Shown here: in pieces, positions 1 to 64,000 of the stretch
Numbering within the stretch: the stretch's first letter is position 1
How the letters are laid out: each line of letters begins with the position of its first letter
DNA from: Chryseobacterium sp. 36-9
GTDB taxonomy: Bacteria; Bacteroidota; Bacteroidia; Flavobacteriales; Weeksellaceae
Length of the DNA stretch: 64,000 bases
NCBI GenBank assembly: GCA_001898785.1
Contig: MKVE01000024.1
Location: 1-64,000, forward strand
Reading direction: 5' to 3'
Program-made: the position numbers and the translations under genes
The notes under the pieces: generated by a model
The model's database searches: none
What the model was told of the DNA's origin: nothing
Seen by the model: the letters and a program-made list of their open reading frames with translations, nothing else

Positions 1-1608
1 ACCAATGGCTAATGCAATAAACGCGAATATTGAAAAATACAATGGTGTTCTTTCTAACCAGAGATGAAATGATTCTCCGTTTTTCCTTGTTTTATTGGTA
101 TTGGTCAATGCTGGAGCCTCAACGGAAACTTCTTTTTGGAATGAGCCATTTCGGGCGGTTGCTATGGTATTGATTACCATGAGAATCGATCCTGTGAAAT
201 AAAGTAGCCCACCAACAAATCTCATTTTGAAATAAGGAAGAATTGCCGTTACGGTATCCAGCCAGTTTTTATAAACCAAAGTCCCATCCGGATTGAACTG
301 TTTCCACATCAACCCTTGTGTGAATCCTGAGATGTACATAGGAACGGCGTAGAAAATAATTCCCAATGTTCCCAACCAGAAATGCCAGTTAGCTAATTTC
401 ACAGACCAAAGTTTGGTTCTCCACATGATTGGAACGAGATAATAGATCATTCCAAATGCCATGAATCCGTTCCATCCAAGTGCACCGATATGTACGTGAC
501 CAATTACCCAATCGGTATAGTGTCCAACTTTGTTTAATGTCTTTGTAGCCAGAAGTGGTCCTTCGAAAGTTGCCATACCATAACAAGTTACAGCTACTAC
601 GAAGAATTTAAGAACCGGATTTTCTCTTACTTTATCCCAAGCTCCTCTCAGTGTAAGAAGTCCGTTCAGCATACCTCCCCAAGATGGTGCGATCAGCATA
701 ATAGAGAAACCTGTTCCTACTGCTTGTGCCCATGCCGGTAGTGCCGTGTATTGTAAATGGTGAGGTCCTGCCCAGATATAAACAAAGATTAATGACCAGA
801 AGTGGATAATTGATAACTTGTATGAGAAAACTGGTCTGTCGGCTGCTTTTGGTACAAAATAATACATTATACCCAGTACCGGAGTCGTCAGGAAGAATGC
901 CACGGCATTATGACCATACCACCATTGCACTAAAGCATCTTTAACACCGGCATAAGCCGAATATGATTTCCAGGTTGTAAACGATAATGGAACTTCTAAG
1001 TTATTGAATATATGGAGCATTGCAACTGCAACCCAAGTTCCGATATAGAACCAGATTGCCACATATAAGTGTCTTACTCTTCTTACGGCGATAGTCCCAA
1101 ACATATTGATACCGAAAATGACCCACACTACAGTGATCAGGATATCGATCGGCCACTCATGCTCTGCGTATTCTTTGGAAGTATTAATACCTAAAAGAAA
1201 GGTAATAACAACAGATAGGATCATCAGCTGCCATCCCCAAAAATGAATCCAGGACAATGTATCACTCCACATCCTGGTTTTGAGAAGTCGTTGCAGAGAG
1301 TAGTAAATACCTGCAAAAATTGAATTGCCAACAAAGGCAAAGATCACAGCGCTGGTGTGGAGCATTCTGATTCTTCCAAATCCCAAGGCTCCTTGCGTGC
1401 TGATAAGACCTTGTATATTTCCACTGCGTAGACTCTGGATAGTTGTGTCATCTGTCCCAAATAAGAACTCTGGCAACTCCGGATAGAATAGCATCAGCGC
1501 AGCGGTAATTCCTAAAAGAAAGCCAATAAGCCCGAATATTACGGTAGCATACAGAAATGCTCTGACAATATTATTGTCGTAATAAAATTTTTGTGTTTCC
1601 ATATTCAT
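1..1608 (-). CDS. ccoN: cbb3-type cytochrome c oxidase subunit I (CcoN), partial
   Basis: Catalytic subunit of the high-affinity cbb3 haem-copper oxidase, which reduces oxygen to water in the inner membrane and pumps protons. The frame is open from Met at 1608 to the window edge (536 codons). It has many membrane spans and the haem-copper landmarks: RMLHTSAVIF and FWGWQLMILS in the first third, QWWYGHNAVAFF (copper-B histidine region), IHFWSLIFVYIWAGPHH, and TDWVIGHVHIGALGWNG near the end. Bacteroidota often fuse CcoN to CcoO; the C-terminus lies outside the window, so this cannot be seen. An ATG two codons in (1602, METQKF) is an alternative start. No Shine-Dalgarno is present. It is divergent from the XRE gene at 1767, with overlapping promoter signals between them. 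Confidence 0.95.
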   Translation of the reverse strand, partial: MNMETQKFYYDNNIVRAFLYATVIFGLIGFLLGITAALMLFYPELPEFLFGTDDTTIQSLRSGNIQGLISTQGALGFGRIRMLHTSAVIFAFVGNSIFAGIYYSLQRLLKTRMWSDTLSWIHFWGWQLMILSVVITFLLGINTSKEYAEHEWPIDILITVVWVIFGINMFGTIAVRRVRHLYVAIWFYIGTWVAVAMLHIFNNLEVPLSFTTWKSYSAYAGVKDALVQWWYGHNAVAFFLTTPVLGIMYYFVPKAADRPVFSYKLSIIHFWSLIFVYIWAGPHHLQYTALPAWAQAVGTGFSIMLIAPSWGGMLNGLLTLRGAWDKVRENPVLKFFVVAVTCYGMATFEGPLLATKTLNKVGHYTDWVIGHVHIGALGWNGFMAFGMIYYLVPIMWRTKLWSVKLANWHFWLGTLGIIFYAVPMYISGFTQGLMWKQFNPDGTLVYKNWLDTVTAILPYFKMRFVGGLLYFTGSILMVINTIATARNGSFQKEVSVEAPALTNTNKTRKNGESFHLWLERTPLYFSIFAFIALAIG

Positions 1609-1688
1609 ATTTTAAGGAGGGAATCCATTTTTTTTCAGGGCTTTTCTGCCCAAAAAATGAATATCATCCTCAGGATTATATGTTTTCA

Positions 1689-1744
1689 CAAAGGTATTTT
1701 GTAGTTTTGTGTATGACTAGTAGGTTTACCTCTAAACTATACTA
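1689..1744. promoter_or_regulatory. Divergent ccoN / XRE promoter region with inverted repeat
   Basis: Two perfect TAnnTTTG-type -7 boxes lie back to back: TACCTTTG on the minus strand (1689-1696), reading towards ccoN, and TAGTTTTG on the plus strand (1702-1709), reading towards the XRE gene. Just downstream of the plus box is an imperfect inverted repeat, TAGTAGGTTTA (1718-1728), CCTC spacer, TAAACTATACTA (1733-1744). It would sit near the XRE transcription start and upstream of the ccoN promoter. I infer an operator for the adjacent regulator; no clear -33 TTG partner is visible for either box. Confidence 0.45.
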
Positions 1745-1766
1745 AAAACTACTAAAACAAAAAGCT

Positions 1767-2057
1767 ATGAAATTGTGCGGTGAAAATATCAGAAAAATTA
1801 GAAGGGAAAAGGATTTGACACAGGAGTATATGGCATTTGAGATGGGAATTTCCCAAAAATCCTATTCGGATATCGAGAATTCTAAGGTCAGGATCAATTT
1901 TGAAATTTTACAAAAAATATCTGCAATTCTGGATATTAGACCTTCGGATGTTTGCAGCATTTCGGATCAATGTGGTAGAAATGATTATGAACAGAAATAC
2001 AATGATCTGCTCCAGTTCTTAAAAAAAAATAATATATCTGTACCAAAAGAACTTTAA
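1767..2057 (+). CDS. Small XRE-family HTH regulator
   Basis: A 96-residue DNA-binding protein. An HTH_3 (Cro/C1-type) domain covers about residues 6-62, with the recognition segment TQEYMAFEMGISQKSYSDIE and the usual continuation to ILDIRPSDV. The last 30 residues (YEQKYNDLLQFLKKNN) look like a short coiled-coil or dimerisation tail. There is no sensor domain. It is transcribed away from ccoN, and an inverted repeat lies between its -7 box and its start, so autoregulation and possibly control of the oxidase genes are plausible but not shown. The family is recognised from the sequence; the ligand and targets are unknown. Confidence 0.85.
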   Translation: MKLCGENIRKIRREKDLTQEYMAFEMGISQKSYSDIENSKVRINFEILQKISAILDIRPSDVCSISDQCGRNDYEQKYNDLLQFLKKNNISVPKEL

Positions 2058-2152
2058 TAGTGTATATTATTGCCAATCTTATTAAGACAAATGAGGGATT
2101 GTTAAAAAGATTTAAGTGTTTTAATCTAAAATTATTATGATTTAAAATAAAA

Positions 2153-2174
2153 AAGGAGCTTATTTGAGCTCCTT
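2153..2174 (-). terminator. Intrinsic terminator of the acidic protein gene
   Basis: An 8-bp perfect stem (AGGAGCTC-type arms at 2153-2160 and 2167-2174) with a 6-nt loop. On the minus strand it is followed by a T-rich run (about 2145-2152), directly after the stop of the 79-residue acidic protein. Confidence 0.75.
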
Positions 2175-2178
2175 GATT

Positions 2179-2418
2179 TTATTCTTCGTCTTCGTCGTCG
2201 TATTTTGCAAGTTCTTCATCACACCATTTGAAAGCTTCTTCAACAACTTTCGTAGCTTCGTTAGCTACAGTTTCTTCATCGTCTCCTTCCAAGTCATCCA
2301 ACCACTCAACATCCTCTTCTTCTACATTAAGGATAAAACGCGGATACTCTGTGTGTACTACAAAAAGATCTTCTGGAAATTCAGAATTGTCTGCTAATAA
2401 AAACTTAGGTAATTTCAT
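2179..2418 (-). CDS. Conserved small acidic protein of unknown function
   Basis: A 79-residue, strongly acidic protein with Asp/Glu-rich stretches in the middle and a DDEDEE tail. It begins MKLPKFLLADNSEFPEDLF and contains VVHTEYPRFILNV. This small protein appears to be widespread in Flavobacteriia, but I know no function for it. There is no signal peptide or membrane segment, so it is probably cytoplasmic. It is a single-gene unit: a TATCTTTG -7 box is readable on the minus strand at 2471-2478 upstream, and an intrinsic terminator follows the stop. The overlapping plus-strand reading frames are Ser/Phe-rich shadows. Confidence 0.8.
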   Translation of the reverse strand: MKLPKFLLADNSEFPEDLFVVHTEYPRFILNVEEEDVEWLDDLEGDDEETVANEATKVVEEAFKWCDEELAKYDDEDEE

Positions 2419-2497
2419 AATATAAAATTTTAAAATAAATCAGAGTATTTGTGACTCTCACTCCATTTTTCAAAGATAGAAAAATTCCCGGAACAAA

Positions 2498-3829
2498 TTA
2501 TTGATAATTATTTTTTTTGATATTGATTTTCTTTTCCACTTTATATCTTGTCAGGACATCTTTTTTAAGAGTATCTGAAGCCTTGGCTGTGATATAAATT
2601 CTTGGATTAACCGTACTGATAAGTTCGGCAGTTTGCCCGTCATTATCAAATTGATCCTTTACATAGAATTTTAATTCTTTATTCATGAGGTTTTCATCTG
2701 TCAAAAACTGTGTGATAGATTTTCTGTTGTCGAGATAATTGCCCTTTGATAACCATGTAAAAACAAATCCTGTCAGTAAGCTCAGAAAAGCAATACTGTA
2801 AGTTGCGTCATCAAAAAATAAAAATATTCTCCTCAAAAAAACAATCCAAATTCCTATAGAAAAAGGAGCCAGTAATCGGTAATCTATGGCGTTAACCGAA
2901 TATACGTACTGAACAAAATAGGATAAAATAATTGTTACTGATGAAATAATCAGAATGAATTTCTCTGTCTCGGAAATTTTGGCTCTGATAAAAAGAAAAA
3001 CCATAATCATTATTGCGATTGCGCCAATTCCGTAGATACCGTAATTGATAATTCCACCATTGGGATCTGCGATATGAATAAAAGGATTAAATGTTGTCGT
3101 TAATCCCTGGAATAGTTCCAATAACAATTGTGGAGTAGATTTTAAACCGATTTCCAAAAAGGTATTGACATAATCTTTATTAAAATAATCGATAAAAATT
3201 ATTTTGTAAAGTCCGTAAAATCCTATTCCCAAAAAACCGGAAATGGCGAAGGATTTCCAGTAATGTTTCCCGATTTTCATCACACCGAAAATCAAACTTC
3301 CTATACAAAAAAACAAGGCACTGTAACGGATATTAAGAAGTATGATCAGCAAGAGACTTAGATATAAAATACCTTTCACCTGGCTTATTCGGTTCTTAAT
3401 GATTTGGCGTGCTATGTAAAAAAAAAGGATCACAAAAGGTAATGTCAGGGCTTCGCTCATGGTGTAAGAATAGATGCTTACAAAACTGAACAAGGCAGAG
3501 GTAATCAATAATTCTTTAAAGAAAAATCTTTTTTTGTAAGCAAAGATCAGGATAAAAGTATAAGCAAGAATCCCGATCAGTTTGCTGCTCCAGAATTCGT
3601 CCAATCCGAAAAAAGTAAAGAATTTTATGAATAAAGAATATCCTAACGGTGCAGTTGTATTATCTATGACAGGAAACATATCTGCTTGCCGCATGTATCT
3701 GATAGAATCCGGATTTACACGTCCTTTTTCGTTTAAAAGAAACCTCAGGATGATCATTACATAGGTTGTAGTGATCAAAAAAACCTGAAGGATTTTTTCA
3801 TATTTTGAATTGAGTTTTATCGAAATCAT
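2498..3829 (-). CDS. Polytopic membrane protein, possible GT-C glycosyltransferase
   Basis: About 443 residues with roughly ten or more hydrophobic spans, then a soluble tail of about 80 residues ending in a Lys/Asn-rich stretch. The early loop VNPDSIRYMRQADMF after the first span resembles the acidic first loop of GT-C (ArnT/PMT-like) enzymes, which transfer sugars from polyprenyl-phosphate donors, but the match is weak. I chose Met at 3829 rather than 3871. The longer start would put 14 codons inside the 12-bp terminator hairpin at 3845-3874 that closes the upstream gene, and the shorter form starts MISIKLNSK. It has no clear functional link to its neighbours. Confidence 0.7.
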   Translation of the reverse strand: MISIKLNSKYEKILQVFLITTTYVMIILRFLLNEKGRVNPDSIRYMRQADMFPVIDNTTAPLGYSLFIKFFTFFGLDEFWSSKLIGILAYTFILIFAYKKRFFFKELLITSALFSFVSIYSYTMSEALTLPFVILFFYIARQIIKNRISQVKGILYLSLLLIILLNIRYSALFFCIGSLIFGVMKIGKHYWKSFAISGFLGIGFYGLYKIIFIDYFNKDYVNTFLEIGLKSTPQLLLELFQGLTTTFNPFIHIADPNGGIINYGIYGIGAIAIMIMVFLFIRAKISETEKFILIISSVTIILSYFVQYVYSVNAIDYRLLAPFSIGIWIVFLRRIFLFFDDATYSIAFLSLLTGFVFTWLSKGNYLDNRKSITQFLTDENLMNKELKFYVKDQFDNDGQTAELISTVNPRIYITAKASDTLKKDVLTRYKVEKKINIKKNNYQ

Positions 3830-3844
3830 GGTTAAAAATAAAAA

Positions 3845-3874
3845 AAACTTTGTCAAAAAACGATTTGACAAAGT
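3845..3874 (-). terminator. Strong intrinsic terminator after 3-hydroxyacyl-CoA dehydrogenase
   Basis: Perfect 12-bp inverted repeat AACTTTGTCAAA (3845-3856) / TTTGACAAAGTT (3863-3874) with a 6-nt loop. On the minus strand a T-run follows (plus-strand A-run just below 3845). It lies 37 bp after the hbd-type gene and decides the start of the following membrane-protein gene. Confidence 0.85.
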
Positions 3875-3910
3875 TAAATATCGTAATTTAAATCTATGAT
3901 TAAATGTTAA

Positions 3911-4807
3911 TTAGATTGATTTCGAAAACATTTTCGAAACTTTTTCTGCTTTCTTACTTTCAGAATAATCGTAAAAACCTTCGCCGGATTTCACACCTTT
4001 TTTGCCTGCCATTACCATATTGACTAATAAAGGATTCGGGGCATATTTAGGGTTTTTAAAACCGTCGTACATGACATTTAAGATAGCCAAGCAAACATCA
4101 AGACCAATAAAATCTGCCAATTGCAAAGGTCCCATTGGATGTGCCATCCCCAGTTTCATTACCGTATCTATTTCTTCAACACCGGCAACACCGTTGTAAA
4201 GCGTTTCAATGGCTTCGTTGATCATCGGCATCAGGATTCTGTTCGCAACAAATCCCGGATAATCATTCACTTCTACAGGAACTTTTTCCAGTTGTTTTGA
4301 CATTTCGAAAATCGTATCAAAAGTTTCCTTAGAAGTAGAGTAACCTTTGATGATTTCTACCAGTTTCATAATCGGGACAGGATTCATAAAGTGCATGCCG
4401 ATCACCTTTTCCGGACGTTTGGTTGCAGCTGCAATTTGCGTTATGGAAATGGATGAAGTATTAGTTGCCAGAATGCAATTTTCAGGAGCTAGTTCATCAA
4501 TCTGAGCAAAGATTTTCAATTTCAGATCAAGATTTTCTGTCGCTGCTTCTACAATAAGATCAGCATTGGGAGCAGCATCTTTAAGATCCGTGAATGTTGT
4601 AATGTTGCCCAGAGTTTGATTTTTTTGCTCCTCCGTTAGATTTCCTTTCGCAATAATGCGATCAAGATTGGTGGTAATTGTTTTCAGTGCTTTATCAAGA
4701 TTCTCTTGCTTTACATCAACAAGATTAACGGTAAATCCGCTTTGAGCAAAAGTATGAGCGATGCCGTTCCCCATAGTTCCGGCGCCTATTACAACAATTT
4801 TTTTCAT
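3911..4807 (-). CDS. hbd: 3-hydroxybutyryl-CoA (3-hydroxyacyl-CoA) dehydrogenase
   Basis: A 298-residue NAD(P)-dependent enzyme that interconverts 3-hydroxyacyl-CoA and 3-ketoacyl-CoA in beta-oxidation or butyrate-type metabolism. The N-terminal Rossmann motif is IGAGTMGNGIAHTFAQSG. The acidic residue after beta-2 (VDVK) suggests NAD preference. TNTSSISITQIA and GMHFMNPVPIMKLVEII carry the catalytic Ser/His region, and PGFVANRILMPMINEAI with GVAGVEEIDTVMKLGMAHPMGPLQLADFIGLD form the C-terminal dimerisation domain. The length is normal for the single-domain bacterial form. It is transcribed as a single gene with its own terminator; the substrate chain length cannot be told from sequence. Confidence 0.92.
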   Translation of the reverse strand: MKKIVVIGAGTMGNGIAHTFAQSGFTVNLVDVKQENLDKALKTITTNLDRIIAKGNLTEEQKNQTLGNITTFTDLKDAAPNADLIVEAATENLDLKLKIFAQIDELAPENCILATNTSSISITQIAAATKRPEKVIGMHFMNPVPIMKLVEIIKGYSTSKETFDTIFEMSKQLEKVPVEVNDYPGFVANRILMPMINEAIETLYNGVAGVEEIDTVMKLGMAHPMGPLQLADFIGLDVCLAILNVMYDGFKNPKYAPNPLLVNMVMAGKKGVKSGEGFYDYSESKKAEKVSKMFSKSI

Positions 4808-4885
4808 TATATGTTTCTAAGATTATTATTTAATTTAAATTTTTTGATCCGGCTGTAAATATATCATATTTTCAGAATCCTGAAA

Positions 4886-5854
4886 TTAACCTTTCTGAAT
4901 TAATCTCATAATCTCCAAAGCCACCTTCAAAGCTTCGGTTCCGTCTTCCAAAGAAACTTCTACTGGAACATCATTTTCAATGGCGTTCGCAAAGCTTTCC
5001 AATTCATCAAGAATCGCATTGTTGGGTTGAATATTTGGATATTCGAAAAGGATCTGGTTTTTCTCGCCTTCCGCATTCTCGATAATCATATCAAAGTCGG
5101 ACGGATTTTCCGGCGCCGGTTTCATTCGGATAACTTCTGCTTTTTTCTCCAGAAAATCCACAGAAACATAAGCATCTTGCTGGAAAAATCTCGATTTTCG
5201 CATTGCTTTCATCGATATTCTGGACGTTGTGAGATTCGCTACACAACCATTTTCAAACTCGATTCTGGCGTTACAAATGTCAGGCGTTTTGCTCACAACA
5301 GAAACACCGCTGGCGTGGATTTGTTTCACTTTCGACTTAACCAAACTCAGTAAAATATCCAGATCGTGAATCATCAAATCCAAAACCACAGAAACATCCG
5401 TTCCTCTAGGATTGAATTCTGCCAATCTGTGAATCTCGATAAACATTGGATTCTGAATGTAATCTTTCGCACCAATGAAAGCCGGATTATATCGTTCTAC
5501 GTGACCAACCTGCGCTTTGATTCCAAACTCTCTGCATTTGTAAAGAATTTCTTCCGCTTGTTGAAGTGTTTGTGTTACAGGTTTTTCTATGAAAAAGTGG
5601 ATGCCTTTTTCAATCGCTTTTACAGCATAATCGTAGTGATAAACTGTAGGCGTTACAATATCCAGCATCTCGATTTTGTTCAGCAAATCCTCGAAACTTT
5701 CAAAATATTTATAACCTAATTCGGCTTCCAGTTTTCTTCCGTTTTCTAAATCCTTATCATGGAAACCAACCAGTTCATATTTCTCAGATTGATTCAGTAA
5801 TCTCAAATGGATTTTCCCGAGATGTCCTGCGCCTACAAGTCCTGCTTTTATCAT
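4886..5854 (-). CDS. Gfo/Idh/MocA-family oxidoreductase
   Basis: A 322-residue NAD(P)-dependent dehydrogenase, usually acting on a sugar or nucleotide sugar. The N-terminal Rossmann fold has GLVGAGHLGKIHLRLL and the family motif FIEKPVTQ around residue 95. The substrate-domain signatures VGHVERYNPAF and VVLDLMIHDLDILLSL follow, the latter holding the catalytic His region. The sequence resembles UDP-sugar 3-dehydrogenase-like members, but the substrate cannot be assigned. It is on the same strand as the neighbouring genes, with a gap of 78 bp to hbd downstream. Confidence 0.88.
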   Translation of the reverse strand: MIKAGLVGAGHLGKIHLRLLNQSEKYELVGFHDKDLENGRKLEAELGYKYFESFEDLLNKIEMLDIVTPTVYHYDYAVKAIEKGIHFFIEKPVTQTLQQAEEILYKCREFGIKAQVGHVERYNPAFIGAKDYIQNPMFIEIHRLAEFNPRGTDVSVVLDLMIHDLDILLSLVKSKVKQIHASGVSVVSKTPDICNARIEFENGCVANLTTSRISMKAMRKSRFFQQDAYVSVDFLEKKAEVIRMKPAPENPSDFDMIIENAEGEKNQILFEYPNIQPNNAILDELESFANAIENDVPVEVSLEDGTEALKVALEIMRLIQKG

Positions 5855-5958
5855 AGCTTATTTTCTTAAGGAGGTAAATTTAAGAATTATCACAAATCCA
5901 AATAAAAAAAGACCCGGAATTTTTTACGATTCTGAGTCTTGTCATTTAATAATATTTA

Positions 5959-6049
5959 TTTGGGCAGCTTAATCCGCCTTCCGCTCCCAATCTTTTCACT
6001 TCACTACGTTGCGTAAAAAGGACTTCCGCTCAAGTCGGGCTGCGGATTG
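5959..6049. repeat. Dispersed intergenic palindromic repeat, copy B1
   Basis: Begins TTTGGGCAGCTTAATCCGCC and continues with CTCCCAATCTTTT, CGTTGCGTAAAAAGGA, TTCCGCTCAA and AGTCGGGCTGCGG. The ends GGGCAGC and GTCGGGCTGC show imperfect inverted complementarity. The same ordered blocks occur on the opposite strand at 26245-26412 and in diverged form at 42570-42660. The right part overlaps the 3' end of the small gene that stops at 6004. Confidence 0.75.
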
Positions 6050-6327
6050 AACTTTAATATTTTATTTAGAGATTTTTTAGTGCCGTTTTTTAAGTGTTTC
6101 AAAAGAAGTGTAATTACTTCAATCTCTTCGTTAGAAAATGAATTTTTATTATTGTTTATAATGCTTTCAAAAGCTTCTGAAAAATCATACCAACCATCAG
6201 TTAATCCATTGACATAAGATTTGGCTGTTCTTAAATCTATTGCAATTTTGTACAAATTACCTTTTTCAATTTTGCTAATTAGTAAATCATAATTTTTCCA
6301 GTATTCTTCCCAATTGGTAATCTTCAT
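6004..6327 (-). CDS. Small hypothetical protein with repeat-derived C-terminus
   Basis: A protein of about 107 residues beginning MKITNWEEYWKNYDLLISK; an in-frame ATG two codons upstream (6333) is also possible. It is soluble and mostly helical by composition, with no domain I recognise. The last 14 or so residues (NPQPDLSGSPFYAT) and the stop codon are encoded by dispersed repeat B1, so the element appears to have replaced or extended the original 3' end. The gene sits between two Gfo/Idh/MocA genes on the same strand, 35 bp after the upstream one. It may be a truncated remnant; expression is unproven. Confidence 0.55.
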   Translation of the reverse strand: MKITNWEEYWKNYDLLISKIEKGNLYKIAIDLRTAKSYVNGLTDGWYDFSEAFESIINNNKNSFSNEEIEVITLLLKHLKNGTKKSLNKILKFNPQPDLSGSPFYAT

Positions 6328-6361
6328 AAGCATAATAATTTATTCACTTATAATTAATAAT

Positions 6362-7390
6362 TCATAACTCAACCACTTCTCCTTTCTCAGAACTTTCCTT
6401 CGCTGCTTCAATCACTTTCATCGTATGGAAAGCTTGTTTTGCAGTAACAGGAACCTTTTTGTCATTGACGATAGCATTATAAAGGTCATCATAAAAATCC
6501 AGATAGTTGCCTTGGAAAGTAGGGAAATTGACAACTCTGTCATTATAAACCAGAAGTCCTGTTTTGTCTTCAGGTTCAGTTCCCCAATTCTCACGATTCG
6601 GGACTTTGCCTAATTTCAGTTCATCTTCCTGGACATCTGCTCTGTGTTTCAGGAAGCTTCCTTTCTTACCGTGCAGAACAAATGCAGGCGTCATTTCTTT
6701 AACAAAAAAACTCGATTTCAACCTGACACGTTTATCAGAATAATAAAGAAGGATATCAAAGTAATCATCAATCTGCGTATTCTCTCGTATTTTTCTGATA
6801 TCAGCAAAAACTTTCTCAGGATTTCCAAATAATGTCAAAGCCTGATCAATCACGTGGGAACCAAGATCCATCAAAATGCTTGCGCCGGGATTACCGTTTT
6901 CTTTCCACGCTTTCGGGCTCAGTTCGGGATTGTATCTTTCAAACCGGATTTCAGCTTCGACGATTTCTCCGAGATAATCCTCTTCCAAAACTTTTTTCAC
7001 GGTTCGGAAATCGCTGTCATATCGGCGGTTTTGATAAACACAAAGTTTCAGATTCTTTTCTTTAGCCAATTTGTGTAATTCTTCCGCTTCTTGGGAAGTT
7101 GTCGTAAAAGCTTTTTCCACCAAAGCGTGTTTGCCGGCTTCCAAAACTTTCTTTGTGAATTCGAAATGTGTGTCAATTGGAGTATTGACAACAACTAATT
7201 CCACATCACTTTCTAAAACTTCTTCCAAGGAATTAAAACTTTTAACTTCAGGATAATCTGTTTGTATATTTTTTTTGCTTCGTTCGTAGGCTCCAATCAG
7301 TTGGAAACCATCATTGACCTCAAGAAACGGTGCATGGAACAACTTCCCGGAACCACCATAAGCCAACAAAGCTGTTTTTATCTGTCTCAT
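6362..7390 (-). CDS. Gfo/Idh/MocA-family oxidoreductase (YdgJ-like)
   Basis: A 342-residue NAD(P)-dependent oxidoreductase of the group that includes scyllo-inositol dehydrogenase-like YdgJ. The N-terminal Rossmann segment is ALLAYGGSGKLFHAPFL. The usual EKP motif reads EKAFTT here (ALVEKAFTTTSQEAEEL), a variant seen in this subgroup. The substrate domain shows CVYQNRRYDSDFRTVKKVL and ILMDLGSHVIDQALTLFG, the latter with the conserved His. It is a different subfamily from the 4886-5854 protein, so this is not a recent duplication. The substrate is unknown. Confidence 0.88.
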   Translation of the reverse strand: MRQIKTALLAYGGSGKLFHAPFLEVNDGFQLIGAYERSKKNIQTDYPEVKSFNSLEEVLESDVELVVVNTPIDTHFEFTKKVLEAGKHALVEKAFTTTSQEAEELHKLAKEKNLKLCVYQNRRYDSDFRTVKKVLEEDYLGEIVEAEIRFERYNPELSPKAWKENGNPGASILMDLGSHVIDQALTLFGNPEKVFADIRKIRENTQIDDYFDILLYYSDKRVRLKSSFFVKEMTPAFVLHGKKGSFLKHRADVQEDELKLGKVPNRENWGTEPEDKTGLLVYNDRVVNFPTFQGNYLDFYDDLYNAIVNDKKVPVTAKQAFHTMKVIEAAKESSEKGEVVEL

Positions 7391-7433
7391 AAATTTTTAA
7401 ATAATTTTGATGATGCAATTTAACTAAATAAAA

Positions 7434-7462
7434 ATTCAAGCCACAAAGCCTGCGACTTGAAT
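7434..7462 (-). terminator. Probable terminator after FabI-like gene
   Basis: Inverted repeat ATTCAAG (7434-7440) / CTTGAAT (7456-7462). On the minus strand it is followed by TTTTTATTT. It lies 60 bp beyond the stop of the FabI-like gene. Stem is short, so confidence is moderate. Confidence 0.5.
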
Positions 7463-7521
7463 CTATTTTAATTATTTCTGGAAATCTAAAATTTAGAATC
7501 TCTAATTTAAAATTATAATTG

Positions 7522-8346
7522 TTATCCCATAATATGAAATCCACCATCCACGTGACGGATTTCTCCAGTAATTCTGGTTTCTTTTCGGAAAAGATGAACA
7601 ATCTCATGCGCCAAATCTTCGGGCAAAGCATTTCCCAACGGACTGATTCTATTTGCTCTTTCTACATCTTCCACTTTTAGCGTTGCGTTTCCGGCCTTGC
7701 TTCCCATATAAGGTGAGAATCTAATCGCATTGGCACGGATTCCGTATTTTTTTCCCAATTCATAGGCCATTTCAATCGTCAATCTTTCAAGAGCTGCTTT
7801 TGCAATACTCATATTGATGTATGGAAAAAAAGAAACTTTCTCCGCCGCAATATAACTTAGCGAAACAATCGAAGCACCGTTTTGCAAAACACCATTAGAT
7901 AATAACGAATGACAAAGTGTCACCAGCGAAAATGCCGACACATTCATCGTATCATTGAATTCCTCTGCAGTCACTTCCAGCATTGGTTTTACAGACTTAT
8001 TTCTAATGGTTTTGTCCATTGCGATGGCGTGAAGAAAACCGTTCAGTTCGATATTTCTTGTTTTCAAATCATCAGCGAAATGACTTAAACTTTCTGGCAA
8101 AGTCACATCGAGTGGCGCGGTGTAAACATCATTTCCCAATACTTTTTTACAGGCATTTTCGAAGTCTGCATAATTTTTATTGAGAAAGGATTCTGCTTTT
8201 TCGGATAGATTTTTGTGAAATGAGGTCACGCCTAATCCAGTACAAACAACTTTGCCGTTGTTCTTCAAGATTTTTTCGGCGGTTTTCATTGCAAGAGAAT
8301 TTTCATCTGCAATTCCGGTAATTAAAAAAGTTTGATTATCTAACAT
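7522..8346 (-). CDS. fabI: FabI-like enoyl-ACP reductase (SDR family)
   Basis: A 274-residue short-chain dehydrogenase of the enoyl-ACP reductase type, which would reduce trans-2-enoyl-ACP in the last step of each fatty-acid elongation cycle. The FabI pattern is visible: an N-terminal nucleotide site GIADENSLAMKTAEKI in place of the classical GxxxGxG, SLSYIAAEKVSFFPYI followed by NMSIAK (two Tyr about ten residues apart, then Lys in Tyr-x6-Lys spacing), and the C-terminal ITGEIRHVDGGFHIMG. It differs somewhat from the housekeeping FabI I would expect in Chryseobacterium, so it may be a second reductase. It lies downstream of a FabH gene on the same strand, separated by the tandem array. Confidence 0.8.
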   Translation of the reverse strand: MLDNQTFLITGIADENSLAMKTAEKILKNNGKVVCTGLGVTSFHKNLSEKAESFLNKNYADFENACKKVLGNDVYTAPLDVTLPESLSHFADDLKTRNIELNGFLHAIAMDKTIRNKSVKPMLEVTAEEFNDTMNVSAFSLVTLCHSLLSNGVLQNGASIVSLSYIAAEKVSFFPYINMSIAKAALERLTIEMAYELGKKYGIRANAIRFSPYMGSKAGNATLKVEDVERANRISPLGNALPEDLAHEIVHLFRKETRITGEIRHVDGGFHIMG

Positions 8347-8414
8347 TTTTGAGACTTAATAGATTATAGACGAATAGATTATAGATTATAATCTGATCTA
8401 GATTTATTTTACTA

Positions 8415-8563
8415 ATCAATTATCAATTATCAATTATCAATTATCAATTATCAATTATCAATTATCAATTATCAATTATCAATTATCAATTATCAATTAT
8501 CAATTATCAATTATCAATTATCAATTATCAATTATCAATTATCAATTATCAATTATCAATTAT
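8415..8563. repeat. Heptanucleotide tandem array, about 21 copies
   Basis: An essentially perfect tandem array of the 7-bp unit AATTATC running about 149 bp. Its right edge overlaps the stop codon of the FabH gene and its left edge is about 70 bp upstream of the FabI-like start. The unit length is not a multiple of three, but the tract is non-coding. Arrays like this change copy number by slippage and can alter promoter spacing. Confidence 0.95.
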
Positions 8564-9537
8564 ACCTTGTAAAGTGCAGTTCCCCAAGTCCAGCCTGAGC
8601 CAACGGCTGCGAAAAGTAATATATTTCCGGGTTGGATTTTTCCGCTTTTGTAAGTTTCGTCAAGGACAATTGGAATGGTTCCACCGGAAGTGTTGGCGTA
8701 TTTATCCATATTCGTCATCACTTTTTCGAATGGGATATTGGTTTTTCTCGCTGTTTCTTGTAAAATTCGGATACTCGGTTGATGCGGAATGACCCAATCG
8801 ACGCTGTCAGAAGTAAGTCGGTTGGCTTCCAGGATTTCGTTGATTGTTTCCGGTAAAACTCTGGTTGCTGTTTCGAAAACTTCTTTTCCATTCATTTGAA
8901 AATAGTGAAGTCTTTGTTTCAACGTTTCTTCCGAAGCCGGCATTTCTGAACCGCCAGCCGGAATGTTAAAATGGTATTTCCCTGTGCCGTCTGCATGCAG
9001 TTTGAAATCAAAAAAACCCTTATCTTCAGTCGTAGCAGATAGCAAAATAGCACCGGCACCGTCGCCAAAGAAAACTGAATCTTTTCTTTCCCAGTCGGTA
9101 ATCGTTGAAAAAGTATCAGCACCAATCACCAACACATTTTTATACATTCCTGTTTCGATGAATTGGCAACCAATAGCAATGCCGTAAAGTCCACCTGAAC
9201 AAACTGCCGAAATGTCAAAAGCAACGGCTTGTGGTGCTTCCATTTTTTCCTGTACAAAACATGCTGTTGAAGGTGCTTGTCTGTCCGGAGTTGAGGTTGC
9301 AACAATAATCAGGTCAATGTCTTTTGGAGTGACATCTGTGTTTTCCAAAGCTTTCAATCCGGCTTTGTATGCCAAATCGCTTGTCACTTCGCCTTGGGCA
9401 ATTCTGCGTTCCCGGATTCCAAGATTTTTAAAAATCCATTCGTCAGACGAACCTACTTTCTCGAAAAAATCATTCTTTAAAATTTTTGGCGGAACATACG
9501 AACCGGTTCCTTTGATATAAGCGCGGGTTTTCTGCAT
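8560..9537 (-). CDS. fabH: Beta-ketoacyl-ACP synthase III (FabH)
   Basis: A condensing enzyme of about 325 residues that starts fatty-acid synthesis by joining an acyl-CoA primer to malonyl-ACP. The Cys-His-Asn triad is visible: Cys113 in AVCSGGLYG, His in VIPHQPSIRI and Asn in KYANTSGGTIP; the GSGWTWG end is also typical. I chose Met at 9537 (MQKTRAYIKGTGSYVPP), which gives the family length. Upstream ATGs at 9546 and 9600 would add a hydrophobic, unconserved extension. Branched-chain primers would be expected in this phylum, but specificity is not readable. The stop codon lies in the heptanucleotide array. Confidence 0.92.
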   Translation of the reverse strand: MQKTRAYIKGTGSYVPPKILKNDFFEKVGSSDEWIFKNLGIRERRIAQGEVTSDLAYKAGLKALENTDVTPKDIDLIIVATSTPDRQAPSTACFVQEKMEAPQAVAFDISAVCSGGLYGIAIGCQFIETGMYKNVLVIGADTFSTITDWERKDSVFFGDGAGAILLSATTEDKGFFDFKLHADGTGKYHFNIPAGGSEMPASEETLKQRLHYFQMNGKEVFETATRVLPETINEILEANRLTSDSVDWVIPHQPSIRILQETARKTNIPFEKVMTNMDKYANTSGGTIPIVLDETYKSGKIQPGNILLFAAVGSGWTWGTALYKV

Positions 9538-9726
9538 AACATCCATTCTTTCATTGGTTAATTGAAAATATATTTGAATTTTTAATAAAAAAACAATCAA
9601 AGCTATAAACTTTATTTTATATATGATGTAATATTTTGATAATTTTTTAATTTTATGATTCCTGTTTGGAATTTTAAATTTTACTTCGGAAATTGCAGAA
9701 GATTTATTAAAGAACTAAAACTAATA

Positions 9727-10377
9727 ATGAGAGATACTTACGTTCACAAAGGCAAAAGGAAACAATTAATCGATTATCTGCATCAGAAAATCGGGATTAC
9801 GGATTCTTTTGTTCTTGCTGCGATGAACGAAGTACCGAGACATCTTTTCATAGAAAGTGTTTTTGAGGATTTTGCGTACGAAGACCGCGCCTTCCCGATT
9901 GCTGCGAAACAAACGATTTCTCATCCTTCAACTGTTGCCGAACAAACCGAATTATTGGAAGTGAATGAAGGTGAAAAAGTATTGGAAATTGGTACAGGCT
10001 GTGGTTATCAGACAGCGGTTTTGATTCAAATGAAGGCTTTGGTTTACACGATTGAGCGTCAAAAGGATTTGTACAATTTTTCTACTAAGATTCTTAGAGA
10101 ATTGAATCTAAGGCCAAAGTTCCAGAGTTTTGGAGATGGATTTGAGGGTTTGCCGACATTTGCACCTTTTGATAAAGTATTGGTAACGTGTGGTGCAGAA
10201 ATTCTTCCAACGGAGTTATTAAAACAACTAAAAGTCGGAGGGAAAATGGTGATTCCATTAGGGAAAACGGACGAACAGATTCTTTACAGATTTACTAAAA
10301 TTTCGGAGACTCAATTTGAAAAAGAAGAATTCGGGGTTTATAAATTTGTTCCGATGCTTCAAAATAAATCACACTAA
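9727..10377 (+). CDS. pcm: Protein-L-isoaspartate O-methyltransferase
   Basis: A 216-residue SAM-dependent repair enzyme that methylates L-isoaspartyl residues in damaged proteins. Motifs: the conserved block VPRHLFIESVFEDFAYEDRA, substrate loop ISHPSTVAEQTELL, SAM motif I VLEIGTGCGYQTAVL, then FGDGFEGLPTFAPFDKVLVTCGA and GGKMVIPLG. The ATG at 9727 (MRDTYVHKGKRKQLI) fits the family length; an upstream in-frame ATG at 9655 would add 24 unconserved residues. It overlaps the next gene by one base (TAATG), suggesting translational coupling. Confidence 0.92.
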   Translation: MRDTYVHKGKRKQLIDYLHQKIGITDSFVLAAMNEVPRHLFIESVFEDFAYEDRAFPIAAKQTISHPSTVAEQTELLEVNEGEKVLEIGTGCGYQTAVLIQMKALVYTIERQKDLYNFSTKILRELNLRPKFQSFGDGFEGLPTFAPFDKVLVTCGAEILPTELLKQLKVGGKMVIPLGKTDEQILYRFTKISETQFEKEEFGVYKFVPMLQNKSH

Positions 10378-10823
10378 TGAAAGTTTATGCAAGCAAAAGA
10401 GATTGGATTTATGGTTCTTTATTTTTAGGAATCAGCCTGCTTGTTGTTTGGATTGTAATTACATCTTATTTTGATACGCCGTTTTCAGCATGGCTGGTGA
10501 TGTTATTTTTTTTATTACTCATCAATTCGGTTTTATTAATTAGTTTTTTCTTTATTAAAATCAGGATTGACGGTGAAGAATTAGTTGTGAATGTCGTCTT
10601 CGATATTTTCAGAGTCAGTATATTTAAAATTACAAAAATCCGAATCGGGGAAACAATGTGGAGCGGCTTCAACAAATGTGGAACTTCTGTAGGCGGTTTG
10701 ATTATCTTTTCAAAATATAAAAATGACCTTTACATTACGCCGGAAAATCAGGATGAATTTCTAAGGGAATTATTGGAAATCAATCGTCATATTGTGATAG
10801 AGGATTTAAAAAAAAATAATTAG
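10377..10823 (+). CDS. Small membrane protein with PH-like domain
   Basis: A 148-residue protein with two N-terminal hydrophobic spans (about residues 12-30 and 37-60) and a soluble beta-rich domain. The domain contains FNKCGTSVGGLIIFSKYKND and LYITPENQDEFLREL, which resembles bacterial PH-like domains of the DUF1200 kind attached to two-helix membrane anchors. It starts within the pcm stop codon (TAATG), so the two are probably co-transcribed. There is no known role; the link with protein repair is positional only. Confidence 0.65.
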   Translation: MKVYASKRDWIYGSLFLGISLLVVWIVITSYFDTPFSAWLVMLFFLLLINSVLLISFFFIKIRIDGEELVVNVVFDIFRVSIFKITKIRIGETMWSGFNKCGTSVGGLIIFSKYKNDLYITPENQDEFLRELLEINRHIVIEDLKKNN

Positions 10824-10843
10824 TTCTATTAATAAATACTTTT

Positions 10844-10917
10844 AAACACAAAGGCTCAAAGTTTTCACAAGGTTCACTATGGTTGTATTCTTGTGAATGA
10901 TTGGTGACTTTGTGTTT
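10844..10917. repeat. Intergenic nested inverted repeat
   Basis: Outer arms AAACACAAAG (10844-10853) / CTTTGTGTTT (10908-10917) and inner arms TTCACAAG (10864-10871) / CTTGTGAA (10890-10897). This gives one long interrupted hairpin between the PH-like gene and mazG. It resembles short dispersed hairpin repeats of flavobacterial intergenic regions; it may also act as a transcript 3' structure. Confidence 0.6.
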
Positions 10918-10932
10918 TAATTCAAAATAATT

Positions 10933-11703
10933 ATGAATACAAGACAGGAAAAAATGGAAGCTTTCGGAAGGCTTCTCGATATAATGGATGACTTGCGGGA
11001 AAAATGTCCTTGGGATCAGAAACAAACATTTGAAACGTTGCGCCATCTGACTCTAGAAGAGACCTACGAACTGTCTGATGCGCTTCTGAATGAGGATTTG
11101 CAGGAAATCAAAAAGGAGTTGGGCGATGTGTTGCTGCATTTGGTTTTTTATGCGAAAATCGGTTCTGAAAAGGAGAGTTTCGATATCGCTGATGTGATTA
11201 ATTCTCTAAATGAAAAATTGATTTTCCGTCATCCACATATTTACGGTGATACAGTTGCAGACGATGAAGAAACAGTAAAACAAAACTGGGAAAAACTGAA
11301 GTTGAAAGAGGGGAATAAGTCAATTTTATCAGGTGTTCCGAAAGGTTTGCCACCGATTATCAAAGCTTACAGAATCCAGGATAAAGTAAAAGGCATTGGC
11401 TTCGAATTTGATTCTGCTGACGATGCCTGGGCAAAAGTGCGGGAGGAATTGCAGGAATTTCATCAGGAAACCGATAAAGATAGAAAAGAAATGGAGTTGG
11501 GCGATGTGTTTTTCTCGTTGATCAATTACGCAAGAATCTCCGGACTGAATGCTGATACGGCTCTAGAAAAAACCAATGCCAAATTCATTTCGAGATTTCA
11601 GAAAATGGAGGAGTTGGCTGTGTCCAAAAATCTTAACCTAGCTGAACTTAATCTAGTAGAAATGGATGAGCTTTGGGAAGAGGCTAAGGTTTCTGAAAAA
11701 TAA
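10933..11703 (+). CDS. mazG: Nucleoside triphosphate pyrophosphohydrolase MazG
   Basis: A 256-residue all-alpha NTP pyrophosphatase that hydrolyses (d)NTPs to NMP and PPi, cleaning the nucleotide pool; in some bacteria it also affects ppGpp signalling. It has two tandem MazG domains. The first carries CPWDQKQTFETLRHLTLEETYELSDAL and KKELGDVLLHLVFYAKI (Mg-binding EExxE...ExxD). The second carries AWAKVREELQEFHQE and MELGDVFFSLINYAR. The linker PKGLPPIIKAYRIQDKVKGIGFEF is diagnostic. The length matches the E. coli protein. Confidence 0.95.
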   Translation: MNTRQEKMEAFGRLLDIMDDLREKCPWDQKQTFETLRHLTLEETYELSDALLNEDLQEIKKELGDVLLHLVFYAKIGSEKESFDIADVINSLNEKLIFRHPHIYGDTVADDEETVKQNWEKLKLKEGNKSILSGVPKGLPPIIKAYRIQDKVKGIGFEFDSADDAWAKVREELQEFHQETDKDRKEMELGDVFFSLINYARISGLNADTALEKTNAKFISRFQKMEELAVSKNLNLAELNLVEMDELWEEAKVSEK

Positions 11704-11729
11704 ATCTTATCTGTTGAAATTTATAATGT

Positions 11730-11795
11730 CGCAGATTTGGCAAATTGACCAGATTTTTTATCTATATTAAATCTGCGAAATCAGCTTAATCTGCG
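11730..11795. repeat. Intergenic hairpin repeat (AATCTGCG family), copy 1
   Basis: CGCAGATTT (11730-11738) is inverted relative to AAATCTGCG (11769-11777) and to a second AATCTGCG (11788-11795). A related arrangement with AATCTGTGAG occurs at 21179-21239. It lies between the convergent ends of mazG and the cupin pseudogene. Confidence 0.6.
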
Positions 11796-11810
11796 AGATT
11801 TTTTAATCGA

Positions 11811-12280
11811 TTATTCCGCGTCAATCAAAACTGCTAACTGAACACAATTTTCTGTAGAACGATTACTCCAAGCGTGATTGGTCCCGGTTTGTATAATAAT
11901 GTCTCCAGCCTGTAAAAGTGTTTCGTCTGTATCGGTAATCAGATAAATTTCACCGGACAGAATAATGATATAATCCAGACTTTTGGTTTGATGCATCAGC
12001 GGGTGAGGTTGTCCAGCAGTTGCCTCGATTCCTAACTTGGCGGAATCTGAACATAACGAAAATAAGTTCCGTTTTTGATAACCGTCGGAATGGCTGAATT
12101 TTCTACCGGTTTTTCCTGTTCAAAACTGGCTGGCATTTTACTGGTCTGCCAAACATCGGAGATGATTAATCCTTGAAAATGCTTGGAAACATTGGTTACT
12201 ATTTCGTCTTTCTCTATGTAAGGTTTTCCGTCTTTGGTCCCGGTTATGATTCGTCTTGGGATTGCTTTGATTTTGCTCAT
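11811..12280 (-). pseudogene. Cupin-domain protein, single-base frameshift
   Basis: Two adjoining frames make one cupin protein. The 5' part (12032-12280, start MSKIKAIPRRIITG) runs through GTYFRYVQIPP and stops at once. The 3' frame continues as KLGIEATAGQPHPLMHQTKSLDYIIILSGEIYLITD and LLQAGDIIIQTGTNHAWSNRS to the end at 11811, giving a complete cupin core with the usual His and Gly residues. Restoring one base near 12031-12035 gives QIPPKLGIEA and a protein of about 156 residues, so a 1-nt deletion is the simplest explanation. The start abuts the stop of the quinone-reductase-like gene, indicating an operon. It could instead be a sequencing error or programmed frameshift; no slippery heptamer is obvious. 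Confidence 0.75.
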
Positions 12281-13282
12281 TTATTCTTGGTTCAGCATTA
12301 TTAATTTTTTGCCCTGCGTTTGATTGTTTTTCAGTGTTTGCTGAGCTTCTTCCGCTGTTTTTGCAGAAAGTCCACCAACGATTTTTAGGGGTAATGGTTG
12401 AAGAATCTTACCGTCGATGAGTTCTCTAATTTGATTAAGTGAGTTTCTGAAATAATCATATTGCTTCTCCCTTGCATAAATGAAATTTGAAATGTTAAGA
12501 ATCGTTGCGCCAATTCCGAAGAGTAAATCATTGGCTTTTGGTGTGATGAAATGTGTAACGTTGACATAGATTCCGTTTGCTTTCAGAACTTCGGATGAGA
12601 CTTCTGAAAATTGCATTCCAACTGCATCAATCACGATGTCGAATTTTTGATTGTGATTGATTTCTAAAATACTCTCAGCTAAATTCTCTTGCTTATAATT
12701 AATGATTTGATTTGCATTAATTCCAATCTCTATCAATTGCTGAATACTTTCTTTGTTTCCGGCAGTGACAATTATTTTTTTATTGAATTTGCCTAATAAG
12801 ATTCTAAGAATAAAATTTCCAACTCCGCCGGAAGCACCAGTTATCAAAATATTTTCTATTTGATTCCAATCAACTCGATTAAAAATCTGAAAAGCCGTAA
12901 TTCCGATTGATGGTAAACCTGCGGCTTGTTCGAAGTTGGTTACATTTGGTTTTTTAGCAACAATTGCTTCGGGCAAAATGATTTGTTCAGCATATGTGCC
13001 ATTGCTGCCCATACTTCCGCAAACGAAGAATACTTCGTCTCCGGGTTTGAATTCAGTTACGTCTTCTCCTGTTTCGATAACAATTCCTGAGCCCTCTCTT
13101 CCTAAGATTGGGGAAAAAAGATATTGTCGCTCGTGTTCATTTTCACGCATTTGATAATCGATGGGATTAAGTCCCGAAGCAATGATTTTGACTTTTACTT
13201 CATTAGGGAGAATTGGTCTTAATTCAATCGATTTATCTTTGAGTACATTATTTTCATTAAGGATAATCGCTTTCATCTTCAT
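12281..13282 (-). CDS. Zinc-free MDR oxidoreductase (quinone reductase-like)
   Basis: A 333-residue medium-chain dehydrogenase/reductase resembling NADPH:quinone oxidoreductase and zinc-independent enoyl reductases. The N-terminal GroES-like part contains IASGLNPIDYQMR and LGREGSGIVIETGEDVTEFKPGDEVFF. The Rossmann part has ILITGASGGVGNFILRILL. The structural and catalytic zinc cysteines of alcohol dehydrogenases are absent, as expected for quinone reductases. A -7 box TAGTTTTG reads towards it at 13293-13300, leaving a very short leader; the second Met (13276) is another possible start. It is divergent from an HxlR regulator and upstream of the cupin pseudogene, which suggests an electrophile or quinone stress unit. 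Confidence 0.85.
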   Translation of the reverse strand: MKMKAIILNENNVLKDKSIELRPILPNEVKVKIIASGLNPIDYQMRENEHERQYLFSPILGREGSGIVIETGEDVTEFKPGDEVFFVCGSMGSNGTYAEQIILPEAIVAKKPNVTNFEQAAGLPSIGITAFQIFNRVDWNQIENILITGASGGVGNFILRILLGKFNKKIIVTAGNKESIQQLIEIGINANQIINYKQENLAESILEINHNQKFDIVIDAVGMQFSEVSSEVLKANGIYVNVTHFITPKANDLLFGIGATILNISNFIYAREKQYDYFRNSLNQIRELIDGKILQPLPLKIVGGLSAKTAEEAQQTLKNNQTQGKKLIMLNQE

Positions 13283-13320
13283 TTAATTTCTACAAAACTA
13301 TGAGGAAAATACTTTAAATT

Positions 13321-13346
13321 TGTTACTAGTTAACAATAGGTAACTA
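13321..13346. promoter_or_regulatory. Candidate HxlR operator
   Basis: Inverted repeat TAGTTA (13327-13332), ACAATAGG, TAACTA (13341-13346), embedded in GTTACTAGTTAAC-rich sequence between the divergent MDR and HxlR genes. HxlR proteins typically bind such TA-rich dyads. It lies about 20 bp upstream of the -7 box of the MDR gene and next to a -7-like TTACTTTG (13348-13355) of the HxlR gene. Binding is inferred. Confidence 0.45.
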
Positions 13347-13366
13347 CTTACTTTGATGAAGCCGGA

Positions 13367-13735
13367 ATGAAAATAATAGAGAACAATATTGAAAGAGAAA
13401 CAACTTGTGCAGAAGAACTTCGGGCGATGCGAGATTCCTTGGAAATTCTTGGAGGAAAATGGAAACTGATGATTTTAAGATATCTTAATAACCGACAATG
13501 TCAGGATATTCATTTCAAAAAAATGGAACGGGAAATCGACGGAATCTCTGCAAAAATGCTGAGCAAACAACTTAAAGAGCTGGAAACTAATCTTCTCATT
13601 ACAAGAACCGTAAAAGATGAAAATCAGCTAATGGTTTTCTATGCAATTACTGATTATGGAAAAAGCGTAACGCCACTTACGGAAAATCTTGTGGAATGGG
13701 GGCTCAAACACAGAAAAAAAATCATCGAAGGCTGA
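13367..13735 (+). CDS. HxlR-family winged-helix regulator
   Basis: A 122-residue HxlR/MarR-like regulator. The family signature LEILGGKWKLMILRYL begins around residue 28, followed by MEREIDGISAKMLSKQLKELETNLLI (recognition helix and turn) and YAITDYGKSVTPLTENLVEWG (wing and dimer helix). It has a Cys before the HTH (TTCAEELRAM, residue 14) and another at about residue 45 (NRQCQDIHF). In YodB-type HxlR repressors the N-terminal Cys senses quinones and electrophiles, so redox sensing is plausible. The divergent quinone-reductase-like gene is the expected target. Confidence 0.88.
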   Translation: MKIIENNIERETTCAEELRAMRDSLEILGGKWKLMILRYLNNRQCQDIHFKKMEREIDGISAKMLSKQLKELETNLLITRTVKDENQLMVFYAITDYGKSVTPLTENLVEWGLKHRKKIIEG

Positions 13736-13819
13736 TTGGTTTTAGAAGTTAAAAATAAATTCTATCATTGTATTTAATTTGTATATTTGATTTAATTAAA
13801 TTTTAAAACACATCAAACT

Positions 13820-14416
13820 ATGAAAGGTAAAGGTTGTATTGTATTAATCGTCATAGTAGCGCTAATCGCTATTGTAGGTTTTTGGGCAGTCGGTGTCAGA
13901 AACGGATTTGTAGGTCAGGAACAAAACGTGAATGCCAAATGGTCCAACGTGGAAACGGTTTATCAGAAAAGAGCTAACCTGATTCCCAACCTGGAAAGAA
14001 CCGTTAAATCTTATGCAAAATTTGAACAGGAAACTTTGACAAATGTTGTTGAGGCAAGGTCAAAAGCGACTTCTATAAACATAGATCCGACTAATATGAC
14101 GGAAGCAGATATGGCAAAATTCCAAGCTGCACAAGGCGAGTTGAGCGGTGCGCTTAGCAGATTGATGGCTGTTGTAGAAAGCTATCCAAACTTGAAAGCA
14201 GATCAGCAGTACATCAACTTCCAAAGAGAATATACAGCGATAGAAAACAGCATCCGTTCAGAAACTGTTTACTATAATGATGCTGCGAAGGAATACAACA
14301 CCAATATAAAAACGTTTCCAAATAACGTGATTGCCAACTTCTCCAACTTCAAAGAAAAACCATATTTTAAAGCTGAAGCCGGCGCAGAAAAAGCACCAAG
14401 TGTATTTTCAGAATAA
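13820..14416 (+). CDS. lemA: LemA-family membrane protein
   Basis: A 198-residue protein with one N-terminal membrane span (CIVLIVIVALIAIVGFWAV) and a helical extracytoplasmic domain. Typical LemA motifs are visible: EQNVNAKWSNVETVYQKRANLIPNLERTVKSYA near residues 34-66, then the long helical region and the NFSNFKEKPYFKAE end. Function is poorly understood; LemA proteins form helical-bundle envelope proteins often encoded with TPM-domain proteins, as here. The stop overlaps the start of the next gene by one base. A TATATTTG -7 box lies at 13782-13789. Confidence 0.92.
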   Translation: MKGKGCIVLIVIVALIAIVGFWAVGVRNGFVGQEQNVNAKWSNVETVYQKRANLIPNLERTVKSYAKFEQETLTNVVEARSKATSINIDPTNMTEADMAKFQAAQGELSGALSRLMAVVESYPNLKADQQYINFQREYTAIENSIRSETVYYNDAAKEYNTNIKTFPNNVIANFSNFKEKPYFKAEAGAEKAPSVFSE

Positions 14417-14844
14417 TGAATCATTTTCTTACAGATACAGAGATGGCTTCCCTTGTGGAGGCCATCAAAATAGCTGAAGACCACTCTTCGGGTGAGATTC
14501 GTGTGCATATCGATTCTACGGCTGAAGATGATTTTGCCAAAAAAGCGTTTGCAATTTTCCGTTCGTTGGAGATGCATTTGACCAAGGAAAGAAACGGCGT
14601 TTTGTTTTATGTTAATTTTGAACAGCATTATCTCACAATTATTGGAGACGAAGGTATTCACAAAAAGGTAAAACAACAGTTTTGGGATCAATTGCATGAC
14701 GAAATAACTTCTGAATTTGCAAAAGAAAATTATTATAAAGGTCTGAAAGATGCGATTCTGAAAACAGGACTTGAACTGAAAAAATATTTCCCGATTTCGG
14801 GGGAAAATATCAATGAATTACCGAATGATATCAGCTTCTCTTAA
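14416..14844 (+). CDS. TPM-domain protein, short soluble form
   Basis: A 142-residue protein made almost wholly of one TPM domain (TLP18.3/Psb32/MOLO-1). Motifs: AIKIAEDHSSGEIRVHIDS, ERNGVLFYVNFEQHYLTIIGDEGIHKKV and FAKENYYKGLKDAILKTG. It has no signal peptide or membrane anchor. TPM domains are linked with phosphatase-like or photosystem-repair roles in plants, but the bacterial function is unsettled. It lies in the middle of a LemA-TPM-TPM cluster with overlapping genes, so the three products probably act together at the envelope. Confidence 0.88.
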   Translation: MNHFLTDTEMASLVEAIKIAEDHSSGEIRVHIDSTAEDDFAKKAFAIFRSLEMHLTKERNGVLFYVNFEQHYLTIIGDEGIHKKVKQQFWDQLHDEITSEFAKENYYKGLKDAILKTGLELKKYFPISGENINELPNDISFS

Positions 14845-15625
14845 ACGATATATTTTTGCATTATTCCTGATTTTTGGAGTATTTTCCAAGGCTCAGCTGG
14901 TGCCGGAAAAACCAAAGGTTCTGTATCCGGTTTATGATAAAGCCGGATTGTTGTCGGAATCTGAAAAGGATGCGCTGAACCAAAAACTCATCAAATTCTC
15001 CGATTCTACTTCCACAGAAATCGAGGTTATTATTCTTCCGACAACCAGTGGCGAAGATGTGAATTATCTCGCAACAATGTATGGTGAAAAATGGGGAATC
15101 GGACAAAAAGGCGTTGATAATGGTGTGGTTTTTCTGATTGCGACAGAAGACAGAACTATGTCGATCCAGCAAGGTCGAGCTGTTGAACAATATTTGACGG
15201 CATCGGTAGCAGGACAGATTCTGGATTACCTCGTAACACCTGCTTTCAAAAAAGGAGAGTTCTATAACGGGATTGACCGTGGAACTTCTGCAATTATGGA
15301 AGCGGTTCAGGGGAAGTTCAAACCTATTGTCAAGAAACATCAGAATGAAAACGGAATCAGTCTTGGTTCAATTATCATTATTATTGTGGTGATAATTATT
15401 TTATTCAGTATTATTAATGGCAATAACGGAAAAGGAGGAAACTATGATGACGATGATGTGATCTTGTCAAGACGCGGAAGCCGAAGATACCGAGGTGGAT
15501 TTTTTCCGTTTCCGGGCAGCTTTGGCGGTGGCGGATTTGGAGGCGGGAGTAGTGGCGGCGGTGGATTTGGAGGCTTCGGCGGGGGTGGAAGTTTTGGCGG
15601 TGGCGGTGCTTCTGGCGGATGGTAA
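14813..15625 (+). CDS. TPM-domain protein with membrane anchor and Gly-rich tail
   Basis: About 270 residues: a signal peptide ending FGVFSKAQ (a second Met, MISASLKRY at 14825, may be the true start), a TPM domain (PVYDKAGLLSESEKDALNQKL ... EIEVIILPTT ... KGVDNGVVFLIATEDRTMSIQ), a single membrane span of mostly Ile/Val at about residue 185, then a basic linker and a C-terminal stretch of nearly pure Gly/Ser/Phe ending ASGGW. This layout is common in bacterial TPM proteins (YgcG-like). It overlaps the preceding gene by 32 bp in another frame, and an intrinsic terminator follows. Confidence 0.9.
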   Translation: MNYRMISASLKRYIFALFLIFGVFSKAQLVPEKPKVLYPVYDKAGLLSESEKDALNQKLIKFSDSTSTEIEVIILPTTSGEDVNYLATMYGEKWGIGQKGVDNGVVFLIATEDRTMSIQQGRAVEQYLTASVAGQILDYLVTPAFKKGEFYNGIDRGTSAIMEAVQGKFKPIVKKHQNENGISLGSIIIIIVVIIILFSIINGNNGKGGNYDDDDVILSRRGSRRYRGGFFPFPGSFGGGGFGGGSSGGGGFGGFGGGGSFGGGGASGGW

Positions 15626-15648
15626 TTGAGAAATTAATATATATAATA

Positions 15649-15675
15649 AAACCCGGATCTTTTTCGGGTTTTTTC
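15649..15675 (+). terminator. Terminator of the lemA-TPM operon
   Basis: Stem AAACCCG (15649-15655) / CGGGTTT (15665-15671) followed by a T-run. Confidence 0.85.
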
Positions 15676-15797
15676 TTTGTTTTGATTCTATTTCTAATAA
15701 AAAATAATTTGGGCAGTTAATTATTCTCCATTTCGTAATGGACTAGATCTTGATATAAAACCAAAAAATCACTATATTTACGAAAATCGAGATTTCT

Positions 15798-16322
15798 TTG
15801 AAAAAAACATTGGTTCTATTTGCGCATCCTTACTTCGAACATTCTACCACTAATGTTAGATTGTTAGAGTGTTATGAAGGTATGGATAATGTGACGTTCA
15901 GAGATTTGTACGAAGATTATCCCGATTTTCACATTCAGCCTTTCCGGGAGCGCAAACGGATTGTTGATTATGAAAGGATCATTTTTCATTTTCCTATCAT
16001 CTGGTTTGGTTTGCCGCCATTATTAAAACTTTGGATAGATGAGGTTTTTGATATGCGCTGGATTTCCGAGAATGAAACCAATATACTTGCCGGAAAAGAT
16101 GCGATCATTATTACAAGTGTTGGCGGAAGAGAAAATAATTATACGCAAGAAGGAAAATATGGAACGGAAGTGGAAGAGCTGCTTTCCGGGCTCAAAGTAT
16201 CCTTACTTGTCAATAATATCGATCTCAAAAAAATACAGATCATTTATAACGCTGATAATCTTGACGACACGGAACTGGATCTGTTATGTGAAGAATTATC
16301 CGAAATACTAAAAATAGAATAG
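15798..16322 (+). CDS. kefF: KefF-like NAD(P)H flavin oxidoreductase
   Basis: A 174-residue flavodoxin-like FMN protein of the NAD(P)H dehydrogenase (quinone) family. It starts KKTLVLFAHPYFEHSTTNVRLL (FMN phosphate site), followed by DLYEDYPDF, then IIFHFPIIWFGLPPLLKLWIDEVFDMRW and ITSVGGRENNYTQEGKYG. In E. coli, KefF is both a quinone reductase and the activating partner of the KefC potassium efflux channel. Here the stop codon is immediately followed by the ATG of a KefC-like transporter, so the same partnership is likely. Confidence 0.85.
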   Translation: MKKTLVLFAHPYFEHSTTNVRLLECYEGMDNVTFRDLYEDYPDFHIQPFRERKRIVDYERIIFHFPIIWFGLPPLLKLWIDEVFDMRWISENETNILAGKDAIIITSVGGRENNYTQEGKYGTEVEELLSGLKVSLLVNNIDLKKIQIIYNADNLDDTELDLLCEELSEILKIE

Positions 16323-18176
16323 ATGCAAGGTTCCATTGCAATGACAATCCTGATTTTTCTTGGAGCGGCCATTATTATGGTTCCGTTAGGGAAAAAGCTT
16401 GGATTGAGTTCAGTTATCGGATACATTCTTGGTGGGATTTTGATTGGTCCGTTCTGTCTGCAACTGACAGGAAGAGATGCGGAAGATATTATGCACGCAT
16501 CGGAATTGGGTGTGATCATGCTGCTGTTTTTAGTAGGTCTGGAATTGGAACCTCAGAAACTCTGGCAAATCCGAAAAAGAATTCTGGGATTGGGTCTCAG
16601 CCAGATGCTGTTAAGTATCGCAGGTATCTTCATTGTGTTTTACATTGCAGGATTCGGGTTAAAAAAAGCACTCATTATTTCGCTCTGTTTTGCGATGTCG
16701 TCCACTGCGATTGTTTTGCAGACTTTGAAAGAGAAAAACCTTTTCCGCACCGTCAGCGGAGAATCTTCCTTTTCTATTTTATTATTTCAGGATATTGCCG
16801 TTATTCCGATTCTTGCATTATTACCTTTCTTGTCCAAGTCTCAGAAAGCTTTGTCTCAAGCTGAACATGAAAAAATACTGTTGCAATATTTACCCGAATG
16901 GTTACAGCCTTTTACAGTTATTTTAGGTGTTTTGGCATTAATACTTTTAGGAAAGTATATTTTTACTCCGTTCCTGAGATTTGTATCAAAGTCAGGGTTG
17001 AATGAGTTACTGACAGCAGCTTCCTTATTTTTAGTGATCGGCGTTTCAGAACTGATGATTTCTGTTGGATTAAGTCCTGCTTTAGGTGCTTTCATTGCAG
17101 GTGTAATGTTAGCTAACAGTGAGTTTCGCCACGAGCTGGAAAGCGACATTGACCCTTTCAAAGGATTATTGTTGGCCGTATTTTTCGTAAGCGTTGGTGC
17201 CACCATTAATTTCGATATTATTGCTTCGAAGCCATTTTTTATTTTTTCTGCGGCATTCATTGTTTTGGCTATCAAAGCTGTTGTTCTTTTTGGGATTGGG
17301 AAATATTATAAGATGAATAACGAGCAGAGTTTCTTCCTGGCGTTTGCACTGTCACAAGTCGGGGAATTTGCTTTTGTTCTGGTCAATTTTGCAGCAAGTT
17401 TATATCTTATAGACTATCAGGCGAATTCGGAATTGATGGCGATTGTTGCGATAACGATGTGTATATCGCCGTTACTTTTGATTTTCAAAGAGAAAGTTCT
17501 GGACAAACATTTCATACAACAGAAAAATGAAGAAAATGTTGAGTTGGGAATTATCAAACAACGTAAAATCATTATTGTAGGATTCGGATTTTTTGGAAGT
17601 ACGGTAGGTCGTCTTCTGAAAGCCAATGGCATCCGTTCTACGGTTTTGGATAACGATCCGGACAGAGTAGCATTATTGAGGTCAAACGGCTTCAATGTAT
17701 ATTATGGTGATGCAACAAAACCTGCATTGTTGCGGGCTGCCGGAATCGAAGATGCTGAACTTCTGGTAATTTGTCTGGATGATCCGGAGAAAAATAAGTT
17801 TTTGGTAGATTATGCCAAGGAAAATTTTCCTGAACTCAAAATTTTTGTAAGAGCCAAAAACCGTTTGGATGCCTACGATTTCATTAATAAGAATGTCAAT
17901 TATATTTATCGTGAAACACTTGGAACGGCTGTCGATATGGCAGTTGATATCCTTCAGGAAAATGGAATGAGGAAATATACGGCCAGAAGAATGGGTAAGC
18001 GTTTTATGTTGATAGACAAAGCAATGACAAGACGTTTGGCGAAAGAAAAGGACAAAGATATGATTACCTTCACCCTCCGCGAATCCCTTGAACGTGAAGC
18101 TGAATTATTGGCTTTAGACAGTATTTCCTTCGAAGAAAATCATTGGAGTGGCGATGAAGAGGATGAGGATAAATAA
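16323..18176 (+). CDS. kefC: KefB/KefC-like CPA2 cation:proton antiporter
   Basis: A 617-residue inner-membrane transporter. The N-terminal 380 or so residues form the Na/H exchanger fold (GLSSVIGYILGGILIGPF, VIMLLFLVGLELEP, SLCFAMSSTAIVLQTLKEK, FQDIAVIPILALLPF, ALGAFIAGVMLANSEFRHELESDI). A cytoplasmic TrkA-N/RCK domain follows (IIIVGFGFFGSTVGRLL, YYGDATKPALLRAAGI), with an acidic C-terminal tail. In Gram-negative bacteria Kef systems release potassium in response to glutathione adducts of electrophiles. It abuts the KefF-like gene, which supports ligand-gated K+ efflux during electrophile stress; whether glutathione is the ligand here is unknown, since many Bacteroidota lack it. Confidence 0.88.
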   Translation: MQGSIAMTILIFLGAAIIMVPLGKKLGLSSVIGYILGGILIGPFCLQLTGRDAEDIMHASELGVIMLLFLVGLELEPQKLWQIRKRILGLGLSQMLLSIAGIFIVFYIAGFGLKKALIISLCFAMSSTAIVLQTLKEKNLFRTVSGESSFSILLFQDIAVIPILALLPFLSKSQKALSQAEHEKILLQYLPEWLQPFTVILGVLALILLGKYIFTPFLRFVSKSGLNELLTAASLFLVIGVSELMISVGLSPALGAFIAGVMLANSEFRHELESDIDPFKGLLLAVFFVSVGATINFDIIASKPFFIFSAAFIVLAIKAVVLFGIGKYYKMNNEQSFFLAFALSQVGEFAFVLVNFAASLYLIDYQANSELMAIVAITMCISPLLLIFKEKVLDKHFIQQKNEENVELGIIKQRKIIIVGFGFFGSTVGRLLKANGIRSTVLDNDPDRVALLRSNGFNVYYGDATKPALLRAAGIEDAELLVICLDDPEKNKFLVDYAKENFPELKIFVRAKNRLDAYDFINKNVNYIYRETLGTAVDMAVDILQENGMRKYTARRMGKRFMLIDKAMTRRLAKEKDKDMITFTLRESLEREAELLALDSISFEENHWSGDEEDEDK

Positions 18177-18336
18177 ATTTGGTCCGCTTTATCTATGCTC
18201 TGTTTCTAATGTCGGTCCGTTGCTCCCAAAGAGTCGATTCAAGTTGGCTGTAAGCAATTCTATTTTAAAAATTATAAGGTAAAAGACTCTTGTTCTCTTA
18301 GTTTTCATTACTTTTATTCTCCGAAATATTTTATTA

Positions 18337-20475
18337 ATGAAGAAAATAACAACGACTTTATTCATCACATTTATTGCATTGGGAGCAGGAAATATGATGA
18401 TCAATGCTCAGAAGAAAAAAACTTCTGCAACTACAGAACAATCTATGAAAAATAACCCTTTTCTTTCAAAAAGTCCGTTGCAATATCAGGCGCCGGAATT
18501 CGATAAAATAAAAGATTCCCATTTCAAACCTGCTTTTGATTTTGGACTGAAGCAACATTCTGCAGAAATTGATAAAATTGCTAATAATCCTGAAAAACCG
18601 ACATTTGAAAATACAATCGTAGCAATGGAAAAAAGCGGCGAAGTTCTGAACAGGGCGACCATCGTTTTTTATAATCTGACAAGTTCCAATACCAATCCGA
18701 CTTTACAAAAACTGGAAGAGGAATACGCACCAATTTTTGCTTCGCACAGTGATAAAATATATCTGAATGACAAGCTTTACCAAAGAGTAAAATCGATTTC
18801 CGATGCCGGATTGGATGCAGAATCCAAAAGATTACTTCAGTACTACAAACAAAATTTTGAGATTGCAGGAGCTGCACTTTCTGCGCAGCAAAAAGAACAG
18901 TTGAAGCAAGTCAATCAGCAATTAGCAAAACTTGAAACCTTATTTTCTAACAAATTGTTAGATGCAAGAAAACAAGGTGGATTACTGATATCTGATGTTA
19001 AAGAATTAGACGGACTTTCACCGGACGAAATTGCTGCGGCTGCGGCTGATGCAAAGCTGGCAGGAAAGGAAGGTAAATATCTTTTGGCGCTTCAGAATAC
19101 AACACAACAGCCGTTGCTCCAGAATCTTAAAAACAGAACAACCAGAGAAAAACTATTCAAAGCTTCCTGGTTGAGAGCGGAAAAAGGTGATAAAAATGAT
19201 ACCAGAGAAACTATCCAGGAATTGGTAAAATTACGTTTGAAAAAAGCCCAGATTCTTGGTAAAAAAAGCTTTGCCGAATGGAGATTACAGGACCAAATGG
19301 CAAAAAAGCCGGAAGCTGCAATGAATCTGATGAAACAGATTGCTCAGCCAGCGGTAGAAACAGCGAAGAGAGAAGAATCTGAAATCCAGGAATTAATTAA
19401 GTCTCAAGGAGGTAATTTCAATGTAGAACCTTGGGATTGGAATTTCTATTCGGAGCAGGTTAGAAAAGCGAAATATGATCTTGATGAGAATCAGATCAAG
19501 CCTTATTTCGAAGTGACTACTGTTCTGGAAAAAGGTGTTTTCTTTGCTGCTGAAAAATTCTACGGCATTACTTTCAAAAAGAGAACAGATCTTCCTGTTT
19601 ATCATCCGGATGTGGTTGCTTATGAAGTTTTTGACAAAGACGGAAAATCTTTGGCAATCTATTATCTGGATTTCTTTACACGCGATTCCAAAAGTGGAGG
19701 AGCATGGATGAACAACTTTGTGAACCAGTCTTATCTTTTAGGAACCAAACCGGTCATCGTGAATGTTTACAATTTCCAGAAGCCGGCCGCGGGAAAACCT
19801 TCATTGATTTCTTTCGATGACGTAACAACTGTTTTTCATGAGTTTGGACACTCTATTCACGGGATTTTCGCAAGCCAGAAATATCCTTCGATTTCAGGAA
19901 CGGCAACACCAAGGGATTTTGTAGAATTCCCTTCGCAGATCAACGAGCATTTTGCTTTGGAACCGGAAGTTCTGAAAAATTATGCTGTTCATTACGAAAC
20001 CAAACAGCCGATTCCACAAGAATTGGTAGAAAAAATTAAAAAAGCATCGAAATTCAACCAAGGTTACGCAACTACGGAACTTGTTTCTGCCGCTATGAAT
20101 GATATGATGTGGCATTCTGTTACAGATGACAAGCAAGTGATTCCTGTTTTGGATTTTGAGAAAAAAGCGTTAGCAGACAACGGATTTACAGTTGCTGCAG
20201 TTCCGCCTAGATATCATGCTCCTTACTTTGCGCACATCTGGGGAGGTGGCTATTCATCGGGTTATTATGCTTATTTGTGGTCCGAGACTTTGGATAACGA
20301 CGCTTGGGAATGGATCAAGTCTAATGGCGGAATGACGAGAGAGAATGGTGATCGTTTCAGAAAATACATCCTTTCTGTGGGTAATTCTGTAGATCTTAAC
20401 CAGGCTTTCCGGGATTTTGCAGGTCACGATCCGGATATCAAACCGCTTCTTAGAAACAGAGGTTTTATCAAATAA
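18337..20475 (+). CDS. dcp: M3-family zinc metallopeptidase (peptidyl-dipeptidase Dcp-like)
   Basis: A 712-residue exported peptidase. It has an N-terminal signal peptide (MKKITTTLFITFIALGAG ... INAQ), then a long helical domain starting NPFLSKSPLQYQAPEFDKIK. The catalytic block is TTVFHEFGHSIHGIF (HExxH zinc motif near residue 500), followed by the typical GTATPRDFVEFPSQINEHF (third ligand Glu region) and the substrate-binding YHAPYFAHIWGGGYSSGYYAYLWSE. Dcp removes C-terminal dipeptides. Probably periplasmic, in peptide scavenging. It is a single gene with its own terminator; the 160 bp upstream holds no other gene. Confidence 0.93.
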   Translation: MKKITTTLFITFIALGAGNMMINAQKKKTSATTEQSMKNNPFLSKSPLQYQAPEFDKIKDSHFKPAFDFGLKQHSAEIDKIANNPEKPTFENTIVAMEKSGEVLNRATIVFYNLTSSNTNPTLQKLEEEYAPIFASHSDKIYLNDKLYQRVKSISDAGLDAESKRLLQYYKQNFEIAGAALSAQQKEQLKQVNQQLAKLETLFSNKLLDARKQGGLLISDVKELDGLSPDEIAAAAADAKLAGKEGKYLLALQNTTQQPLLQNLKNRTTREKLFKASWLRAEKGDKNDTRETIQELVKLRLKKAQILGKKSFAEWRLQDQMAKKPEAAMNLMKQIAQPAVETAKREESEIQELIKSQGGNFNVEPWDWNFYSEQVRKAKYDLDENQIKPYFEVTTVLEKGVFFAAEKFYGITFKKRTDLPVYHPDVVAYEVFDKDGKSLAIYYLDFFTRDSKSGGAWMNNFVNQSYLLGTKPVIVNVYNFQKPAAGKPSLISFDDVTTVFHEFGHSIHGIFASQKYPSISGTATPRDFVEFPSQINEHFALEPEVLKNYAVHYETKQPIPQELVEKIKKASKFNQGYATTELVSAAMNDMMWHSVTDDKQVIPVLDFEKKALADNGFTVAAVPPRYHAPYFAHIWGGGYSSGYYAYLWSETLDNDAWEWIKSNGGMTRENGDRFRKYILSVGNSVDLNQAFRDFAGHDPDIKPLLRNRGFIK

Positions 20476-20483
20476 CTTGTAAA

Positions 20484-20508
20484 AAACGCCTTCGGATTGA
20501 AGGCGTTT
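20484..20508 (+). terminator. Terminator of the M3 peptidase gene
   Basis: Perfect 10-bp stem AAACGCCTTC (20484-20493) / GAAGGCGTTT (20499-20508), short loop, then TGTTTGTT, just after the stop codon. Confidence 0.85.
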
Positions 20509-20566
20509 GTTTGTTATAAAATTATCTTCTGTAAGACTGATGAATAGTACGTTTGCAGAGGGTATT

Positions 20567-20630
20567 AAAAAGCACGTGTCTTTTGTCAAAAACGTACGTG
20601 CTTTTTTAATAAAACATACGTGCTTTTTTT
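20567..20630. repeat. Three ACGTGC(T)n blocks, one inverted
   Basis: AAAAAGCACGT (20567-20577) is followed by ACGTGCTTTTTT (20596-20607) as its inverted partner and by TACGTGCTTTTTTT (20617-20630) as a direct copy of the latter. It can fold as either of two alternative hairpins ending in T-runs, between the convergent peptidase and AhpD-like genes. Confidence 0.6.
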
Positions 20631-20652
20631 AGAAATTAATACTGAGAAATTA

Positions 20653-21096
20653 TTATTCCCCAATTTCTAATCTTGTGCTTAAGGCGATTCTGTTCCAGGA
20701 ATTGATAATTACAATGGCCATGATGATCTCGGCAATTTGTTTTTCCGAAAAGACAGATTTTGCTTTTTGGTAAGTATCGTCACTAAGACCGTTTTGGCTA
20801 ATCAATGTGATTTCTTCGGTCATTTTAAGCGCCACTTTTTCCTCTTCTGTGAAGAATTTGTCTGCTTCGTGCCAGGCGCTTACTAGGAATATTCTTTCAG
20901 CCGTTTCGCCATATTTGATAGCGTCTTTGGTGTGCATATCCAGACAGTAGGCACATCCGTTGATTTGTGAAGCGCGGATTTTAATGAGTTCTTTGATTGT
21001 TTTTGAAATCTCTGACTGGGCCAGATAACTTTCCAGTCCCAGCATTGCTTTGTAAGCCTGAGGGGCTGTTTTGCTGATGTTGATACGTTTTTCCAT
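20653..21096 (-). CDS. AhpD-like carboxymuconolactone decarboxylase family protein
   Basis: A 147-residue all-alpha protein of the AhpD/CMD fold. The redox motif is CAYCLDMHTKDAIKYGE (CxxC followed by the conserved His), after the IRASQING segment; the C-terminal VIINSWNRIALSTRL is typical. Such proteins act as alkylhydroperoxidase-type thiol reductants or in detoxification. I chose MEKRINISKTAPQAY at 21096; an ATG ten codons upstream adds an unconserved MYQQIKTIKT. It lies downstream of a Crp/Fnr gene on the same strand with a hairpin repeat in between, so regulation by that protein is plausible. Confidence 0.88.
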   Translation of the reverse strand: MEKRINISKTAPQAYKAMLGLESYLAQSEISKTIKELIKIRASQINGCAYCLDMHTKDAIKYGETAERIFLVSAWHEADKFFTEEEKVALKMTEEITLISQNGLSDDTYQKAKSVFSEKQIAEIIMAIVIINSWNRIALSTRLEIGE

Positions 21097-21178
21097 TGTT
21101 TTGATTGTTTTAATTTGTTGATACAAAGTTGGGGAATCGATAATGGGAAAAACTTAAACTGGTTTAAGAAAATATTTT

Positions 21179-21239
21179 CTCACAGATTTTATAGATTGAG
21201 CGGATTTTATTAATCTGCAAAATATGTTTAATCTGTGAG
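21179..21239. repeat. Intergenic hairpin repeat (AATCTGCG family), copy 2
   Basis: Arms CTCACAGATT (21179-21188) / AATCTGTGAG (21230-21239), with an internal TTAATCTGC. It is related in arrangement to 11730-11795. It lies between the Crp/Fnr gene and the AhpD-like gene. Confidence 0.6.
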
Positions 21240-21248
21240 AGATCAATT

Positions 21249-21824
21249 TTACGAAATAGTCTTTTTTCTAATCTCACTCAGATATTCCGGAGTGAAACCG
21301 AGGAAAGAAGCAATCAGATATTGTGGAACACGTTGTACAAAAGCCGGATATTGTTTAATTAATGAGAAATAGAAATCTTCTTTGGAGTAAGTGAAAATAT
21401 ATTTCACTCTCCTTTGATTGGCTGCGAAAGCTCTTTGGTAAATAATCCTGAAATACTTTTCCATTATCGGGAAATCATTAAGAAGCTTTTCCTGAGACTC
21501 GCTGGAGATGGTCAGAACTTCAGATTTCTCAACCGTTTGAATGCTAAAATCAGCTGGTGTTTTGCGTTCAAAAGAAAAGTTATCTGTCATCCACCAGGTT
21601 TCCAGTGCGAAATCTGTGGTTTGTTCCGTCCCTTTTTCATTGATGAAAAACTTTCTGAGAAGACCTTTGAGGACAAAATAATTGGATTTGCAGATTTGTC
21701 CTTCCTCTAATAGAATTTCTTTTTTAGCAAACGATTTGATTTCAAAATAATCCATGATCAACGCAAAATCCTCATCCGTGATCTGGACGAATTTATCAAG
21801 ATGAGATTTGAAGATTTGGCACAT
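21249..21824 (-). CDS. Crp/Fnr-family regulator, Bacteroidota short form
   Basis: A 191-residue protein with an N-terminal cyclic-nucleotide-binding-like beta barrel (EILLEEGQICKSNYFVLKGLLRKFF ... ETWWMTDNFSF) and a C-terminal short HTH (FVQRVPQYLIASFLGFTPEYLSEIRKK). It has no Fnr-type cysteine cluster. The effector is unknown. Members of this group commonly lie next to AhpD-like or other redox enzymes that they control; here the AhpD-like gene follows on the same strand. Confidence 0.85.
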   Translation of the reverse strand: MCQIFKSHLDKFVQITDEDFALIMDYFEIKSFAKKEILLEEGQICKSNYFVLKGLLRKFFINEKGTEQTTDFALETWWMTDNFSFERKTPADFSIQTVEKSEVLTISSESQEKLLNDFPIMEKYFRIIYQRAFAANQRRVKYIFTYSKEDFYFSLIKQYPAFVQRVPQYLIASFLGFTPEYLSEIRKKTIS

Positions 21825-21857
21825 TGATTATTGATTTGACTGTAAATTTAAACAAAA

Positions 21858-21886
21858 AAGCAAAATGCCAATTGACATTTTGCTTT
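21858..21886 (-). terminator. Terminator of the PH-SHOCT gene
   Basis: Perfect 11-bp stem AAAGCAAAATG (21858-21868) / CATTTTGCTTT (21876-21886). On the minus strand it ends in a T-run, just after the stop at 21903. Confidence 0.8.
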
Positions 21887-21902
21887 GTATATCCGGAAGG
21901 TT

Positions 21903-22529
21903 CTACATCCTTTCTAATATTTCTTTTTTCTTGGTCTCGTAATCTTCTAAAGATATTAAATCATTGTCCAGAAAAGCCTTTAGTTTCATCAATGTTTCCA
22001 TTGGGTCTTCTGCTGTTACTTCTGGTTTTACCTCTTGTGGCTTTTGTGGTTCTTCAGGTTTTTCGTTTTGTGTATTGACCGTAATTCCTCCGGCTGTGGC
22101 TCTTTTCTCCTCCAGTTCTTTTTGTCGGCGGTATTCTATCATTTCTTCCTCTTTGCCTTGAGCGTATTGATACAGCTTTCTGGCCTGAGATTTAGGAATA
22201 TAATCTATTGTTTCTATGAATCCTGTGATAGCAGTCATTGTAAAAGTGGAACCCAAGATAGCCTCACTGATATGACTCTCAGCAACATCTTTCCAAAGGT
22301 AATCTTTGAAATCAGTCACCAGACCGAACGACTTGGAGCGGAAAAATAGGATTCTTTTATTGGTAAGAACGATAGAATCCGGAGATATATTAATGGCTGG
22401 CTTGTTTTGAACTGCAATATATTCCACCGATTCACCATTGGTAAGCAGGTCATTGACTTTTTCTATGATTTTTTCTATGGCTTTCGGGTCTTGCTCTTCG
22501 TTCAGGAATTTCTTGAGATTATTAATCAT
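21903..22529 (-). CDS. PH-domain protein with C-terminal SHOCT motif
   Basis: A 208-residue soluble protein. Residues about 30-125 form a bacterial PH-like domain (ESVEYIAVQNKP, IVLTNKRILFFRSKSFG, FKDYLWKDVAESHISEAILGSTFTM). A charged helix (EEEMIEYRRQKELEEKRA) and a Pro/Glu linker follow. The end is a SHOCT motif (DPMETLMKLKAFLDNDLISLEDYETKKKEILERM), a short oligomerisation or targeting module. No enzyme activity is expected and the biological role is unknown. It is an isolated gene with its own terminator, divergent from nothing obvious. Confidence 0.82.
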   Translation of the reverse strand: MINNLKKFLNEEQDPKAIEKIIEKVNDLLTNGESVEYIAVQNKPAINISPDSIVLTNKRILFFRSKSFGLVTDFKDYLWKDVAESHISEAILGSTFTMTAITGFIETIDYIPKSQARKLYQYAQGKEEEMIEYRRQKELEEKRATAGGITVNTQNEKPEEPQKPQEVKPEVTAEDPMETLMKLKAFLDNDLISLEDYETKKKEILERM

Positions 22530-22618
22530 TATTTGAATTTTTGTGATTGAGCTTTAATAAAGTTTTTATCTAATGTGAAATTACAAAAACCAAACCGAAT
22601 ATTACAGTTTAAAAACAA

Positions 22619-22648
22619 AAAAGCAAAACCCATCTAGGTCTTGCTTTT
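22619..22648 (-). terminator. Terminator of the DJ-1/PfpI gene
   Basis: Stem AAAAGCAA (22619-22626) / TTGCTTTT (22641-22648), extended by three more pairs past one mismatch. On the minus strand it is followed by TTTTGTTTTT. Confidence 0.65.
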
Positions 22649-22668
22649 ATAAATTAATGTTATGAAAT

Positions 22669-23439
22669 TTATTTCTGTTTCAATTGTTTTAAGATTTCTT
22701 CACCAACGCTTTTTGCGGATTGTGGATTTTGTCCCGTGATTAATCTTCCGTCTGCAACTACGTGATTCTGCCAAAGTCCCGATTTTTCAAAGATTGCACC
22801 TCTTTCTTTTAATTGATTTTCCAATAAGAAAGGAACTACATTTTCCAGTTTCACGGCAGTTTCCTCTTCATTGGTGAAAGCATTTATTTTTTTACCTTCA
22901 ACCAGATATTTTCCATTTGATAATTTGAGGTTTACAAGAGCGGAAGGTCCGTGGCAAACTGCACTTACAATGCCGTTGTTTTCATAGATTTTTCTTGCAA
23001 TATTCTGTAATTCTGTATTGTCCGGAAAATCCCACATTGTTCCGTGTCCGCCGGCGTAGAAGATTGCAGCATATTTTGACGGGTCAATGTCGGAAGGCTT
23101 CATTGTGTTTTCAATTTTTGTACGGTACTCTTTGTTCCCCCAGAATTCTTTATTGACAGCATCTTCCAGATTAAGTCCGTCTACCGGTGCTTTTCCTCCT
23201 TTTGGGCTTACAAAATCGATATCATAGCCGGCTGAATGCAAAACTTCCCAAGGATGGGAAACTTCACCAAGATAATAACCGGTTGGTTCGTTTGTACTGC
23301 CTTTTTTGTCGTGACTGGTTACCACGAATAAGATTTTTTTGCTCATAACTTTGTTAGATTTTTTGTTCTGCGCATTTGCAATATTCAACATCGAAACCAA
23401 TGCAAATAGAACAGAAAAGATTAAAACTTTGCTTTTCAT
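22669..23439 (-). CDS. Exported DJ-1/PfpI-family protein (class I amidotransferase-like)
   Basis: About 256 residues: a signal peptide (KSKVLIFSVLFALVSMLNIANAQ), then a DJ-1/PfpI (Hsp31-like) domain with ILFVVTSHDKKG, the substrate-loop GYYLGEVSHPWEVL, AIFYAGGHGTMWDFPDN and the nucleophile elbow VSAVCHGPSALVNLK carrying the catalytic Cys. Family members are glyoxalases, chaperones or deglycases. An export signal is unusual for the family in E. coli but common in Bacteroidota. Start taken as the second Met (MKSK); the first is two codons upstream. The neighbour upstream on the same strand is a Crp/Fnr regulator. Confidence 0.88.
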   Translation of the reverse strand: MKSKVLIFSVLFALVSMLNIANAQNKKSNKVMSKKILFVVTSHDKKGSTNEPTGYYLGEVSHPWEVLHSAGYDIDFVSPKGGKAPVDGLNLEDAVNKEFWGNKEYRTKIENTMKPSDIDPSKYAAIFYAGGHGTMWDFPDNTELQNIARKIYENNGIVSAVCHGPSALVNLKLSNGKYLVEGKKINAFTNEEETAVKLENVVPFLLENQLKERGAIFEKSGLWQNHVVADGRLITGQNPQSAKSVGEEILKQLKQK

Positions 23440-23534
23440 TATCACAATTTTAAAATTTGATACTGCAAAATTCTACAAAATCGAGACCGAAAGAAAGGAT
23501 GTAAATCAAGGTTTTTCTGTGATATAGGTCACAT

Positions 23535-24101
23535 TTATTTTGACAATCTGCTGAGTGTCTCTCTGGATACGCCAAGGTAAGAAGCGATAAGAGACTTTGG
23601 AACACGTTGGAAAAGAGAAGGGTAGTTGCTGAGCATCTGCTCATAACGTTCTTTTGCGCTGTGAGTCAAGAGTGAAAGGATTCTTTGCTGAAGCGCAATG
23701 TAACCAGAATTGGATTTCTTTCTGAAAAAATGTTCAATCTTATGAAGCTCAGCACAGATTTTTTCACGGTTTTCCAACGAAATAGAAAGTACTTCGATAT
23801 CTTCTATACAATCAATATTCAAGGTTGAATAGGTTTGATTAAAATAAGCCTGAAAATCGGTAATCCACCAGTTTTCCCAAGCAAACTGAAGAATGTGCTC
23901 TTTACCATCATCAGGATTAGTATGATAAGCTTTCAATAAACCCGAAACTACAAAGTGGTCGTTCCTGACAATGTCGCCTTGCTGAACCAGAAACTGATGT
24001 TTCTTAAGTTTTTTGACAGAAAAATGAGACAGCAAATAATCGAATTCTTTATCCGTAATCGGTGTGATTTCTTCGATATGTTTTCTTAGTTTGTCGCTCA
24101 T
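23535..24101 (-). CDS. Crp/Fnr-family regulator, Bacteroidota short form (second copy)
   Basis: A 188-residue regulator with the same layout as the protein at 21249-21824. The cNMP-like barrel contains KKHQFLVQQGDIVRNDHFVVSG and WENWWITDFQAYF. The C-terminal HTH (FQRVPKSLIASYLGVSRETLSRLSK) is a better match to the Crp recognition helix than that of its paralogue. It has no Cys cluster. The DJ-1 gene lies 95 bp downstream on the same strand and may be a target. The two regulators are clearly related but well diverged. Confidence 0.85.
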   Translation of the reverse strand: MSDKLRKHIEEITPITDKEFDYLLSHFSVKKLKKHQFLVQQGDIVRNDHFVVSGLLKAYHTNPDDGKEHILQFAWENWWITDFQAYFNQTYSTLNIDCIEDIEVLSISLENREKICAELHKIEHFFRKKSNSGYIALQQRILSLLTHSAKERYEQMLSNYPSLFQRVPKSLIASYLGVSRETLSRLSK

Positions 24102-24150
24102 TTTTGAATTTCTTTGTCGAAGATAAGAATTAAAACAAGTTTATAAAAAA

Positions 24151-24175
24151 AATCCATTCATTTTGAATGGATTTA
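24151..24175 (-). terminator. Terminator of the ABC-F gene
   Basis: Perfect 10-bp stem AAATCCATTC (24151-24160) / GAATGGATTT (24166-24175). On the minus strand it is followed by a T-run. Confidence 0.8.
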
Positions 24176-24186
24176 AATATTTAAAA

Positions 24187-26121
24187 TTAATTCTCTAATT
24201 GACTACCAAGATACTCCCATTCCTGCAAGGTCAAATCCAGCTCTTCTTTTATTTTATTGTAATTTTCCAAAACTTCTTCCGAAGGATTTTCTTTAGCAAA
24301 AGATGCTTCGAATTCTTCGATTTTCAGTTCCAGTTCAGAGATTTTTTCTTCTACTTTTTTAATTTTATTCTGGATGTTTTTTTGCTCTTTGCTGACAATG
24401 GTTGTGGATTGATTGTCAGTTGCTGGTTTTGATTCTTGAACCTTAGCTTTTGGAGCTTCAACCTCTTCTTTATGGAGTTTTGACCTTTCCGCAGAGATTT
24501 CCCTTATGCTTTCTTTTTGTCTGTATTCCAGATATTCATCAATGTTTCCAAGGAATTCTTTCATCTTTCCATCACGGAATTCAAAGATTTTATCAGACAA
24601 ACCTTGCAAAAATTCACGGTCGTGGGAAATAACGATTAATGTTCCTTCATATTTCTGAAGCGCTAATTTGATAATCTCCTTTGACTGGATATCCAAGTGG
24701 TTCGTAGGCTCATCCATAATCAATGTGTTGAACGGACGAAGCAACAATTTACAAAGCGCCAGACGGTTTCTCTCACCTCCGGAAAGAACTTTGGTTTTCT
24801 TAGTCACATCTTCACCTTGAAACAAGAAAGAACCTAAAAGGTCACGCACACGTGGTCTGGTTTCTTCCGTCGCAGAATCTTCTGCTTCCTGCAAAACGGT
24901 TTTCTCAGGCGTCAAAACTTCTTCCTGATTCTGTGCAAAATAACCGATGCTCACATTGTGACCAAGATTCCATTCTCCTGTATAATCTTTAATATCGCCG
25001 GCAAGAATCTTTGCTAAAGTGGTTTTTCCCTGCCCGTTTTGTCCCAAAAGAGAGATTCTGTCGCCACGTTCTATAAAGAAATCAACATTGTCAAAAATTT
25101 GCTTATCACCATATGCTTTTCCCAGATTTTTAGCTTCGAAAATTACTTTCCCCGGTGTTACAGACGGTTGAAAACGGATATTGAATTTAGAAACATCTTC
25201 ATTATCAATCTCGATTCTCTCTATTTTATCTAGTTTTTTGATTAATGATTGGGCAAAAGAAGCTTTAGTCGCACTCGCACGGAACTTGTTGATGTTGTCT
25301 TCCATCTGCTTGATTTCCGCATCCTGGTTTTTCTTGGCTTGTGCCAACTTTTCTCGGCGTTCTTTTCTCAGTTCCAGATATTTGGAGTAGTTGGCTTTGT
25401 AGTCATCAATTTTTTTATTATTAACATCAAAAGTTCTGTTGCATATCGAAGTCATAAACTGTTTATCGTGACTTACCAAGACAATCGAACCTGGATAATC
25501 TTTCAGGAAATTCTCCAACCAAATGATAGATTCCATATCTAGGTGGTTGGTAGGCTCATCCAGAAGCATGAGGTCGTTTTTCTGAAGAAGTAGTTTTGCC
25601 AGCTCAATTCTCATTCTCCAACCTCCGGAAAACTCATCAGTGATTTTTTGAAAATCGTCTGCTTTGAAACCCAAACCAAACAGCACTTTCTCCACATCGC
25701 CTTCAAGATTGTAAGCATCATGATTCATTAATAGGTCATTCAGTTCCGTCATTCTGACAATCAGATCAGAATAAGCGTCACTTTCGTAATCGGTTCTGAT
25801 AGCTAACTGGTGATTGACATCTTCCAGCTCATTTTTCATCGCATTGATCTGTTCATAAGCCTGCATTGTCTCATCCCAAACAGTTCTTCCTTTTACAAAA
25901 TCAAGATCTTGCTTTAAGAAACCAATCGTGATATTTCCTTCAGGGACTACCGTGCCTTCATAAAAATTGATTTCTCCGGAAAGGATTTTAAGAAGTGTGG
26001 ATTTTCCGGCTCCATTCTTACCAACCAACCCAATCTTGTCATCTTTTTTGATGGTAAAATTGACGTCCCGGAAAAGATAATTTCCTGCGTGATGTAATCC
26101 TAATCCTTGTGCCGATATCAT
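24187..26121 (-). CDS. ABC-F family ATPase (ribosome-associated)
   Basis: A 644-residue soluble protein with two ABC ATPase domains and no membrane domain. Domain 1: Walker A GLVGKNGAGKSTLLK, signature FSGGWRMRIELAKLLL and Walker B LMLLDEPTNHLDMESI. The ABC-F linker follows, with DDYKANYSKYLELRKERREK. Domain 2: Walker A GQNGQGKTTLAK, signature LSGGERNRLALCKLLL and Walker B LIMDEPTNHLDIQSKE. A charged C-terminal coiled coil ends the protein. ABC-F proteins act on the ribosomal E site as translation factors or antibiotic-resistance proteins; this looks like a Uup/EttA-type housekeeping member rather than a known resistance form. Confidence 0.92.
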   Translation of the reverse strand: MISAQGLGLHHAGNYLFRDVNFTIKKDDKIGLVGKNGAGKSTLLKILSGEINFYEGTVVPEGNITIGFLKQDLDFVKGRTVWDETMQAYEQINAMKNELEDVNHQLAIRTDYESDAYSDLIVRMTELNDLLMNHDAYNLEGDVEKVLFGLGFKADDFQKITDEFSGGWRMRIELAKLLLQKNDLMLLDEPTNHLDMESIIWLENFLKDYPGSIVLVSHDKQFMTSICNRTFDVNNKKIDDYKANYSKYLELRKERREKLAQAKKNQDAEIKQMEDNINKFRASATKASFAQSLIKKLDKIERIEIDNEDVSKFNIRFQPSVTPGKVIFEAKNLGKAYGDKQIFDNVDFFIERGDRISLLGQNGQGKTTLAKILAGDIKDYTGEWNLGHNVSIGYFAQNQEEVLTPEKTVLQEAEDSATEETRPRVRDLLGSFLFQGEDVTKKTKVLSGGERNRLALCKLLLRPFNTLIMDEPTNHLDIQSKEIIKLALQKYEGTLIVISHDREFLQGLSDKIFEFRDGKMKEFLGNIDEYLEYRQKESIREISAERSKLHKEEVEAPKAKVQESKPATDNQSTTIVSKEQKNIQNKIKKVEEKISELELKIEEFEASFAKENPSEEVLENYNKIKEELDLTLQEWEYLGSQLEN

Positions 26122-26244
26122 TGTAGTATATGTTTAAATTTCAATTGGCAAAAGTAGGGTTTAATTGAAGATGAATCAAGAGAAAAGAATAAAGAGAGAA
26201 GACTCTGAAAATTGAGACTAAAAGTCTTTTGAAGTACTAAGTTT

Positions 26245-26412
26245 CTCGCAGCCCGACTTATCTCTGATTCTTTATTTATTTTTATTTGAATCGATGAACC
26301 GCTTCGCTAGGTTTGAGCGGAAATCCTTTTTACGCAACGCAGTGGAGTAAAAAGATTGGGAGTCCTTCGACAGGCTCAGGATAAACTACAGGCGGATAAA
26401 GCTGCCCAAATA
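26245..26412. repeat. Dispersed intergenic palindromic repeat, copy B2 (inverted)
   Basis: This accounts for most of the 388-bp gap between the ABC-F and deoxyhypusine-synthase-like genes. Read on the minus strand it carries the same blocks in the same order as B1: TTTGGGCAGCTT, ATCCGCC, CTCCCAATCTTTTT, CGTTGCGTAAAAAGGA, TTCCGCTCAA and AGTCGGGCTGCG. Two insertions are present, one of them containing CCTTCGACAGGCTCAGG. No ORF is convincing in the gap; the last 50 bp are promoter. Confidence 0.75.
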
Positions 26413-26462
26413 AGTATTAATGTAATTGCGAGAGCCTCAATCTGACAAAGAAATGTTAATTA

Positions 26463-26493
26463 TTGTCATTAAAGAAGCAAAAACTTATCTTTG
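26463..26493 (+). promoter_or_regulatory. Promoter of the deoxyhypusine-synthase-like gene
   Basis: -33-type TTG at 26463-26465, 20-bp spacer, perfect -7 box TATCTTTG at 26486-26493. The start codon at 26510 leaves a very short leader and argues against the longer reading frame that begins at 26426, upstream of the promoter. Confidence 0.7.
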
Positions 26494-26509
26494 CAAAAAT
26501 TTTTATAAA

Positions 26510-27484
26510 ATGAGTAAGCCGATTTCGGAATTTATAGAAAAGTACTATTTGCACTTCAATGCAGCTGCGTTGGTAGATGCTTCCAAAGGTTATGTTGCTC
26601 ACCTGAAAGATGGCGGCAAAATGATGGTAACATTGGCTGGAGCGATGTCAACTGCTGAACTTGGGAAAATTTTTGCCGAGATGATTCGTCAGGATAAAGT
26701 GGATTTTATTTCTTGTACAGGAGCCAACCTGGAAGAAGACCTTATGAATCTTGTTGCACATTCGCATTATGAAAGAGTTCCTCATTACCGAGACCTGACG
26801 CCGCAGGAAGAATGGGCCCTTCTGGAAAGAGGACTAAACAGGGTTACTGATACTTGTATCCCGGAAGAAGAGGCTTTCAGAAGATTGCAGAAACACATCT
26901 ATGAAATCTGGAAAGATGCTGATAATAATGGCGAAAGATATTTTCCACACGAGTATATGTACAAAATGATTCTTTCTGGTGTTCTTGAGCAGTATTATGA
27001 GATCCCGAGAGAAAACTCATGGATGATTGCTGCGGCTGAGAAGAATTTGCCAATCGTAGTTCCGGGATGGGAAGACTCTACAATGGGTAATATTTTTGCA
27101 TCCTATTGTATCAAAGGCGATTTGAAATTCTCTACAATGAAATCTGGAATTGAGTATATGGCTTATCTTGCTGACTGGTACACAAAAAATTCAGATGGAA
27201 AAGGGGTTGGGTTCTTTCAAATTGGGGGAGGAATTGCCGGAGATTTTCCAATCTGTGTGGTGCCGATGCTTTATCAGGATATGGAAATGCACGATATTCC
27301 TTTCTGGAGTTATTTCTGTCAGATTTCTGATTCTACAACTTCTTACGGATCATATTCCGGTGCAGTTCCGAATGAAAAAATCACTTGGGGGAAACTGGAT
27401 ATCACAACACCAAAATTCATTGTTGAAAGTGATGCTACCATCTGTGCACCTTTGATGTTCAGCTATATTCTGGAGAATTCTTAA
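26510..27484 (+). CDS. Deoxyhypusine synthase family protein
   Basis: A 324-residue NAD-dependent enzyme of the deoxyhypusine synthase fold. Visible family segments: TLAGAMSTAELGKIFAEMI, FISCTGANLEEDLMNLV, PIVVPGWEDSTMGNIFASYC, GGGIAGDFPICVVPML and, near the end, PNEKITWGKLDI. The Lys in WGK (about residue 295) matches the lysine that forms the covalent aminobutyl intermediate in eukaryotic DHS. Bacteria lack the eIF5A substrate, so a polyamine (for example homospermidine- or aminobutyl-transfer) reaction is more likely. The start is set by the promoter just upstream. Confidence 0.9.
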   Translation: MSKPISEFIEKYYLHFNAAALVDASKGYVAHLKDGGKMMVTLAGAMSTAELGKIFAEMIRQDKVDFISCTGANLEEDLMNLVAHSHYERVPHYRDLTPQEEWALLERGLNRVTDTCIPEEEAFRRLQKHIYEIWKDADNNGERYFPHEYMYKMILSGVLEQYYEIPRENSWMIAAAEKNLPIVVPGWEDSTMGNIFASYCIKGDLKFSTMKSGIEYMAYLADWYTKNSDGKGVGFFQIGGGIAGDFPICVVPMLYQDMEMHDIPFWSYFCQISDSTTSYGSYSGAVPNEKITWGKLDITTPKFIVESDATICAPLMFSYILENS

Positions 27485-27502
27485 TTATAAGTCATAAAAA
27501 AT

Positions 27503-27532
27503 AAAAAAGCGTTCAATTCTGAACGCTTTTTT
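27503..27532 (+). terminator. Terminator of the deoxyhypusine-synthase-like gene
   Basis: A-run, stem GCGTTC (27509-27514) / GAACGC (27521-27526), T-run. The A/T flanks extend the stem and could serve both strands. Confidence 0.85.
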
Positions 27533-27550
27533 ATGATTGAATTTGAATAT

Positions 27551-27697
27551 TTAATCAAGAGAATTAAGCAATACAATATACCTGTAAGCAAAAATCGCTT
27601 TCTGGATTTTTGTCAGTTTCGTAGGATCTTTTTTGCTGTATTTTGGTAAAATACGTTTGTTGACACCATTTAGAAATCTGAAAAATGCTTTTTTCAT
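27551..27697 (-). CDS. Small basic conserved protein (48 aa)
   Basis: A 48-codon ORF starting MKKAFFRFLNGVNKRILPK and ending FAYRYIVLLNSLD. It is strongly basic in the middle (YSKKDPTKLTKIQK) with a short hydrophobic C-terminal segment. I recall similar short proteins beginning MKK-FF--NxVNK-ILPKYSKKDP in other Flavobacteriia, which supports it being real although no function is known. It lies between a convergent terminator and the DUF493 gene on the same strand, with 61 bp to the latter, so it may be the last gene of that unit. Confidence 0.7.
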   Translation of the reverse strand: MKKAFFRFLNGVNKRILPKYSKKDPTKLTKIQKAIFAYRYIVLLNSLD

Positions 27698-27758
27698 ATT
27701 ACTTATTTTATTTGAATAAGTTACAATTTCTGCGCCGTAATTTGAAGTTGATAATTTA

Positions 27759-28064
27759 TCACAGCATCATTACATTTTCTATTGCCGCTACCTTTTTATA
27801 GATGCTGATAACCTGGTCAGCATCCAATACAAAGCAATTGATGGATACGGAAGTATATTTTCCATTGGAACTTTCTCTGTTGGCCAGAGTGTATTTGAGA
27901 TTGTCAAAAACTCTTAGAATTTCTGTGATCTTTTCCGAATCACTTGTAATTATGAATTTGAAAAGATATTCTTCCGGGAAATTATGCTGTTGTTCTAACT
28001 TTTCTTTAAGAGACTTATAAAAATCTTCTGGATTTGCATGGTTGCTTTCTATAATATTTGCCAT
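27759..28064 (-). CDS. DUF493 (YbeD-like) protein
   Basis: A 101-residue soluble protein of the DUF493 family, with an ACT-like alpha/beta fold. Signatures: NPEDFYKSLKEKLEQQHNFPEEYLFKFI in the first third, then the NGKYTSVSINCFVLDADQVISIYKKVAAI strand-helix region. YbeD of E. coli belongs to the same family and is proposed to be regulatory, lying next to lipoyl-synthesis genes, but no such genes are nearby here. It is downstream of ferritin, from which it is separated by a terminator-like hairpin. Confidence 0.85.
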   Translation of the reverse strand: MANIIESNHANPEDFYKSLKEKLEQQHNFPEEYLFKFIITSDSEKITEILRVFDNLKYTLANRESSNGKYTSVSINCFVLDADQVISIYKKVAAIENVMML

Positions 28065-28088
28065 TATTCTGTTTTATAATAAATTAAA

Positions 28089-28111
28089 ATCTCCGAAAAA
28101 AATTCGGAGAT
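28089..28111 (-). terminator. Hairpin after ferritin gene
   Basis: Perfect 9-bp stem ATCTCCGAA (28089-28097) / TTCGGAGAT (28103-28111) located 25 bp past the ferritin stop on the minus strand. The following T-run is weak, so it may be a partial terminator or mRNA end. Confidence 0.6.
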
Positions 28112-28136
28112 CAAAGTTACTATATTTATTTATCTT

Positions 28137-28691
28137 TTATGATGGATTTTCAGCGGTTGCTGTCTGAGGAAGAGAAACTTCGTCTGGAGCAGCTTCTAAC
28201 GCTTTGTCCAAAGTGAATAATGATTCATCAGTTGCTTGGTCACCGCCTGCAATTTTAAGCTTATCAATCAGTTCTAAAGCTAATTTTTCTTCTTCAATCT
28301 GTTCTTTTACAAACCATTGCATAAAATTCCATGTTGCCCAATCTTTTTCCTGGAAAGCGAGATCCACAATATTATAAATTGCTGTGGTATTATCAACCTC
28401 GTGCTGAAAAACCTTATTAAAGCAGTCGGTTAAATTTTGTGGATTTTCTGGCGGAGCAGGAATAGCTTCGACTTTTGCTTCCCCGCCTCTGTCCAATATG
28501 TATCTCATAAATTTGATCATATGATTTCTTTCTTCCTGAGAATGTCTGTATAGGAAATTGGCAATTCCGCCGTAACCTTTGACGTCAGCCCAGCACCCAT
28601 AAGAAAGAAAGATTTGTGAAGCATGCGCTTCTTTGGTCATTTGTTTAATTAATGCAGTTTGCATCTGATTGGATAGTCTGTTGGTATTCAT
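28137..28691 (-). CDS. ftnA: Non-haem ferritin
   Basis: A 184-residue ferritin that stores iron as a ferric core inside a 24-subunit shell. The di-iron site residues are in place: Glu in MTKEAHASQIFLSYG, SQEERNHMIKFM (ExxH), the EVDNT segment and WFVKEQIEEEKLALELID. A C-terminal extension of about 25 residues (EAAPDEVSLPQTATAENPS) goes beyond the core fold. I chose MNTNRLSNQMQTAL at 28691; the longer frame from 28730 adds an unconserved hydrophobic stretch. Confidence 0.92.
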   Translation of the reverse strand: MNTNRLSNQMQTALIKQMTKEAHASQIFLSYGCWADVKGYGGIANFLYRHSQEERNHMIKFMRYILDRGGEAKVEAIPAPPENPQNLTDCFNKVFQHEVDNTTAIYNIVDLAFQEKDWATWNFMQWFVKEQIEEEKLALELIDKLKIAGGDQATDESLFTLDKALEAAPDEVSLPQTATAENPS

Positions 28692-28891
28692 AAACTTTGT
28701 ATTAGTTATTATTATGTTAAATGTAAGCAATGATTAATTACTCATTTCGAAGCAATAAGAATTGATATTTCTAAAAAAATCAAATATTGAGCCAAAAAAA
28801 GGGGATGTTTTTTGTGGTGTTTAAATAGATATAATTCCTTTATTTAATTTTATTTATCTGATTTTCAGTATTATAAATGTATTTTAGTAAA

Positions 28892-28927
28892 TATTAACAT
28901 TGTGTTAATAAAAATTTTTATATTCGG
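28892..28927 (+). promoter_or_regulatory. SusC promoter region with palindrome
   Basis: Perfect 8-bp inverted repeat TATTAACA (28892-28899), TTG, TGTTAATA (28903-28910). The central TTG would be the -33 element, with a -7-like TATATTCG at 28920-28927 after a 17-bp spacer. A dyad over the -33 site is a good place for a repressor or activator, yet no regulator gene is present in the locus. Confidence 0.45.
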
Positions 28928-28956
28928 AGAATAAGAAAATAATACATAAGAATATT

Positions 28957-31764
28957 ATGAGAAAAAATTATGTTAAATTACCATTGTTGATCGCTGCTTT
29001 GTACTTTGGCGGTGATTTGCATGCGCAATCCACACAAGATACTGTTACAAAAGAGAACAAAATCGAAGAAGTTGTTGTGATTGGATATGGGACGCAGAAG
29101 AAAGAGAATGTTACAGGAAGTATTGGTGTTATTACTGCCAAGGATTTAGCCGATAGGCCTAATTCCAACCCTTTGAGTTCAGTGCAAGGTAAAGCTTCCG
29201 GAGTTCAGATTTTTAACTCAGGAAGACCGGGAGAATCGCCCAGAGTAGACATTAGAGGTATTGGCTCAATCACGGGAAGTACTGTATATATTGTGGATGG
29301 TTCTATTACAACAGATATTTCGTATCTGAATCCACAAGATATTGAATCGATGAGTATTTTAAAGGATCCGTCCAGTTTAGCGATATTTGGAGCTCAAGCT
29401 GGTAACGGTGCTGTCATTATCAAAACAAAGAGTGGTAAAGGAAAACCTACCTTCAACGTAAACTCTTATTTGGGAATAAAAACAATTACTAATATTCCTA
29501 AAATGGTCAATTCTGATCAATATATTGAGCTATACAATGAAAAGTTGTTGAATGACAATGGTTCTTCTGCGGGCTCGATTACAAGAGCAAATTATCCTGC
29601 CAACACAAACTGGTTTAAAGAGGTTTTCCGTACCAGTGCAATCAATTCAAATGATTTTTCAGCTTCTGGTAGTATAGGGAAACTGAATTACTACGGAAGC
29701 GTTAGTTATTTACAAGATGAGGGCAACTTAGCTGCCGGAAGAGGTGTAAATTCTGGAAGTAATTTTAATAGATTTACTGTAAGAGGTAATTTGAGTTATA
29801 AAATTACGGATAATATTACAATTGGTGACAATTTTACATTTTCCAAGATGTTGACCAATGCAGCCAACAATCCTTTGCTCAATGCATACAATGCTCCGCC
29901 ATTATATTATCCGATAGATCCTGCTACAGGCACTTACCAATATTTTACATTAGTTACGGTGAATAATCCGAGAGCACAGCTTGATCTTTTCAGATCTCAG
30001 AACAGACAACAGAGACTTTTAAACAATGTTTGGGCCGAGGTTAAGTTCTTAAAGGATTTTACCTTCAGAAGTAGTTTGACAAATGATAACTTGAATTCCA
30101 ACCTTTATGAATACACTCCTGCTATTACATATATTCCGCAACCTAGCCAGTCAAGCTTAGTAACAAGAGATTCTAGAAACAGGGATTATGTTTGGGATAC
30201 AACGTTGAATTGGAAAAGAGCTTTTGGCGACCATAACTTAGATGTACTTGCAGGCTATTCTCAAACTCAGAATTATTATAATCAAGTTTACAGAAGTGCC
30301 GCTAATGTGAATTATGATGGAACGAATGGCTCATTAGATATTGGTAATGGTACCAATGCTTTTGAGGTTAATATGTATGATGTTGTTAGAAATGTAGTTC
30401 CAACATTAAGTAGAATTCAATCTGTTTTTGGTAGAATTAATTATGACTATCAGGGACGTTATCTTATTAATGGATCTATTCGTAGAGATGGATCCTCCAA
30501 CTTTAGTGAAAACAGAAATGAAGTTTTTCCTTCAGTAAGTGCAGGTTGGGTTGTTTCAAAGGAATCTTTCATGGGAGATCAGAACATTTTTAGTCTATTA
30601 AAGCTACGCGGTAGCTGGGGTAGAACAGGAAATCCAAATGTGCCGCCCGGACAATATGACTTATTTATTACAAATATTAATGCAGGTGCCTATTATGGCT
30701 CAACAGGTAGTCCAGCAACAACTATAGATCAAATTGTAGATAATTCCATATCTTGGGAAATTACAACAGGTAAGGATTTCGGAGTTGAGATGGCTTTCCT
30801 TAATAATAGTTTAAAATTGGAAGCAACCTATTTTGATAAAGATACAAAGGATGTAGTTTATGGTGTAGTACAAGGAACTGTCTCTGGTGCTAGTAACTGG
30901 GCTAGCTATGTAACTAATGCCTTCTCTTTTAATAATAAAGGTTTCGAGCTATCCTTGAACTATGATAAAAAGCTCTCAGAAAAAGTGAGAATAGGTTTTT
31001 ATGGTAATTTCACATCTTTGAAAAACGAGATCACATCTGTTTTTGGTGGTTCTTATGCTAACGCCGGAGCAAGTTTATTTGGTAATCAGATTATTAGATT
31101 ACAAGCTGGTCAGGCTGTTGGTTCTTACTACGGTTATGATGTTGCTGGGGTATTCCAGACTGATGCCGAAGCTGCTGCATCAGGACAAACAGGAGCTAAA
31201 GCTGGATGGTTCAAATTCACAGATAGAGATGGTAATGGGATTATTGATGAGAGAGATAAAACGTTTTTGGGAAGTCCAGTACCAAAAGGAACCTATGGAT
31301 TTGGATTTAATATGAATATTTCGAATTTTGATTTTGCAATCGATTTTCAAGGTGTTTTCGGAAACAAAATTTATAATTACAATAGAGAACAAAGATATGG
31401 TAATGAAAGCTGGGATTTAGATTTTTATAACAATAGATGGCATGGTGCTGGTACATCCAGTAGCTATTCAATGGTAACCAATAATCAGTCTGTAATTCTT
31501 CCAAGTAGCTTTTATGTAGAAGATGGGGCTTATTTCCGAATTAGAAATATCCAAGTTGGCTACACTTTACCAAAAGGTTTCTCAAATATGCCAAACTTCA
31601 CTAAAGTCAGACTATACCTTAGTGCACAAAATCCTTGGACGACTTTTAAATACAATGGTTTCTCACCTGAAATTAATAATACGGATAGAGTACAGATGGG
31701 TATTGATAACAATATTTATCCTTTATCTGCAATCTATACATTGGGTGCGAACATAACTTTTTAA
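28957..31764 (+). CDS. susC: SusC/RagA-family TonB-dependent transporter
   Basis: A 935-residue outer-membrane beta-barrel importing glycan oligomers. It starts with a signal peptide ending GGDLHAQ. Next come the TonB box and plug IEEVVVIGYGTQKKENVTGS, SSVQGKASGVQIFNSGRPGE and VDGSI ... NPQDIESMSILKDPSSLAIFGAQAGNGAVIIKTK. The barrel ends with aromatic strands, finishing in LGANITF. The usual N-terminal carboxypeptidase-like (CarboxypepD_reg-like) domain is missing, so this is a short SusC. It is followed 10 bp later by susD. Outer-membrane location and pairing with SusD are family knowledge; the beta-1,2-glucan substrate is inferred from the enzymes downstream. Confidence 0.93.
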   Translation: MRKNYVKLPLLIAALYFGGDLHAQSTQDTVTKENKIEEVVVIGYGTQKKENVTGSIGVITAKDLADRPNSNPLSSVQGKASGVQIFNSGRPGESPRVDIRGIGSITGSTVYIVDGSITTDISYLNPQDIESMSILKDPSSLAIFGAQAGNGAVIIKTKSGKGKPTFNVNSYLGIKTITNIPKMVNSDQYIELYNEKLLNDNGSSAGSITRANYPANTNWFKEVFRTSAINSNDFSASGSIGKLNYYGSVSYLQDEGNLAAGRGVNSGSNFNRFTVRGNLSYKITDNITIGDNFTFSKMLTNAANNPLLNAYNAPPLYYPIDPATGTYQYFTLVTVNNPRAQLDLFRSQNRQQRLLNNVWAEVKFLKDFTFRSSLTNDNLNSNLYEYTPAITYIPQPSQSSLVTRDSRNRDYVWDTTLNWKRAFGDHNLDVLAGYSQTQNYYNQVYRSAANVNYDGTNGSLDIGNGTNAFEVNMYDVVRNVVPTLSRIQSVFGRINYDYQGRYLINGSIRRDGSSNFSENRNEVFPSVSAGWVVSKESFMGDQNIFSLLKLRGSWGRTGNPNVPPGQYDLFITNINAGAYYGSTGSPATTIDQIVDNSISWEITTGKDFGVEMAFLNNSLKLEATYFDKDTKDVVYGVVQGTVSGASNWASYVTNAFSFNNKGFELSLNYDKKLSEKVRIGFYGNFTSLKNEITSVFGGSYANAGASLFGNQIIRLQAGQAVGSYYGYDVAGVFQTDAEAAASGQTGAKAGWFKFTDRDGNGIIDERDKTFLGSPVPKGTYGFGFNMNISNFDFAIDFQGVFGNKIYNYNREQRYGNESWDLDFYNNRWHGAGTSSSYSMVTNNQSVILPSSFYVEDGAYFRIRNIQVGYTLPKGFSNMPNFTKVRLYLSAQNPWTTFKYNGFSPEINNTDRVQMGIDNNIYPLSAIYTLGANITF

Positions 31765-31774
31765 TTAGAAAATC

Positions 31775-33199
31775 ATGAAAAAAATATTTTTATCGATCAC
31801 AATATTTGCTCTTTTTGCTGGATGTAAAGATGAATATCTAGATGTGGAACAACCAAACCGTGTCAAAGCAGATGCTTTTTTTACAACCCAAGAAGACGCT
31901 ATGCTTGCTACCAATGCTATTTATAGTTCATTGAGAAGCTGGGAAAACTCAGCATTTCCTGCACAATATGTTTTTGGAGTTCCTGCTGATGATGTGGAAA
32001 AAGGTTCTAACCCTGGTGATGCCTCGTTTATAAATGCTTATGATCAATTTACCTTTACAGCAAGTGATGGCGGTGTAGAAGGTTACTGGATTGGGCAATG
32101 GCAATTTGTTAACAGATGTAATCAGGTTATCACCAATGTACCTGCTATTAATATGGACGGGGCTTTGAAAAACAGATTAATTGCCGAAGCGAAAATGCTG
32201 AGAGCCTATTTTTATTTTAATCTTGTCAGAATTTACGGAGGTGTTCCAATTTTTGATGGATTACCAGCTGATAAGAACTACAATATACCAAGAAATTCAG
32301 TAGATGAAGTATATAATTTCATCATATCAGATCTTACTGCAGCAGCAGGTGTACTTCCACAATCGTATGATGCTGCCAACTTAGGAAGAGTAACAAAAGG
32401 GGCAGCATTAGGTCTTTTATCCAAAGTTTATCTTTATAAAAAAGATTGGCAAAAAGCTTATGATACTTCTAATCAGGTAATTGCTTTGGGATACTCATTA
32501 GATCCGGATTTCAATCATCTATTTCGTCCAGCCGGAGAATTTGGATCAGAGTCGGTATTTGAAGTAAATTGTGAGTGTTCAGCGCAATTTGGAGGTAGTC
32601 AGTATGCCGAAGTCCAAGGGGTTAGAAATCAATTTGGCTGGGGCTTTTTTACACCGACTCAAGCTTTGGAAAATGCTTTTGAATCAGGCGATATAAGAAA
32701 AGAGCTGACTATTTTGAGAGAAGGTGAAACGACACCAGAAGGTGATTTGATCAAAAAAGGAGATCCGCAAGCTGGGAATTCTTGGAATCAAAAAGTTTAT
32801 GTCCCGACATCTTTAAATAATAATGCTTGTGGATACGGATCAATTCAAAATATTAGAATATTAAGATTTGCCGAAATTCTGCTAATTAATGCAGAAGCTG
32901 CTAATGAACTTGGAAATACATCTGTTGCTATTACAAACTTAAATAAGGTCAGAACTAGAGCTTCATTACCAGGAACTACTGCGTCCACACAATCTGCCTT
33001 AAGAACAGTAATCTGGCACGAAAGACGAGTTGAGCTGGCAATGGAAGGAGACCGATTTGTTGATCTTGTTAGAACAGGACAAGCTGCAACTGTATTAGCA
33101 CCTTACGGTTTCAAATCTAATAAAAATGAAGTTTTCCCTATTCCATTGAATTCAATAAATCAAAGTAATGGTGTCTTGACTCAGAATCCAGGATATTAA
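31775..33199 (+). CDS. susD: SusD/RagB-family glycan-binding lipoprotein
   Basis: A 474-residue surface lipoprotein that caps the SusC barrel and captures oligosaccharides. The lipoprotein signal is IFALFAGC with Cys at about residue 17, followed by KDEYLDVEQPNR. The TPR-like helices include IAEAKMLRAYFYFNLVRIYGGVPIF and KGAALGLLSKVYLYKKDWQKAYD. The C-terminal part has LRFAEILLINAEAANELG, WHERRVELAMEGDRFVDLVRTG and the end SINQSNGVLTQNPGY, all typical. It is co-transcribed with susC and followed by a strong terminator. Confidence 0.93.
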   Translation: MKKIFLSITIFALFAGCKDEYLDVEQPNRVKADAFFTTQEDAMLATNAIYSSLRSWENSAFPAQYVFGVPADDVEKGSNPGDASFINAYDQFTFTASDGGVEGYWIGQWQFVNRCNQVITNVPAINMDGALKNRLIAEAKMLRAYFYFNLVRIYGGVPIFDGLPADKNYNIPRNSVDEVYNFIISDLTAAAGVLPQSYDAANLGRVTKGAALGLLSKVYLYKKDWQKAYDTSNQVIALGYSLDPDFNHLFRPAGEFGSESVFEVNCECSAQFGGSQYAEVQGVRNQFGWGFFTPTQALENAFESGDIRKELTILREGETTPEGDLIKKGDPQAGNSWNQKVYVPTSLNNNACGYGSIQNIRILRFAEILLINAEAANELGNTSVAITNLNKVRTRASLPGTTASTQSALRTVIWHERRVELAMEGDRFVDLVRTGQAATVLAPYGFKSNKNEVFPIPLNSINQSNGVLTQNPGY

Positions 33200-33218
33200 T
33201 ATTTTGTTTTTACATATT

Positions 33219-33249
33219 AAGAGGAGAATAAAAATTCTCCTCTTTTTTT
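33219..33249 (+). terminator. Terminator between susD and the glucanase gene
   Basis: Perfect 11-bp stem AAGAGGAGAAT (33219-33229) / ATTCTCCTCTT (33234-33244) with a 4-nt loop, then T6. This would separate the susCD transcript from the glycoside hydrolases or give a polar drop in expression. Confidence 0.85.
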
Positions 33250-33275
33250 ATATTTTTATTACAAAATAATTTATC

Positions 33276-34661
33276 ATGAAAAACCTTCTATCATTATCCA
33301 TAATCTCGTTATCCGTTTTATTATCCTGCAAAAACACAAAGGTAGCATCAGAAACTGGAAATACATTAGTTTCTAAGAATTGGACGGATAATCAGTTAAT
33401 GGACAAAGTTCAAAGTGATGCGCTCAAATATTTTTGGGACTTTGCTGAACCCAATTCACTCTTAGGAAGAGAACGTTACCACGAAGACAACATCTATCCG
33501 GACAATGACAAACATGTAGTTACAACAGGCGGATCCGGATTTGGGTTAATGACGATTCTGGTTGGTGTTGACAGGAAATACATTCCACGCAGGGAAGCCG
33601 TTAAGAGGTTGACTCACATTGCAGATTTTCTGGAAAAAGCAGACCGTTTTCATGGCGCCTGGTCGCATTGGATCAATGGTGAAACCGGGAAAGTTGTCCC
33701 TTTCGGAAAAAAGGATAACGGCGGAGATCTTGTTGAGACGGCATTTTTGGTTCAGGGAATGATTTGCGTCCGCGAATATTTCAAAAACGGAAACGAGGAG
33801 GAAAAAGCTTTAGCGGCAAAAATGGACAAATTGTGGAAAGGTGTAGAATGGAATTGGTACACAAAAGGCGGTCAAAAAGTATTGTATTGGCACTGGTCGC
33901 CCAGCTATGGTTGGGAAATGAACTTTCCTTTAGAGGGTTATAACGAATGTCTGATTACCTACGTTTTAGCTGCATCTTCACCCGATTATTCGATTGATTA
34001 TGATACCTACAACAAAGGCTGGACTCGCAACGGGACTTACACAACCGATCGTACAAAATATGGGCTTCCCTTGTATGTAAAGCACAATTATGCAGAAGAA
34101 TTCGGCGGACCATTATTCTGGTCTCAATATTCTTATTTAGGCCTTGATCCAAGAGGTCTTTCGGATAAATATGTGAAAAGCTATTGGGATCTCAACCGTA
34201 ATCATGTCTTGATAGATTATAAATATTGCCTGGAGAACCCTTACAAATACAAAGGCTATTCAGAAAAATATTGGGGGCTTACCGCAAGTTATACAAGAAA
34301 CAAAGACGGTTCGGTTGGATATGCTGCGCATCAGCCGATGAAAGAGGATTTTGGAGTGATCACGCCGACAGCTGCTCTTAGCTCAATGCCTTACACACCA
34401 AAAGAATCTATGGCATTTTTGAAGTTCTTGTACGAAGAGAAACCAAATTTCATTGGACAAGCCGGACCTTACGATGCTACTTCAGTTAATTTTAATGACT
34501 GGACGACGCCGCGTTATCTCGCAATTGATCAGGGAACAATTGCGCCAATGATTGAGAATTATCGTTCAGGATTATTATGGAATCTGTTCATGAATGCGCC
34601 GGAAATCAGAAACGGACTCAAAAAAATAGGATTTAAATCTACGGAGCATAAAATTCAATAG
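33276..34661 (+). CDS. GH144-type endo-beta-1,2-glucanase (glucoamylase-like family)
   Basis: A 461-residue lipoprotein (lipobox LSVLLSC, Cys at about residue 18). It belongs to the glycoamylase-like Pfam group that became CAZy family GH144, whose characterised members (for example from Chitinophaga pinensis) cut linear beta-1,2-glucan to sophoro-oligosaccharides. Segments of an (alpha/alpha)6 toroid are visible: DKVQSDALKYFWDFAEPNSL, HVVTTGGSGFGLMTILVGVDR, RFHGAWSHWINGETGK, GGDLVETAFLVQGM, LYWHWSPSYGWEMNFPLEGYNECL and LSSMPYTPKESMAFLKFLY. The family call is from recognition; the substrate is inferred from family and neighbours. Confidence 0.85.
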   Translation: MKNLLSLSIISLSVLLSCKNTKVASETGNTLVSKNWTDNQLMDKVQSDALKYFWDFAEPNSLLGRERYHEDNIYPDNDKHVVTTGGSGFGLMTILVGVDRKYIPRREAVKRLTHIADFLEKADRFHGAWSHWINGETGKVVPFGKKDNGGDLVETAFLVQGMICVREYFKNGNEEEKALAAKMDKLWKGVEWNWYTKGGQKVLYWHWSPSYGWEMNFPLEGYNECLITYVLAASSPDYSIDYDTYNKGWTRNGTYTTDRTKYGLPLYVKHNYAEEFGGPLFWSQYSYLGLDPRGLSDKYVKSYWDLNRNHVLIDYKYCLENPYKYKGYSEKYWGLTASYTRNKDGSVGYAAHQPMKEDFGVITPTAALSSMPYTPKESMAFLKFLYEEKPNFIGQAGPYDATSVNFNDWTTPRYLAIDQGTIAPMIENYRSGLLWNLFMNAPEIRNGLKKIGFKSTEHKIQ

Positions 34662-34721
34662 ATTTAATTTATTATCTTTGGATCAGAACTCATTGTTTCA
34701 TTTTGACTCAATGGGTTTTTA

Positions 34722-34843
34722 GAGGAGCTTATACCTGCTTTCCACTATATCTTTTTTGTTTTATCACAAATTGTAGTTTTTAACAACAAACAACAAAAAC
34801 AAAAAAGGATGCCGATGCAATCAGGGCTAGGGCGTTGGTCGGG
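34722..34843. repeat. Dispersed intergenic palindromic repeat, copy A1
   Basis: GAGGAGCTTAtACCTGCTTTCC, ACTATATCTTTTTT ... AAAAAAGGATGCCGATGCAATC, AGGGCTAGGGC. The A-rich centre and complementary TCTTTTTT/AAAAAAGGA flanks give a long imperfect hairpin. It shares its blocks with 45011-45091 and 59479-59611, and its overall plan with B1-B3. It lies between the glucanase and esterase genes of the polysaccharide locus. Confidence 0.75.
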
Positions 34844-34853
34844 ATAACAAGAT

Positions 34854-34883
34854 TTTGTAAAATATGAACATTAGGTATATTTG
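34854..34883 (+). promoter_or_regulatory. Internal promoter for esterase and GH3 genes
   Basis: -33 TTTG (34854-34857), 18-bp spacer, perfect -7 box TATATTTG (34876-34883). It gives the distal two genes of the locus their own transcription start downstream of the repeat. Confidence 0.65.
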
Positions 34884-34914
34884 AAGAAAGGTATATCAAT
34901 ACAAAAGAAATCAA

Positions 34915-35616
34915 ATGGCTTTAAAACTTAAATATCTCCCACTTCTTTTATTAGTAATTAATCCATTAGTAAAAGCGCAGGAAATCAAATCGGAGTTTAA
35001 TAGTGAGGTTAAAATCCAGAAGAAACTATCATACATTCTGGACTTACCTCAAAATATAAAAACAAAAATTCCATTAATAGTATTTCTTCATGGTTCAGGA
35101 GAAAGAGGAAATAACCTGGAAATAGTAAAAGCACACAGCCCATTTACTTATAAAAATCTTATAAAGGAACCAGTCGCTATTCTGGCACCTCAATGTCCGG
35201 AAAATACTTGGTGGGATACGGATGCGGTTTATTTCCTTATCAGAGAGATTTCGGAAAAATACAAAATAGATAAAGAAAGAATTTATCTCACAGGATTATC
35301 AATGGGTGGTTGGGGAACTCTGAAGTTGGCAGGTGAGCACCCTGAAATGTTTGCAGCAGTTGCAGCAGTTTGCGCACCAACAGACAGAGTAATGCTTGCT
35401 AATATTCATCAATACAAAGATCTGAATATCAAATTGTATCATGGCGGAATGGATGATGTAGTTCTTCCGGAGAATGCATTTAATTTCTATCAGAAATTAC
35501 ACCCAATCAATCCAAAAGCAGAGTTGATTATTTTCCCAAATGATAATCATAACTCCTGGGATTCTACCTATTCTGATCCTAAACTTTGGGATTGGATGTT
35601 ATCATTAAAAAAATAA
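34915..35616 (+). CDS. Secreted alpha/beta hydrolase (PHB-depolymerase/esterase-like)
   Basis: A 233-residue protein with a signal peptide (LPLLLLVINPLVKAQ) and an alpha/beta-hydrolase fold: oxyanion strand IPLIVFLHGSGERGNN, nucleophile elbow YLTGLSMGGWGTLK (Ser in GxSxG), acid in HGGMDDVVLPENA and catalytic His in FPNDNHNSWDSTYSD. It resembles esterase PHB-depolymerase-family enzymes, many of which are carbohydrate esterases. In this locus it could remove acyl groups (for example succinyl) from beta-1,2-glucan; that role is inference. The start is set by the promoter upstream, and the GH3 gene follows after 26 bp. Confidence 0.8.
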   Translation: MALKLKYLPLLLLVINPLVKAQEIKSEFNSEVKIQKKLSYILDLPQNIKTKIPLIVFLHGSGERGNNLEIVKAHSPFTYKNLIKEPVAILAPQCPENTWWDTDAVYFLIREISEKYKIDKERIYLTGLSMGGWGTLKLAGEHPEMFAAVAAVCAPTDRVMLANIHQYKDLNIKLYHGGMDDVVLPENAFNFYQKLHPINPKAELIIFPNDNHNSWDSTYSDPKLWDWMLSLKK

Positions 35617-35642
35617 ACGTTAAAGAAAATAAATATATATAA

Positions 35643-37970
35643 ATGAAAAAGTTTATAATCCTAGCTGCGTTGGCATTATCGCCCTATTTTTTAGCGCAGG
35701 ACATTGTAACCAAGCCCGCTCAGTCTTTCCAGTCGGCACAATATCAGTCTAAGAAAAAAGCATTCATAGACAATTTGATTGCCAAGATGACTTTGGACGA
35801 AAAAATCGGACAGTTGAATTTACCTTCATCCGGAGATTTTACAACAGGACAAGCTCAGAGTTCTGATATAGGAAAGAAAATAGAACAAGGTTTAGTTGGC
35901 GGATTATTTAACATCAAAGGTGTTGATAAGATTCGTGATGTACAAAAAGTAGCTGTAGAAAAAAGCCGTTTGAAAATTCCAATGATTTTCGGAATGGATG
36001 TGATCCATGGTTACGAAACTACTTTTCCGATTCCATTAGGATTGGCAGCGTCTTGGGATATGAATCTTATACAGAGATCAGCTCAGATCGCGGCTCAGGA
36101 AGCTACAGCAGATGGGATCAACTGGACATTTTCGCCAATGGTAGATATTTCAAGAGAGCCAAGATGGGGAAGAGTTGCGGAAGGTTCAGGTGAAGATCCT
36201 TACCTGGGAAGTGAAATTGCAAAAGCAATGGTTTATGGGTATCAAGGGAATGACTTATCAAAAAATAATACAATGCTGGCTTGCGTGAAGCATTTTGCAC
36301 TTTATGGCGCTCCGGAAGGCGGACGTGATTATAATACAGTTGATATGAGCCACGTTCAAATGTATAACACTTATTTCCCACCATATAAAGCGGCTGTGGA
36401 TGCGGGAGCAGGTTCTGTAATGGCGTCTTTCAATGAGGTTGATGGGATTCCTGCAACAGGTAACAAATGGCTGATGACGGATGTTCTTAGAAAACAGTGG
36501 AATTTCAAGGGCTTTGTCGTGACTGATTATACAGGTATCAACGAAATGACAGATCACGGCATGGGAGATCTTCAACAGGTTTCAGCATTAGCAATGAATG
36601 CCGGAATTGATATGGATATGGTTGGCGAAGGATTCTTGAAAACACTTAAACAATCCATCTCGGAAGGAAAAGTGTCTGAGCAAACGGTGACAGATGCTGC
36701 AAGAAGAATCCTTGAAGCCAAATATGATCTTGGACTTTTCGATGATCCTTATAAATATACAGATTCTAAAAGAGCTCAGAAAGAAGTTTTCAGCCCAAAA
36801 CATTTAGAAGCAGCAAAAACGATTGCATCTAATTCTATGGTTTTGATGAAAAATGACAAACAGGTTCTTCCACTTAAAAAATCAGGAACAGTGGCCGTTA
36901 TCGGACCATTGGCAGATAACGCGATGAATATGACAGGAACCTGGAGTGTTGCTGCAAAACATGCCAATTCTATTTCATTATTGCGAGGTTTGAAGGAAAC
37001 AGTTGGCAAAGATGTGAATTTTATTTTTGCAAAAGGAAGCAACGTTTACGAATCCGAAATGATGGAACAGCGTGCCGCTATGTTTAATAAAACAACAGAC
37101 AGGGATAACCGTCCTGCTGATCAAATCAGAAAAGAAGCTGTGGATGTTGCAAGCAAAGCAGATGTAATTGTTTTAGCGATAGGTGAAAGTGCCGAGATGA
37201 GCGGTGAGTCAAGTTCAAGAACAGATATTACAATTCCGGAAACTCAAAGAGAATTATTGAGAGAACTTAAGAAAACTGGTAAGCCAATTGTTTTGGTTCT
37301 GTTTACAGGTCGTCCTTTGGTTCTGACGGAAGAATCTCAATTGGCTGATGCAATCCTGAACGTATGGTTCCCGGGAAGTATGGCTGGCTATGCAGTTTCT
37401 GATGTTCTTTACGGAAAAGTTAATCCTTCCGGAAAATTACCGATGACTTTCCCAAGAAGTGTAGGTCAGGTTCCAATATATTATAACGCGAAGAATACAG
37501 GTCGCCCTTTAAGTACAGAAAATACTGACAAATGTAATTTCGAAAAATTCCGTTCCAATTATCTGGATGAGTGTAACACACCGCTTTATCCTTTTGGGTA
37601 TGGATTAAGTTATACTAATTTCGGTTATTCTGATGTTTCTGTAACTAACACTAAACCTTCTGGCAATACTAGCATCGAAGCTAATGTGACTTTAACAAAT
37701 AACGGGAAATATGATGGAGCAGAAGTAGTTCAGCTTTATGTCAGGGATTTGGTTGGAAGCAATACAAGACCCGTTAAGGAATTAAAAGGTTTCCAAAAAG
37801 TCTATTTGAAAGCTGGCGAAAGTAAAAAAGTAACATTCAAAATTTCTCCAGAAGATTTGAAGTTTTATAATAATCAATTGAAATACGATTGGGAAGCTGG
37901 AGATTTCGATATCATGATCGGAACCGACTCTCACAATGTTAAAACAACGAGAATCAATTGGTCTAAATAA
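35643..37970 (+). CDS. bglX: GH3 beta-glucosidase (BglX-like)
   Basis: A 775-residue exported enzyme with a signal peptide ending PYFLAQ. It has the three-part GH3 architecture. The N-terminal barrel (MTLDEKIGQLNLPSSG; IPMIFGMDVIHGYETTFPIPLGLAASWD; INWTFSPMVDISREPRWGRVAEGSGEDP) carries the nucleophile Asp in GFVVTDYTGINE. The alpha/beta sandwich (VIVLAIGESAEMSGESSSRTDI) carries the acid/base region. A C-terminal fibronectin-III-like domain ends TDSHNVKTTRINWSK. It would cleave terminal glucose from oligosaccharides in the periplasm. Some GH3 enzymes next to GH144 in Bacteroidota prefer sophorose (beta-1,2), which fits this locus, but linkage preference cannot be read from sequence. Confidence 0.92.
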   Translation: MKKFIILAALALSPYFLAQDIVTKPAQSFQSAQYQSKKKAFIDNLIAKMTLDEKIGQLNLPSSGDFTTGQAQSSDIGKKIEQGLVGGLFNIKGVDKIRDVQKVAVEKSRLKIPMIFGMDVIHGYETTFPIPLGLAASWDMNLIQRSAQIAAQEATADGINWTFSPMVDISREPRWGRVAEGSGEDPYLGSEIAKAMVYGYQGNDLSKNNTMLACVKHFALYGAPEGGRDYNTVDMSHVQMYNTYFPPYKAAVDAGAGSVMASFNEVDGIPATGNKWLMTDVLRKQWNFKGFVVTDYTGINEMTDHGMGDLQQVSALAMNAGIDMDMVGEGFLKTLKQSISEGKVSEQTVTDAARRILEAKYDLGLFDDPYKYTDSKRAQKEVFSPKHLEAAKTIASNSMVLMKNDKQVLPLKKSGTVAVIGPLADNAMNMTGTWSVAAKHANSISLLRGLKETVGKDVNFIFAKGSNVYESEMMEQRAAMFNKTTDRDNRPADQIRKEAVDVASKADVIVLAIGESAEMSGESSSRTDITIPETQRELLRELKKTGKPIVLVLFTGRPLVLTEESQLADAILNVWFPGSMAGYAVSDVLYGKVNPSGKLPMTFPRSVGQVPIYYNAKNTGRPLSTENTDKCNFEKFRSNYLDECNTPLYPFGYGLSYTNFGYSDVSVTNTKPSGNTSIEANVTLTNNGKYDGAEVVQLYVRDLVGSNTRPVKELKGFQKVYLKAGESKKVTFKISPEDLKFYNNQLKYDWEAGDFDIMIGTDSHNVKTTRINWSK

Positions 37971-37972
37971 TT

Positions 37973-38001
37973 AAAAACCGCTTCGAAAAGAGGCGGTTTT
38001 T
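37973..38001. terminator. Bidirectional terminator between GH3 and sugar dehydrogenase genes
   Basis: Stem AAAACCGC (37974-37981) / GCGGTTTT (37993-38000), flanked by A-run and T-run. The two genes converge here. Confidence 0.8.
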
Positions 38002-38008
38002 ATTTTTA

Positions 38009-39367
38009 TTATTCTTTGATGAATTTCTTGGAAATCCACTTTTGATTATCTTTTTTCAGATTCAGCAGATAGGTTCCTTGCTGCAATTTAGAAACATCAA
38101 TGCTGTTATCAGTATCAGACATTTGAACCTGATGAATAATTCGTCCTGTTAAATCCAGAATTTCTGCAGAGATATTTTTTTCATTCACATTTTGAAGATA
38201 GATTTTCTCTTTTGCAGGATTAGGCGTGATTAAAATATTAACTTGGTTAATATCAGAAACGGCAAGATTATTAGTTTTGATTTTATAAATGGTATTGCCT
38301 GCTGCTACGTAAAGTTGTTTCTGATTGTCCTCACCGAAAGTTGTAAAATTCGCTGAAAAACTCGGACTCCAAACCATCGTATTTGAAGTATCCAAAACAC
38401 CTATTTGAGCTGAACAGTAATCTGCAAAAACATATTTTCCTACGAGATCTGTATAAAGGTTACCTCTGTAGAGATAACCGCCCGTGATAGAGCATTTTCC
38501 TCCGGAATGATCGTATTGAGCAACCGGGAAAGTCATTGTAGAAGCGTTGGCACATCCTGTGGTATTATAAGGGGTGTTTCCTTCGTAACATCTCCAGCCG
38601 TAGTTGATTCCTGGTGTTGCTGCAGATACTTTATTGATTTCTTCGATGTCACCTTGTCCGACATCAGCAATCCAAACCTGATTGGTGGTTCTGTCAAAAG
38701 AGAATTTCCATGCATTCCTAAGGCCGTAAGCCCAAATTTCGTCAGCGCCGTCAATTCCCACGAAGGGATTATCTGACGGAATATTATAAGCATTATCCGA
38801 GTTGACATCAATTCTCAGCATTTTCCCTAAAAGCGAATTTTTATTTTGAGCATTATTATTCGGATCGCCACCGCTTCCGCCATCGCCGGTAGATATCCAC
38901 AAGTAACCATCTGCTCCAAAATGAATACTACCGCCATTATGATTAGTAAAAGGCTTAGGGATAGTTAAAAGAATTTTTTCCGATGAAACATCTGCTGTAT
39001 TAGGATTTGACGAGTTTGCTGTGAATCTGGAAACTCTGATTGATCCTTGCAAATTATTATAATAAACAAAAAAATATCTATTGGTTGAAAACTGAGGATG
39101 AAATGCCAGTCCCAGTAATCCTCTTTCACCTCCAAAAGTGATGAGGTTGGAAATATTCAGAAAGTTATCCGGAGCAATAGTTCCGTTTTCATTCACAATC
39201 TTGATAGTGCCGAATTGCTGGACAACAAATAATCTATTGTCAGATGTTGGCGATGCAACAATCTCTACAGGATTAGAAATCCCGGAAACAAAGTTCTCCA
39301 GGCTAATGGTCTGAGCCGATAAACAGGCTACTAAGAATAAGCCGATCCAAAGTAAAAGTTTTCCCAT
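38009..39367 (-). CDS. Secreted PQQ-type sugar dehydrogenase with T9SS tail
   Basis: A 452-residue protein: signal peptide (LLLWIGLFLVACLSAQ), then a six-bladed propeller of the soluble glucose/sorbosone dehydrogenase (GSDH/HHIP-like) type. Visible parts are NRLFVVQQFGTIKIV, GERGLLGLAFHPQFSTNRYFFVYY, HNGGSIHFGADGYLWISTGDGG (catalytic His), YGLRNAWKFSFD and NYGWRCYEGNTPY. The last 80 residues (ITPNPAKEKIYLQN ... GTYLLNLKKDNQKWISKKFIKE) are a type A T9SS C-terminal sorting domain, so the protein is exported to the surface. It may oxidise sugars released by the adjacent locus; the link is positional. Confidence 0.9.
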   Translation of the reverse strand: MGKLLLWIGLFLVACLSAQTISLENFVSGISNPVEIVASPTSDNRLFVVQQFGTIKIVNENGTIAPDNFLNISNLITFGGERGLLGLAFHPQFSTNRYFFVYYNNLQGSIRVSRFTANSSNPNTADVSSEKILLTIPKPFTNHNGGSIHFGADGYLWISTGDGGSGGDPNNNAQNKNSLLGKMLRIDVNSDNAYNIPSDNPFVGIDGADEIWAYGLRNAWKFSFDRTTNQVWIADVGQGDIEEINKVSAATPGINYGWRCYEGNTPYNTTGCANASTMTFPVAQYDHSGGKCSITGGYLYRGNLYTDLVGKYVFADYCSAQIGVLDTSNTMVWSPSFSANFTTFGEDNQKQLYVAAGNTIYKIKTNNLAVSDINQVNILITPNPAKEKIYLQNVNEKNISAEILDLTGRIIHQVQMSDTDNSIDVSKLQQGTYLLNLKKDNQKWISKKFIKE

Positions 39368-39555
39368 AACTTATTATTTTATAATTAATTATAGCCTTAC
39401 CAAATTATATGCCTGTTGAGTGATTCTATTATTAATTTTCATAAAAAAATCTGATTTTCTTTCATTTTTCGAATAGATAAAGCCGATTTGTTATTTTAAA
39501 AATTTAGTAAATACATATTTCTCATTTTCAAATTCCTATTTCCGTTATAAATCAT

Positions 39556-39563
39556 TATATTTG
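39556..39563 (+). promoter_or_regulatory. -7 box of secDF
   Basis: Perfect TATATTTG located 30 bp upstream of the secDF ATG; no clear -33 partner. Confidence 0.5.
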
Positions 39564-39592
39564 CCGACTAAAATTATATATATCGTAAGAAA

Positions 39593-42499
39593 ATGCAAGG
39601 AAAAGGACTCGTTACACTAGTTGCCATCGTTCTTGGACTGATTTGTCTCAATGAGCTTTTGCCTTCTTTCTATGCCAATAAAATAGAAAAGGAAGCTAGA
39701 GCTATTGCAGGTGATAATCAGGTAAAATACCAAGCCGAACTCGACAGACTTTCGAAAGACACGCTTAATCTTGGTTTTACAAAACTGAATTATACGTCTG
39801 CAAAGCAAAAAGAAATGAAGTTGGGGTTGGACCTAAAAGGTGGTATCAACGTATTATTGGAGATCAACCAGAGAGATTTGGTAAATGATCTTAGTAATTA
39901 TTCTACAAACGCTACTTTGATAGAAGCGCTTAACAGAACAGATCAGGCTCAGAAAAACTCGAGTAAGCAATATATCGAAGATTTTTTTACCCAGTTCGAA
40001 GCTGTTAACAAAGAGAAAGGTACGAATCTAAAGCTTGCTGATCCGGAAATTTTTGGAAACACCAATCTTTCTGAGATTAAATTCAATACACCTGACGATC
40101 AGGTAAAAAACATTGTAAGAAGAAAAATCGATGCGTCTGTAGGAACGGCTTATGAAGTTCTTAGAACCCGTATCGACAAAATGGGTGTTACTCAGCCAAA
40201 CGTTCAGAGAGTTCCTGGAACCGGAAGAATCCTGGTAGAGATGCCAGGTATCAAAGATATCGACAGGGTTAAAAAAATGTTGGCGACTTCTGCTAAACTT
40301 CAGTTTTGGGAAGTACAGATGGGGCAGGAAGTTTTACCATATTTCTCAGAACTTAACCAATTGGTAAAAGTTAAAGGAGATTCAATAGGTGTTGCTAAAA
40401 CAACAAATTTGACAAATCTTATCCAGTTAAACTCAACGCCTGGTAATGCTGTTGCTAATGTAAAATTATCGGATACAGTAGTTGTTAATAAAATCCTTAA
40501 TAGTGCAATTGCTACAAAAGCTCGCCCGGTAAACTTAAAGTATACTCAGTTTATGTGGGGATACAAGCCAGAGAATAATACTTCTAACAGTCTTGTATTA
40601 TACGCTATCCGTGGGAATATCAATCAAAAGGCTCCGGTTGACGGTGCTGTAGAATCTGCAAATATCAACTATGACCAGCTGGGACGTATTGTTGTAGATA
40701 TGCAAATGGATTCTCAGGGTGCTCGTGATTGGAAAGCAATGACGGAGAAAAACAAAGGAAAAGTTGTGGCTGTAACGCTGGATAACAGAGTTTATACTGC
40801 ACCAATGGTAAATGAGGTCATTCCTAATGGAAGAACGCAGATTTCCGGAAATTTTACTCAGGAAGAAGCTAAAGATTTGGTTGATGTTTTAGGCGCAGGT
40901 AAATTGCCTGCAGGTGCTAAAATTGTTCAGGCTGATGTTGTAGGACCTTCATTGGGAGCTGAATCTATCAATGACGGGATTATGTCATTCCTTATTGCAT
41001 TTGCGGTAATTATTGTTTACATCATTTTCTATTATGGTGGAGCAGGGGTTTACGCAGTTATTGCAATGATTGTCAATTTATTCTACATCTTCGGGATCAT
41101 GGATTCTGTAGATGCAACATTGACGCTTCCGGGTATTGCAGGTATTGTATTGTCTATGGCAATGGCAGTAGATGCAAACGTAATTATATATGAAAGAACA
41201 AAAGAAGAATTATTCCGAGGGAAAAGTATTCTTGAAGCATATAAAGATGGTTTCAAACATGCGATTTCTGCGATTATTGACGGTCACGTTACGACTTTTA
41301 TTACAGCATTAATTCTTTACATCTTCGGAACAGGTCCAATCAAAGGATTTGCGGTAACATTGATGATCGGTCTTGTTATGACATTATTCACATCTGTATT
41401 ATTGTCAAGAGTGATGATTTTCAATAGATTGAATAAAGGTAAATCATTATCTGTTTGGACTGCTCCAACCAAAAATCTTTTCAGAAATACCTGGATCGAT
41501 TTCATTGGAAAAAGAAAATGGTCTTATATTGTATCTGCAATTTTAATGGTGATTTCAATTGCTTCAATTGCAATCAACGGCTTCAAATACGGAATCGATT
41601 TTACAGGTGGGCGTAACTATGTTGTAAGATTTGAAAAACCGGTTGACGCTAGTAAAATTGAAGAAAATATTGCTAAGCTGATGAAAACTGCAGACGGTAA
41701 AAACGAATCTGTGGAAGCCAAAACTTTTGGTAATTCTTCTCAATTAAAAATAACGACAGATTATCTGATTGATGACGAATCTCTTGCGGCTGACCAAACT
41801 GTTGAGCAAAAAATCTATGAAGGTCTTAAACAAGATTTGCCGGCAGGTATGAGTTTGGCAGATTTCAAAGCAGCAGATAAAGGCCATGCAGGAATAGTAT
41901 CTTCTACAAAAGTAGGACCTACAGTTGCGGACGATATCACAACACACGGTATCTTGGCAGTTATCGCTTCATTGATTGGTATTTTCATCTATATCTTGGT
42001 AAGATTTGATAAGTGGCAGTTCTCTCTTGGAGCGGTTGCCGGTCTATTCCACGATACAGTGGTGATCTTGGGTGTTTACTCATTATTTTACAAAGTAATG
42101 CCTTTCAATATGGAGATTAACCAGGATTTTATCGCAGCAATTCTTACGGTAATTGGTTATTCGATTAACGATACGGTAATCATCTTTGACAGGATCAGAG
42201 AATACCTGCGTGAGAAAAAAGCCTTGACACTGGCTGGATTATTTGATGACTCTATTTCCAGTACAATTGGTAGAACATTCAACACATCATTCACAACGAT
42301 TTTGGTAATCCTGGCGATTTTCATCTTCGGTGGAGATAACCTGAGAGGATTTATGTTCTGCTTATTGTTAGGTATTGGATTCGGTACATACTCATCTATT
42401 TTTATTGCATCAGCTACGGCTTATGACTTCCTGAGAGGAAGGAAAAAAGAAGATAAGGTTACAGGAAAATCTTCTACCGATGTAGAATTAGCGAAGTAA
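39593..42499 (+). CDS. secDF: Protein translocase SecDF fusion
   Basis: A 968-residue inner-membrane protein that uses the proton gradient to pull preproteins through SecYEG. The SecD half spans about residues 1-620: MKLGLDLKGGINVLLEI, the P1 region with VRRKIDASVGTAYEVLRTRIDKMGVTQPNVQRVPGTGRILVEMPG, the GAKIVQADVVGPSLG joint, and the membrane block with LPGIAGIVLSMAMAVDANVIIYERTKEEL. The SecF half begins near residue 640 (NTWIDFIGKRKWSYIVSA, GIDFTGGRNYVVRFEKP) and ends with its own NDTVIIFDRIREYLR. Fusion of SecD and SecF is usual in Bacteroidota. Confidence 0.96.
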   Translation: MQGKGLVTLVAIVLGLICLNELLPSFYANKIEKEARAIAGDNQVKYQAELDRLSKDTLNLGFTKLNYTSAKQKEMKLGLDLKGGINVLLEINQRDLVNDLSNYSTNATLIEALNRTDQAQKNSSKQYIEDFFTQFEAVNKEKGTNLKLADPEIFGNTNLSEIKFNTPDDQVKNIVRRKIDASVGTAYEVLRTRIDKMGVTQPNVQRVPGTGRILVEMPGIKDIDRVKKMLATSAKLQFWEVQMGQEVLPYFSELNQLVKVKGDSIGVAKTTNLTNLIQLNSTPGNAVANVKLSDTVVVNKILNSAIATKARPVNLKYTQFMWGYKPENNTSNSLVLYAIRGNINQKAPVDGAVESANINYDQLGRIVVDMQMDSQGARDWKAMTEKNKGKVVAVTLDNRVYTAPMVNEVIPNGRTQISGNFTQEEAKDLVDVLGAGKLPAGAKIVQADVVGPSLGAESINDGIMSFLIAFAVIIVYIIFYYGGAGVYAVIAMIVNLFYIFGIMDSVDATLTLPGIAGIVLSMAMAVDANVIIYERTKEELFRGKSILEAYKDGFKHAISAIIDGHVTTFITALILYIFGTGPIKGFAVTLMIGLVMTLFTSVLLSRVMIFNRLNKGKSLSVWTAPTKNLFRNTWIDFIGKRKWSYIVSAILMVISIASIAINGFKYGIDFTGGRNYVVRFEKPVDASKIEENIAKLMKTADGKNESVEAKTFGNSSQLKITTDYLIDDESLAADQTVEQKIYEGLKQDLPAGMSLADFKAADKGHAGIVSSTKVGPTVADDITTHGILAVIASLIGIFIYILVRFDKWQFSLGAVAGLFHDTVVILGVYSLFYKVMPFNMEINQDFIAAILTVIGYSINDTVIIFDRIREYLREKKALTLAGLFDDSISSTIGRTFNTSFTTILVILAIFIFGGDNLRGFMFCLLLGIGFGTYSSIFIASATAYDFLRGRKKEDKVTGKSSTDVELAK

Positions 42500-42529
42500 T
42501 TCCTTACGATACTTAATAAAAAAAGCTCT

Positions 42530-42551
42530 CAAGTAATTGGGAGCTTTTTTA
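42530..42551 (+). terminator. Terminator of secDF
   Basis: Stem AAAAGCTC / GAGCTTTT with a loop of about ten bases followed by T-run, 30 bp past the stop codon. Confidence 0.8.
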
Positions 42552-42569
42552 TTTGAAACATTTTCTAAA

Positions 42570-42660
42570 TTTGGGCACCTTTTCCGCGCTCCGCTCCCGC
42601 TTTTTTGTTCGTCATACTTCCTCACAAAAAGAGCTCCACTCAGCTCGGGTGCGCTTTGCA
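42570..42660. repeat. Dispersed intergenic palindromic repeat, copy B3 (diverged)
   Basis: TTTGGGCACCTTTTCCGC, CTCCGCTCCCGCTTTTTT ... ACAAAAAGAGCTCCACTC, AGCTCGGGTGCGC. It has the same plan as B1 and B2, with covarying ends (GGGCACC ... GGGTGCG). An overlapping 99-codon reading frame is only a by-product of this repeat. Confidence 0.65.
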
Positions 42661-42761
42661 GGTCATAACATTGGTTGCCAAATTTAAATATTTGTCAATA
42701 AAAAAATCAATTTTTCAAATCTTCAAAGTAGCAAATCAAAAAAATATTATCTTCGCAACTT

Positions 42762-43979
42762 ATGAAACAGAATCAAAAATCAGCAGCAATAGGTTTTATA
42801 TTTATCACACTTTTGATAGATATCACAGGTTGGGGCATCATCATTCCCGTGGTACCGAAACTGATAGAAGAACTGATCCACGCAGATATCAGCGAAGCAG
42901 CTAAATATGGTGGCTGGCTGAGTTTTGCTTATGCTTTCATACAATTTATATTCTCACCATTGGTCGGAAATCTAAGTGACAGATTCGGAAGAAGACCAAT
43001 TATCTTATTATCACTTTTCGGATTTTCCATAGATTATATTTTTTTAGCATTATCGCCTACTATCTGGTGGCTTTTTGTTGGGAGAATCATTGCCGGAATT
43101 ACAGGAGCCAGTGTTACTACAGCCAGTGCTTATATTGCGGATATCTCCACGGATAAAGATCGTGCAAAAAATTTCGGATTAATAGGAGCCGCTTTTGGGC
43201 TGGGATTTATTATTGGTCCTGTCTTAGGTGGTGTGTTGGGGCATTATGGTTCCAGAGTTCCGTTTTATGCGGCGGCAGCTTTATGTATGCTCAACTTTCT
43301 TTATGGTTATTTTATTTTACCGGAAAGTTTGTCTAAAGAAAATCGCAGAGAGTTTGACTGGAAACGTGCCAATCCTATTGGGTCATTAAAGCTGCTTAGA
43401 AAACATCCGGAGATTTCGGGATTAGTAATTTCTTTGATTTTGATTTACATTGGTGGACATGCTGTACAAAGTAACTGGAGTTTCTATACCATGTACAGAT
43501 TCAACTGGGATGAAAGAATGGTAGGTATCTCTTTGGGCGTTGTAGGACTAATGGTTGGGTTGGTTCAGGGATTGTTGATAAGGTGGATTAATCCGAAAAT
43601 CGGTGACCGTAAGAGCATCTACTATGGCCTGTTATTATACTCATTCGGAATGCTCCTATATGCATTTGCGACACAAGGCTGGATGATGTTACTGTTCACT
43701 ATCCCATACTGTTTAGGTGGAATCTGTGGACCAGCATTACAATCCATTATTACCAAAAATATCCCGTCCAATGAGCAGGGTGAATTGCAAGGCGCTTTGA
43801 CGAGTCTTATGAGTGCAACGTCTATAATTGGTCCACCAATGATGACCAATTTATTTTATTATTTTACTCACAAAGAGGCACCTTTCTTATTTCCCGGAGC
43901 GCCTTTTTTTCTTGCCTTTTTATTATTTATGGTAAGCATCTTTTTTGTTTATATCAACTTCAACAGAAAGAAAAAATAA
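42762..43979 (+). CDS. MFS transporter of the TCR/Tet type
   Basis: A 405-residue twelve-span transporter of the drug:H+ antiporter family. Signatures: [22 protein letters not shown] in TM1 (the GxxPxxP-like motif of TetA), motif A in loop 2-3 ([17 protein letters not shown]), motif B ([46 protein letters not shown]), and the second-half repeat. Similar sequences in the group are annotated as Tet-like but are not proven tetracycline pumps, so resistance should not be assumed. A near-perfect -7 box TATCTTCG lies at 42748-42755. Confidence 0.88.
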
Positions 43980-44120
43980 ATTTATTTAGGGAAATTATTA
44001 AGGATAGTTTTACTTTTTATATTCTAAAATCAAAAGGAATAATAATTTCTAAGCTATTTTTAAGTAAAAATTAATAAAATTCTCTCTATCAATTCTATAA
44101 ATGTTTCTTAATTTTGTCAA

Positions 44121-44444
44121 ATGGAATTGAGTATTGGAGAAATGCTGATGATTGCTCTGGCAATTGTCGTTCTGTTCGGACCGGATAAATTACCCGAGAT
44201 CGCAAGAGGTCTTGGCGAAGGAGTTCGTAAAATGCGTGGGGCAGTGGATGATATCAAAACCGAAATAATGAAGGAAGCGGACAATCCTGTTTCCGAAATC
44301 AAAAAAGAGATCGAAAAGGTGAAACAATCTGCGCAGGAATTCAATCCCTTGGCAGACAAAAAAACGGAGGCTTTTCTTAAAGAAGAGACACCCAAAATCG
44401 ACCTTTCCGAGGACGATTCTCACGAAGGTCCAGTAAGCAGATAA
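44121..44444 (+). CDS. tatA: Twin-arginine translocase subunit TatA/TatE
   Basis: A 107-residue protein with the Tat pore-subunit layout: one N-terminal membrane helix (IGEMLMIALAIVVLFGPDKLPEIARGLGEGVRKMRG) with the FG hinge, an amphipathic helix, and an acidic, unstructured tail. A TAATTTTG -7 box ends only 4 bp before the ATG, so the mRNA may be leaderless or nearly so. No tatC is in the window. A PAP2 gene starts 1 bp after its stop and is probably co-transcribed. Confidence 0.9.
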   Translation: MELSIGEMLMIALAIVVLFGPDKLPEIARGLGEGVRKMRGAVDDIKTEIMKEADNPVSEIKKEIEKVKQSAQEFNPLADKKTEAFLKEETPKIDLSEDDSHEGPVSR

Positions 44445-44445
44445 T

Positions 44446-45000
44446 ATGAACTGGCTCATTGAAAAGGACCAGGAATTATTATTATTCCTGAATAGATTAG
44501 GAGACTCAGCTTTCGATCCTTTTTGGCTTCTGATGACAAGCAAATGGTTCTGGATACCGTTTTATGCTATATTGCTTTATCTTCTTTACAAAAGTTTTCC
44601 GTTAAAAAAATTAATTTTTGTCATTATACTCATCGCAATTGGAATTACAATTTCCGATCAGCTGGCTGGTATTTTCAAATACGGTGTTGGCAGGCTAAGA
44701 CCCTGTCATAATGATCTGTTGATGGCAAAGATGCGGTTGGTAACCTGCGGAGGACAATTCGGATTCTACTCCTCACATTCTTCAAATTCTTTTTTTCTGG
44801 TCAGTTTTTTATCGATTCTGATTGGTGAAAAATATAGAATACTTCCTTATATCTTACTTTTCTGGGCACTTTTGGTTTCATATAGCAGGATCTATTTAGG
44901 AGTTCATTTTCCTTTAGATGTTGTATATGGAGCGGCTGTTGGATTTTTTTTAGGGGGTGTTTTTGCCAATCTTGCAAAAAAAATTATCGCAAAAAAGTAA
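44446..45000 (+). CDS. PAP2-family membrane phosphatase
   Basis: A 184-residue membrane protein of the type 2 phosphatidic acid phosphatase family, which removes phosphate from lipid substrates such as PGP or undecaprenyl pyrophosphate. The three motifs are present: KYGVGRLRPCH (KxxxxxxRP), FYSSHSSNSFF (PSGH-like, here SSHSSN) and SRIYLGVHFPLDVVYGA (SRxxxxxHxxxD). Five or six membrane spans are visible. It directly follows tatA. Confidence 0.9.
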   Translation: MNWLIEKDQELLLFLNRLGDSAFDPFWLLMTSKWFWIPFYAILLYLLYKSFPLKKLIFVIILIAIGITISDQLAGIFKYGVGRLRPCHNDLLMAKMRLVTCGGQFGFYSSHSSNSFFLVSFLSILIGEKYRILPYILLFWALLVSYSRIYLGVHFPLDVVYGAAVGFFLGGVFANLAKKIIAKK

Positions 45001-45010
45001 ATTTTTTTTT

Positions 45011-45091
45011 TAGGAGCTTAATCCCGCTATCCACTATATCTTTTTAAGCAAAAAAATAAAAAGGATGCCGTTACTATCGGGGCTAGTTAGC
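45011..45091. repeat. Dispersed intergenic palindromic repeat, copy A2
   Basis: TAGGAGCTTAATCCCGCTATCC, ACTATATCTTTTT ... AAAAAGGATGCCG, ATCGGGGCTAG. It is the most compact copy: the two arms AGC...CCCGCTATCC and GGATGCCG...GGGGCT pair imperfectly around an A-rich loop. It lies between the convergent PAP2 and rlmH genes. Confidence 0.75.
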
Positions 45092-45159
45092 AATTCGGAA
45101 GCCTTTTGAAAGTTTAAACCTAACAACAATCAACAACTGTTATAAGATAAAACTCAATT

Positions 45160-45633
45160 TTAATCATTATGATAAGGTTTTCCCTGCAAAATAGTTGCTG
45201 CCCGATAAATTTGTTCCACGAAAAACAGCCGAATCATCTGATGTGTAAAAGTCATTTTTGACAGAGATACTTTTTCATTAGCACGCTGATAGATCTCCTC
45301 AGAAAAACCATAAGCTCCGCCAATAAGTATGTTTACCTTTTTTACTGAATTTCCAAGCCAGAAATCAATTTTTCCGGCAAACTCGCGGCTGGTAAATTGT
45401 TTACCTTTTTCATCCAGCAGAATGACCAGATCAGAAGAGTCTATTTGGTTCTGAAACAGCTTGGCTTCTTCTTTTTTCAGTTGATCAGGATTCAGGTTTC
45501 TGGCGTTTTTCACATCCGGAATTTCCAGAAGTTCAAAGTTCCAGTGTTTTGGGATTCTTGGCAGGTAATAGCTGATAAGAGAAACAATTTCTTTATCATC
45601 CGTTTTCCCGATGCAGATCAAATTAATACGCAT
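45160..45633 (-). CDS. rlmH: 23S rRNA (pseudouridine1915-N3)-methyltransferase RlmH
   Basis: A 157-residue SPOUT-class methyltransferase acting on helix 69 of 23S rRNA after pseudouridylation. It starts MRINLICIGKTDDKE. The middle has LVILLDEKGKQFTSREFA, and the C-terminal knot contains VNILIGGAYGFSEEIYQRANEKVSLSKMTFTHQMIRLFFVEQIYRA with the end GKPYHND (the conserved PYHxx). The length is exactly that of the family. Confidence 0.96.
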   Translation of the reverse strand: MRINLICIGKTDDKEIVSLISYYLPRIPKHWNFELLEIPDVKNARNLNPDQLKKEEAKLFQNQIDSSDLVILLDEKGKQFTSREFAGKIDFWLGNSVKKVNILIGGAYGFSEEIYQRANEKVSLSKMTFTHQMIRLFFVEQIYRAATILQGKPYHND

Positions 45634-45663
45634 TTAGTATATTTGTGAGGCAAAGATAAATGA

Positions 45664-46605
45664 ATGGCAAAAAAAATACGACGTTTTTTCCTTAAAATCC
45701 AAAACTTTTTCGACGGAATTCATATTCCGGTTTTAGGAATTTCTCTGTGGAAAATGTTCGGGATTTATTGCAATGCGATTTTCAAAAATCCATTAGGACG
45801 GCAGGCTGCTAGTATTTCATGGAATTTTTTTCTCAGCCTTTTTCCGATGATTCTGTTTCTCTTGTCGGTTTTGCCTTATATGCCGCATTATGATAAACTT
45901 CAGTTTTATATTTTCGAAGTTCTGATGCCAAGAATTTTCCCTTCGCATATGCAAAGTGATGTGACAAACTATATCCAGGGTAATATTATTCCTAACATGA
46001 AGTCGATAAGTAATTTAACAATCTTATTGTCTTTTGTATTCGCTACTAACGGTTGTTTTACGCTGATTAACGGATTCAACAGGAATACAGAATTACAGAG
46101 AGGCTTTGTGAAAGAATATGCTTTGGCAATGCTTGTAACAATCAGCTTTCTGACATTGGTTTTTCTTTCTATTTTCGGGATCTATTACAGCGAAGTTGTT
46201 CTGAAGCTTTTTACACCAACATATGATATCAGCTGGTTTACTAAAAACATGACCAAAATTATCGGTTTCATATCGTTTCCATTGTTTTATTTTATTTTGC
46301 TGACACTTTTTTACTGGGTGGGCTGTCTCAAAATTACAAGACTAAGAGAAGCTTATCCGGGCGCTGTTCTTACAACGGTTTTATTTGTTTTACTGACTTA
46401 CTTTTTCGCTATTTATGTGGCTAATATTGCAAGATACAATGTCCTGTACGGTTCCATTGGTTCCATTATTTTGGTAATGGTTTGGGTCAATGTAAACGTG
46501 TTTCTGGTATTGATGGGTAATGAACTGAACCTGGCGATCAAAAAAGTTAAATTGGAGAAATTGGTTCGTGAAGAAATGAATTCTACAGAAATGATTGAAT
46601 CCTAA
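45664..46605 (+). CDS. YihY/BrkB-family membrane protein
   Basis: A 313-residue protein with six membrane spans. Family landmarks: RQAASISWNFFLSLFPMILFLLSVLPYM near residue 45, then TILLSFVFATNGCFTLINGFNRNTELQRGF, and the C-terminal YGSIGSIILVMVWVNVNVFLVLMGNELNLA, the typical signature. Older annotation as ribonuclease BN is wrong for this family. Function is unknown; it may be an inner-membrane transporter. It converges with nhaA, overlapping by 4 bp. Confidence 0.88.
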   Translation: MAKKIRRFFLKIQNFFDGIHIPVLGISLWKMFGIYCNAIFKNPLGRQAASISWNFFLSLFPMILFLLSVLPYMPHYDKLQFYIFEVLMPRIFPSHMQSDVTNYIQGNIIPNMKSISNLTILLSFVFATNGCFTLINGFNRNTELQRGFVKEYALAMLVTISFLTLVFLSIFGIYYSEVVLKLFTPTYDISWFTKNMTKIIGFISFPLFYFILLTLFYWVGCLKITRLREAYPGAVLTTVLFVLLTYFFAIYVANIARYNVLYGSIGSIILVMVWVNVNVFLVLMGNELNLAIKKVKLEKLVREEMNSTEMIES

Positions 46606-47756
46606 TTTTTCTTCATTTTTAAAATCAAATAACCGGTAAGCCCGGACAAAACAGACGCAAACAGAATACTGATTTTAGAGAGATTCTGGATTGCGGTCTC
46701 ATTTGGGAAAGCTAAAAGCGATACAAAAATCGACATTGTGAAACCGATTCCGGCCAGGAACCCAACGCCGATCATTTCTTTCCAGGCAGATAAAGCAGGC
46801 ATTTTTCCCCATTTCAATTTTATAGCTAAAAAGGAAAACAAATTGATACCTAAAACTTTTCCTGCAAATAATCCGAAGATAATTCCCAAACTCAATGGGC
46901 TGATAAAATGACTGAATATTCCGGACTGAAAAGTAATATTAGTATTTGCTAAAGCGAATACTGGCATGATTAAAAAGCTGACAGGAATGTGAAGTTTTTG
47001 TTCTAATTTTTCTAATGGCGAAATCTCGGTTGTAGAAACATTGGTAGGAATTGTAAAAGCTAGGATAACGCCCGCAATTGTTGCATGAATTCCGGAATGA
47101 TGCATAAAATACCATAGGAATAATCCCGGAATAATGTAAAAGAGGATCTTTGTAATCCCAATTCTATTGAGAATAATTAACAAAGCAGTTATTCCGCCGC
47201 AAATTCCCAAAGAAATCCAATCTATCGAGTCCGTATAGAACAATGCAATAACGATAATTGCCCCCAGATCATCAACGATTGCCAGAGCACTCAGGAAGAT
47301 TTTCAAAGAATTAGGAACACTCTTTCCAAGCAGAGAAATAATAGCAAGCGAAAACGCGATATCAGTCGCCATTGGAATTGCCCAGCCATTTTTATAACCG
47401 GTATTATGATTGAATGCAACATAAATCAAAGCCGGAATCACCATCCCGCCAACAGCTGCGAAAATCGGCAAGCTTGCTTTTCTGATATCAGACAATTCGC
47501 CTTCGAGTAATTCCCGTTTGATCTCCAGACCAACCAAAAGGAAGAAAATGGCCATTAGTCCGTCATTGATCCAAACGGAAACCGAATAATCCAAATGAAA
47601 TACTTCTGTTCCTATTTTCGAATCCAGAAGATTTTGAAATGCTTCTGCTGGTGACGTGTTAGCAATAATTAATGATACTATCACACAGACGATCAATAAT
47701 ACACCGGAACTTTTGCTGCTATGGAAAAATTGCTGAAAATACTTTGATAAAACCAT
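46602..47756 (-). CDS. nhaA: Na+/H+ antiporter NhaA
   Basis: A 384-residue inner-membrane antiporter that expels sodium at alkaline pH in exchange for two protons. Signatures: INDGLMAIFFLLVGLEIKRELLEGELSDIRKA, MATDIAFSLAIISLLG and the Asp pair in ALAIVDDLGAIIVIALFYT (the sodium-binding aspartates). C-terminal GVGFLAGIGFTMSIFVSLLAF is also typical. Its ATG overlaps the relA/spoT stop by one base (TAATG), so the two are translationally coupled, which links salt homeostasis and stringent response genes physically. Confidence 0.94.
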   Translation of the reverse strand: MVLSKYFQQFFHSSKSSGVLLIVCVIVSLIIANTSPAEAFQNLLDSKIGTEVFHLDYSVSVWINDGLMAIFFLLVGLEIKRELLEGELSDIRKASLPIFAAVGGMVIPALIYVAFNHNTGYKNGWAIPMATDIAFSLAIISLLGKSVPNSLKIFLSALAIVDDLGAIIVIALFYTDSIDWISLGICGGITALLIILNRIGITKILFYIIPGLFLWYFMHHSGIHATIAGVILAFTIPTNVSTTEISPLEKLEQKLHIPVSFLIMPVFALANTNITFQSGIFSHFISPLSLGIIFGLFAGKVLGINLFSFLAIKLKWGKMPALSAWKEMIGVGFLAGIGFTMSIFVSLLAFPNETAIQNLSKISILFASVLSGLTGYLILKMKKN

Positions 47757-49957
47757 TACATTCTCTTCACTTTAGAAACGCCATTAATTGCCTTCAGCTG
47801 CTTGAATGTTTCCTCAAGCTGACTTCTGTTTTTAACTTCAAGATTGATGTTTCCTGTAAAAATGCCGTCGTTGGAAGCAATGCTCATACTCTTCATGTCC
47901 ATATTCATATTGTTACTGATAACCGCCGTGATGTCGTTGATCATTCCCATTCTGTCAAGACCTTCGATCTCGATTTTGATTCTGTTTTTGAAACTTTCAG
48001 CATTGACCCATTTGGCCTGCAGAACACGATAATCATAATTAGCTCTCAGGTTGATTGCGTTGGGGCAGTTGTCGTTATGAACTTTGATGCCGTCAGAAAT
48101 CGTAATAAATCCGAAAATCTTATCACCAGGAATTACGGTGCAGCATTTAGCAAAACTATAATTCAGTTTTTCTTCATCTTTTCCGAAAACAATCATATCC
48201 AAATTGGAGTCGACTTTTTCGACATATTCCTCTTTGTTGGATGATTTTCGGAAACGGTTGAAAATATTGCTGAGAATACTTTTTTTGTCAGAATATCTTT
48301 TGATATCACCAATATCGAATGTTCCGTTCTGAAATCCTAGAAATAGATCCTGGGAAGTTTTCAGATTCAGGAATTTTTGCAAACCATTGATTTCGTCATC
48401 ATTGAAATTCAATTTGGCGTGGCGCATTTTTCTTTGCAGAATTTCCTTTCCTTCTGCTGTATGCTGATTTTTTTCCGAATTAAGGATATTCTTAATTTTA
48501 GATTTGGCTTTGGAAGTGACTACAAACTCCAGCCAGTCAGCTTTTGGTTTTTGGTTCTGTGACGAAAGAATATCAATCTGATCACCATTCTGAAGCACAT
48601 AACTGATCGGAACCAATTTTCCATTGATTTTCGCACCCAAACATTTCATTCCAAGATCTGTATGCACAGAGAATGCAAAATCCAATGCAGTTGCGCCGGT
48701 TGGTAATATTTTGATTTCACCTTTTGGCGTGAAGACAAAAACTTCTTTGGAGTAGAGATTCAGTTTGATATTATCAAGAAGTTCTGATGTAGAGAGGTTT
48801 TGCTGTTGTTCCAAAACTTCCCGTATCTCTGTAACCCAGTTTTCAAATCGCTGATCGTCACTGTTTTTGCGGTAACCTTCTTTGTATTTATAATGGGCAG
48901 CAACACCTTTTTCTGCGATGTCATCCATCCTTTCCGACCGAATCTGAACTTCGATCCATTTTTTATCAGGACCCATTACAGTAAGGTGCAAACTTTCGTA
49001 GCCAGTAGATCTCGGTTGAGAAATCCAGTCGCGCATTCGGGAAGGATTACTTTGATAAAGGTCGGTGACGATAGAATAGATCTTCCAGGCAAGGAATTTC
49101 TCATTTCTCGGATCGGATTTATAAATGATTCTGATGGCGTAATTATCAAAAACTTCCTCAAAGGTCACATTCTGTTTCTGCATTTTACGATAAATGGAAC
49201 TGATGGCTTTCGCACGGCCTTTTATGGTAAAATTGAGTCCTTCTTCTTTCAGTTGTTCAGAAACTTCTTTGGTAAATTCCTCAACATATTTTTCGCGGCC
49301 TTCTTTGGCGATTTCCAATTTACCAACAATCTCATTATAGATATCAGGATTGTTATATTTCAATGAGAGGTCTTCCAGCTCGGATTTGATATTATAAAGT
49401 CCAAATCTGTGAGCCAAAGGAGCATAGATGTAAGCGGTTTCTGCAGCAATTTTTTTCTGCTTTACAGGATGCATACTTTCCAGCGTTCTCATGTTATGCA
49501 GGCGATCTGCGATCTTGATGAGAATCACCCGGAAATCTTCAGAAAGTGTCAGCAACAATTTTCTGTAATTTTCAGACTGAACCGATATGTTCTGCTGGTT
49601 CATCACAGAGATTTTTGTCAAACCGTTAACGATATCCGCAATATTTTTCCCAAAGATTTTTTTAAGATCTTCATACGTGTATTCGGAATCTTCGATCACA
49701 TCGTGGAGTAGTGCGCAGGCAATGCTGGTTGCGCCTAAACCAATCTCGTTGGCCACAATTTTTGCAACCTCTATCGGATGGTAGATGTATGGTTCTCCAG
49801 TTTTTCTGCGTTGATCTTTGTGAGCATCCAGAGCAATATCAAAAGCCTTTCTGATAAGCTTGTTCTGCTCCTCATCCAAAGTACGGTATGTGTTGGAAAT
49901 AAGGTCTTTATATCTCGCAAGGATTTCCTTGTTTTCTTTCTCTAAATCGTAAATCAT
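47756..49957 (-). CDS. relA: Bifunctional (p)ppGpp synthetase/hydrolase (Rel/SpoT family)
   Basis: A 733-residue long RSH protein. Domains in order: HD hydrolase (HPIEVAKIVANEIGLG, ALLHDVIEDSEYTYEDL with the HD pair, VILIKIADRLHNMRTL), synthetase (NYAIRIIYKSD, SQPRSTGYESLHLTVMG, EVQIRSERMDDIAEKGVAAHY), TGS (VFVFTPKGEIKILPTGATALDFAF), a ZFD-like segment (FAKCCTVIPGDKIFGF ... VHNDNCPNA) and ACT at the end. Both hydrolase and synthetase motifs look intact, so it should be bifunctional. I chose MIYDLEKENKEIL at 49957; the longer frame (50008) adds a hydrophobic, unlikely extension. Confidence 0.95.
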   Translation of the reverse strand: MIYDLEKENKEILARYKDLISNTYRTLDEEQNKLIRKAFDIALDAHKDQRRKTGEPYIYHPIEVAKIVANEIGLGATSIACALLHDVIEDSEYTYEDLKKIFGKNIADIVNGLTKISVMNQQNISVQSENYRKLLLTLSEDFRVILIKIADRLHNMRTLESMHPVKQKKIAAETAYIYAPLAHRFGLYNIKSELEDLSLKYNNPDIYNEIVGKLEIAKEGREKYVEEFTKEVSEQLKEEGLNFTIKGRAKAISSIYRKMQKQNVTFEEVFDNYAIRIIYKSDPRNEKFLAWKIYSIVTDLYQSNPSRMRDWISQPRSTGYESLHLTVMGPDKKWIEVQIRSERMDDIAEKGVAAHYKYKEGYRKNSDDQRFENWVTEIREVLEQQQNLSTSELLDNIKLNLYSKEVFVFTPKGEIKILPTGATALDFAFSVHTDLGMKCLGAKINGKLVPISYVLQNGDQIDILSSQNQKPKADWLEFVVTSKAKSKIKNILNSEKNQHTAEGKEILQRKMRHAKLNFNDDEINGLQKFLNLKTSQDLFLGFQNGTFDIGDIKRYSDKKSILSNIFNRFRKSSNKEEYVEKVDSNLDMIVFGKDEEKLNYSFAKCCTVIPGDKIFGFITISDGIKVHNDNCPNAINLRANYDYRVLQAKWVNAESFKNRIKIEIEGLDRMGMINDITAVISNNMNMDMKSMSIASNDGIFTGNINLEVKNRSQLEETFKQLKAINGVSKVKRM

Positions 49958-50010
49958 ATAAAATGTAAACTCACAAACGAATATAAGAAATTTAATACAG
50001 ATTATCAAGC

Positions 50011-50018
50011 TATCTTTG
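50011..50018 (+). promoter_or_regulatory. -7 box of the vanZ-like gene
   Basis: Perfect TATCTTTG. Its last base is the G of a GTG that could otherwise be read as the start codon (50018), so translation must begin at the ATG at 50051 instead. Confidence 0.6.
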
Positions 50019-50050
50019 TGCCAGATTTTTCTAATAAGCTGATTTTGAAA

Positions 50051-50491
50051 ATGGAAAATTACTGGCTTTTATTCCGGAAAGTTTGCAGCGTTTTGATGCC
50101 GCTTTACATTCTTTTTTTGCTTTATCTGATGTTTTTCGGATTTGGCAGAAGCCAGTATGATATTAATATTGTAAGGATGATTCCTATGTTTTCAACAGCT
50201 GGTTTTGTTGAGCAGACGATTCTTTGGAAAACAATTATCATTAATATCCTCGGTAATATCCTGATGTTTGTTCCGTTTGGGTTTTTAGGAATTATATTTC
50301 CGAAACTTAATGATTTCAAAAACCTGATTATTCATTTTCTTTCAGCAATTACCATTGTGGAAAGCCTTCAGTATTTCACAAGACTAGGCGTTTTCGATAT
50401 TGATGATATTATTCTGAATACAATTGGTATGGCAACAGGATTCTGGATATATCAATGGTTGAACAGAAGGTTTATTGGTAAGGATTCTTAG
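50051..50491 (+). CDS. VanZ-family membrane protein
   Basis: A protein of about 146 residues with four membrane spans. Family features: the middle ILGNILMFVPFGFLGIIFPKL, then the charged ITIVESLQYFTRLGVFDIDDIILNTIGMATGFWIYQWL, which is the conserved VanZ core (E...Q and DIDDIxLN). The namesake gives low teicoplanin resistance in Enterococcus, but most family members have no known role. It overlaps the convergent GNAT gene by 20 bp. Confidence 0.85.
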   Translation: MENYWLLFRKVCSVLMPLYILFLLYLMFFGFGRSQYDINIVRMIPMFSTAGFVEQTILWKTIIINILGNILMFVPFGFLGIIFPKLNDFKNLIIHFLSAITIVESLQYFTRLGVFDIDDIILNTIGMATGFWIYQWLNRRFIGKDS

Positions 50492-50903
50492 TATGAACTT
50501 CCATCCATCTTGCCGGATCTTTGATATTATTCCAACCAAATTTTTTATAAAGTTCGTGCGCATCAGCAGTTAAAAGAATCCACCTTCTCAAACCTTGTAA
50601 TTCCGGATGATTCATAATGTTTTCCAATAATAATTTTGACAGACCAAGTCCACGATAGTCATTCAAAATAAAAACATCGCCCAAATAAGCAATTGTCGTA
50701 AAATCTGTAATCACTTTTGCAAATCCAACCTGCTTGTCTTTGTAAAACACACCGAAACAGAAAGCATTGGCAACCGATTTTTCGACAATATCTCTCGGAA
50801 TTCCTTTTGCCCAATAGGATTCTTCTGACAGATATTGATGAATTATATCAATATCCATTTTGGATTTGTCGGTAGAGATATAAAAGTCTTGCTGGTTATA
50901 CAT
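50472..50903 (-). CDS. GNAT-family N-acetyltransferase
   Basis: A 143-residue acetyl-CoA-dependent acetyltransferase. The GNAT fold is readable: FGVFYKDKQVGFAKVITDFTTIAYLGDVFILNDYRGLGLSKLLLENIM, with the R/QxxGxG/A acetyl-CoA loop as YRGLGLS, followed by WILLTADAHELYKKFGW. The acceptor is unknown. It starts 3 bp after the stop of proC, on the same strand, so the two may share a transcript. Confidence 0.88.
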   Translation of the reverse strand: MYNQQDFYISTDKSKMDIDIIHQYLSEESYWAKGIPRDIVEKSVANAFCFGVFYKDKQVGFAKVITDFTTIAYLGDVFILNDYRGLGLSKLLLENIMNHPELQGLRRWILLTADAHELYKKFGWNNIKDPARWMEVHTKNPYQ

Positions 50904-50905
50904 TG

Positions 50906-51709
50906 TTATGAATTTAATTCTTTGGCTCTGTTTTCTGCGGCTAAAATTCCGTTTTTGAGAATAGATTTCAATTGATTTTCTTCGAAAGTTTTAAGGGCGG
51001 CTTCTGTTGTTCCGCCTTTTGAAGCGACATCTTTTATGAGTTCTTCCAAAGATTTATCAGAATTATTAATAAGATGATAAGCGCCCAGCATTGTCTGCTT
51101 GACGAATAATTTCGAAAGGTTTTCATCGATTCCCATTTCCGTTCCGGCTTTTATCATTGCATCGATGATGTAATAGAAATAAGCTGGCCCGCTTCCGGAA
51201 AGAGCTGTTACGCCATTCAGAAGACTTTCGTCTTCCAGATAAACAGAACGTCCTGTGGAGTTTAATAATCGTTCAACGTTCATCAATTCGGAGAAAGAAA
51301 TTCCTTCTGCAGCAGTATAACCTGTGATTCCCATTCCGAGAAGAGTGGGCGAATTGGGCATTGCTCTTACGACGGATTGATGGTTGAGCAGTTTCTGGAT
51401 TTTTTCAATCGAGATCCCTGCCATTATTGATAAAACCATTGATTTTTCGGGTATATTGAAAGATAAATTTTCTGCGACATAACTAAAATCCTGAGGTTTC
51501 ACAGCAATAATAATCAAGTCTGCTTCTAGATTTTCAACTTCATCAAAAGACGAAATTTCAGAATTCGGAAAAATCGATTTTATTTTCTCCTTTTTATTTT
51601 GATTTCTTGTAATCAGATGCAGGTTCTGAGGTTTTATCAGTTCATATTTCAAAAATGATCTGGAAAATGATAAACCCATATTTCCTGCTCCTAAAACTGC
51701 AATTTTCAT
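50906..51709 (-). CDS. proC: Pyrroline-5-carboxylate reductase
   Basis: A 267-residue NAD(P)H enzyme that makes proline from pyrroline-5-carboxylate. It starts MKIAVLGAGNMGLSFSRSF (Rossmann motif). Further motifs are LIIIAVKPQDF, VVRAMPNSPTLLGMGITGY and the C-terminal signature LLNGVTALSGSGPAYFYYIIDAMIKAGTEMGID with VASKGGTTEAALKTFEE. Length and motifs are complete. Confidence 0.96.
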   Translation of the reverse strand: MKIAVLGAGNMGLSFSRSFLKYELIKPQNLHLITRNQNKKEKIKSIFPNSEISSFDEVENLEADLIIIAVKPQDFSYVAENLSFNIPEKSMVLSIMAGISIEKIQKLLNHQSVVRAMPNSPTLLGMGITGYTAAEGISFSELMNVERLLNSTGRSVYLEDESLLNGVTALSGSGPAYFYYIIDAMIKAGTEMGIDENLSKLFVKQTMLGAYHLINNSDKSLEELIKDVASKGGTTEAALKTFEENQLKSILKNGILAAENRAKELNS

Positions 51710-51732
51710 TGGTGTTTTTTAGGTTTTAAATT

Positions 51733-52434
51733 TTAACAATTCCCGTCGATTTCGCAAGAATCGCCTTCGTTGATGATATTGATTTTTGAATTATTTTCAG
51801 AAAACTCTGTCCAGCTTTTTTCCAGGACTTCCGAAAACAAATCCGTTGGTTGTGCTCCGGAAACACCATATTTTTCATTGAAAACAAAAAACGGAACACC
51901 TCTTATTCCCATAGAATTGGCTGCGGAAATATCTTGATTAACCAGGTTTGCTAAATGGGGAAATTCAACAGCTTTTTGGATTTCCTCTTCAGTGAAGCCT
52001 AGTTTTTCTCCAATTTCACAAAGAACAGCAACATCGTCAATATCTTTTCCTGAAATGAAATAAGCTTCGAAAAGCAATTCTTCCATTTCATTTGCTTTTC
52101 CTTTTTCTTTGGCAAATTGAACCAGCATTTGACTTTTGAAAGAGTTGGAAACTTTCACTTCATCAAAATTAAAATCAATGCCGGCATTTTTTCCTGTTTG
52201 GATCAGATTCTCGTGCATCTGCATTATTTGAGGCATCGGAAAACCTTTGATTTCGGAAAGATATTCGTAATGATTTTTGGACAGATCCGTTTTCATATTC
52301 GGATCCAGTTGAAACGAATGCCAATTGACTTCAACCTGATCATTCTGAACAAACTTCCGAAGGGCTTTTTCAAAATTCTTTTTTCCAATAAAACAAAACG
52401 GACAACGCGTATCGCTCCAGATATCTACTTTCAT
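51733..52434 (-). CDS. DsbA-family oxidoreductase (FrnE-like)
   Basis: A 233-residue cytoplasmic thioredoxin-fold protein of the DSBA/FrnE group. The redox motif is DTRCPFCFIGKKNFEKAL near the N-terminus. ANSMGIRGVPFFVFNEKYGVSGAQPTDLF holds the cis-Pro loop. There is no signal peptide. A second Cys pair sits at the C-terminus (GDSCEIDGNC), as in the FrnE proteins that have an extra redox pair. It is likely a disulfide isomerase or reductase in redox stress. Confidence 0.9.
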   Translation of the reverse strand: MKVDIWSDTRCPFCFIGKKNFEKALRKFVQNDQVEVNWHSFQLDPNMKTDLSKNHYEYLSEIKGFPMPQIMQMHENLIQTGKNAGIDFNFDEVKVSNSFKSQMLVQFAKEKGKANEMEELLFEAYFISGKDIDDVAVLCEIGEKLGFTEEEIQKAVEFPHLANLVNQDISAANSMGIRGVPFFVFNEKYGVSGAQPTDLFSEVLEKSWTEFSENNSKINIINEGDSCEIDGNC

Positions 52435-52499
52435 TTTTTCTTATTTTAAATATTTTTCAGAATCATAAATACCATCAACTATCAACCAGAAATCTTCAA

Positions 52500-53519
52500 C
52501 TAAATAATATTGACTTCCCGTTCCAATTCAATTCCAAATTTCTCTTTTACTGAATCAATAATCATCGTAGAAAAATCAAAAATCTCTTGTCCGGTTGCAT
52601 TTCCCGTTGCATTGATGATAACCAAAGCCTGTAGTTGGTTGGAAGCTACATTTCCGATTTGTTTGCCTTTCCAACCGGCTTGTTCTATTAGCCAGCCTGC
52701 AGGGACTTTCACAAAATCACCATTCGGATAGCCAGGGATATTTTCGAAATTTTGTTTTAAATTTTCAAATTGTGAAGCAGAAATTGTTGGGTTTTTAAAG
52801 AAACTTCCTGCATTTCCAATCACTTTTGGGTCGGGTAATTTGCTTTGTCTGATATTAATTACAGCTTTGGAAACATCCTGAATCGTTGGGTTACTGATTC
52901 CCATTTTTGCAAGTTCCGACTGGATTGCACCATATTCCACATCAATTTTATGGTCTTTTCTGGTCAAGCGGAAAGTTACTTCCAAAATGACGTATTTCCC
53001 TTTTCCTTCCTGTTTGAAAATCGAATCTCTGTAACCGAATTGACATTGTCCAGAGTTTAAGGTTTCTAATTCCAAAGTTTCAAGATTCAAGACTTTACAA
53101 CTTTCAAAAACATCTTTGATTTCGGTTCCGTAAGCGCCGATATTCTGCATCGGCGATGTTCCCACATTTCCTGGAATCAACGAAAGATTTTCCAGCCCGC
53201 CATAATTCTTATCTAAACAATACATCACGAACTGATGCCAGTTTTCCCCAGCTTTTGCAGTCACCAAAACCTGATTGTCATCAATGATTTTTTCAGTAAT
53301 GCCTTTTAGATTAAGCCTGATGACTAATCCGTCAAAGTCCTTTGTCAGAAGAATGTTGCTTCCGCCACCCAGGAAAAGGATTGGGAGAGTTTGTGTGTTT
53401 GAGAATTGGAGACTTTCTAATAGTTCTTCGGCAGAATTAACTTCTGAAAAATATTGGGCTGAAACCTCAACTCCGAATGTGTTGTATGGTTTTAAAGAAA
53501 CGTTTTCTTGGATTGACAT
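52500..53519 (-). CDS. murB: UDP-N-acetylenolpyruvoylglucosamine reductase MurB
   Basis: A 339-residue FAD enzyme making UDP-MurNAc for peptidoglycan. FAD-binding LFLGGGSNILLTKDFDGLVI, the middle YGGLENLSLIPGNVGTSPMQNIGAYG and the active-site Ser in VIGNAGSFFKNPTIS are visible; the end has FGIELEREVNII. The insert with GYRDSIFKQEG marks a type I (E. coli-like) MurB. Its ATG overlaps the stop of the upstream lipoprotein gene by one base. Confidence 0.96.
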   Translation of the reverse strand: MSIQENVSLKPYNTFGVEVSAQYFSEVNSAEELLESLQFSNTQTLPILFLGGGSNILLTKDFDGLVIRLNLKGITEKIIDDNQVLVTAKAGENWHQFVMYCLDKNYGGLENLSLIPGNVGTSPMQNIGAYGTEIKDVFESCKVLNLETLELETLNSGQCQFGYRDSIFKQEGKGKYVILEVTFRLTRKDHKIDVEYGAIQSELAKMGISNPTIQDVSKAVINIRQSKLPDPKVIGNAGSFFKNPTISASQFENLKQNFENIPGYPNGDFVKVPAGWLIEQAGWKGKQIGNVASNQLQALVIINATGNATGQEIFDFSTMIIDSVKEKFGIELEREVNII

Positions 53520-53962
53520 TAATATTTTTTAAGAAGATTTTCGAGATTATTTTTCAGTTTTTGGATTTGGGTGTAACCTTCGGAACCTTCCGGGACGTTG
53601 ATTAATTCATACTCTTTATCAGTTGTTGTGATTCGGAAAATGTCATCCGGACCATCATAATGGCCGCGTGCTTTTCCGCTTTTGGTTTTTTCCAAAAGAG
53701 AAATGTTGATGTCTGCAACGATTTTGTCCCAATCTTTTTGATTGATTTTCTTTTTGAAGACAGGGTAATCTTCAAATCTTCCACCGGTTTTATTCGATTC
53801 CAGGGAATCTTTGGTTGCATTGATGAAAGAGCGGCCGCCTCTTCCGGCTGTGTGCGTATACGAAACTGATGTTATATTTGTTTTCTGCGCAGAAGTTTTG
53901 CAATTGATCAGAAGCATTGCAAGGACAGAAAGTATAAACCCGATTTTTAATATTTTCATCAT
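53519..53962 (-). CDS. Hypothetical lipoprotein
   Basis: A 147-residue protein with a lipoprotein signal peptide (LSVLAMLLINC, Cys at residue 21). It continues with KTSAQKTNITSVSYTHTAGRGG, a basic region, and a soluble alpha/beta part (YDGPDDIFRITTTDKEYELINVPEGSEG). I recognise no family. It overlaps the murB start by one base, so translation is probably coupled; a structural envelope role would be a guess. The gene has a short intergenic region upstream and no promoter that I can point to with confidence. Confidence 0.75.
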   Translation of the reverse strand: MMKILKIGFILSVLAMLLINCKTSAQKTNITSVSYTHTAGRGGRSFINATKDSLESNKTGGRFEDYPVFKKKINQKDWDKIVADINISLLEKTKSGKARGHYDGPDDIFRITTTDKEYELINVPEGSEGYTQIQKLKNNLENLLKKY

Positions 53963-54078
53963 AATTAATTTTAAGATTGATGTAAATTTAATGATAAAAC
54001 CACATAGAAATTTTAATTTTTAAGAGATTTTAAAACTATTTTTTCTATGTGGCTTTGACGAAGAATTTGGAATTGAAA

Positions 54079-55287
54079 TTAATTCAAACCAAACTCAGCT
54101 CTGTATTTTTCAATTGCATCTTTCAGAAGCTCAACACTTCTTTTAAGGTCTTCCTGCTTCAGGACATAAGCGATTCTTACCTGCTTTTTACCCAATTCCG
54201 GATTGCTGTAAAATCCTCCCATTGGCGCAACCATAACGGTTTCGTTGTTGTTGGAATAGCTTTCCAGAAGCCACTGAGCGAATTTGTCAGAATCATCAAC
54301 CGGTAATTCTACACCACAATAGAAAGCACCTTTTGGTTTTGGACAAATCACGCCGGGAATTTCATTCAACAGTTCTACCAAAAGATTTCTTCGGCTGGTG
54401 TATTCTTCCCTTACTTTGGCAATATATTCTGCATCATTTTTGTGAGCAGCTGTGGCTGCAATCTGACCTAAAAGAACAGGACTCAATCTGGCCTGTGCAA
54501 AAAGAATGGCAGCATCGTGGATTTTCTTGGAACGGGTGATCATACAACCGATTCTCGCCCCACACATCGAATATCTTTTAGACTCGGAATCAATAACGAT
54601 AACGTTTTCCGCAACTTCCGGGAATTCGAACATCGAGATCTGTTTTTCGCCGTCGTAAACATATTCCCTGTAAACCTCGTCCGAAATGATCACGATGTCG
54701 TGTTTCTTTGCAATCTCGGCCAGCTTTTGAAGTTCTTCTCTTGAATAGAGATAACCTGTCGGATTTCCGGGATTACAAACGACGATGGCTCTGGTCTTGT
54801 CTGTGATTTTTTTCTCAAATTCTTCAATTGAAGGCAAAGCAAATCCTGTATCAATAGTGGAAGGAACTGCTACAACGTTAATATTGAAAGTTCCGGCGAA
54901 TCCATTATAATTCGCATAATAAGGTTCTGGAATAATGATCTCGTCTCCGTCATCGCACAGTGTGGAAATTGCAAAATTCAAAGCTTCCGAACCACCGTTG
55001 GTTACAATAAAGTTATCAGGTGTTAGATCTGTAAATCCTAAAGAATGATAATAGTCGGTCAAAGCTTTTCTGTATTCGATATTACCTTCTGATAAGGCAT
55101 ATTCCAAAACTTTGAGGTCGATATTTTTTACAGCATTCAAAGCAGTTTCAGGCGTTTCGATATCTGGCTGACCAATGTTAAGATGATAAACTTTGATTCC
55201 TTTCTGTTTAGCTGCAGTGGCAAAAGGGACTAATTTTCTGACGGGAGATGCAGGCATATGCTGCGCTCTTTGCGATATTTTCGGCAT
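54079..55287 (-). CDS. PLP-dependent aminotransferase (class I/II)
   Basis: A 402-residue fold-type I aminotransferase of the aspartate/aromatic type (AspB-like). Motifs: GQPDIETPETALNAV, FIVTNGGSEALNFAISTLCDDGDEIIIPEPYYANYNGF, IVVCNPGNPTGYLYSREELQKLAEIAKKHDIVIISDEVYREYVYDG, the PLP lysine in DSESKRYSMCGARIGCM and the end KKQVRIAYVLKQEDLKRSVELL. The Lys context differs slightly from SFSKTFAMTGWRLG-type enzymes but is in the right place. The amino acid specificity is not readable. Confidence 0.92.
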   Translation of the reverse strand: MPKISQRAQHMPASPVRKLVPFATAAKQKGIKVYHLNIGQPDIETPETALNAVKNIDLKVLEYALSEGNIEYRKALTDYYHSLGFTDLTPDNFIVTNGGSEALNFAISTLCDDGDEIIIPEPYYANYNGFAGTFNINVVAVPSTIDTGFALPSIEEFEKKITDKTRAIVVCNPGNPTGYLYSREELQKLAEIAKKHDIVIISDEVYREYVYDGEKQISMFEFPEVAENVIVIDSESKRYSMCGARIGCMITRSKKIHDAAILFAQARLSPVLLGQIAATAAHKNDAEYIAKVREEYTSRRNLLVELLNEIPGVICPKPKGAFYCGVELPVDDSDKFAQWLLESYSNNNETVMVAPMGGFYSNPELGKKQVRIAYVLKQEDLKRSVELLKDAIEKYRAEFGLN

Positions 55288-55343
55288 TGTTTCTTGACTT
55301 TGGAGTACAAAAATAAGCTTTAATTTTTCAACAAAAAAATTAG

Positions 55344-55351
55344 TACTTTTG
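55344..55351 (+). promoter_or_regulatory. -7 box of the DUF1801 gene
   Basis: Perfect TACTTTTG, 20 bp upstream of the ATG at 55372. It makes the alternative TTG start at 55354 unlikely, because that codon would lie at or before the transcription start. Confidence 0.55.
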
Positions 55352-55371
55352 ATTTGAAATTAAATTCTCCG

Positions 55372-55827
55372 ATGCAGATTTTTGTTGATACCATAGAAGA
55401 ATATATTTCTCAGATTCCTGAGGAAAGACGAGATGCTTTTAGAAAGTTATTGGAAACTGTTGACAGTAATCTTCCAAAAGGTTTTCAGCAGACAATGCAG
55501 TACGGAATGGCCACCTGGTGTGTTCCTTTGGAAACTTATCCTGCAGGTTATCATTGTGCGAAAAATACACCGCTTCCTTTCATCAGTGTGGCTTCTCAAA
55601 AGAATTTTGTAGCGTTTTATCATATGGGCATTTATGCGGATCCAAAACTTTTGGATTGGTTTGTAGGAGAGTTTCCAAAACATTCCAAAAAGAAATTGGA
55701 TATGGGCAAATCCTGTATCCGTTTCAAAAAGATGGAAGATATTCCATTCGAATTAATGGGCGAGTTGTGTTCGAAAATCACTGTGGATCAATGGATTGAA
55801 TCTTATGAGAAAAATTTCAAAAAGTAA
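55372..55827 (+). CDS. DUF1801 (YdhG-like) protein
   Basis: A 151-residue soluble protein of the DUF1801/YdhG family. Features: IPEERRDAFRKLLETVDSNLPKGFQQTMQYGMATWCVP, the family core with a YG/YGM turn, then FISVASQKNFVAFYHMGIYADPKLLDWFVGEF and MGKSCIRFKKMEDIPFELM. Function is unknown; the fold resembles Smr/iron-related frataxin-like folds in some models. Its 3' end overlaps the next gene by 23 bp, so the pair is probably co-transcribed. Confidence 0.85.
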   Translation: MQIFVDTIEEYISQIPEERRDAFRKLLETVDSNLPKGFQQTMQYGMATWCVPLETYPAGYHCAKNTPLPFISVASQKNFVAFYHMGIYADPKLLDWFVGEFPKHSKKKLDMGKSCIRFKKMEDIPFELMGELCSKITVDQWIESYEKNFKK

Positions 55828-56449
55828 TTTACTTTGCTGTATTTTTGCACTGTTTTTTTTAACAAGCTGCAAAACTTACAATACTTCGATTTTGGAAAAC
55901 GGTGATTTACTTTTTGTTCCTGCTGCGGATTCCGGGTTATCCGGAGCGATTAACAATGTTACTCAGACAGAAAAGAAAACATCGTATGATCACATCGGAA
56001 TTGTGAAAAAAGAAGAACATCATCTGTATGTGCTTCACGCTTCGCCAAAAGGTGGTTCACAAAAACAAAAACTCAGTCATTTTTTGAAAGAACAAACCAA
56101 ATCCGGGCAGACTATCGATGTTTACCGGCTGAAGTCCGAATTCCGGTCATCTATTCCTACTTCTGTCTCCAAAGCTGAGACTTTGGTTGGAAAGCCTTAT
56201 AATTTCAATTATATTTTGGACGATAACTCTTTTTATTGCTCAGATTTTGTAGAAAGAGCATTCCGGGATAATCAGATCTTCCAATTGGAACCAATGACCT
56301 TCGTTGACCCTAAAACAGGAAAGACTAATGCTTTCTGGGAAAAGTTTTATCACGACAAAAACCTAAAAGTTCCTGAAGGTGAACCTGGATGTAATCCCAA
56401 TGGTCTTGCTGCATCCAACAAAGTTTACAAAGTAGGAGAGTTGAAATAA
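55805..56449 (+). CDS. YiiX/YebB-like NlpC/P60-type lipoprotein hydrolase
   Basis: A 214-residue lipoprotein with lipobox FALFFLTSC. It is a permuted papain-like amidase of the YiiX/YebB kind. The catalytic His is in TSYDHIGIVKKEEHHLYVLHA and the catalytic Cys in DDNSFYCSDFVERAF; ENGDLLFVPAADSGLSGAI is the N-terminal strand motif. I chose the ATG at 55805 (MRKISKSNLLCC). Such enzymes hydrolyse amide or ester bonds in cell wall or lipid substrates; the substrate is unknown. Confidence 0.87.
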   Translation: MRKISKSNLLCCIFALFFLTSCKTYNTSILENGDLLFVPAADSGLSGAINNVTQTEKKTSYDHIGIVKKEEHHLYVLHASPKGGSQKQKLSHFLKEQTKSGQTIDVYRLKSEFRSSIPTSVSKAETLVGKPYNFNYILDDNSFYCSDFVERAFRDNQIFQLEPMTFVDPKTGKTNAFWEKFYHDKNLKVPEGEPGCNPNGLAASNKVYKVGELK

Positions 56450-56475
56450 TTTTTTTTAAATTTAATTCATACTTA

Positions 56476-56506
56476 TTTGGTGGGAATTAAATAATTTCTA
56501 TATTTG
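56476..56506 (+). promoter_or_regulatory. Promoter of the DUF4395 leader transcript
   Basis: -33 TTTG (56476-56479), 19-bp spacer, perfect -7 box TATATTTG (56499-56506): one of the best promoter matches in the window. Transcription should start near 56512, producing a leader of about 130 nt before the DUF4395 gene. Confidence 0.75.
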
Positions 56507-56525
56507 CAGTAGATTTAGAATTAAA

Positions 56526-56570
56526 TGATAAGCATATTCTCTCATATCATGATGTGCAATCCCAAATAGA
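56526..56570 (+). CDS. Putative leader peptide MISIFSHIMMCNPK
   Basis: A 14-codon ORF beginning with ATG about 14 nt after the predicted transcription start and ending with TAG. Codons 9-11 are Met-Met-Cys (56550-56558). A ribosome paused there would cover the 5' arm of the first RNA stem and favour the antiterminator, allowing read-through into the DUF4395 gene when Met-tRNA or Cys-tRNA is scarce. No other coding function is likely for such a short peptide. The regulatory reading is inference from the layout. Confidence 0.5.
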
Positions 56571-56594
56571 CATTTGGTAGGAGAGAATGTGTGA

Positions 56595-56626
56595 AAGCTC
56601 TGCCTTACCGGTAGAGCTTTATTATT
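56595..56626 (+). terminator. Intrinsic terminator inside the leader
   Basis: Stem AAAGCTCTGCC (56595-56605) / GGTAGAGCTTT (56611-56621) with one G-T pair and a 5-nt loop, followed by TTATTATTT. The 3' T-run is interrupted, which suits a regulated, leaky terminator. Confidence 0.65.
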
Positions 56627-56642
56627 TAAAATTTGAAATTAT

Positions 56643-57074
56643 ATGGATAAGACCAACAAATATTATACGGATGAGAACGTGGTGAGATTAACTGCGTTTC
56701 TGGTGATGGTGATCATCGCTGTATCCTTATTTTTCAAATGGTCTTTTCTGGTTTTGCTTTTAGTTTTTGATTTTGTATTGAGAGCTTTAGGATTATCGAT
56801 TTCTCCTTTAGCTCTTTTTTCAAAATTTATTTTAAAAATACTGAATATCAAGCGTAAACCGATTTTTGCAGCACCAAAGAGATTTGCAGCAACATTAGGA
56901 GCGGTTTTCACATTGCTGATTTTCTTATTGACAATTAACGATTTTTATGACGCAGCTCTCGCATTAGGAATTGTACTGATGATATTGGCCGGCCTGGAAA
57001 GCTTTTTCAAGATCTGTGTCGGCTGTTACATCTATCAGGTTGTCGTTGTTCCGATCCAAAATAAAATTAAATAA
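56643..57074 (+). CDS. DUF4395 membrane protein
   Basis: A 143-residue protein with about four membrane spans. The DUF4395 pattern is visible: NVVRLTAFLVMVIIAVSLFFKW, LLVFDFVLRALGLSISPLALFS, the PKRFAATLGAVFTLLIFLL segment, and GLESFFKICVGCYIYQVVVV with a Cys pair (CVGC) in the last span. The family is often found near rhodanese or thiol-related genes, and the function is unknown. It is preceded by the leader RNA with Met-Met-Cys codons and followed 18 bp later by the NIL-like gene. The CVGC pair and the leader together hint at sulfur metabolism. Confidence 0.85.
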   Translation: MDKTNKYYTDENVVRLTAFLVMVIIAVSLFFKWSFLVLLLVFDFVLRALGLSISPLALFSKFILKILNIKRKPIFAAPKRFAATLGAVFTLLIFLLTINDFYDAALALGIVLMILAGLESFFKICVGCYIYQVVVVPIQNKIK

Positions 57075-57092
57075 TCCACCAAAAATATTACT

Positions 57093-57401
57093 ATGATTTA
57101 CAAACAAGAAACTACAAATAACGCTTTTTTCGCAACGCCGAAAAGAGAGATCATTCTGGAAATAGAGCTGAATGGGAAGATAAGATTTGATATTCTACTT
57201 TATACGATTTACAACCATTATAACATCAGTTACAAAATTGTGAATGCACACATCGAATATCTGAATGGGAATAATTTCGGGAATGTTAAACTCTTGTTGA
57301 AAATCACTCAGGAAGAAATAATCAAGATTGAAAACTATCTGGCGCAATACAAATTGTTGAGCAGCAAGATCGATGTTCTGCAAAAAAAGGAAGCTTCATA
57401 A
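57093..57401 (+). CDS. Stand-alone NIL-like domain protein
   Basis: A 102-residue soluble protein resembling the NIL domain found at the C-terminus of the methionine transporter ATPase MetN, where it binds methionine. Matching features are the N-terminal REIILEIELNGKIRFD strand, the helix DILLYTIYNHYNISYKIVNAHIEYL, and FGNVKLLLKITQEEIIKIENYLAQ. I rely on pattern recognition, not an alignment. Its stop codon lies in the loop of the following terminator. It forms the second gene of the unit controlled by the putative Met/Cys leader, which makes a methionine-sensing or -binding role attractive. Confidence 0.6.
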   Translation: MIYKQETTNNAFFATPKREIILEIELNGKIRFDILLYTIYNHYNISYKIVNAHIEYLNGNNFGNVKLLLKITQEEIIKIENYLAQYKLLSSKIDVLQKKEAS

Positions 57402-57416
57402 AAGCTTCCTTTTTTA
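57389..57416. terminator. Bidirectional terminator between NIL-like gene and murA
   Basis: Stem GGAAGCTT (57389-57396) / AAGCTTCC (57402-57409), flanked by A-run and T-run. The loop contains the TAA stop of the NIL-like gene (57399-57401), so translation runs into the stem. Confidence 0.85.
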
Positions 57417-57443
57417 TTTTTATAATAATTAATTGAATTATTA

Positions 57444-58754
57444 TTAATCAATTCTTCTGATATCAGCACCAATTGCTCTTAGTCTTTCGTCGATGTTTTC
57501 ATAACCACGATCGATTTGTTCGATGTTTTGGATGACCGATTTTCCTTCAGCAGAAAGTGCAGCGATCAATAGAGCATTTCCAGCTCTGATATCCGGCGAA
57601 ACCATTGTTGTTCCTCTCAAAGGCGTTTCTTGATTCATCCCAATTACAGTGGCTCTGTGCGGATCACAAAGGATAATTTGAGCACCCATATCGATCAGTT
57701 TATCAACGAAGAACAACCTGCTTTCGAACATTTTCTGATGAATCAAAACAGAACCTTTTGCCTGCGTTGCAACGACCAGAATAATAGATAGCAAATCCGG
57801 AGTGAATCCCGGCCAAGGCGCGTCGGAAACCGTTAAGATAGACCCATCGATAAATTTTTGAACTTTATAATTTTCCTGAGAAGGGATGTAGATATCATCA
57901 CCTCTTTGTTCCAATTCGATTCCTAATTTTCTGAATGTATTTGGAATAACGCCAAGCTGATTCCAATTAACATTTTTAATGGTGATCTCGGATTTTGTCA
58001 TTGCTGCCAATCCAATCCAGGAACCGATTTCCACCATATCTGGCAGCATTGTATGTTCTGTTCCGTGTAGCTTATCCACACCTTCAATAGTCAAAAGATT
58101 GGAACCGATGCCGGTAATATTAGCACCCATTCTGTTCAGCATTTTACATAATTGCTGTAAGTAAGGTTCGCAGGCAGCATTGTAGATTCTGGTTTTTCCT
58201 TTTGCTAAAACAGCAGCCATTACAATATTAGCAGTTCCTGTAACAGAGGCTTCTTCTAGTAGAATGAATTTTCCGTTAAGTTCTTTAGCTGTTAAAGAGT
58301 AGAAAGCTTCTTCCTCATCATAAGAAAACTCTGCGCCCAATTCCACAAAACCTTGGAAATGCGTATCCAGACGTCTTCTTCCGATTTTATCTCCACCAGG
58401 CGTTGGCAAATAGGCTTCACCAAATCTCGCCAACATTGGACCAAGGATCATCACTGAACCTCTCAGTTTTGCGCCGTCTTTTTTGAATTCTTTAGATTTG
58501 ATATAATCAAAATTAACTTCGTCAGCTTTGAAAGTATAATCGCCTTTTCCGTTTTTGGTTACTTTCACGTTGAAATCCTGAAGAATCTCAATCAGTTTAT
58601 TAACATCTTTGATGTCAGGAATATTGGTGATTCTCACTTCGTCCTCAGTCAAGAGAACAGCACAAAGAATCTGCAAAGCTTCATTCTTCGCACCCTGAGG
58701 CGTAATTTCTCCGCTCAATCTTTTTCCACCTCTTATTTCGAAAGCTCCGCTCAT
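57444..58754 (-). CDS. murA: UDP-N-acetylglucosamine 1-carboxyvinyltransferase MurA
   Basis: A 436-residue enzyme catalysing the first committed step of peptidoglycan synthesis, transfer of enolpyruvate to UDP-GlcNAc. Signatures: ITPQGAKNEALQILCAVLL at the start, KLRGSVMILGPMLARFGEAYLPTPGGDKIGRRRLD in the loop region, and ADIRRID at the end. The catalytic residue that is Cys115 in E. coli lies in that loop, as GGCAIG; here it is Asp122 (GGDKIG). The Cys-to-Asp change keeps activity but blocks covalent fosfomycin attack in other bacteria. Its ATG overlaps the stop of the DUF4290 gene by one base. Confidence 0.95.
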   Translation of the reverse strand: MSGAFEIRGGKRLSGEITPQGAKNEALQILCAVLLTEDEVRITNIPDIKDVNKLIEILQDFNVKVTKNGKGDYTFKADEVNFDYIKSKEFKKDGAKLRGSVMILGPMLARFGEAYLPTPGGDKIGRRRLDTHFQGFVELGAEFSYDEEEAFYSLTAKELNGKFILLEEASVTGTANIVMAAVLAKGKTRIYNAACEPYLQQLCKMLNRMGANITGIGSNLLTIEGVDKLHGTEHTMLPDMVEIGSWIGLAAMTKSEITIKNVNWNQLGVIPNTFRKLGIELEQRGDDIYIPSQENYKVQKFIDGSILTVSDAPWPGFTPDLLSIILVVATQAKGSVLIHQKMFESRLFFVDKLIDMGAQIILCDPHRATVIGMNQETPLRGTTMVSPDIRAGNALLIAALSAEGKSVIQNIEQIDRGYENIDERLRAIGADIRRID

Positions 58755-59407
58755 TATCTTCTTTTATTTTTATGGTTTTGGAAGTTATTTTTCCTTTTAT
58801 TATTGTTATTATTTTGGTTTCTGTTATTTTGATTTCTGTTGTTGTTTCTGTTAGTGGCGTAATAGATTTTGCTCTTGTCCAGCGTATCCAGCCCTGTAAG
58901 ATCCAGTCTGTTCTCTGATAACTCTTTCAAATGACGGAAAATGACATCATCCTGCACATGCTCTTTGTTATAGACATTATAGGATTTTTTCATATTGTTG
59001 GCAATCACCTGGATCAGAGCGTCTTTTTCATCACCTTCTTCCAGGGCAATCGCTTTTTCAATCAATTGTAAAATGCTTTTTCCGTAAAATTTATAATCGT
59101 TATCCAAAGAAGGATAATCCATTTTTCTTGGTTTAGTGATCAGATCTTCCGCCGATACAATCGGATATGGTGAATCTACATCCAGGTCGTGGTTAGCAAG
59201 AATGAATAAGTGATCCCAAAGTTTGTGTTTGTAATTTTCTTCATCGCGAAGATGCGGGTTTCTTTGTCCCATAAACTCAACAATTGCAAGCGCCATTTCA
59301 TTTCTTTCTTCTTTGGTCTGTAGCGTTTTACAATGTTCTACGAGCTGTTGTATATTGCGCCCATACTCGGGCATTAGTAACTGTGTTCTGTCGGTATTAT
59401 ATTCCAT
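58754..59407 (-). CDS. DUF4290 protein with Asn/Arg-rich tail
   Basis: A 217-residue protein of the DUF4290 family, found in Bacteroidota next to murA. It begins EYNTDRTQLLMPEYGRNIQQLVEHC and carries FMGQRNPHLRDEENYKHKLWDHL. The last 40 residues are a low-complexity Asn/Arg/Lys tail (NNNRNQNNRNQNNNNNKRKN) that may bind RNA or other nucleic acid. Function is unknown. Its stop codon overlaps the murA start (TAATG), so it is the first gene of a two-gene unit. Confidence 0.88.
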   Translation of the reverse strand: MEYNTDRTQLLMPEYGRNIQQLVEHCKTLQTKEERNEMALAIVEFMGQRNPHLRDEENYKHKLWDHLFILANHDLDVDSPYPIVSAEDLITKPRKMDYPSLDNDYKFYGKSILQLIEKAIALEEGDEKDALIQVIANNMKKSYNVYNKEHVQDDVIFRHLKELSENRLDLTGLDTLDKSKIYYATNRNNNRNQNNRNQNNNNNKRKNNFQNHKNKRR

Positions 59408-59478
59408 AATATTGCAAATATAAAAATATAAAATCAGAAAAGATTTTATTTTCAGATTTTACCAAAAACAAAAAAAGA

Positions 59479-59611
59479 TTTGGGCGTATCCCTTTGTTTT
59501 TCCTGCACCAATTCCGAAGCTAAAAACAAGCGGGTCGTGCTTTCCACTATATCTTTTTCTGCCAAAGCTTTTCCAAATTTAGAAAAAGGATGTCGTTGCA
59601 ATCACTTACGC
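59479..59611. repeat. Dispersed intergenic palindromic repeat, copy A3
   Basis: TTTGGGCGTATCC ... CAAGCGGGTCGTGCTTTCC, ACTATATCTTTTT ... AGAAAAAGGATGTCGTTGCAATC, ACTTACGCG. It shares the TTTCCACTATATCTTTTT and AAAAAGGATG(C/T)CG blocks with A1 and A2, and TTTGGGC ends with the B copies, so it bridges the two types. It overlaps no credible gene. Confidence 0.65.
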
Positions 59612-59615
59612 GTTT

Positions 59616-60038
59616 TCAATTCAGGAATTTTTTCTGTTGTTCAGCACTTGGTAAAAAGCATTGATTAGCTGCCAGCTTTTTCCGGTTTCGGGAAATCAAA
59701 CTGTAAAACTGATTGCCTAAAAAATCAGGAATCACTTTTCCAATGGCGGCCAAAGAGTAGATTCCATCAATCTCAGTTGCGATTTTCAAAACAGCCTTAT
59801 ATTTTGTAAGATAAAAACTCTGCGGTTTCCAAAGATAAAGTGTGTCGAAAATCTGGTTCGGAAGATTTCTTTCGTTTAAAAATTTTTGTCCAAACTCAGA
59901 TTGAAGAGAAGCAAATAGAAATTTATCATTTTTATCCTTTTCCAGAATCCATTGTACCCAATGATTGCAAAATCCGCATTCTCCATCATAGAAAACAATA
60001 TATTTATCTTTAAAACTGGCTGAGACTTCTGTTGTCAT
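59616..60038 (-). CDS. DCC-family thiol-disulfide oxidoreductase-like protein
   Basis: A 140-residue thioredoxin-like protein of the DCC/DUF393 family. The motif is IVFYDGECGFCNHWVQWILEKD (DGxCxFC). FLFASLQSEFGQKFL and the LWKPQSFYLTKYKAVLKIA segment follow the family layout. It probably acts in thiol-disulfide exchange; partners are unknown. Its start overlaps the end of the haem-binding-domain gene by 4 bp (ATGA), so the two are probably co-translated. Confidence 0.88.
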   Translation of the reverse strand: MTTEVSASFKDKYIVFYDGECGFCNHWVQWILEKDKNDKFLFASLQSEFGQKFLNERNLPNQIFDTLYLWKPQSFYLTKYKAVLKIATEIDGIYSLAAIGKVIPDFLGNQFYSLISRNRKKLAANQCFLPSAEQQKKFLN

Positions 60039-60493
60039 AACGGGTTGGTTTCTGTTTCTTTCTGTATTTTCCTAAAATATTGCGCCAATTCTTTTCTTTG
60101 TGCATCGGTCAATTTTGCATTAGAATGCCCCAGCAGATAACTTTCCAGAGGCATTTTGCTTTGTCCCACATTTTCGGCAGCCTCTTCCAGTTTGTGCGCT
60201 TGTATTTTCGGTTCATACGTTGCAAAAATTGAAAAATTAAGCTCTTTTCTGCCTTCATCGATATGATTTTTCAGTAGCCATGCAACAGGCTGGATGTTAC
60301 TGTAAAATGGATATTTAGTTTCATTGGAATGACAGTCGTAACAGGAGTTTCGAATCATTTTTGCAATCGGTTCGGGTGTGTTTTTGATTTTCAAAAAGTC
60401 CATTCCTTCATTGGTTGCAGGATTGGTTTTATCAATCGGAAAAAACTGAATCATAATAAAAGCTGCTAAAAGGACAATTAATATTTTTTTCAT
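60035..60493 (-). CDS. Haem-binding domain protein (cytochrome c-like)
   Basis: A 152-residue protein with an N-terminal membrane anchor or signal (KKILIVLLAAFIMIQFFP) and one c-type haem site, SCYDCHSNETKYPFYSNIQPVAWLLKNH. This matches the haem-binding domain PF14376 of Bacteroidota. I chose Met at 60493; the longer frame would put a hydrophilic stretch before the signal. It probably accepts electrons in the periplasm. It is coupled with the DCC protein by a 4-bp overlap, suggesting a linked redox role. Confidence 0.85.
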   Translation of the reverse strand: MKKILIVLLAAFIMIQFFPIDKTNPATNEGMDFLKIKNTPEPIAKMIRNSCYDCHSNETKYPFYSNIQPVAWLLKNHIDEGRKELNFSIFATYEPKIQAHKLEEAAENVGQSKMPLESYLLGHSNAKLTDAQRKELAQYFRKIQKETETNPL

Positions 60494-60612
60494 AGTTTGA
60501 TTTTCAATAAAATTACAAAAAGCTTTCCAAAATACTTTGTAGTTTGAGAAATCATTATTCATTTAAATTCAGGACTTTGCAACTTCAAGCTCTAACCTTG
60601 TTTCTAAATTCG

Positions 60613-60620
60613 TATCTTTG
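60613..60620 (+). promoter_or_regulatory. -7 box of der
   Basis: Perfect TATCTTTG, 62 bp upstream of the der ATG. No -33 element at proper spacing is visible. Confidence 0.45.
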
Positions 60621-60682
60621 CAAAAATTTTGGGCTCTTAAAGTAAGAGTAACCCATTAATAATCTTATTATTAAACAAATTT

Positions 60683-61990
60683 ATGTCAAACATTGTCGCT
60701 ATCGTTGGGCGCCCTAACGTAGGAAAATCCACATTATTTAACCGATTATTAGAAAGAAGAGAAGCTATTGTTGATTCTACAGCCGGCGTTACTCGTGACC
60801 GTCATTACGGAAAATCCGATTGGAATGGTGTGGACTTCACAGTAATCGACACAGGCGGTTATGATGTCGGAACAGACGATATCTTCGAGCAGGAGATTCG
60901 CAAACAGGTTCAGTTGGCGGTAGACGAAGCTACTTCCATCATTTTTATGGTGAATGTGGAAGAAGGTCTTACCGATACAGATCAGGAAATCTTCGAATTA
61001 TTAAGAAAATCCAACAAGCCGGTTTATTTGGTGGTAAACAAAGTAGATTCTTCCAAAGAAGAATTGCCGGCCACCGAGTTTTACCAGTTAGGTGTTGAAA
61101 AATATTTTACATTGTCTTCTGCAACGGGTTCCGGAACTGGAGAATTACTAGATCAGGTTGTCAGCGATTTCCCGACGACAGATTACAAGGATCCGTTCGA
61201 AGGATTACCAAAAATCACGATCGGAGGTCGTCCGAATGTTGGAAAATCGACATTGACAAACGCTTTGTTGGATGTTGAGAGAAACATCGTTACCGATATT
61301 GCCGGGACAACAAGAGACAGTATTCAGACTTTATATAACAAATTTGGGCACGAGTTTGTGTTGGTGGATACAGCCGGAATGAGAAGAAAATCTAAGGTAA
61401 ACGAAGATTTGGAATTTTATTCCGTGATGCGTTCCATTCGTTCTATCGAATATTCTGATGTTGTGATCATTATGGTAGATGCAACTTTGGGTTGGGAATC
61501 TCAGGATATGAACATTTTCGGATTGGCTCAAAAGAACAGAAAAGGTATCGTTATTTTGGTGAACAAATGGGATTTGGTTGAAAAAGAAACTAACACAATG
61601 CGTGATTTCGAAGCGGCTATCAAACATAAAATCGGTCAGTTCAATGATGTTCCAATTTTATTCGTTTCTGCTTTGACAAAACAAAGAATTCTGAAAGCAG
61701 TTGAGGTGGCAATGCAGGTTTATGAAGACCGTAAGAAAAAAATCAAAACTTCTAAATTGAATGAAGTGATGCTTCCTATTTTTGAAGGAACGCCACCACC
61801 GGCAATCAAAGGAAAATATATTAAAATCAAATACTGTGTGCAATTGCCAACGCCTTCACCGCAATTTGTTTTCTTCTGTAATCTTCCGCAATATGTGAAA
61901 GAGCCATACAAACGTTTTACCGAAAATCAGCTTAGGAAAGAGTTTGGTTTTACCGGTGTTCCAATCGAAGTTTATTTCAGACAAAAATAA
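60683..61990 (+). CDS. der: Ribosome-assembly GTPase Der (EngA)
   Basis: A 435-residue GTPase with two tandem G domains and a KH-like C-terminal domain, needed for 50S subunit assembly. G domain 1: AIVGRPNVGKSTLFNRLL, DRHYGKSDWNG with VIDTGGYDV, and VNKVDS. G domain 2: IGGRPNVGKSTLTNALL, FVLVDTAGMRRKSKVNEDLEFYSVMRS, VNKWDLVEKE. The end PSPQFVFFCNLPQYVKEPYKRFTENQLRKEFGFTGVPIEVYFR is the usual KH-like tail. Confidence 0.97.
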   Translation: MSNIVAIVGRPNVGKSTLFNRLLERREAIVDSTAGVTRDRHYGKSDWNGVDFTVIDTGGYDVGTDDIFEQEIRKQVQLAVDEATSIIFMVNVEEGLTDTDQEIFELLRKSNKPVYLVVNKVDSSKEELPATEFYQLGVEKYFTLSSATGSGTGELLDQVVSDFPTTDYKDPFEGLPKITIGGRPNVGKSTLTNALLDVERNIVTDIAGTTRDSIQTLYNKFGHEFVLVDTAGMRRKSKVNEDLEFYSVMRSIRSIEYSDVVIIMVDATLGWESQDMNIFGLAQKNRKGIVILVNKWDLVEKETNTMRDFEAAIKHKIGQFNDVPILFVSALTKQRILKAVEVAMQVYEDRKKKIKTSKLNEVMLPIFEGTPPPAIKGKYIKIKYCVQLPTPSPQFVFFCNLPQYVKEPYKRFTENQLRKEFGFTGVPIEVYFRQK

Positions 61991-61995
61991 TTTTC

Positions 61996-62032
61996 AACCC
62001 TTTCAGAGCTTAGGTTCTGAAAGGGTTTTTTA
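61996..62032 (+). terminator. Terminator of der
   Basis: Perfect 12-bp stem AACCCTTTCAGA (61996-62007) / TCTGAAAGGGTT (62016-62027), then T-run. Confidence 0.9.
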
Positions 62033-62068
62033 TTAATTTTAAATATTTATTAAAAATCGCAATAACTA

Positions 62069-62719
62069 ATGCTTACAATATTATCAGATCAATTTTCACT
62101 TGTTAATTCCTGGATCAACGACCTTAGAAATATCGAAGTTCAAAATGACCGAATGAAATTCCGTAGAAATATGGAAAGAATCGGAGAAATTGCAGCTTTC
62201 GAAATTAGTAAAACACTCGATCAGAAAGAAATCGAAATCACAACGCCTCTTGATACAATCAGAGTTAAAGAAATCCAAACACAACCTGTTATCACAACTA
62301 TTCTTAGAGCCGGAGTTCCTTTGTTTCAAGGGATTTTGAATTATTTTGATAAAGCGGATTGCGGATTTGTTGCAGCTTACAGAAAACACGATGCTAACGA
62401 TTATTTCTCTATCAAACAAGATTATCTGACTTGTCCGAAATTAGACGGTCGCCCGCTTATTGTAGCAGATCCGATGCTTGCAACCGGCGCATCTCTGATT
62501 GAAGCGATTAAAGATTTGTTGACCAACGGAAAACCGACTTCCATTCATATTGTTGCAGCCATCGCAAGCAGACAAGGAGTTGAGACGATTCAGAATGCTT
62601 ATCCGGATGCGAAAGTTTGGGTTGGCGCTTTGGATGAAAGTCTGACTTCAAAAGGTTATATTACACCAGGTTTAGGTGATGCAGGCGATTTGTCTTACGG
62701 CGAAAAACTTCAAAGATAA
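62069..62719 (+). CDS. upp: Uracil phosphoribosyltransferase
   Basis: A 216-residue salvage enzyme making UMP from uracil and PRPP. Motifs: ITTILRAGVPLFQGILNYF, the PRPP loop LIVADPMLATGASLIEAIKDLL, and the C-terminal GYITPGLGDAGDLSYGEKL that binds uracil. It starts with LTILSDQFSLVNSWINDLR. Complete length; a single gene between der and comF, followed by a 14-bp inverted repeat. Confidence 0.95.
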   Translation: MLTILSDQFSLVNSWINDLRNIEVQNDRMKFRRNMERIGEIAAFEISKTLDQKEIEITTPLDTIRVKEIQTQPVITTILRAGVPLFQGILNYFDKADCGFVAAYRKHDANDYFSIKQDYLTCPKLDGRPLIVADPMLATGASLIEAIKDLLTNGKPTSIHIVAAIASRQGVETIQNAYPDAKVWVGALDESLTSKGYITPGLGDAGDLSYGEKLQR

Positions 62720-62730
62720 TTATGAGTTAC

Positions 62731-62783
62731 TAGTTATGAATTATGAATGATTCGAAAAACTCATAACTTATAATTCATAACTA
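62731..62783. repeat. Inverted repeat between upp and comF
   Basis: Perfect 14-bp inverted repeat TAGTTATGAATTAT (62731-62744) / ATAATTCATAACTA (62770-62783) at the convergent gene ends, without a strong T-run. A related ATTCATAACT sequence occurs near 6359-6369, so this may be a dispersed short repeat; it could also help termination. Confidence 0.6.
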
Positions 62784-62784
62784 A

Positions 62785-63441
62785 TCAAACGTCCATCGCC
62801 ATTACCAAAATACTGATTTTTACATTCTTGGAATTATTGAGAATTTCCCACGCGATATTCGATATTGTGTTTCCTGTGGTGTAAACATCATCGATCAAAA
62901 GAATATGCTTATCATTGATATTTTCAGTCAATTGGTAAGCATTTTTTGTTTTCAGTCTTTCGGTTTGATTTTTCTTAGCTTGTGCACGGGAATGTTTTGT
63001 CCTTTTTAATAAAGTATGATTGACAGGAATCTGATAATGCTTCGACAATTCGTTTCCGAATAGATGAAGCTGATTATAACCACGTTGTTTCAGTTTTTTA
63101 TAATGAAGCGGAACTGTTACGAGCAAATCCGGTTTGTTATCCCTAAAATTAATTCTTTCAGTGATCCATTTGGCCAAGACTTTTCCGATTTTTTCCCGAT
63201 GATTATATTTAAGCTGATGAATGATTCTTTGTGCCAGACTTTCTTTTTCATAAAATAGAAGCGAGTAGGCGTTTTCTACGGGGATTTGTAATGATGCTTT
63301 GTCCATCAGGGAATTATTTCCGAAATAATTATGATTTGAAAAGTTGATTTTGTCCAAGCATAATTCGCAAACCACATCCTGCTTATCAATCAACTGATTG
63401 CAATCCAGGCAACGATTCGGGAAAAGAAAATCAAAAATCAT
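62785..63441 (-). CDS. comF: ComF-family phosphoribosyltransferase-like protein
   Basis: A 218-residue protein with an N-terminal zinc-ribbon pattern (RCLDCNQL ... VVCELCLDKI) and a C-terminal PRPP-binding-like motif (KHILLIDDVYTTGNTISNIAW). In Bacillus and Haemophilus, ComF proteins act in DNA uptake and single-strand DNA handling, and elsewhere the role is unclear. The family is widespread in Bacteroidota. It lies 4 bp downstream of the ScfR-like gene on the same strand. Confidence 0.92.
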   Translation of the reverse strand: MIFDFLFPNRCLDCNQLIDKQDVVCELCLDKINFSNHNYFGNNSLMDKASLQIPVENAYSLLFYEKESLAQRIIHQLKYNHREKIGKVLAKWITERINFRDNKPDLLVTVPLHYKKLKQRGYNQLHLFGNELSKHYQIPVNHTLLKRTKHSRAQAKKNQTERLKTKNAYQLTENINDKHILLIDDVYTTGNTISNIAWEILNNSKNVKISILVMAMDV

Positions 63442-63445
63442 TGTT

Positions 63446-64000
63446 CTAAATTAATGATTTTCTGATTTTCTCAATCGATTTTTTCATATCAAGGTTGAAT
63501 TGTTCCTTTTCCAGTCTTACAGGCTGCGCTTGTCTTACTTCGCAATTCAAAATACTGCAGCTTTCGCAGGTCACACCAACTTCAATGGTTTTCAAAGATG
63601 CGGATTTGGCGAAATTGATTTTTTTGAATGTTTGATTATTGAGCAATATTCCCAGACAATAACTTCTGTTGCTTCCGTCAGAAAAAGGATTTTTTTGTGA
63701 AGTGGAAATTACAAGATAACTCACGCCCTGATCTTTATAGTGCGAAATCTGCGCGTCAGTCATTGTTTCGTTTTCCTTGAGATGATGCAGGTTTTTCACA
63801 GCAATCCATCGTCTGCAGTAATGTTCGTTGGTTGCATTGGAATGTGGTGCCTGCTGATGATTGAGATGGAGTTCTTTCAAAATCTGGATTTTGTCAGAAT
63901 CATCTTTTTTTACAAAACATAAGTAAAACAAATCTTTGATTCCAAATTCTGAGGTCAGAACATTGGTTAATCTGTAATAAAATGTTTCCGGCGAATCTGT
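63446..64000 (-). CDS. ScfR-like XRE regulator, C-terminal part only
   Basis: The last 184 codons of a gene that enters from beyond the window end; the frame is open at 64000 (visible start TDSPETFYYRLTNVLTSEFG). The segment RRWIAVKNLHHLKEN and the closing VTCESCSILNCEVRQAQP are the cysteine-bearing C-terminal region of short-chain fatty acyl regulators (ScfR, DUF2083), which carry an N-terminal XRE HTH and an IrrE-like domain. The N-terminal domains cannot be seen here, so the call rests on the tail alone. The TTG at 63931 is not a real start. Confidence 0.7.
   Translation of the reverse strand, partial: TDSPETFYYRLTNVLTSEFGIKDLFYLCFVKKDDSDKIQILKELHLNHQQAPHSNATNEHYCRRWIAVKNLHHLKENETMTDAQISHYKDQGVSYLVISTSQKNPFSDGSNRSYCLGILLNNQTFKKINFAKSASLKTIEVGVTCESCSILNCEVRQAQPVRLEKEQFNLDMKKSIEKIRKSLI

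Follow-up and report, generated by a model that had tools for sequence, protein, structure and literature searches.

A candidate cysteine-responsive transcription attenuator upstream of a DUF4395 and NIL-domain gene unit in Epilithonimonas

The leader of a DUF4395 gene in the window (the whole 64,000-nucleotide stretch of DNA that was analysed) is best read as a ribosome-mediated transcription attenuator that responds to cysteine by way of charged tRNACys, a reading to which we assign a probability of about 0.78 from comparison of sequences. Such a switch would probably permit production of DUF4395 and of the NIL-domain protein encoded with it only under cysteine shortage. The leader ORF, its Cys codon, the stems and the terminator were found to be conserved, with covariation, and Cys-run leaders, tRNACys genes and sulfur genes were found to be associated with DUF4395 in Bacteroidota. 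The original prediction had proposed an attenuator with DUF4395 and NIL as its target that would sense 'Met or Cys'. The attenuator logic and its target are supported by a conserved peptide, a covarying stem and a terminator, and in folding an antiterminator forms in most leaders once the Cys codon is masked; the signal is narrowed here to cysteine.

All elements named in the original prediction were found in the letters of positions 56476-56640 of the window, which is of Epilithonimonas. The promoter, the 14-codon ORF with Met-Met-Cys at codons 9-11 (56549-56557), the 12-bp stem and the terminator could each be read in the sequence as described, and the alternative pairing was present with its coordinates shifted by one base (56576-56585 with 56598-56609, not 56577-56586 with 56599-56610). 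The proposed DUF4395 and NIL-like identities were confirmed by Pfam. The features are as follows.

56461-56491, plus strand: imperfect palindrome TTTAATTCATACTTATTTGGTGGGAATTAAA spanning the -33 box, a putative operator site for a sulfur regulator (read in the sequence)
56476-56506, plus strand: predicted promoter of the flavobacterial type, TTTG-N19-TATATTTG (read in the sequence)
56525-56569, plus strand: leader ORF MISIFSHIMMCNPK, 14 codons, ATG at 56525 and stop codon TAG at 56567-56569
56532-56543, plus strand: 5' arm of stem 1:2, within the leader ORF (folding, covariation)
56555-56557, plus strand: candidate regulatory Cys codon TGC, codon 11 (comparison of 23 leaders)
56576-56585, plus strand: 5' arm of the antiterminator, GGTAGGAGAG (co-transcriptional fold with the ribosome masked on the Cys codon)
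56581-56592, plus strand: 3' arm of the 12-bp stem 1:2 (folding, covariation)
56594-56620, plus strand: intrinsic terminator hairpin 5' of DUF4395, tail ATTATTT (terminator search; pairs kept)
56598-56609, plus strand: 3' arm of the antiterminator, CTCTGCCTTACC, overlapping the terminator's 5' arm (masked fold)
56643-57074, plus strand: DUF4395 protein of 143 aa with a CVGC motif, its membrane location predicted from sequence (PF14340, E 7.1e-27)
57093-57401, plus strand: stand-alone NIL-domain protein of 102 aa, resembling MetN's C-terminal domain (PF09383, E 2.7e-7)
57383-57415, plus strand: unit-end terminator, overlapping the NIL stop codon (terminator search)

The predicted promoter has its TTTG box at 56476-56479, a spacer of 19 nt and TATATTTG at 56499-56506, an arrangement that fits the flavobacterial consensus, and the ORF starts 19 nt downstream of its last G. 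The -7 box is present at all 20 genus loci with DUF4395, in one of them (L011) as the variant TATATCTTTG. The terminator U-tract of the window is broken (GCTTTATTATTT; 56621-56630), and that of the 19 other genus loci has 5-9 unbroken T. Folding of the leader gave -43.3 kcal/mol versus -20.4 (sd 3.2) for shuffled sequences (z -7.15), with 0 of 200 shuffles as stable. Rfam covariance models, which together with folding had been proposed as a check, gave no family over the leader at gathering score, the best match within 56450-56700 being a eukaryotic lncRNA at E 3.9; an Rfam family was rejected as an explanation of the leader. Elsewhere in the window, three Flavo-1 RNAs scored above the Rfam gathering score (34727-34832, 45016-45088 and 59529-59619 (minus strand)), and no tRNA genes were found in the window.

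We infer that ribosomes stall at this leader and that transcription reads through it. When cysteine is ample, the ribosome would reach the UAG codon, free the part of stem 1:2 that lies in the ORF and sit over the beginning of segment 2. Both stem 1:2 and the terminator would then form, and transcription would end before DUF4395. When cysteine is scarce, the ribosome would stall at Cys codon 11 and mask the 5' arm of stem 1:2, such that segment 2 would pair with the emerging 5' arm of the terminator and the polymerase would continue into the DUF4395 and NIL genes. A point against this reading is that the window leader has a single Cys codon, since the amino-acid attenuators known so far usually have more regulatory codons than one.

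The leader was compared across the genus. The nearest named relatives are Epilithonimonas, some members of which were deposited under Chryseobacterium, and the DUF4395 protein of E. arachidiradicis is 90% identical to that of the window. DUF4395 was found in 20 of 23 genus genomes; in a sample of 296 genomes of the family, 30 had it, those 20 among them. At each of the 20 genus loci having this gene, DUF4395 is preceded by the leader ORF, the stem and the terminator and followed by a NIL gene. By use of a covariance model built from 15 of the 20 genus leaders, the leader was detected in 22 of the 23 genus genomes (E 5.1e-9 or better) and no leader was detected in the remaining one (G011). Two of these genomes (G005 and G014) have no DUF4395 and carry the leader directly 5' of the NIL gene; together with a further leader of the window type in Flavobacteriaceae bacterium PS02293 (L105) and the 20 DUF4395 loci, they make up the set of 23 leaders. 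Met10-Cys11, near the end of the ORF, is invariant in this set (Cys codon TGT in 21, TGC in 2), and peptide conservation extends beyond the Cys, with I-F-S-x-I-x-M-C-N in most leaders. The comparison of related leaders that had been suggested as a check thus gave a conserved ORF, Met-Cys in 23/23, a covarying stem 1:2 and a conserved terminator. Beyond the genus, the leader model gave matches in 59 of 273 genomes, at E values of 1.2e-5 to 1e-2. All of them were treated as false after inspection of seven loci; four of the seven resemble terminators and sit between genes that are presumably those of a nucleoside phosphorylase and a TatD-like protein. Five weak extra matches inside the genus (three in G020, one in G012 and one in G004) were likewise treated as false.

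In an alignment of the 23 leaders that was fitted to the structural model, and hence biased towards it, stem 1:2 displayed two-sided changes in 6 of its 12 pairs (20 cells). This cell count was matched by 0 of 1000 column shuffles and the pair count by 2 of 1000, and partners slid by 1-3 columns gave no more than 4 pairs and 9 cells. In the L105 leader (MYQNCSNMMMCNTN), both stem arms and the peptide are altered relative to the other leaders. Terminator pairs were kept in 96% of cells over the 23 leaders; the two terminator pairs with two-sided changes were reached by 581 of 1000 shuffles and the 10 cells by none. When RNAalifold was applied to all 20 genus leaders, the terminator alone was recovered owing to misalignment of the 3' arm in L007-L011, and the consensus structure was set by hand on 15 sequences after RNAalifold.

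The ribosome was represented in folding by a mask of the P-site codon with 15 nt on each side, after the usual ribosome footprint. With the mask on the Cys codon and the RNA extended up to the terminator loop, the antiterminator pairing (segment 2:3) formed in 18 of 20 leaders, as judged by eye; of the two exceptions, L017 folds so in part and L011 folds otherwise. In L011, the 5' arm of the stem lies upstream of the ATG, and a ribosome on the Cys codon would leave it uncovered. A mask over the stop codon instead allowed both stem 1:2 and the terminator to form (six sequences). When the full leader was folded with a stalled ribosome, the terminator stayed in the minimum-energy fold (six sequences); therefore, read-through would have to be kinetic. 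In dinucleotide shuffles of single sequences, at a threshold of 15/300 or fewer, 6 of 20 leaders gave support to segment 2:3 and 11 of 20 to stem 1:2. Arms were also swapped between leaders, and in most cases a leader's own two arms did not make the best combination (segment 2 was clipped in L007 and L008).

Among 68 named DUF4395 loci, unrelated genera were found to carry other short ORFs with Cys runs, among them the following:

L111: MKLNSQNITICCCCCCCKAQWISYWWA
L120 (Edaphocola): ending in VMCCCHVWMCGNYLCLN
L023-L026 (Cloacibacterium; L148 is the contig of L026): starting MNCCCPF
L142, L154 and L156: MRNVIIHTTMCCCSVRQGVGYSWM and relatives, with GTG starts possible
L110: ending in MVCCCMSPGCCR

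A terminator is present 3' of these Cys-run leaders, in six by script and in the remainder by eye. At the operon level, a short ORF with CC was found before 9 of 36 DUF4395 operons; for the control operons of these loci the count was 2 of 121 (p=2.9e-5), the 36 loci including some from outside Bacteroidota and related loci not being independent. The 9 include one in Spirochaetales (L166) that is possibly due to chance, and L142, with its GTG start, was missed because only ATG starts are counted. Under a stricter rule (three of one residue within 6), Cys was found in 6/36 versus 1/121 (p=0.0006) and none of the 19 other residues fell below p=0.13. The 36-operon set left out on purpose 16 loci with the window-type leader; also dropped were L154 and L164 (no gene called), 11 operons reaching an edge and 3 with less than 80 nt upstream. 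This operon-level test was chosen after the data were seen, and it replaced a first, narrower test of the region directly upstream of DUF4395 (6/29 versus 8/194, p=0.004) because several control matches of the latter were leaders of DUF4395 operons. By the automatic test, no CC ORF was detected for the other 27 of 36 DUF4395 operons, and no recognisable Cys leader precedes DUF4395 in G075 of the Cloacibacterium group (L022) or in Halpernia (L160). Complementarity of the post-Cys stretch to the terminator arm was better than shuffles (6/300 or fewer) in 4 of 13 Cys leaders (L148, L025, L110 and L121) and lay above this threshold in the other nine.

Cys leaders were also found before related sulfur genes. 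A search for CysM gave 10 loci in 9 of 17 genomes at E 1e-60; with one locus at a contig end left out, a poly-Cys short ORF and a terminator are upstream of the cysM-like gene at 7 of 9 loci, and a putative EamA coding sequence precedes the other two. At four loci (L021, L191, L192 and L196), an EamA or cysM-like gene is preceded by a pair of consecutive leader ORFs containing Cys, and a terminator was identified by eye after each of them. In the window's genome, the metNIQ operon (L071, G000:C15, about 38236-39421) is headed by a separate leader, MSEKMFCCYDLTFRIYMKK, that comes with a stem and terminator. Twenty-three genus genomes were searched for metN and 18, the window's own included, had it at E 1e-80; CC is present in an ATG-started ORF of 15 of their metN leaders, a single Cys in two (L177 and L178), and one (L184) has no comparable ORF.

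It is unlikely that the Met-Met-Cys run makes methionine, alone or along with cysteine, the signal of this attenuator. Such a signal would fit the invariance of Met10 (23/23), the methionine-transporter type of the NIL domain and the frequent presence of Met beside Cys in other leaders (MCCM, VMCCC, MMMC). However, the residue preceding Met-Cys is Met in only 9 of the 23 leaders and otherwise Ile (11), Leu, Val or Lys (one each), the leaders of related operons are enriched in Cys and not in Met (p=0.13), and what the metN leaders have in common is CC, not MM. Methionine as the sensed amino acid is thus unsupported by codon 9 or by the residue test, and since codon 9 is variable, Met10-Cys11 is invariant and the leaders of related operons are Cys runs, we narrow the 'Met or Cys' of the original prediction to cysteine.

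Less probable still is an arrest peptide, or a riboswitch-like aptamer, that answers to another signal and in which the Cys codon is kept for some other reason. The conservation of the peptide beyond Cys and the very stable fold are what would be expected of it, but other genera have, in the same place, unrelated peptides that share Cys, and the other residues of the window-type peptide vary where the stem varies (L105 and L011). About 19 nt of RNA lie between promoter and ORF, and the lack of an Rfam match also argues against this explanation.

The candidate operator was examined in the window's genome. The metN gene of this genome is also preceded by a similar palindrome, and a degenerate pattern was derived from these two sites themselves. 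Allowing up to 3 mismatches, the pattern matched 17 sites versus 8 for the reversed control; because the control also gives matches, the weaker sites of this genome may be due to chance. These include sites before cysH (identified by NCBIfam; L090) and before what are presumably metK (L096) and a JmjC/cupin-like gene (L086). A strict form of the pattern was found in 5 of 22 Cys leaders, of which three belong to metN in the window's genus, versus 4 of 517 in the background, and in 1 of 20 window-type leaders. Besides attenuation, the palindrome hints at a DNA-binding regulator as a second layer of control. It is highly improbable that the operator alone regulates, with an ordinary terminator and a chance stem in a strongly promoted leader, as the palindromes over this promoter and before metN, and the weaker ones before cysH and metK, would allow, given the ORF conserved in 23/23, the stem covariation, the terminator between promoter and gene at 20 loci and the Cys leaders of related operons.

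A cysteine signal is also consistent with the genes that accompany DUF4395. In other Bacteroidota, its operon partners include a CysM-like cysteine synthase, a JAB-domain (Mec-like) protease, a ThiS-family (CysO-like) carrier, a ThiF-rhodanese (MoeZ-like) protein, an AhpC-type peroxiredoxin, MetNIQ and EamA. Ten of these proteins (from L120, L130, L143 and L144) were identified by Pfam and those of other loci by eye; in an NCBIfam check of ten proteins, mostly those of the Pfam set, several scores were under the curated cut-offs. The CysO and Mec names are those of the mycobacterial pathway. At L143 (4205-4489), a MetN without a NIL domain is adjoined downstream by a separate 94-aa NIL-like gene.

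tRNACys genes form part of this company. Of the 68 loci, 55 were scanned, and a tRNACys gene was found upstream of and co-directional with the DUF4395 unit at 10 (L110, L112, L115, L116, L120, L124, L129, L132, L144 and L155); 11 of the 13 tRNA genes upstream of DUF4395 units at the 55 loci are for Cys. In Edaphocola (L120), the order is an MCCC leader, a terminator, tRNACys, DUF4395 and a stand-alone NIL gene. The ten genomes with an upstream tRNACys were searched with the L120 tRNACys as query, and the number of tRNACys genes matched was at least two in six, at least one in three and zero in one. All are lower bounds because the query is insensitive: it missed a known tRNACys in the zero-count genome and had no match in that of the window. 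In at least one lineage, Edaphocola, a tRNACys gene follows a candidate cysteine-sensing terminator, and one may ask whether the supply of this tRNA feeds back on its own attenuator.

The DUF4395 residues C125, G127 and C128 are invariant in 59 aligned homologues. An AlphaFold2 model of DUF4395 was mostly helical (mean pLDDT 87); a PDB fold search with this model gave a best E of 1.5, and a sequence search of the PDB gave no match. The NIL protein of the window matched MetN model positions 268-335 weakly (E 0.0019) and is 29% identical to the NIL part of a MetN; its MetN match in the PDB was not significant (E 0.77), and no ferredoxin part was found in it by Pfam. NIL/ferredoxin proteins are described as required for methionine synthesis in Desulfovibrio (PMC5764234). 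The products of the unit would be a membrane protein and a MetN-type NIL domain that help to acquire or handle sulfur amino acids.

A broader reading has in our estimate slightly better than even odds: Bacteroidota would have a phylum-wide cysteine-attenuation regulon, in which leaders with Cys codons, arisen independently of one another and at times paired in tandem with two terminators, govern a set for sulfur acquisition. If true, the set would comprise a CysM-Mec-CysO-MoeZ-type cysteine pathway, MetNIQ, EamA, peroxiredoxin, DUF4395, stand-alone NIL and an extra tRNACys; with tRNACys inside the regulon, the sensor tRNA would therefore be produced by the switch that it sets, and DUF4395 would be a new component of cysteine and sulfur acquisition. 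The attenuator would link both DUF4395, whose family has no assigned function, and the stand-alone NIL proteins with the acquisition of cysteine and methionine, and would offer a testable cysteine sensor in a phylum for which we found little in print on the control of sulfur amino acids.

Attenuators of the trp/his type consist of a leader ORF, mutually exclusive stems and a terminator. The window leader would follow this logic, but with cysteine as the amino acid. The original prediction knew of no described attenuator of this kind for these genes. In the open-access literature, among the matches listed, no cysteine attenuator was recognised in Bacteroidota or for DUF4395/NIL, and DUF4395 is mentioned in two papers but in the title or abstract of neither. 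In general terms the statement goes too far, as Cys leader ORFs as such are known from mycobacteria and proposed for cysS of Rhodobacterales. In Flavobacterium psychrophilum, leader-peptide attenuation is suspected for amino-acid biosynthesis operons generally, and the relevant text names such operons and not DUF4395/NIL (PMC9723704). Mycobacteria have cysteine-responsive, polycysteine leaderless sORFs (Canestrari et al. 2020, as described in PMC9094748; cited in PMC13236596), by a mechanism termed translation attenuation (PMC13236596), and the account of the actinobacterial case in a 2005 comparison states that conserved terminators were not found (PMC1262725). As described there, these resemble the window leader in having a short upstream ORF with Cys codons, which in mycobacteria makes downstream sulfur genes cysteine-responsive. 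By contrast to their Cys runs, leaderless starts and occurrence in Actinobacteria, the window leader has a single Cys codon and no Cys run, an intrinsic terminator, a predicted 5' untranslated stretch and other target genes. The uORFC-8-2 motif before cysS of Rhodobacterales is described as a Cys uORF with proposed sensing of Cys-tRNA (PMC8632094). By that description, rather than by sequence, it is like the window leader in its Cys uORF, a stem over the codons, an intrinsic terminator and the proposed Cys-tRNA sensing, and differs in its tandem Cys, usually at codons 14-15, its cysteinyl-tRNA synthetase target and its alphaproteobacterial hosts; the window leader precedes DUF4395/NIL, not cysS, by Pfam. 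The kind of attenuation is already known, and the leaders, the phylum and the targets are new.
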